Shown here: piece by piece, positions 1-14,751 of the stretch | How the letters are laid out: every line of letters begins with the position of its first letter | How positions within the stretch are numbered: position 1 is the stretch's first letter | Origin: Neisseriaceae bacterium | GTDB lineage: Bacteria > Pseudomonadota > Gammaproteobacteria > Burkholderiales > UBA11063 | Length of the DNA: 14,751 bases | NCBI GenBank assembly: GCA_947470205.1 | Contig: CANISK010000014.1 | Span: forward strand, 1 to 14,751 | Direction: 5' to 3' | Program-made: the position numbers and the translations under genes | Notes under the pieces: generated by a model | What the model was told of the DNA's origin: nothing | Seen by the model: only the letters and a program-made list of their open reading frames with translations | Database searches by the model: none

Positions 1-254
1 AGCCTTCTTTTAAAAAGGATATGAAAAAATACAAACACAATAACAAAGTTTTGGATGAATTAGAATATATTATATCATTATTAATTCATGAAAAACCTAT
101 ATCCGCTAAATACCGAAATCATATGTTAACTGGTAACCATGCTGGTATTATGGAAGTACACTTACGACCAGACGACTTGTTGCTATATGTTAAGGTGGAG
201 CACGAAAGCATTACTCTGACAGCTTTAGGTAGTCATGCAGAATTGTTTGGGTAA
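1..254 (+). CDS. yafQ: YafQ-family type II toxin (mRNA interferase), 5' end outside window
   Basis: This is the 3' part of a RelE/ParE-superfamily toxin of the YafQ type, a ribosome-dependent mRNA endonuclease normally held inactive by a DinJ/RelB-type antitoxin. The frame is open to the window edge. Before the first visible ATG (position 21) it reads PSFKKD, which fits the family's N-terminal F-K-x-D helix, so the true start is upstream and the ATG is internal. Numbering from that Met, equivalents of the E. coli YafQ functional residues are H34 (H50), H47 (H63), D51 (D67), H72 (H87) and F76 (F91), and the protein ends in the typical HAxLFG. Two positions differ: Trp68 is Asp (D52) and Arg83 is Ala (A68). 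The antitoxin would be expected just upstream, outside the window. The family call is firm; whether the toxin is active is uncertain. Confidence 0.88.
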   Translation, partial: PSFKKDMKKYKHNNKVLDELEYIISLLIHEKPISAKYRNHMLTGNHAGIMEVHLRPDDLLLYVKVEHESITLTALGSHAELFG

Positions 255-294
255 TATATCGCAAATTGTAAAATAAGATATGAAAATTAAGTAA

Positions 295-1083
295 TCAAGG
301 GTTACAGCTATTGGTGAAATCCTCTCCCAATATCGCGAGTTTTAAATATACATCTAAATTTGCGTCCTTGAGATGCAAAGTCTTATAATAAACATGAAGA
401 CTTTCATGCTTCACCATTTCAAATTCTTTTATAAATTGAAATTTATATCTGTATAATACATCGTGAGCAAATCTCCACGCAGTGACCTCTTCTCTAAATA
501 CAAGCCATGTATATATCGCATTTCCAGGAGTGGTTTGACGCTGATGCATTAATTGAATACCATACTGCAAAGGGGCATCATGATATCCCCTGATAAAAGA
601 TAAAAAATGTCCAAATTCATGGCCAATCACCACAATAAGTTGAATAATATCAGTATCAGTAGAATTATTTATTACATCATATACATACTTTTCTACCATA
701 CGTTGTAGACTATTGCCGTAAATAATAATCTGCGGGGGAGATTCAAGTGGCTCATACACTCCACGAAGTGGGGCAAATATACAATGATTGCCACCACCTT
801 TTGGGGATGGTCTAAATGATGCCTCTACAATATACGTTCCATGGTCTTTTGGTTTTTGAGGAATGATATCCACACCAGATTGCAATATCTCCATAAACAG
901 ATTTACCATCACTTCATAATTTAATCTCTCTGTGGGTGCGAGATCAGATGCGTCTCTTTCCGGTAAGTCAATTTCTGGGAAGTGAAATTTTTCATGAAAT
1001 GGTATTGTAATTGGTTGCTGTGGGGTGTTTGAACTAATGGCGGGGTTAATACCCGTACTAGTTATACGATCAATTTTATTCAT
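295..1083 (-). CDS. Uncharacterised HEFGH-motif (zincin-like) protein downstream of lpxH
   Basis: A 262-residue protein that I do not recognise as a named family. The key motif is H155-E-F-G-H159, the HExxH zinc-binding signature of zincin metallopeptidases, on a hydrophobic helix beginning IIQLIVVIG. About 40 residues on, R197-E-E-V-T-A-W-R-F-A206 gives E198/E199 as possible third zinc ligands. This resembles the ExxAxxFA helix of ImmA/IrrE-type gluzincins, although the rest does not look like that family. The first 50 residues are rich in Pro, Thr and Ser and look disordered. There is no signal peptide or membrane segment, so it should be cytosolic or exported by a dedicated system. The ATG lies 6 bp after the lpxH stop, so the two are probably co-transcribed. 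A role as a protease or secreted effector is inference from the motif only. Confidence 0.75.
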   Translation of the reverse strand: MNKIDRITSTGINPAISSNTPQQPITIPFHEKFHFPEIDLPERDASDLAPTERLNYEVMVNLFMEILQSGVDIIPQKPKDHGTYIVEASFRPSPKGGGNHCIFAPLRGVYEPLESPPQIIIYGNSLQRMVEKYVYDVINNSTDTDIIQLIVVIGHEFGHFLSFIRGYHDAPLQYGIQLMHQRQTTPGNAIYTWLVFREEVTAWRFAHDVLYRYKFQFIKEFEMVKHESLHVYYKTLHLKDANLDVYLKLAILGEDFTNSCNP

Positions 1084-1089
1084 AATGCT

Positions 1090-1812
1090 TTACTCGTAAT
1101 GGTGTAAGATATTAAATTCATTGTTATTATATGTAACAAATCCACCGTATGGTTTTTTTGTCCAATCTGGTATTTCAATTCGTGGCATAACATTTTTATC
1201 ACTCACAACCAAGTAATAACCAGGTCTATGAGTATGACCATGTACCACAAAATTTGCATTTGCTTTCTTTGCATATTTGTAAATTGTATCATCAACGACA
1301 TTGTAAATGTCAGGCCTACTTTCACTATAAGATCCATGTGCTTCTTTTTTTAATTTATCTTTCAGTTTTCGCCTGAAACTCAATGGAAGTTTTTTAAGTA
1401 AATATATCACTAGTTTATTTTGTAAAATTTTCTTCATTTGCTGATAGTTAACATCTAAAGTACAAAATACATCACCATGGCTAATTAAAATTTTATTATT
1501 ATCTATGTTAATTATACTACAATCTGGTAGTAATTTAATATTGGTGTCCGATGCAAATTTATCATCAATTGCAAAATCATGATTCCCTCCAATAAAGTAA
1601 ATTGGAGTATATTGAGTAAAGTCTCTTAAACAATTTATCATCATTTCAGTGAATGGGGTTTTATCGTCATTGCCAAGCCAATAATCAAAAAAATCCCCAA
1701 GGATGTATAAGGCATCAATATTACCACGCCATTTTTTCAAATAAGAAATAAATAATTGATTTCTATCTGGTGTATCTTCAGATAGATGTAAATCTGAAAT
1801 AAAAATTATCAT
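1090..1812 (-). CDS. lpxH: UDP-2,3-diacylglucosamine diphosphatase LpxH
   Basis: LpxH hydrolyses UDP-2,3-diacylglucosamine to lipid X and UMP, the fourth step of lipid A synthesis, at the inner face of the cytoplasmic membrane. At 240 residues it matches the E. coli enzyme in length. The calcineurin-like metallophosphoesterase motifs appear in order: D7-L-H9, G39-D-F-F-D43, G75-G-N-H-D79, H112-G-D114 and H191-G-H-T-H-R-P197. The segment from HGD to VNYQQ (about 112-125) also matches LpxH closely. The middle stretch (about 126-157) is rich in Lys and Leu, consistent with the membrane-contacting cap. It is the first gene of a two-gene unit transcribed away from glnS. Its presence implies that the organism makes lipid A of the beta/gammaproteobacterial type. 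Confidence 0.96.
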   Translation of the reverse strand: MIIFISDLHLSEDTPDRNQLFISYLKKWRGNIDALYILGDFFDYWLGNDDKTPFTEMMINCLRDFTQYTPIYFIGGNHDFAIDDKFASDTNIKLLPDCSIINIDNNKILISHGDVFCTLDVNYQQMKKILQNKLVIYLLKKLPLSFRRKLKDKLKKEAHGSYSESRPDIYNVVDDTIYKYAKKANANFVVHGHTHRPGYYLVVSDKNVMPRIEIPDWTKKPYGGFVTYNNNEFNILHHYE

Positions 1813-1932
1813 ATTATCTTGCGTACCTTATAATTTCATTATATTATGTTCAATAAAAAAACAACATGCTATTTTATATTATATCATGATACAATTCATA
1901 TTATTTGAAGAATTTAATATGGAAATATAATT
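1813..1932. promoter_or_regulatory. Divergent intergenic region between lpxH and glnS
   Basis: A 120-bp, very AT-rich spacer that must hold the start signals for both divergent units. A 10-bp palindrome, TATCATGATA, sits near the centre (1882-1891), and TATAAT-like hexamers occur on both strands nearby. I cannot pair any of them convincingly with a -35 box. A GGAA at 1921-1924, 8 nt before the glnS ATG, is a plausible ribosome binding site. On the other strand the best lpxH candidates are AAGA (1817-1820) and TAAGG (1826-1830). Confidence 0.35.
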
Positions 1933-3615
1933 ATGGATAACTCTCAAAATCAAACACCAGCTACAACCAATTTTATTAAAAATATTATTGAAAATGACCT
2001 ACAAACTAAAAGACACACCACCATAATCACAAGATTCCCCCCAGAGCCAAATGGTTACCTACATATAGGGCACGCCAAATCCATTTGTCTAAATTTTGGC
2101 CTTGCAAATACCTTTAATGGTACTTGTAATTTGCGTTTTGATGATACCAATCCAGAGAAAGAGACCGAAGAGTACATACAAAGCATCATGAATGATGTAT
2201 CTTGGCTTGGTTTTAAATGGCATGGAGAGGTAAAATATGCATCAGATTATTTTGATAAATTATATGAATGTGCGGAATACTTGATTTCACAATCTCGTGC
2301 CTATGTATGTGATTTATCTTTTGATGAAATGAAACTCACGCGTGGCACTTTAGTCAATGTTGGTACAAATAGCCCATATAGAAATAGAAATGCAGATGAA
2401 AACCTATTATTATTTAGAAAAATGCGCGATGGTGAATTTGAAGATGGCACAAAGACATTACGTCTTAAAATAGACATGAGTTCGCCAAATATAAATATGC
2501 GAGATCCGATAATATATAGAATCAAAAAAATCCATCACATAAGAACCGCGGATAAGTGGTGCATATACCCTATGTATGATTTTACTCACTGTATATCAGA
2601 CGCTTTGGAAAATATTACCCATTCTTGTTGTACCTTAGAATTTGCAGACCACCGACTACTTTATGATTGGATTATACACCACTTGGTAAATGATGGGATA
2701 ATATCACATACTCCAAGACAAATAGAGTTTTCAAGGTTAGAATTGCAATACACAGTCACAAGCAAACGCAAATTAAATGAATTAGTTGTAAATAATCTAG
2801 TATCAGGTTGGGATGACCCCAGAATGCCAACTATATCAGGCATGCGAAGAAGGGGGTACCCAAAAGATGGGATACATTTATTTATTAACCGCTGTGGAGT
2901 ATCTAAGTCTCCAAATATTATGGATCTCGCAGTTCTTGAGAGTTCTGTCCGCGAGGTATTGGAAGGTAACGCAAAAAGATTAATGGCGGTATTAAACCCA
3001 TTAAAAATAACATTAACCAATTTTGATGAAACTATAGGTAGTAAAAAATCTCCATTCCATTCAAAACATGAAAATATGGGAGAGCGGATGGTAGAACTCA
3101 CACGTGAAATATACATCGAACAAGATGATTTTATGGAGACGCCAATTGCAAAATGGCAACGTTTGTCTCTAGGTGGTGAAGTTCGTCTTAGGCATAGTTA
3201 CATTATCAAGTGTGATGAAATTATAAAAGATGATAACGGCAATATTATTCAGTTAAATTGCAGTATAGATAAAAACACATTGGGGAGAAATCCAGAAGAT
3301 AGAAAAGTTAAGGGGGTAATTCACTGGGTGAGTGTTACAAAAAGCATACCATGTATAGTTAGATTATATGACAGACTATTTACCAAAGCAGAGCCAGATC
3401 ACCATACATCAGATTTTAAACAATTAATAAATCCAAATTCATTAGACGAAGTCAACGCATATATAGAGCCTGCGGTAAATACACTACATCCAGAAGAGGT
3501 GGTGCAATTTGAACGCTTGGGTTATTTTGTAGCAGATAGATATGATTTTAATTTGACAAATAAGACATATATATTTAATAAAACGGTAGGCTTAAGAGAT
3601 GTATGGAAAAACTAA
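1933..3615 (+). CDS. glnS: Glutaminyl-tRNA synthetase
   Basis: GlnRS charges tRNA-Gln with glutamine in the cytosol. The 560-residue length is close to the 554 of E. coli. The class I catalytic domain (about residues 25-340) carries [15 protein letters not shown], with the HIGH motif at 44-47, followed by the GlnRS-type [12 protein letters not shown]. The KMSKS-equivalent loop is V275-T-S-K-R279, with Thr where E. coli has Met. The two-barrel anticodon-binding domain fills the C-terminal part and includes GVIHWVS. The GlnRS-specific sequences distinguish it from a non-discriminating GltX. A direct GlnRS is typical of gamma- and many betaproteobacteria and absent from most other bacteria. The start is supported by a GGAA 8 nt upstream. 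Its end overlaps the next gene by 13 nt. Confidence 0.97.
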
Positions 3616-4067
3616 GTTATAATTGGTGGTTATTGGGATTATTTTATATAAATATTACACATGCAGATTGTACATTTAGGGTTTTTAATTATTCTCAATA
3701 TACGCTAAGTATAGAAGCAGGTTTTTCCAATAACCAATCCAAAAAATTTTCCATTTCACCGAGTATGTCTAACTCAATAACCATCAAAGATATAAACTGC
3801 ACAAGTACCTCACCTAGTGACTTGGGGCTTGGGTATATAAAGATTATAGGGGATAAAAATAATGATAGCCAATGGCGATATGTGCCATCAAGTCACATAA
3901 TACGTGCAATTGGATCATCCGCCACAGGCAACGCATTTGTAATTGGTAAAACCAGCAATAATAACCCAATTGCATTATATAATAATTACTCAGTGACAGA
4001 TGGCATTTTTGAAGTGCAGGTGAAACCCGCCACATTTAAAGACACCAAAAACAGTGCATCTAATTAA
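3603..4067 (+). CDS. Small exported protein of unknown function, overlapping glnS
   Basis: A 154-residue protein that I do not recognise. Residues 1-21 look like a Sec signal peptide: Lys3, a hydrophobic core around WWLLGLFYI, and a probable cut after T-H-A21 to give a mature protein starting D-C. Cys22 is not at a clear lipobox (+1 would need L-x-A-C), so a soluble periplasmic or secreted protein is likelier than a lipoprotein. The mature part is rich in Ser, Asn, Ile and Tyr with alternating polar and hydrophobic residues, suggesting a beta-sandwich. Its only two cysteines, C23 and C66, could form a disulfide. The ATG lies inside the last codons of glnS in another frame, so translational coupling is likely, with AAGAG just upstream as a modest ribosome binding site. 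Confidence 0.78.
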
Positions 4068-4123
4068 TCTATGCATCTATACTATTCGTCTTTGAAACAT
4101 GGACGTTGTTAAAAATAAAACAT

Positions 4124-4170
4124 GTAGTCCTTATGCACTAGAGCATACTACGTCATAAATTTTTTATTTT
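4124..4170 (+). terminator. Possible terminator after glnS unit
   Basis: An interrupted stem (GTAGT at 4124-4128 with ACTAC at 4147-4151, and ATGC at 4133-4136 with GCAT at 4143-4146, leaving a 4-nt bulge) is followed within about 10 nt by a T-rich run to 4170. The position 57 bp after the stop of the small exported protein suits termination of that transcript. The stem is weak and AT-rich, so this is tentative. Confidence 0.35.
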
Positions 4171-4235
4171 TGCCCAGCCCAAATTTCAAATACTGTGAGT
4201 GTATTAAATAAGCTTATTATAAATGTGTTACAAAA

Positions 4236-4281
4236 TGACACAAATTTGTCACTGTTAAAAAAAATCTAACACCTGTATAAT
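4236..4281 (+). promoter_or_regulatory. Candidate promoter and dyad upstream of the 901-residue ATPase gene
   Basis: A perfect -10 hexamer TATAAT lies at 4276-4281, 25 bp before the proposed ATG. The best -35-like hexamer, TTGTCA (4246-4251), is 24 bp away, which is too far for a standard sigma-70 promoter, so the gene may depend on an activator or the true -35 may be poor. The dyad TGAC(N8)GTCA with core ACAAATTTGT (4236-4251) overlaps that hexamer and could be an operator. Only the -10 box is strong. Confidence 0.35.
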
Positions 4282-4306
4282 AACTATCTAGAGTGTTTTC
4301 ATCCAC

Positions 4307-7012
4307 ATGCCTGGAATCAATCTAAAATCTTTTTTCAAGGTAAATTTATTATGCAAATTCAAAACAATAACAATAGCTGTATACAACACCGCCCCAAATT
4401 ATCAAGCAATAAATGGGGGGTTAGATAAATCTTCACGAAAAGATCCACTATTTATTTATAAGTATTCATCTGGGTGCAGCGTCCAAGTAATGTCATTATT
4501 AAAATTTCAGGAATCAGTTGATAAAAAAGATCATTTTACCTTTTTTGATCTTACAATGAAAATCCTTTATATATATAAAGATGGCAAAATTGAAAAATAT
4601 ACCTCTAATAAAAAGTTGGATGCATTTACCTCAAAATTAAACAATAATGAAATAATACAACACGATGAATTATCTACATTATTCGAGGGCTACACCCATT
4701 CATCTAATAGGACAACATTCACGAGAATATACAATGCGGATAAGAAAGTTCTAAAAGAAACATTGGTGATTAAAGGGGAAGAGATGGCCGCTTCTTTCGA
4801 AGATGACAGTCAACCAAAATTAACAGGTGTCGCAAATCTAGAAGAATATTGGAATTCATTAAGCAAGTCATTTGACTTCAGCGCTAGCCACATTAAAACT
4901 ACATGCATACCTGTATCTATGATGAATAAACAGGAGCTCTACGAATTAAGTAAATTACTCAATAACGATGGGTGCAGCGTCAAATTAATGTCATTATTAG
5001 AATTTCAGGAATTAACTGATAAAAAAGATCATTTTACCTTTTTTGATCCTACAATGAAAAGCCTTTATATATATAAAGATGACAAAGTTGAAACATATAC
5101 CTCTAATGAAAATTTGGATGCATTTACCTTAAAATTAAACAAGAATGAAATAATACAACACGATGAATTATCTACATTATTCAAGGGCTACACCCATAAC
5201 GATAAACTAAATGAGAATACGGACTTCTGGATGGAAGAAAGAATGATCAAGGGGGAACTAGTAAGAGATTATGTAATTGTTAACAATGGCCACAAAACAA
5301 AGATTACAGATCCGAACATTAGCTTGCTATTAAGGAGAATAGCTGTTAGATTACCTGCTTGTGAGTGGCCTTCATCATGCTCATCAGTAAGCGTGGTACC
5401 AGCAGAAATTGAATATGTGTATAGCTTACTAAACCGCAAAGAACAGTTGCGAAAAGTATACAATGTTCATGATAGATTATTAAAAGAGATAGTAACTCAA
5501 GATAATAAAGTGATACAAACTGTTGATTATATTTATGTAGATAGCGAAGGTAAACCATTGGATAACGGAGCAGTGATAAAGGCAGTTTACAATCAAAATA
5601 ACATATTAATGAAACAAATCACACTACAAGACAAGAAAAAGATAAAATCAATTTATTTTTGCGATGCTGATGGGAATTCATTGCCCGATAACGCCACTTT
5701 TCAAAAAACATACAAATATGATCAAAACAATCAATGGACATGGAAGCAGGAGAAGATTACATATTTTTATAAAACAAGTGACTATAAAAAAATAATCACT
5801 GCTATTCAAAATAATCCAAATCAACCACATCAGGTTACAGAAGTAATAGAGACAAAGGGGCAGAAATTTGAGTATCACTGGAGCGCAGAAGATTACAAGC
5901 AACATCGAAATACATTACTAATAAAGCCTTGTATTTTTGGAAAATTACCAGGAGAAAACATGAACAATACTTTGGAAAATTTTATACCAACTACAGATAC
6001 GCAGAAGAGCTTGCTACAGGCAGCCCGTGAAGTTATTGGTTTAGTTAGTGGTGCACAAAAAAATGCAACAATATTCATCATCACTGGAGCTCCAGGATGT
6101 GGTAAAACTCATATATCATCAGCAATAGCAAAAGAATTATTGCTACAGTATAAGATTTCCACTCAATTTAAAAGACAGGATGATAAGCCTAATGGTGTCA
6201 TTATAAAGCATGCAGGTATTATTATGGTAGATGACTTACAGCTTCCAGATTCAAGTGATTGCTATACTGCTGTTAAAACCAAAGACAACAAAGGGAAGAC
6301 AATCAAAACGCCCACCCTACATACTTCATTGGAATATTTATTAAAAATTTACACAGAAGCTAAAACAAATGAACAAATATTATGGGTAACTTCTAACCAT
6401 GAAAAACCAAGCACATTATTTGACAAAGATATGTGGAACAAGATTATTGCAGACTGTGAAAGCGAAGGCATTATTATTAGTCAACAACTATATAATTTTG
6501 TGGAGATGATTAAACAGGAAGCCTCTTATCTTCATGTCGAAGGACAAGAGAAAAGAAATGGTTTGGCAGATTCCATCAAAAATAATCCCAACCATTCACT
6601 TCAAAAGGTTTGCGATCAAGACGTTACACAACAATTACCCGGTGTGATTCTCTTGTCTCGCGATCAGTATAATGCGACAACAGCAGCTCTTTTGAGGGAA
6701 AATGGTGTAAAAACAATATGGTCAGCTTTTATGTCAGTAGCCAGTGGAATTAAAAAAATGTTAATACAGGTTGGGGATATAGACAAGGAGGAGAGGGGGA
6801 GGTTGTTGAATTTTGCGAGAGACGCATTTGATAATAATAAAATCTTGTTTTTAATAATAAATAAAGAATACATTAATAAAAAGTTTTGCACATGGCTCTC
6901 AGATGATACATACTTATTTAAACATATGCAAAATGCTCAACAGGGAAATGAAAGCCGCTTGGCGCACATGACCGTATGTTGTGATGACAATGGCACACTT
7001 AAGCAATTATAA
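4307..7012 (+). CDS. Large repeat-containing P-loop ATPase (AAA+ or SF3-helicase-like), unknown function
   Basis: A 901-residue protein with no family name that I recognise. Residues 56-131 and 222-297 are near-identical copies of a 76-residue domain, 166 residues apart. Residues about 385-490 hold imperfect repeats of roughly 43 residues that begin Y-N/D and continue L-x-K-x-I-T-x-Q-D, then D-x-x-G; a related YN stretch occurs at 142. The ATPase domain spans roughly 560-720: Walker A G594-A-P-G-C-G-K-T601, Walker B-like I-I-M-V-D642-D643, and a sensor-1 or SF3 motif C-like V-T-S-N697. The 180-residue C-terminus is unassigned. There is no signal peptide or membrane segment. The ATG at 4307 has no clear ribosome binding site, whereas an out-of-frame ATG at 4351 has AAGG 10 nt upstream, so the N-terminus is doubtful. 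The gene stands alone between glnS and the convergent ffh. Possible roles (effector, defence ATPase, replication-type ATPase) are guesses. Confidence 0.85.
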   Translation: MPGINLKSFFKVNLLCKFKTITIAVYNTAPNYQAINGGLDKSSRKDPLFIYKYSSGCSVQVMSLLKFQESVDKKDHFTFFDLTMKILYIYKDGKIEKYTSNKKLDAFTSKLNNNEIIQHDELSTLFEGYTHSSNRTTFTRIYNADKKVLKETLVIKGEEMAASFEDDSQPKLTGVANLEEYWNSLSKSFDFSASHIKTTCIPVSMMNKQELYELSKLLNNDGCSVKLMSLLEFQELTDKKDHFTFFDPTMKSLYIYKDDKVETYTSNENLDAFTLKLNKNEIIQHDELSTLFKGYTHNDKLNENTDFWMEERMIKGELVRDYVIVNNGHKTKITDPNISLLLRRIAVRLPACEWPSSCSSVSVVPAEIEYVYSLLNRKEQLRKVYNVHDRLLKEIVTQDNKVIQTVDYIYVDSEGKPLDNGAVIKAVYNQNNILMKQITLQDKKKIKSIYFCDADGNSLPDNATFQKTYKYDQNNQWTWKQEKITYFYKTSDYKKIITAIQNNPNQPHQVTEVIETKGQKFEYHWSAEDYKQHRNTLLIKPCIFGKLPGENMNNTLENFIPTTDTQKSLLQAAREVIGLVSGAQKNATIFIITGAPGCGKTHISSAIAKELLLQYKISTQFKRQDDKPNGVIIKHAGIIMVDDLQLPDSSDCYTAVKTKDNKGKTIKTPTLHTSLEYLLKIYTEAKTNEQILWVTSNHEKPSTLFDKDMWNKIIADCESEGIIISQQLYNFVEMIKQEASYLHVEGQEKRNGLADSIKNNPNHSLQKVCDQDVTQQLPGVILLSRDQYNATTAALLRENGVKTIWSAFMSVASGIKKMLIQVGDIDKEERGRLLNFARDAFDNNKILFLIINKEYINKKFCTWLSDDTYLFKHMQNAQQGNESRLAHMTVCCDDNGTLKQL
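4471..4699 (+). repeat. Internal duplication copy 1 in the ATPase gene
   Basis: This is the first of two directly repeated 229-bp segments, coding residues 56-131 (GCSVQVMSLL to EGYTH). It aligns without gaps to 4969-5197, offset by 498 bp, with 16 base mismatches counted by eye (about 93% identity). Similarity starts and stops abruptly at both ends. Confidence 0.95.
4969..5197 (+). repeat. Internal duplication copy 2 in the ATPase gene
   Basis: This second copy codes residues 222-297 (GCSVKLMSLL to KGYTH). Of 76 codons, 61 are identical to copy 1 and 15 differ. Every one of the 15 changes the amino acid, and no silent difference was found. The stretches DKKDHFTFFD and NEIIQHDELSTLF are invariant. 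Confidence 0.95.
5459..5740 (+). repeat. Degenerate repeats of about 43 codons in the ATPase gene
   Basis: Protein-level repeats start at Y385-N, Y428-N and Y471-D, spaced 43 residues. The shared pattern is YN(x)4-LxK-x-ITxQD-x-K-x-I, then a D-x-x-G turn, L-x-D-N and a return to a Y-N/D-Q-N-N-like start, with small indels. The pattern suggests a beta-hairpin repeat array like those of YD/RHS-type or other binding repeats. I cannot assign a specific family. Confidence 0.6.
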
Positions 7013-7030
7013 CGAGAATGGATTACTTGT

Positions 7031-7058
7031 GTGCATGGATAAAAATTAATCTATGCAC
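7031..7058. terminator. Hairpin between convergent ATPase gene and ffh
   Basis: A 10-bp stem, GTGCATGGAT (7031-7040) with ATCTATGCAC (7049-7058), has one G-T wobble and an 8-nt loop. The right arm contains the ffh stop codon, and the left arm begins 18 bp after the ATPase gene stop. Neither strand shows a T-run directly after the stem, so if it ends transcription it is not a textbook intrinsic terminator. It could equally protect 3' ends of both mRNAs. Confidence 0.45.
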
Positions 7059-8394
7059 CAGGTAATAAATGTCTAAACCCATTTAGCATTTTCATCATGC
7101 CACCATTACCAAATTTTTTCATCATATCATTAATCTGATCAAATTGTTTTAGTAGTTGATTTACTTCTTGAACCGTGGTGCCACTTCCGAGTGCCACGCG
7201 TCTTTTTCTGGTAGCCTTTAAAATCGCTGGGTTTTTTCTTTCATATTTTGTCATAGAGTCTATCATGGCAGTATATTTTTTAATCATTTTATCATTTATT
7301 ACTTGTGGAGCACGAGCTGCGATATCCATTGGCATTTTATCTAATATTTTACCAAGCCCCCCCATATTATTCACTTGTTGAAACTGCATTTTAAAGTCTT
7401 CTAGGTCAAATTTTTTACCTTTTTTGACTTTATCCATCATTTTTTTAGCTTCAAGCTCGTTGACACTTCCTTTAACTTCTTCCACTAAAGACAATACATC
7501 TCCCATGCCAAGTATTCGAGAGGCTAGTCTATCTGGGTGAAAAGGTTCCAGTCCGTTGATCTTTTCAGACACCCCAATAAACTTAATGGGTTTACCAATC
7601 ACATGCCTAATAGACAAAGCAGCTCCGCCACGGCTATCACCATCTATTTTAGTGAGTATCACCCCAGTTAAATCCAGTGCATCATTAAAGGCTTTCGCCA
7701 CATTAACAGCGTCTTGCCCAAGCATGGAGTCCACCACAAATAAAGTCTCAATTGGATTTAAGTGTTGTTTTAGAGTCTTTATTTCAGTCATCATTTGTTC
7801 GTCTAATGTGGTACGCCCTGCAGTATCCACCAGTAACACATCAAAATAATGTTTCTTGGCATATTCTAGTGCATTATTTACGATATCTAGTGGAGTATCA
7901 GAGTTGGTTGATGGATAACACTCAACCTCAATACTATCAGCTAATATTTTTAACTGAGTAATTGCAGCAGGCCTATAGACATCTGCACTCACGACTAATA
8001 CTTTTTTATTATCTTTTTCTTTTAGCCTTTTAGCAAGTTTACCTACTGTGGTAGTTTTCCCCGCCCCTTGCAAACCTGCCATTAAAATTATCGCAGGTGG
8101 TACTGCATTTAGATTTAAGGCATCATTAAATTCACCGAGCAATTTAGTGAGATGTTCATTTACAATCCCAATAAAAGCTTGAGCTGGGTTTAAGCTTCCA
8201 ATAACCTTTTGTCCAAGTGCCTCAGTTTTTACATTATCAATAAAATACTTGACCACCACAAAAGACACATCAGCTTCCAAAAGTGCGATACGCACTTCAC
8301 GAAGAGCGTCTTGCATATTGCTTTCAGTAATATGAGCATTTCCAGAAATGGTTTTTATAACCTGATTTAATCGGCTAGAGAGATTTTCTAACAT
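7051..8394 (-). CDS. ffh: Signal recognition particle protein Ffh
   Basis: Ffh binds 4.5S RNA and hydrophobic signal sequences on nascent chains and delivers ribosomes to the FtsY receptor. At 447 residues it is near the usual 453. The N domain (about 1-95) is followed by the G domain with the P-loop G107-L-Q-G-A-G-K-T-T-T116, D190-T-A-G-R194 and T248-K-I-D251. The methionine-rich M domain (about 300-447) carries the SRP-RNA-binding S404-G-T-T-V-Q-E-V-N-Q-L-L-K sequence and ends in a GGMMKML-type tail. The gene is separated from ispH by 230 bp that contain a palindromic repeat, so it is probably transcribed from its own promoter. AAAGG upstream of the ATG is rather distant for a ribosome binding site. 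Confidence 0.97.
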   Translation of the reverse strand: MLENLSSRLNQVIKTISGNAHITESNMQDALREVRIALLEADVSFVVVKYFIDNVKTEALGQKVIGSLNPAQAFIGIVNEHLTKLLGEFNDALNLNAVPPAIILMAGLQGAGKTTTVGKLAKRLKEKDNKKVLVVSADVYRPAAITQLKILADSIEVECYPSTNSDTPLDIVNNALEYAKKHYFDVLLVDTAGRTTLDEQMMTEIKTLKQHLNPIETLFVVDSMLGQDAVNVAKAFNDALDLTGVILTKIDGDSRGGAALSIRHVIGKPIKFIGVSEKINGLEPFHPDRLASRILGMGDVLSLVEEVKGSVNELEAKKMMDKVKKGKKFDLEDFKMQFQQVNNMGGLGKILDKMPMDIAARAPQVINDKMIKKYTAMIDSMTKYERKNPAILKATRKRRVALGSGTTVQEVNQLLKQFDQINDMMKKFGNGGMMKMLNGFRHLLPGA

Positions 8395-8446
8395 AGTATT
8401 ATTTATAACCTTTAATATAATTTATCTTAGTACATGATACATTTTT

Positions 8447-8475
8447 TATATATATAATAAATCATTTATTAACAA
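8447..8475 (-). promoter_or_regulatory. Candidate ffh promoter
   Basis: On the minus strand, TTGTTA (8470-8475) and TATATA (8447-8452) are separated by exactly 17 bp and lie about 50 bp before the ffh ATG. The surrounding DNA is extremely AT-rich, so such pairs arise easily by chance. Confidence 0.3.
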
Positions 8476-8516
8476 TGAGTTGAATATAATTTAAATATAA
8501 TAAAATAACAAACACT

Positions 8517-8642
8517 GTCATTGCGAACCCTGATTTATCAGGGTGTGGCAATCTTATTGATTGGTACTCCATTATTTAATAAAATATAACATTGTATGAG
8601 TGTCAAGCATTTAGATTGCCACGCCTAACGGCTCGCAATGAC
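8517..8642. repeat. Palindromic repeat element overlapping the 3' end of ispH
   Basis: The outer arms are GTCATTGCGA (8517-8526) and TCGCAATGAC (8633-8642); inner arms are GGCAATCT (8547-8554) and AGATTGCC (8613-8620). The left half holds a small hairpin ACCCTGAT/ATCAGGGT. A 58-bp centre (8555-8612) shows no symmetry. The arm sequences (ATTGCGAGCC, GGCGTGGCAATCT-like) are of the type seen as dispersed palindromic elements in Rickettsia and other host-associated bacteria. The right arm codes the last residues and stop of ispH. Confidence 0.88.
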
Positions 8643-9620
8643 TGGGGTATTCTCGCGTAGTTCATGAGGGAGGGCAAACACCATCTCCTCTTCCACCACA
8701 TTTAAAGTATCTATTTTATTAAATCCATATTTATTGAGCACATTAATCACACCTTCCACCAAAATCTCAGGAGCGGAAGCTCCGGCAGTTAGTCCTACAT
8801 TTTTTACATTAGTTAGCCATTCTTGGTGTATTTCATCTGCAAAATCAATGAGGTATGATTTTACTCCCAAATTTTCCGCAAGTTCTTTTAGGCGGTTAGA
8901 GTTAGAGCTATTTTTACTCCCAATTACAAGCACCGCATCACACACTTTTGCTAAAGCCTTGACTGCATCTTGTCTATTTTGTGTGGCATAGCAAATATCT
9001 TCATTTTTGGGTAGCCTTAGATTTGAAAAGCTAGTTTGTAATTTATTTAATATCTCACGAGTTTCATCCACAGATAGCGTAGTTTGAGTAACAACCGCTA
9101 TTTTTGGAATATCTGGACTGATAGGGAGTTTTTCAATATCTAGTATATTCTCAATAAGATAGATATTACCATCCACTTGCCCCATGGTACCTTCTACTTC
9201 TGGGTGCCCCTTATGTCCAACCATAATTATAGTGTAACCTTTTTTATGTAGACTTTTAATTTCTACGTGTACCTTACTAACAAGTGGACAAGTAGCATCA
9301 AATATTAGGTTTAAATTTCGAGTTTCAGCGGTTTCTCGCACCGATAATGGCACACCATGGGCAGAGTACACTAAAATACTACCTTCTGGTACATCATTTA
9401 CATCCTCAATAAATATCGCACCGCGTTTTTTCAGGTTATCTACTACATATTTATTATGCACCACCTCATGTCTTACGTATATTGGTGCACCATATTTATC
9501 TAATGCACGTCTAACAATCGCGATTGCTCTATCCACCCCGGCACAAAATCCTCTTGGATTGGCAAGGATAATGGTTTTATCACTCAGAGGTTTTACGTTT
9601 TGATGTATTGTTTGTATCAT
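8625..9620 (-). CDS. ispH: 4-hydroxy-3-methylbut-2-enyl diphosphate reductase IspH
   Basis: IspH is the last enzyme of the MEP isoprenoid pathway. It reduces HMBPP to IPP and DMAPP with a [4Fe-4S] cluster. The three cluster cysteines are present: C26 in GFCAGVDRA, C111 in DATCPLVSKVH and C210 in ICYATQNRQ. The active-site motif GHPEVEGTMGQ has the catalytic Glu at E143, and T178-Q-T-T is also conserved. Length is 331 residues, compared with 316 in E. coli. Part of the excess is an N-terminal extension of about 14 residues, and part is at the C-terminus, where the final VIASR and stop are encoded by a palindromic repeat. Its ATG overlaps the lspA stop as ATGA, so it is the last gene of the ribF operon. 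Confidence 0.97.
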   Translation of the reverse strand: MIQTIHQNVKPLSDKTIILANPRGFCAGVDRAIAIVRRALDKYGAPIYVRHEVVHNKYVVDNLKKRGAIFIEDVNDVPEGSILVYSAHGVPLSVRETAETRNLNLIFDATCPLVSKVHVEIKSLHKKGYTIIMVGHKGHPEVEGTMGQVDGNIYLIENILDIEKLPISPDIPKIAVVTQTTLSVDETREILNKLQTSFSNLRLPKNEDICYATQNRQDAVKALAKVCDAVLVIGSKNSSNSNRLKELAENLGVKSYLIDFADEIHQEWLTNVKNVGLTAGASAPEILVEGVINVLNKYGFNKIDTLNVVEEEMVFALPHELRENTPVIASR

Positions 9621-10153
9621 GGTGTATTTTTTGAGTGGTGATGAGGAAAAAATATTCCTTCAACAATAAGAATTGCAACACCAATGCAAATAAAACTATC
9701 CGCAAGGTTAAAAGCAGGCCAATAAAAACTTTTATAATACCATTGAATAAAGTCAGTCACTCTCCCTTGTAGAATTCTATCTATAAGGTTCCCTAGTGCT
9801 CCACCTAAAATAAAACTCATTGCAAAACCAGTTAGTTTGGAATAATTTTTACCTAAAATATAGTTAATAATCCATACAGATACACTAAGTGCAACTATCC
9901 CAAAAAATAGTTTCGGTAAATTACCATGATAACTCGCCAACAATGAAAATGCTGCTCCTTTATTATACATAAGCGTCCAATTCCAGAAGTTTTTAACTAC
10001 TGGGATGGTTTCGTATAACGAAACATGACCTCTGACAATATATTTAGTTACTTGGTCTAGTAGTAAAATAAATAATGAAATCAAAAGCAATAAATATCTT
10101 GCCTTTAAGGGTAAATTTAATTTTTTCGTCCAACTCATATTGTCCACTTTCAT
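9617..10153 (-). CDS. lspA: Lipoprotein signal peptidase LspA (signal peptidase II)
   Basis: LspA is an inner-membrane aspartyl protease that removes the signal peptide of diacylglyceryl-modified prolipoproteins. Four hydrophobic helices are visible (about residues 20-33, 68-74 extending to 90, 84-100 and 108-124, with the last at 150-168). The diagnostic motifs are N64-K-G-A-A-F-S, G121-N-L-I-D125-R, V132-T-D134-F and F148-N-L-A-D152. D134 and D152 are the catalytic pair by comparison with the solved P. aeruginosa enzyme. The first ATG (10153) has no ribosome binding site, while Met6 (ATG at 10136-10138) follows GTGGA at good spacing, so translation may start there, giving 173 residues. It lies 6 bp (or 21 bp) after ileS and overlaps ispH by 4 nt. 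Confidence 0.95.
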   Translation of the reverse strand: MKVDNMSWTKKLNLPLKARYLLLLISLFILLLDQVTKYIVRGHVSLYETIPVVKNFWNWTLMYNKGAAFSLLASYHGNLPKLFFGIVALSVSVWIINYILGKNYSKLTGFAMSFILGGALGNLIDRILQGRVTDFIQWYYKSFYWPAFNLADSFICIGVAILIVEGIFFPHHHSKNTP

Positions 10154-10159
10154 AAAAAT

Positions 10160-12952
10160 TTAAAAACCAAGCGCACCAATACATCTTTCGCAGATAGTTT
10201 TATGCTCTTCATACATTCCAACGCTCTCTACATAATGCCAACAACGTTCACATTTTGGAGATTGGGATTTGGTGACGGTAACTTCAATATCACTATTAGT
10301 TATTAAAGATACTTCCACATGGGATACCATGTAAATAAACTTCAAGTCAGATCCAAATTCACTTAATAATGAATACAATTCATCACCCACTTTGATGTGT
10401 AGATTGGCCTGCAATGAAGACCCAATTTCATTATTTACTCGAGCTTCCTCTAGTTTCTTTAATACAGCCCCTCGAGTGCAAACAATTTTAGTCCATTTGG
10501 CTGATATGTTATCTTTATCTATCACATCTGGTATACTATAAAATGCATGATACAAGGTGCTATCAGATTTATCGTGTTTTAATATTTCCCATGCTTCATC
10601 GGCCGTAAAACACAAGATGGGGGATAGAAGTAAAATCAAACTATTTGCGATATGGTAGATGGTACTTTGTGCCGCACGTCTACTTATTCCATCTATTTTA
10701 CCAGTGTATAGTCTATCTTTTAATATATCCAAATAAAACCCACCAAGATCTTCTGAACAAAATTTTACTATCTCTTGCACCACATGGTGAAATTGATAGC
10801 TTGGGTATATTTCTTTAGTTAGTTTATCTTGAAGTGTAGATAGTAAAAATAAAGCATATTTGTCAATTTCTAATATATTAGATACATCCACCAGATCTTT
10901 TGACGAATCAAAATCAACCAAATTAGCCAGTAAAAATCTTAGTGTGTTTCTTATTCTTCGATAAGACTCAGATACTCGTTTCATAATTTCATCTGAGTAA
11001 CTAAGTTCACCTGAGTAATCAGTAGATGCCACCCATAATCGCAACAAATCAGCACCATATTTTTTAATAACATCTTGAGGTGATACAGTATTTCCAAGGG
11101 ACTTAGACATTTTATAACCCTTGCCATCCACAGTAAATCCATGAGTTAAAAGAGCCTTAAATGGTGCGGCTCCATTAATAGCACACCCAGTTAGTAAAGA
11201 TGATTGAAACCATCCTCGGTGTTGGTCTGAGCCTTCAAGGTACAAATCCGCAGGAGCTAATAATTCAGGATAATTGGTGTTATTTTTAAGTACAGTTAAA
11301 TGGGTAACTCCGGAGTCAAACCATACATCAATAGTATCAGTTAATTTTTGATATTTGTCACTATCTTTTATTCCCAAAGATTCCCCATTAGTGCTATCAT
11401 CAAACCAAATATCCATGCCATGTTTTTCAATTAAGTCTGCTATTTTTTGTAAAATTTGGTAACTATCTGGATGGGGTTCAAATGTCTCTTTATGCACAAA
11501 GAAAGTAATTGGGCTAAACCATTTACGTTGTCTAGATACACACCAGTCTGGACGGGTGTTTATCATAGATTCCAATCTCGCTTTCCCCCATTTTGGTATA
11601 AAATCAGTTTTATCCACTTCTTTTAATGCGATACTACGGAGAGCGTCCTGTGTGGTGCCTAGTTTATCCATGCCGATAAACCATTGTGGTGTTGTTCTAA
11701 AAATAAGAGGAGTTTTATGGCGCCAACAATGTGGGTAGCTATGTTCCAATTTATCTTTTATCAATAAAGACCCATTATCTTCCAAAAGCTTTATAACAAT
11801 ATTGTTGCTATCCCATATATTTAAACCATTTACAAGGTTGGCGGTAGAGATAAAACATCCAGCATCGTTTACCTTAGTTTCAAGTGGTAGATTATACTTC
11901 ATCCCCACCATGTAGTCTTCCATGCCATGAGCAGGAGCAGTATGAACTAAACCAGTACCAGCATCTATGGTTACATGTTCACCTAGAATAATTGGTACCT
12001 TTTTATCATAAAATGGATGTTGCCAGTGAGTATTTGTTAGATTTATCCCCAAGGTTTCATTGATGATGGTATATGGCATACCATTTAATTGTGGTTTGGT
12101 GAGGATACCGTCTACCAAATCTTTAGCAATTATTAAAATTTCGTTATTAATATTAATCAAAGCATATGTAACATCTTGATTTACGCAAATTGCTTCATTG
12201 GATGGCAGTGTCCAAGGGGTAGTAGTCCAAATCACCACAGAAATATTTTTGTTATACAAATTTTCATCATCATGGCATTTAAATGTTTTTAGAATGGCGG
12301 TTTTGTCTTCATTGATTGCATTAAATTTTACATAAATAGATGAAGAGAATTTGTTTTTATACTCCACTTCAGCTTCCGCTAAGGCAGATTTACACTCAAT
12401 ACACCAGTGCACTGGTTTCACACCTTTAAACAAATATCCATTTTTATATATTTCACCAAATGCACGGATAGTAGCAGCTTCAATTTGATAATCCATAGTC
12501 TTATATGGTTTATCCCATTTGCCCAACACCCCAAGACGGATAAAGTCTTTCATTTGGTTTTCTATTTGAGATTGAGCATATTCCCTGCACTTATCCCTAA
12601 ATTCCCTTGCAGGTATATCCTTACCGTGCATTTTTTCAACATTTAATTCAATTGGTAGCCCGTGACAGTCCCATCCAGGTACGAATGGTGCATCATAACC
12701 AGATAGGGTTTTCATGCGAATAATAATATCTTTTAAAATTTTATTTACTGCGTGCCCAAGATGTAAATTTCCATTTGCATATGGTGGGCCATCATGAAGG
12801 ATAAATTTTGTTCTACCTTGGCAAATTTGCCGTATTTTTTCATAACGATTTTCTTTATACCAATTGTCTAGCATTTGAGGTTCTCGCTTTGCGAGGTCTC
12901 CACGCATTGGAAACTCTGTTTCAAATAAATTAATAGTATCTTTATAGTTCAT
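10160..12952 (-). CDS. ileS: Isoleucyl-tRNA synthetase
   Basis: IleRS charges tRNA-Ile and edits misactivated valine. The length is 930 residues, against 938 in E. coli. The class I signature is in PPYANGNLHLGH, with H64-L-G-H67, and the second signature is K614-M-S-K-S618 followed by LGN. The CP1 editing domain lies between them and includes the TTPWTLPSN and GTGLVHTAPAHG stretches. The C-terminal zinc ribbon is intact, with C901, C904, C921 and C924 in the bacterial-type (IleS1) arrangement. Its ATG overlaps the ribF stop by 4 nt (ATGA), and lspA follows after 6 bp, so translation is probably coupled along the operon. Confidence 0.98.
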   Translation of the reverse strand: MNYKDTINLFETEFPMRGDLAKREPQMLDNWYKENRYEKIRQICQGRTKFILHDGPPYANGNLHLGHAVNKILKDIIIRMKTLSGYDAPFVPGWDCHGLPIELNVEKMHGKDIPAREFRDKCREYAQSQIENQMKDFIRLGVLGKWDKPYKTMDYQIEAATIRAFGEIYKNGYLFKGVKPVHWCIECKSALAEAEVEYKNKFSSSIYVKFNAINEDKTAILKTFKCHDDENLYNKNISVVIWTTTPWTLPSNEAICVNQDVTYALININNEILIIAKDLVDGILTKPQLNGMPYTIINETLGINLTNTHWQHPFYDKKVPIILGEHVTIDAGTGLVHTAPAHGMEDYMVGMKYNLPLETKVNDAGCFISTANLVNGLNIWDSNNIVIKLLEDNGSLLIKDKLEHSYPHCWRHKTPLIFRTTPQWFIGMDKLGTTQDALRSIALKEVDKTDFIPKWGKARLESMINTRPDWCVSRQRKWFSPITFFVHKETFEPHPDSYQILQKIADLIEKHGMDIWFDDSTNGESLGIKDSDKYQKLTDTIDVWFDSGVTHLTVLKNNTNYPELLAPADLYLEGSDQHRGWFQSSLLTGCAINGAAPFKALLTHGFTVDGKGYKMSKSLGNTVSPQDVIKKYGADLLRLWVASTDYSGELSYSDEIMKRVSESYRRIRNTLRFLLANLVDFDSSKDLVDVSNILEIDKYALFLLSTLQDKLTKEIYPSYQFHHVVQEIVKFCSEDLGGFYLDILKDRLYTGKIDGISRRAAQSTIYHIANSLILLLSPILCFTADEAWEILKHDKSDSTLYHAFYSIPDVIDKDNISAKWTKIVCTRGAVLKKLEEARVNNEIGSSLQANLHIKVGDELYSLLSEFGSDLKFIYMVSHVEVSLITNSDIEVTVTKSQSPKCERCWHYVESVGMYEEHKTICERCIGALGF

Positions 12953-13908
12953 AATAATATTTTTTCTCTCTTGGTGAAGAATAATCTGGTATTATCCAAA
13001 TCGGCGTATATTTGTTTAAATAATAACTCTAAATTATCAAATTTCATCTCAGGTCTTAAAAATGACAATATCTCAACTGTTGCAACGAAGCCATATAAGT
13101 CTAAATCTATATCCAGCAAGTGTGCCTCTAGTTTATAGATATTGGAATCATCTATAGTGGGATTTCTGCCAATACTGGCAACCGCGTTATATCGTACATT
13201 ATTAATATACACATAAGCAGCATAAATTCCACATAGGGCAGGGCGATTACGCCCAAGGCATAGATTTATGGTAGGTACGCCATATTTTCTACCCAAATGG
13301 TTACCATGTACTACACGAGATGTATAACACAAATTACGTCCTAGGTATCTATACACCATGGGTAAGTTATTTTCATTCGCATAAGTACGAATAAGCGAAC
13401 TAGAAACCCTGTGAGTATCTATATAATAAGGCTCGATTATCTTGACTTCAATTCCATATTGAATAAAATCCAAATAATTACCACTACCATTGATGCCAAA
13501 TTTAAAATCATGCCCAATAATCACATCTGTCATATTGAGTTTATTAATTAAGATATCTTTAATGAATAGTTCTGGAGTATAAATCGCTAGATTTTCAGTA
13601 AATCTAAGGATGATAATTTCATCCACAAGTGGATTGCCGTTATTATATAATAAATTGCATTTATCTCGAATAAGCCCAAGGCGTGATCTACGTATTCCCT
13701 GTTTTTTTTCAATAAAAAATTCTTGTGGCAATGGCTCAAACGTGACTAAAATTCTTTTTAAATTTTTTTTATTTGCAGTATCATTTACCTGAGATATTAA
13801 TTGCATGTGCCCCAGATGACAACCGTCATAATTACCGATAGTAACTACAGATTGCTTGGTATTGTTTTGTTTATGAGTTTCATTAAATGTCAGTTGTATT
13901 TTATACAT
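12949..13908 (-). CDS. ribF: Bifunctional riboflavin kinase / FAD synthetase RibF
   Basis: RibF converts riboflavin to FMN and then FAD. The N-terminal nucleotidyltransferase domain has G25-N-Y-D-G-C-H-L-G-H34, the I-G-H-D-F-K-F-G stretch at 131-138 and S169-S-S-L-I-R174. The C-terminal flavokinase domain has G202-N-H-L-G-R207 and the nucleotide-binding P212-T-I-N215. Length is 319 residues, against 313 in E. coli. Cys30 replaces the more common Val/Phe in the first motif, a mild change. No clear ribosome binding site precedes the ATG, which is 15 bp after the stop of the small exported protein, so translation may rely on coupling or re-initiation. It heads the ribF-ileS-lspA-ispH set. Confidence 0.96.
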   Translation of the reverse strand: MYKIQLTFNETHKQNNTKQSVVTIGNYDGCHLGHMQLISQVNDTANKKNLKRILVTFEPLPQEFFIEKKQGIRRSRLGLIRDKCNLLYNNGNPLVDEIIILRFTENLAIYTPELFIKDILINKLNMTDVIIGHDFKFGINGSGNYLDFIQYGIEVKIIEPYYIDTHRVSSSLIRTYANENNLPMVYRYLGRNLCYTSRVVHGNHLGRKYGVPTINLCLGRNRPALCGIYAAYVYINNVRYNAVASIGRNPTIDDSNIYKLEAHLLDIDLDLYGFVATVEILSFLRPEMKFDNLELLFKQIYADLDNTRLFFTKREKILL

Positions 13909-13923
13909 AATTTTAAATAGATT

Positions 13924-14118
13924 TTAATTATCAGCTTGATGATTTCCTGCCTGGCACTCTTTATTGTCATCTGAATTGGCATCATAATAAGATAAATGAA
14001 TACATTCACCATAAGAATCTCTTAATGCACCAGAATATATAGTGGTTAGGTAGCCATCAAGGGCGTATATCTTTACAAATGATGTCACACATAAAATTGT
14101 CAATATAAATTGTCTCAT
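13924..14118 (-). CDS. Small exported protein resembling the OmpA-family N-terminal segment
   Basis: A 64-residue protein. Residues 1-19 form a likely signal peptide (R2, hydrophobic core ILTILCVTSFV, cut after I-Y-A19). The mature part has G-Y-L-T, then R33-D-S-Y-G-E-C39, and a second cysteine at C55. This order and spacing resemble the short segment that precedes the OmpA C-terminal domain in many beta/gammaproteobacterial OmpA-like proteins, typically RxSxGECWxTxYWTPxxAxxEC. Here the chain ends nine residues after the second Cys without any peptidoglycan-binding domain, so it is either a remnant of such a gene or a small secreted relative. An in-frame TAA lies just before the ATG, fixing the start; AGAAGG is 12 nt upstream. 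It is the first gene of the ribF transcript. Confidence 0.62.
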   Translation of the reverse strand: MRQFILTILCVTSFVKIYALDGYLTTIYSGALRDSYGECIHLSYYDANSDDNKECQAGNHQADN

Positions 14119-14177
14119 GTTTTTGCATTACCTTCTAAAATATCCATAAACTTTAGATAATAATTGTATCATATTTG

Positions 14178-14205
14178 ATTATAATGCACCCATAAATTAA
14201 GACAA
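14178..14205 (-). promoter_or_regulatory. Sigma-70-type promoter for the 13924-14118 / ribF operon
   Basis: On the minus strand, TTGTCT (14200-14205) and a perfect TATAAT (14178-14183) are separated by 16 bp. Transcription would start near 14170, giving a leader of about 50 nt before the small exported protein. It is the best-formed promoter I found in the window. Confidence 0.6.
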
Positions 14206-14285
14206 CCAATACCGCCCAGTCAAGCTAGAAATAAACCATCAAAATTAAACACTAATTAAATACGAATTTTGATCTACAAATCCTT

Positions 14286-14378
14286 TCATTCCCAACTTGA
14301 TTGGGAATCCATGTTTTTATTATTATACTGGATTCCCGCCGCAGTTGACCCTCGACTCCGATCGGGGGTGGGAATGAC
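14286..14378. repeat. Palindromic repeat of the TCATTCCC / GGGAATGA family, copy 1
   Basis: The left arm runs from TCATTCCC (14286-14293) to GGGAATCCA; the right arm runs from TGGATTCCC (14329-14337) to GGGAATGACA (ending at 14379). Each arm is itself palindromic and the two arms are inverted relative to each other. The right arm has a longer insert with its own 8-bp hairpin, ACCCTCGA/TCGGGGGT (14348-14369, one wobble). No coding potential is visible. Confidence 0.85.
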
Positions 14379-14554
14379 AAAAACATGCACGTGAATGAGA
14401 ATTATCCTGTTGTTTTAACTAAATTTATTTTAGTTCTTAATTCGCATTTAACTTGTGTAACCTAAACTAGCGTTACCCTGACTTTTTTGCAGTGGATACT
14501 AAATTTTCTTAAACCATAATACTCTAAATCTGCTAACATTCATATGCTTAATAT
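14379..14554. other. Gene-free AT-rich spacer between repeats
   Basis: Together with 14119-14285, this is part of a 633-bp stretch with no credible gene. Apart from the promoter and repeats listed, I see only a short hairpin, AACTAAA (14417-14423) with TTTAGTT (14429-14435). No tRNA cloverleaf or other RNA gene is evident by eye. Confidence 0.6.
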
Positions 14555-14751
14555 TAGACTTCTTGCATAACCTCATAAAATGCTAATTCGACATAAGAAA
14601 TTAATAAATGTTGTCATTCCCTAAGTCGTCGGGAATCCAGTTTTACAACATCCAACATTCATTTTAAAAGGTGACTATCTACATTGAATGGATTCCCGCC
14701 TACGCGGGAATGACATAAATTGGCACTTTTATAGGTTATGCAAGAAGTCTA
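14555..14751. mobile_element. 197-bp MITE with perfect 19-bp terminal inverted repeats
   Basis: TAGACTTCTTGCATAACCT (14555-14573) is repeated exactly in inverted orientation at 14733-14751, the last base of the window. Similarity continues inward with one indel (ATAAAATGC on the left against ATAAAAGTGC on the right). There is no transposase gene, so it is a non-autonomous element that would be moved by an IS elsewhere in the genome. If the outer TA is a target duplication, an IS630/Tc1-mariner-type transposase would fit, but the right flank is not visible, so this is open. Confidence 0.85.
14612..14715. repeat. Palindromic repeat of the TCATTCCC / GGGAATGA family, copy 2, nested in the MITE
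   Basis: The left arm is TGTCATTCCC to GGGAATCCA (14612-14639) and the right arm is TGGATTCCCGCC to GCGGGAATGACA (14689-14715), separated by a 49-bp AT-rich centre. It has the same arm sequences and architecture as the 14286 copy, with different inner loops. It forms most of the MITE interior, so either it inserted into the MITE or the MITE family carries it. Confidence 0.87.

Follow-up and report, generated by a model that had tools for sequence, protein, structure and literature searches.

How a second copy of a protein module can come to differ from the first in its amino acids while no silent change separates the two is the question raised by one gene in the 14,751-nucleotide stretch of DNA analyzed here (the window). 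Within a single open reading frame of 901 codons on the + strand (positions 4307-7012), direct-repeat search and codon alignment identify two copies of a 76-residue module, termed here the type I module. Copy 1 (positions 4471-4699, + strand, residues 56-131) and copy 2 (positions 4969-5197, + strand, residues 222-297) lie in the same frame and form a direct repeat of 229 nucleotides that is 93% identical, with a spacing of 498 nucleotides. The codon alignment reproduces exactly the counts given in an earlier sequence-only reading of this DNA: the copies align without gaps and show 16 mismatches in 15 of the 76 codons, all 15 codon changes alter the amino acid, and 61 codons are the same to the base. 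Seven of the mismatches fall at the first codon position, seven at the second, and two at the third. As the match line of the alignment indicates, similarity breaks off abruptly at either end, so that a domain-sized piece, not a unit of 498 nucleotides, was copied or converted.

Judged from its sequence, the 229-nucleotide pair is no chance repeat. That the module was recently duplicated or converted, as the same reading had proposed, is well supported by the 93% identity, the lack of any silent change, and the abrupt ends, and a recent intragenic duplication in what appears to be an orphan AAA+ protein may be taken as real. The variable region of a diversity-generating retroelement was considered for this pair and rejected, as the mismatches are not confined to adenines of a template copy; adenine stands at 4 of the 16 mismatched positions in copy 1 and at 4 of 16 in copy 2 on the + strand, and again at 4 and 4 on the - strand.

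Whether the absence of silent changes exceeds what neutral divergence would leave can be approached in several ways. By the NG86 method, dN between the copies is 0.091 and dS is 0. From a count of mutational opportunities with stops excluded, neutrality predicts that 2.9-4.5 of the 16 changes would be silent, and the probability of finding none is 0.005-0.040 by this count, 0.007-0.049 with the one doubly hit codon counted as a single event, and 0.007-0.045 in a simulation that uses the third-position base frequencies of the gene. Three frequency models give 2dlnL values of 10.1, 8.5, and 8.5 when a pairwise codon model is compared with one in which omega is fixed at 1; the corresponding nominal P values of 0.0015, 0.0036, and 0.0035 are asymptotic chi-square values and so optimistic given so few changes. 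The pairwise model rejects omega below about 2-3 at the 5% level, the estimate of omega itself running to its set bound.

The main rival explanation, possible though not the favored one, is a neutral or relaxed young duplicate, in which a redundant copy has evolved with omega near 1 and silent changes are missing by chance. How well this account fares depends on transition bias, as the neutral probability is 0.014-0.045 at a bias of 1-2 but only about 0.005-0.013 at the bias of 3.2-5.4 estimated by the codon model. The comparison with omega fixed at 1 argues against it, as does a reading frame that is still uninterrupted to its end. In its favor, the replacements look random in both place and severity. 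The changed residues are scattered along the module, with 13 as the longest stretch free of change (P 0.60). Their BLOSUM62 scores average -0.20 vs -0.14 for random nonsynonymous changes. On the side of the favored explanation, if weakly, none of the 10 aromatic residues of the module is changed, which would fit a preserved fold; the probability of this by chance, calculated by hand, is about 0.09.

A control scan for comparable repeats covered 1.67 Mb of fetched loci and sought in-frame repeats of at least 30 codons and 5 differences with more than 85% identity. It returned 15 repeat pairs, which reduce to four proteins when antisense frames and a gene retrieved twice are merged, a small set of which half comes from Vibrio. 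Only one of the 15 pairs lacks silent codon changes altogether, and it is the pair described here (trimmed to 70 codons in the scan). In a lipoprotein-like frame of a congener (G018, loci L103/L107) with repeats of about 100 residues, for example, one pair has 3 nonsynonymous and 8 synonymous codons. The interpretation offered in the sequence-only reading is borne out in part: dN/dS for the pair is above 1 at nominal significance, but diversifying selection on a surface that recognizes partners would be no more than a possibility, as the sets searched yielded no further copy for site-wise comparison. The changes, moreover, are unclustered and about as severe as random nonsynonymous changes. 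The signal of positive selection is a nominal result from a single pair with 16 changes and a modest probability, the pair having been singled out as striking. As two sequences with no outgroup are compared, neither direction nor selected sites can be inferred.

Another way to obtain the same pattern is constraint on silent sites, through RNA structure or a regulatory or overlapping signal, by which dS would be lowered instead of dN raised. The 61 codons that are identical to the base would be expected in that case, but no open reading frame of at least 60 residues in another frame overlaps either copy, and third-position GC is 0.276 in both copies vs 0.266-0.289 in four neighboring genes, so that this explanation is improbable. 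An assembly or sequencing artefact is likewise very unlikely. Although the source genome is a fragmented assembly (1.43 Mb in 197 contigs, 88% complete), the two copies sit between different flanking sequences of a single contig, silent sites should not be exempt from errors, and the 901-residue protein occurs on three contigs in a protein collection, which may all come from one sample. The least probable alternative is that recombination replaced one copy with an allele or paralogue whose own divergence had been driven by selection. The abrupt ends of similarity and the large duplicated gene families reported for the intracellular betaproteobacterial lineage Ca. Ichthyocystis (PMC4943182) lend it some plausibility, but a search of the organism's own genome (88% complete) at E <= 5 returned no third copy.

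The gene that carries the repeat combines an orphan N-terminal part with what matches a C-terminal DnaC/IstB-like AAA+ ATPase domain, a larger context that goes unmentioned in the sequence-only reading. The core of that match is to phrog_50, a DnaC-like helicase loader, at residues 546-615 (positions 5942-6151, + strand; E 6.1e-11), and a second search placed it at the same site with E 5.5e-12. Structure 6qel in the PDB is matched with E 0.0011 over residues 552-616, the helicase loaders of two satellite phages match residues 492-616 in a phage search (E 8e-4 and 4e-3), and a 255-residue frame from a congener matches the ATPase part with E 9e-5 in a small search set. The NCBIfam DnaC model NF005931 matches with E 2.6e-6, and its score of 27.2 bits vs a curated cut-off of 357 places the protein outside that equivalog family; the DnaA-like Hda model gives a nearly equal match (E 9.4e-6), also far below its cut-off, and all Pfam AAA matches of the protein fall below theirs.

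A Walker A P-loop with a preceding DnaC-like stretch, which marks the DnaC/IstB-like AAA+ domain at superfamily level, is present in the protein, the Walker A motif being GAPGCGKT (residues 594-601, positions 6086-6109, + strand). By eye, IIMVDDLQL (residues 638-646, positions 6218-6244, + strand) is plausible as a sequence presumed to be Walker B-like, and ILWVTSN (residues 691-697, positions 6377-6397, + strand) as one presumed to be sensor-1-like; the longest good profile matches stop at residue 645. By profile and motif, the C-terminal half thus matches AAA+ helicase-loader ATPases, with scores that do not separate the DnaC from the Hda subfamily. With the DnaC/IstB/DnaI loaders (NF005931, phrog_50, 6qel) it has in common Walker A and the sequence leading up to the P-loop, and Walker B and sensor 1 also look shared by eye. 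Those loaders, however, are about 250 residues long compared with 901 here, and they lack the orphan N-terminal 540 residues with two kinds of repeat. The second kind, termed type II, follows the two module copies, precedes the ATPase domain, and was found by self-alignment as two diverged units of about 43 residues, at residues 381-423 (positions 5447-5575, + strand) and 424-466 (positions 5576-5704, + strand). Their alignment score of 68 has P 0.0005 (reached by none of 2000 shuffles), this being one of 10 segment pairs chosen by eye. The GC content of the gene, 0.331 vs 0.34-0.37 in four other genes measured, is near that of its neighbors, so that a recent foreign origin is not visible.

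Structure prediction offers a view of what the module may be. In AlphaFold2 models of the two copies, one helix is followed by three strands and then two helices, and the best of the five models has a mean pLDDT of 80.6; two of the five reach about 80 and the others 72, 64, and 62. The model of the full-length protein (pLDDT 33.7) is unusable, the low-confidence order of elements in it being the same in both copies. The 76-residue module is thus predicted to be of the alpha/beta type, with no convincing fold match among solved or viral structures. Many of the weak fold matches listed for it are SH2 chains, and SH2 domains have in common with the model the order helix, three strands, helix. The defining residue of SH2 domains is the phosphotyrosine-binding arginine in strand B. 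Neither 76-residue copy contains any arginine, and SH2-like phosphotyrosine binding is not supported.

Relatives of the protein were sought in protein collections and in genomes of the genus, order, and class. In a collection of 5.8 billion proteins, searched with restriction by length and shared words, the full-length protein found only itself (7995 candidates sharing the most words were scored, at lengths 0.55-1.75 times that of the query), as did residues 550-901 (2366 candidates), and residues 1-320 matched none of 2228 candidates at E <= 10. Viral contigs and plasmids gave no convincing relative of the N-terminal part. Of 100 genomes of relatives, only the organism's own holds the protein at E <= 0.001. 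In the 23 genomes of the genus, the 76-residue copy at E <= 5 returned its own genome and four weak matches in three others (E 0.025-0.57), and the protein encoded at positions 5960-7009 returned its own genome and weak P-loop matches in 12 others. The best of the weak matches to the module (G018:C3, E 0.025 and 0.065) lie within a repeat lipoprotein and were judged on inspection to be due to chance. More widely, residues 1-320 found their own genome and one other in a sample of 399 genomes of the order at E <= 0.01 (G290, E 0.0085, where about four such matches are expected among 399 genomes), and only their own in a sample of 369 genomes of the class, own included, at E <= 0.001. With no convincing relative of the N-terminal part, repeat included, within the searched sets, the best reading is that this is a lineage-specific protein.

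The best named relatives of glnS (AWTP1-29 and AWTP1-26, then Neisseria, Snodgrassella, Nitrotoga, and Gallionella) indicate a betaproteobacterium. A neighboring gene for a 154-residue protein (positions 3603-4067, + strand), with no family match, has relatives in 12 of the 23 genomes of the genus, own included, and is found no more than about 1.3 kb from glnS, on the same contig, in three congeners (G015, G018, and G007). Neither the 901-residue gene nor ffh was found beside glnS by tblastn in four congener stretches (6-19 kb) and two stretches of 21 kb (L022 and L023), and the 901-residue gene therefore occupies a junction that none of these six congeners shows. Elsewhere in the same genome, sctV of a type III secretion system scores above its cut-off, beside an sctN fragment at a contig end and a weak SctL-like neighbor (L125, 232-4336).

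Several other features of the window were recorded in their own right. Positions 3-254 (+ strand), which run off the edge of the contig, encode the toxin, of YafQ type, from a toxin-antitoxin pair (PF15738, E 1.3e-23). Positions 295-1083 (- strand) encode a 262-residue protein with, by eye, a zinc-metalloprotease-like HEFGH motif; neither Pfam nor NCBIfam matches it at E <= 1, and PHROG gives a single weak match (E 0.17). At the far end, positions 14555-14588 and 14718-14751 form a 34-nucleotide inverted repeat, 85% complementary, which finishes exactly at the contig end and is possibly the end of a mobile element.

The explanation favored here, moderately supported and given about an even chance, is that in this betaproteobacterium, which carries genes of a type III secretion system, the 76-residue module of a lineage-specific protein was recently duplicated or converted and then diverged adaptively. 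The module would have been copied to a second place within the same AAA+ gene, or converted there, and the copies have since diverged through amino acid replacements only. Most likely, selection favored a variant module with a different binding target, and the outcome would be a region of two binding modules attached to an ATP-driven, DnaC-like domain. From the presence of sctV and the sctN fragment, we would guess that the protein is exported via the type III secretion system of the cell. A bolder proposal, which must be considered doubtful, is that the module represents an undescribed recognition domain in the course of adaptive duplication, in which case a host-dependent betaproteobacterium would just have gained, in one of its ATP-driven proteins, a second binding module whose specificity changes faster than silent sites drift.

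The effector-like families of Ca. Ichthyocystis (PMC4943182) offer a parallel in combining a betaproteobacterial setting, type III secretion, duplication with diversification, and lineage-restricted proteins. There, however, whole genes are arranged in tandem arrays, whereas here one module has been duplicated inside a single-copy gene. The parallel is offered as one of kind, with no claim of kinship, and is not meant to imply intracellular life for the present organism.

In its present state, this is a well measured, single-pair case. If real, it would show cleanly how adaptive divergence proceeds immediately after a duplication, in an orphan gene and free of confusing silent changes, and would draw attention both to a module so far unknown and to a protein that is a candidate for host interaction.
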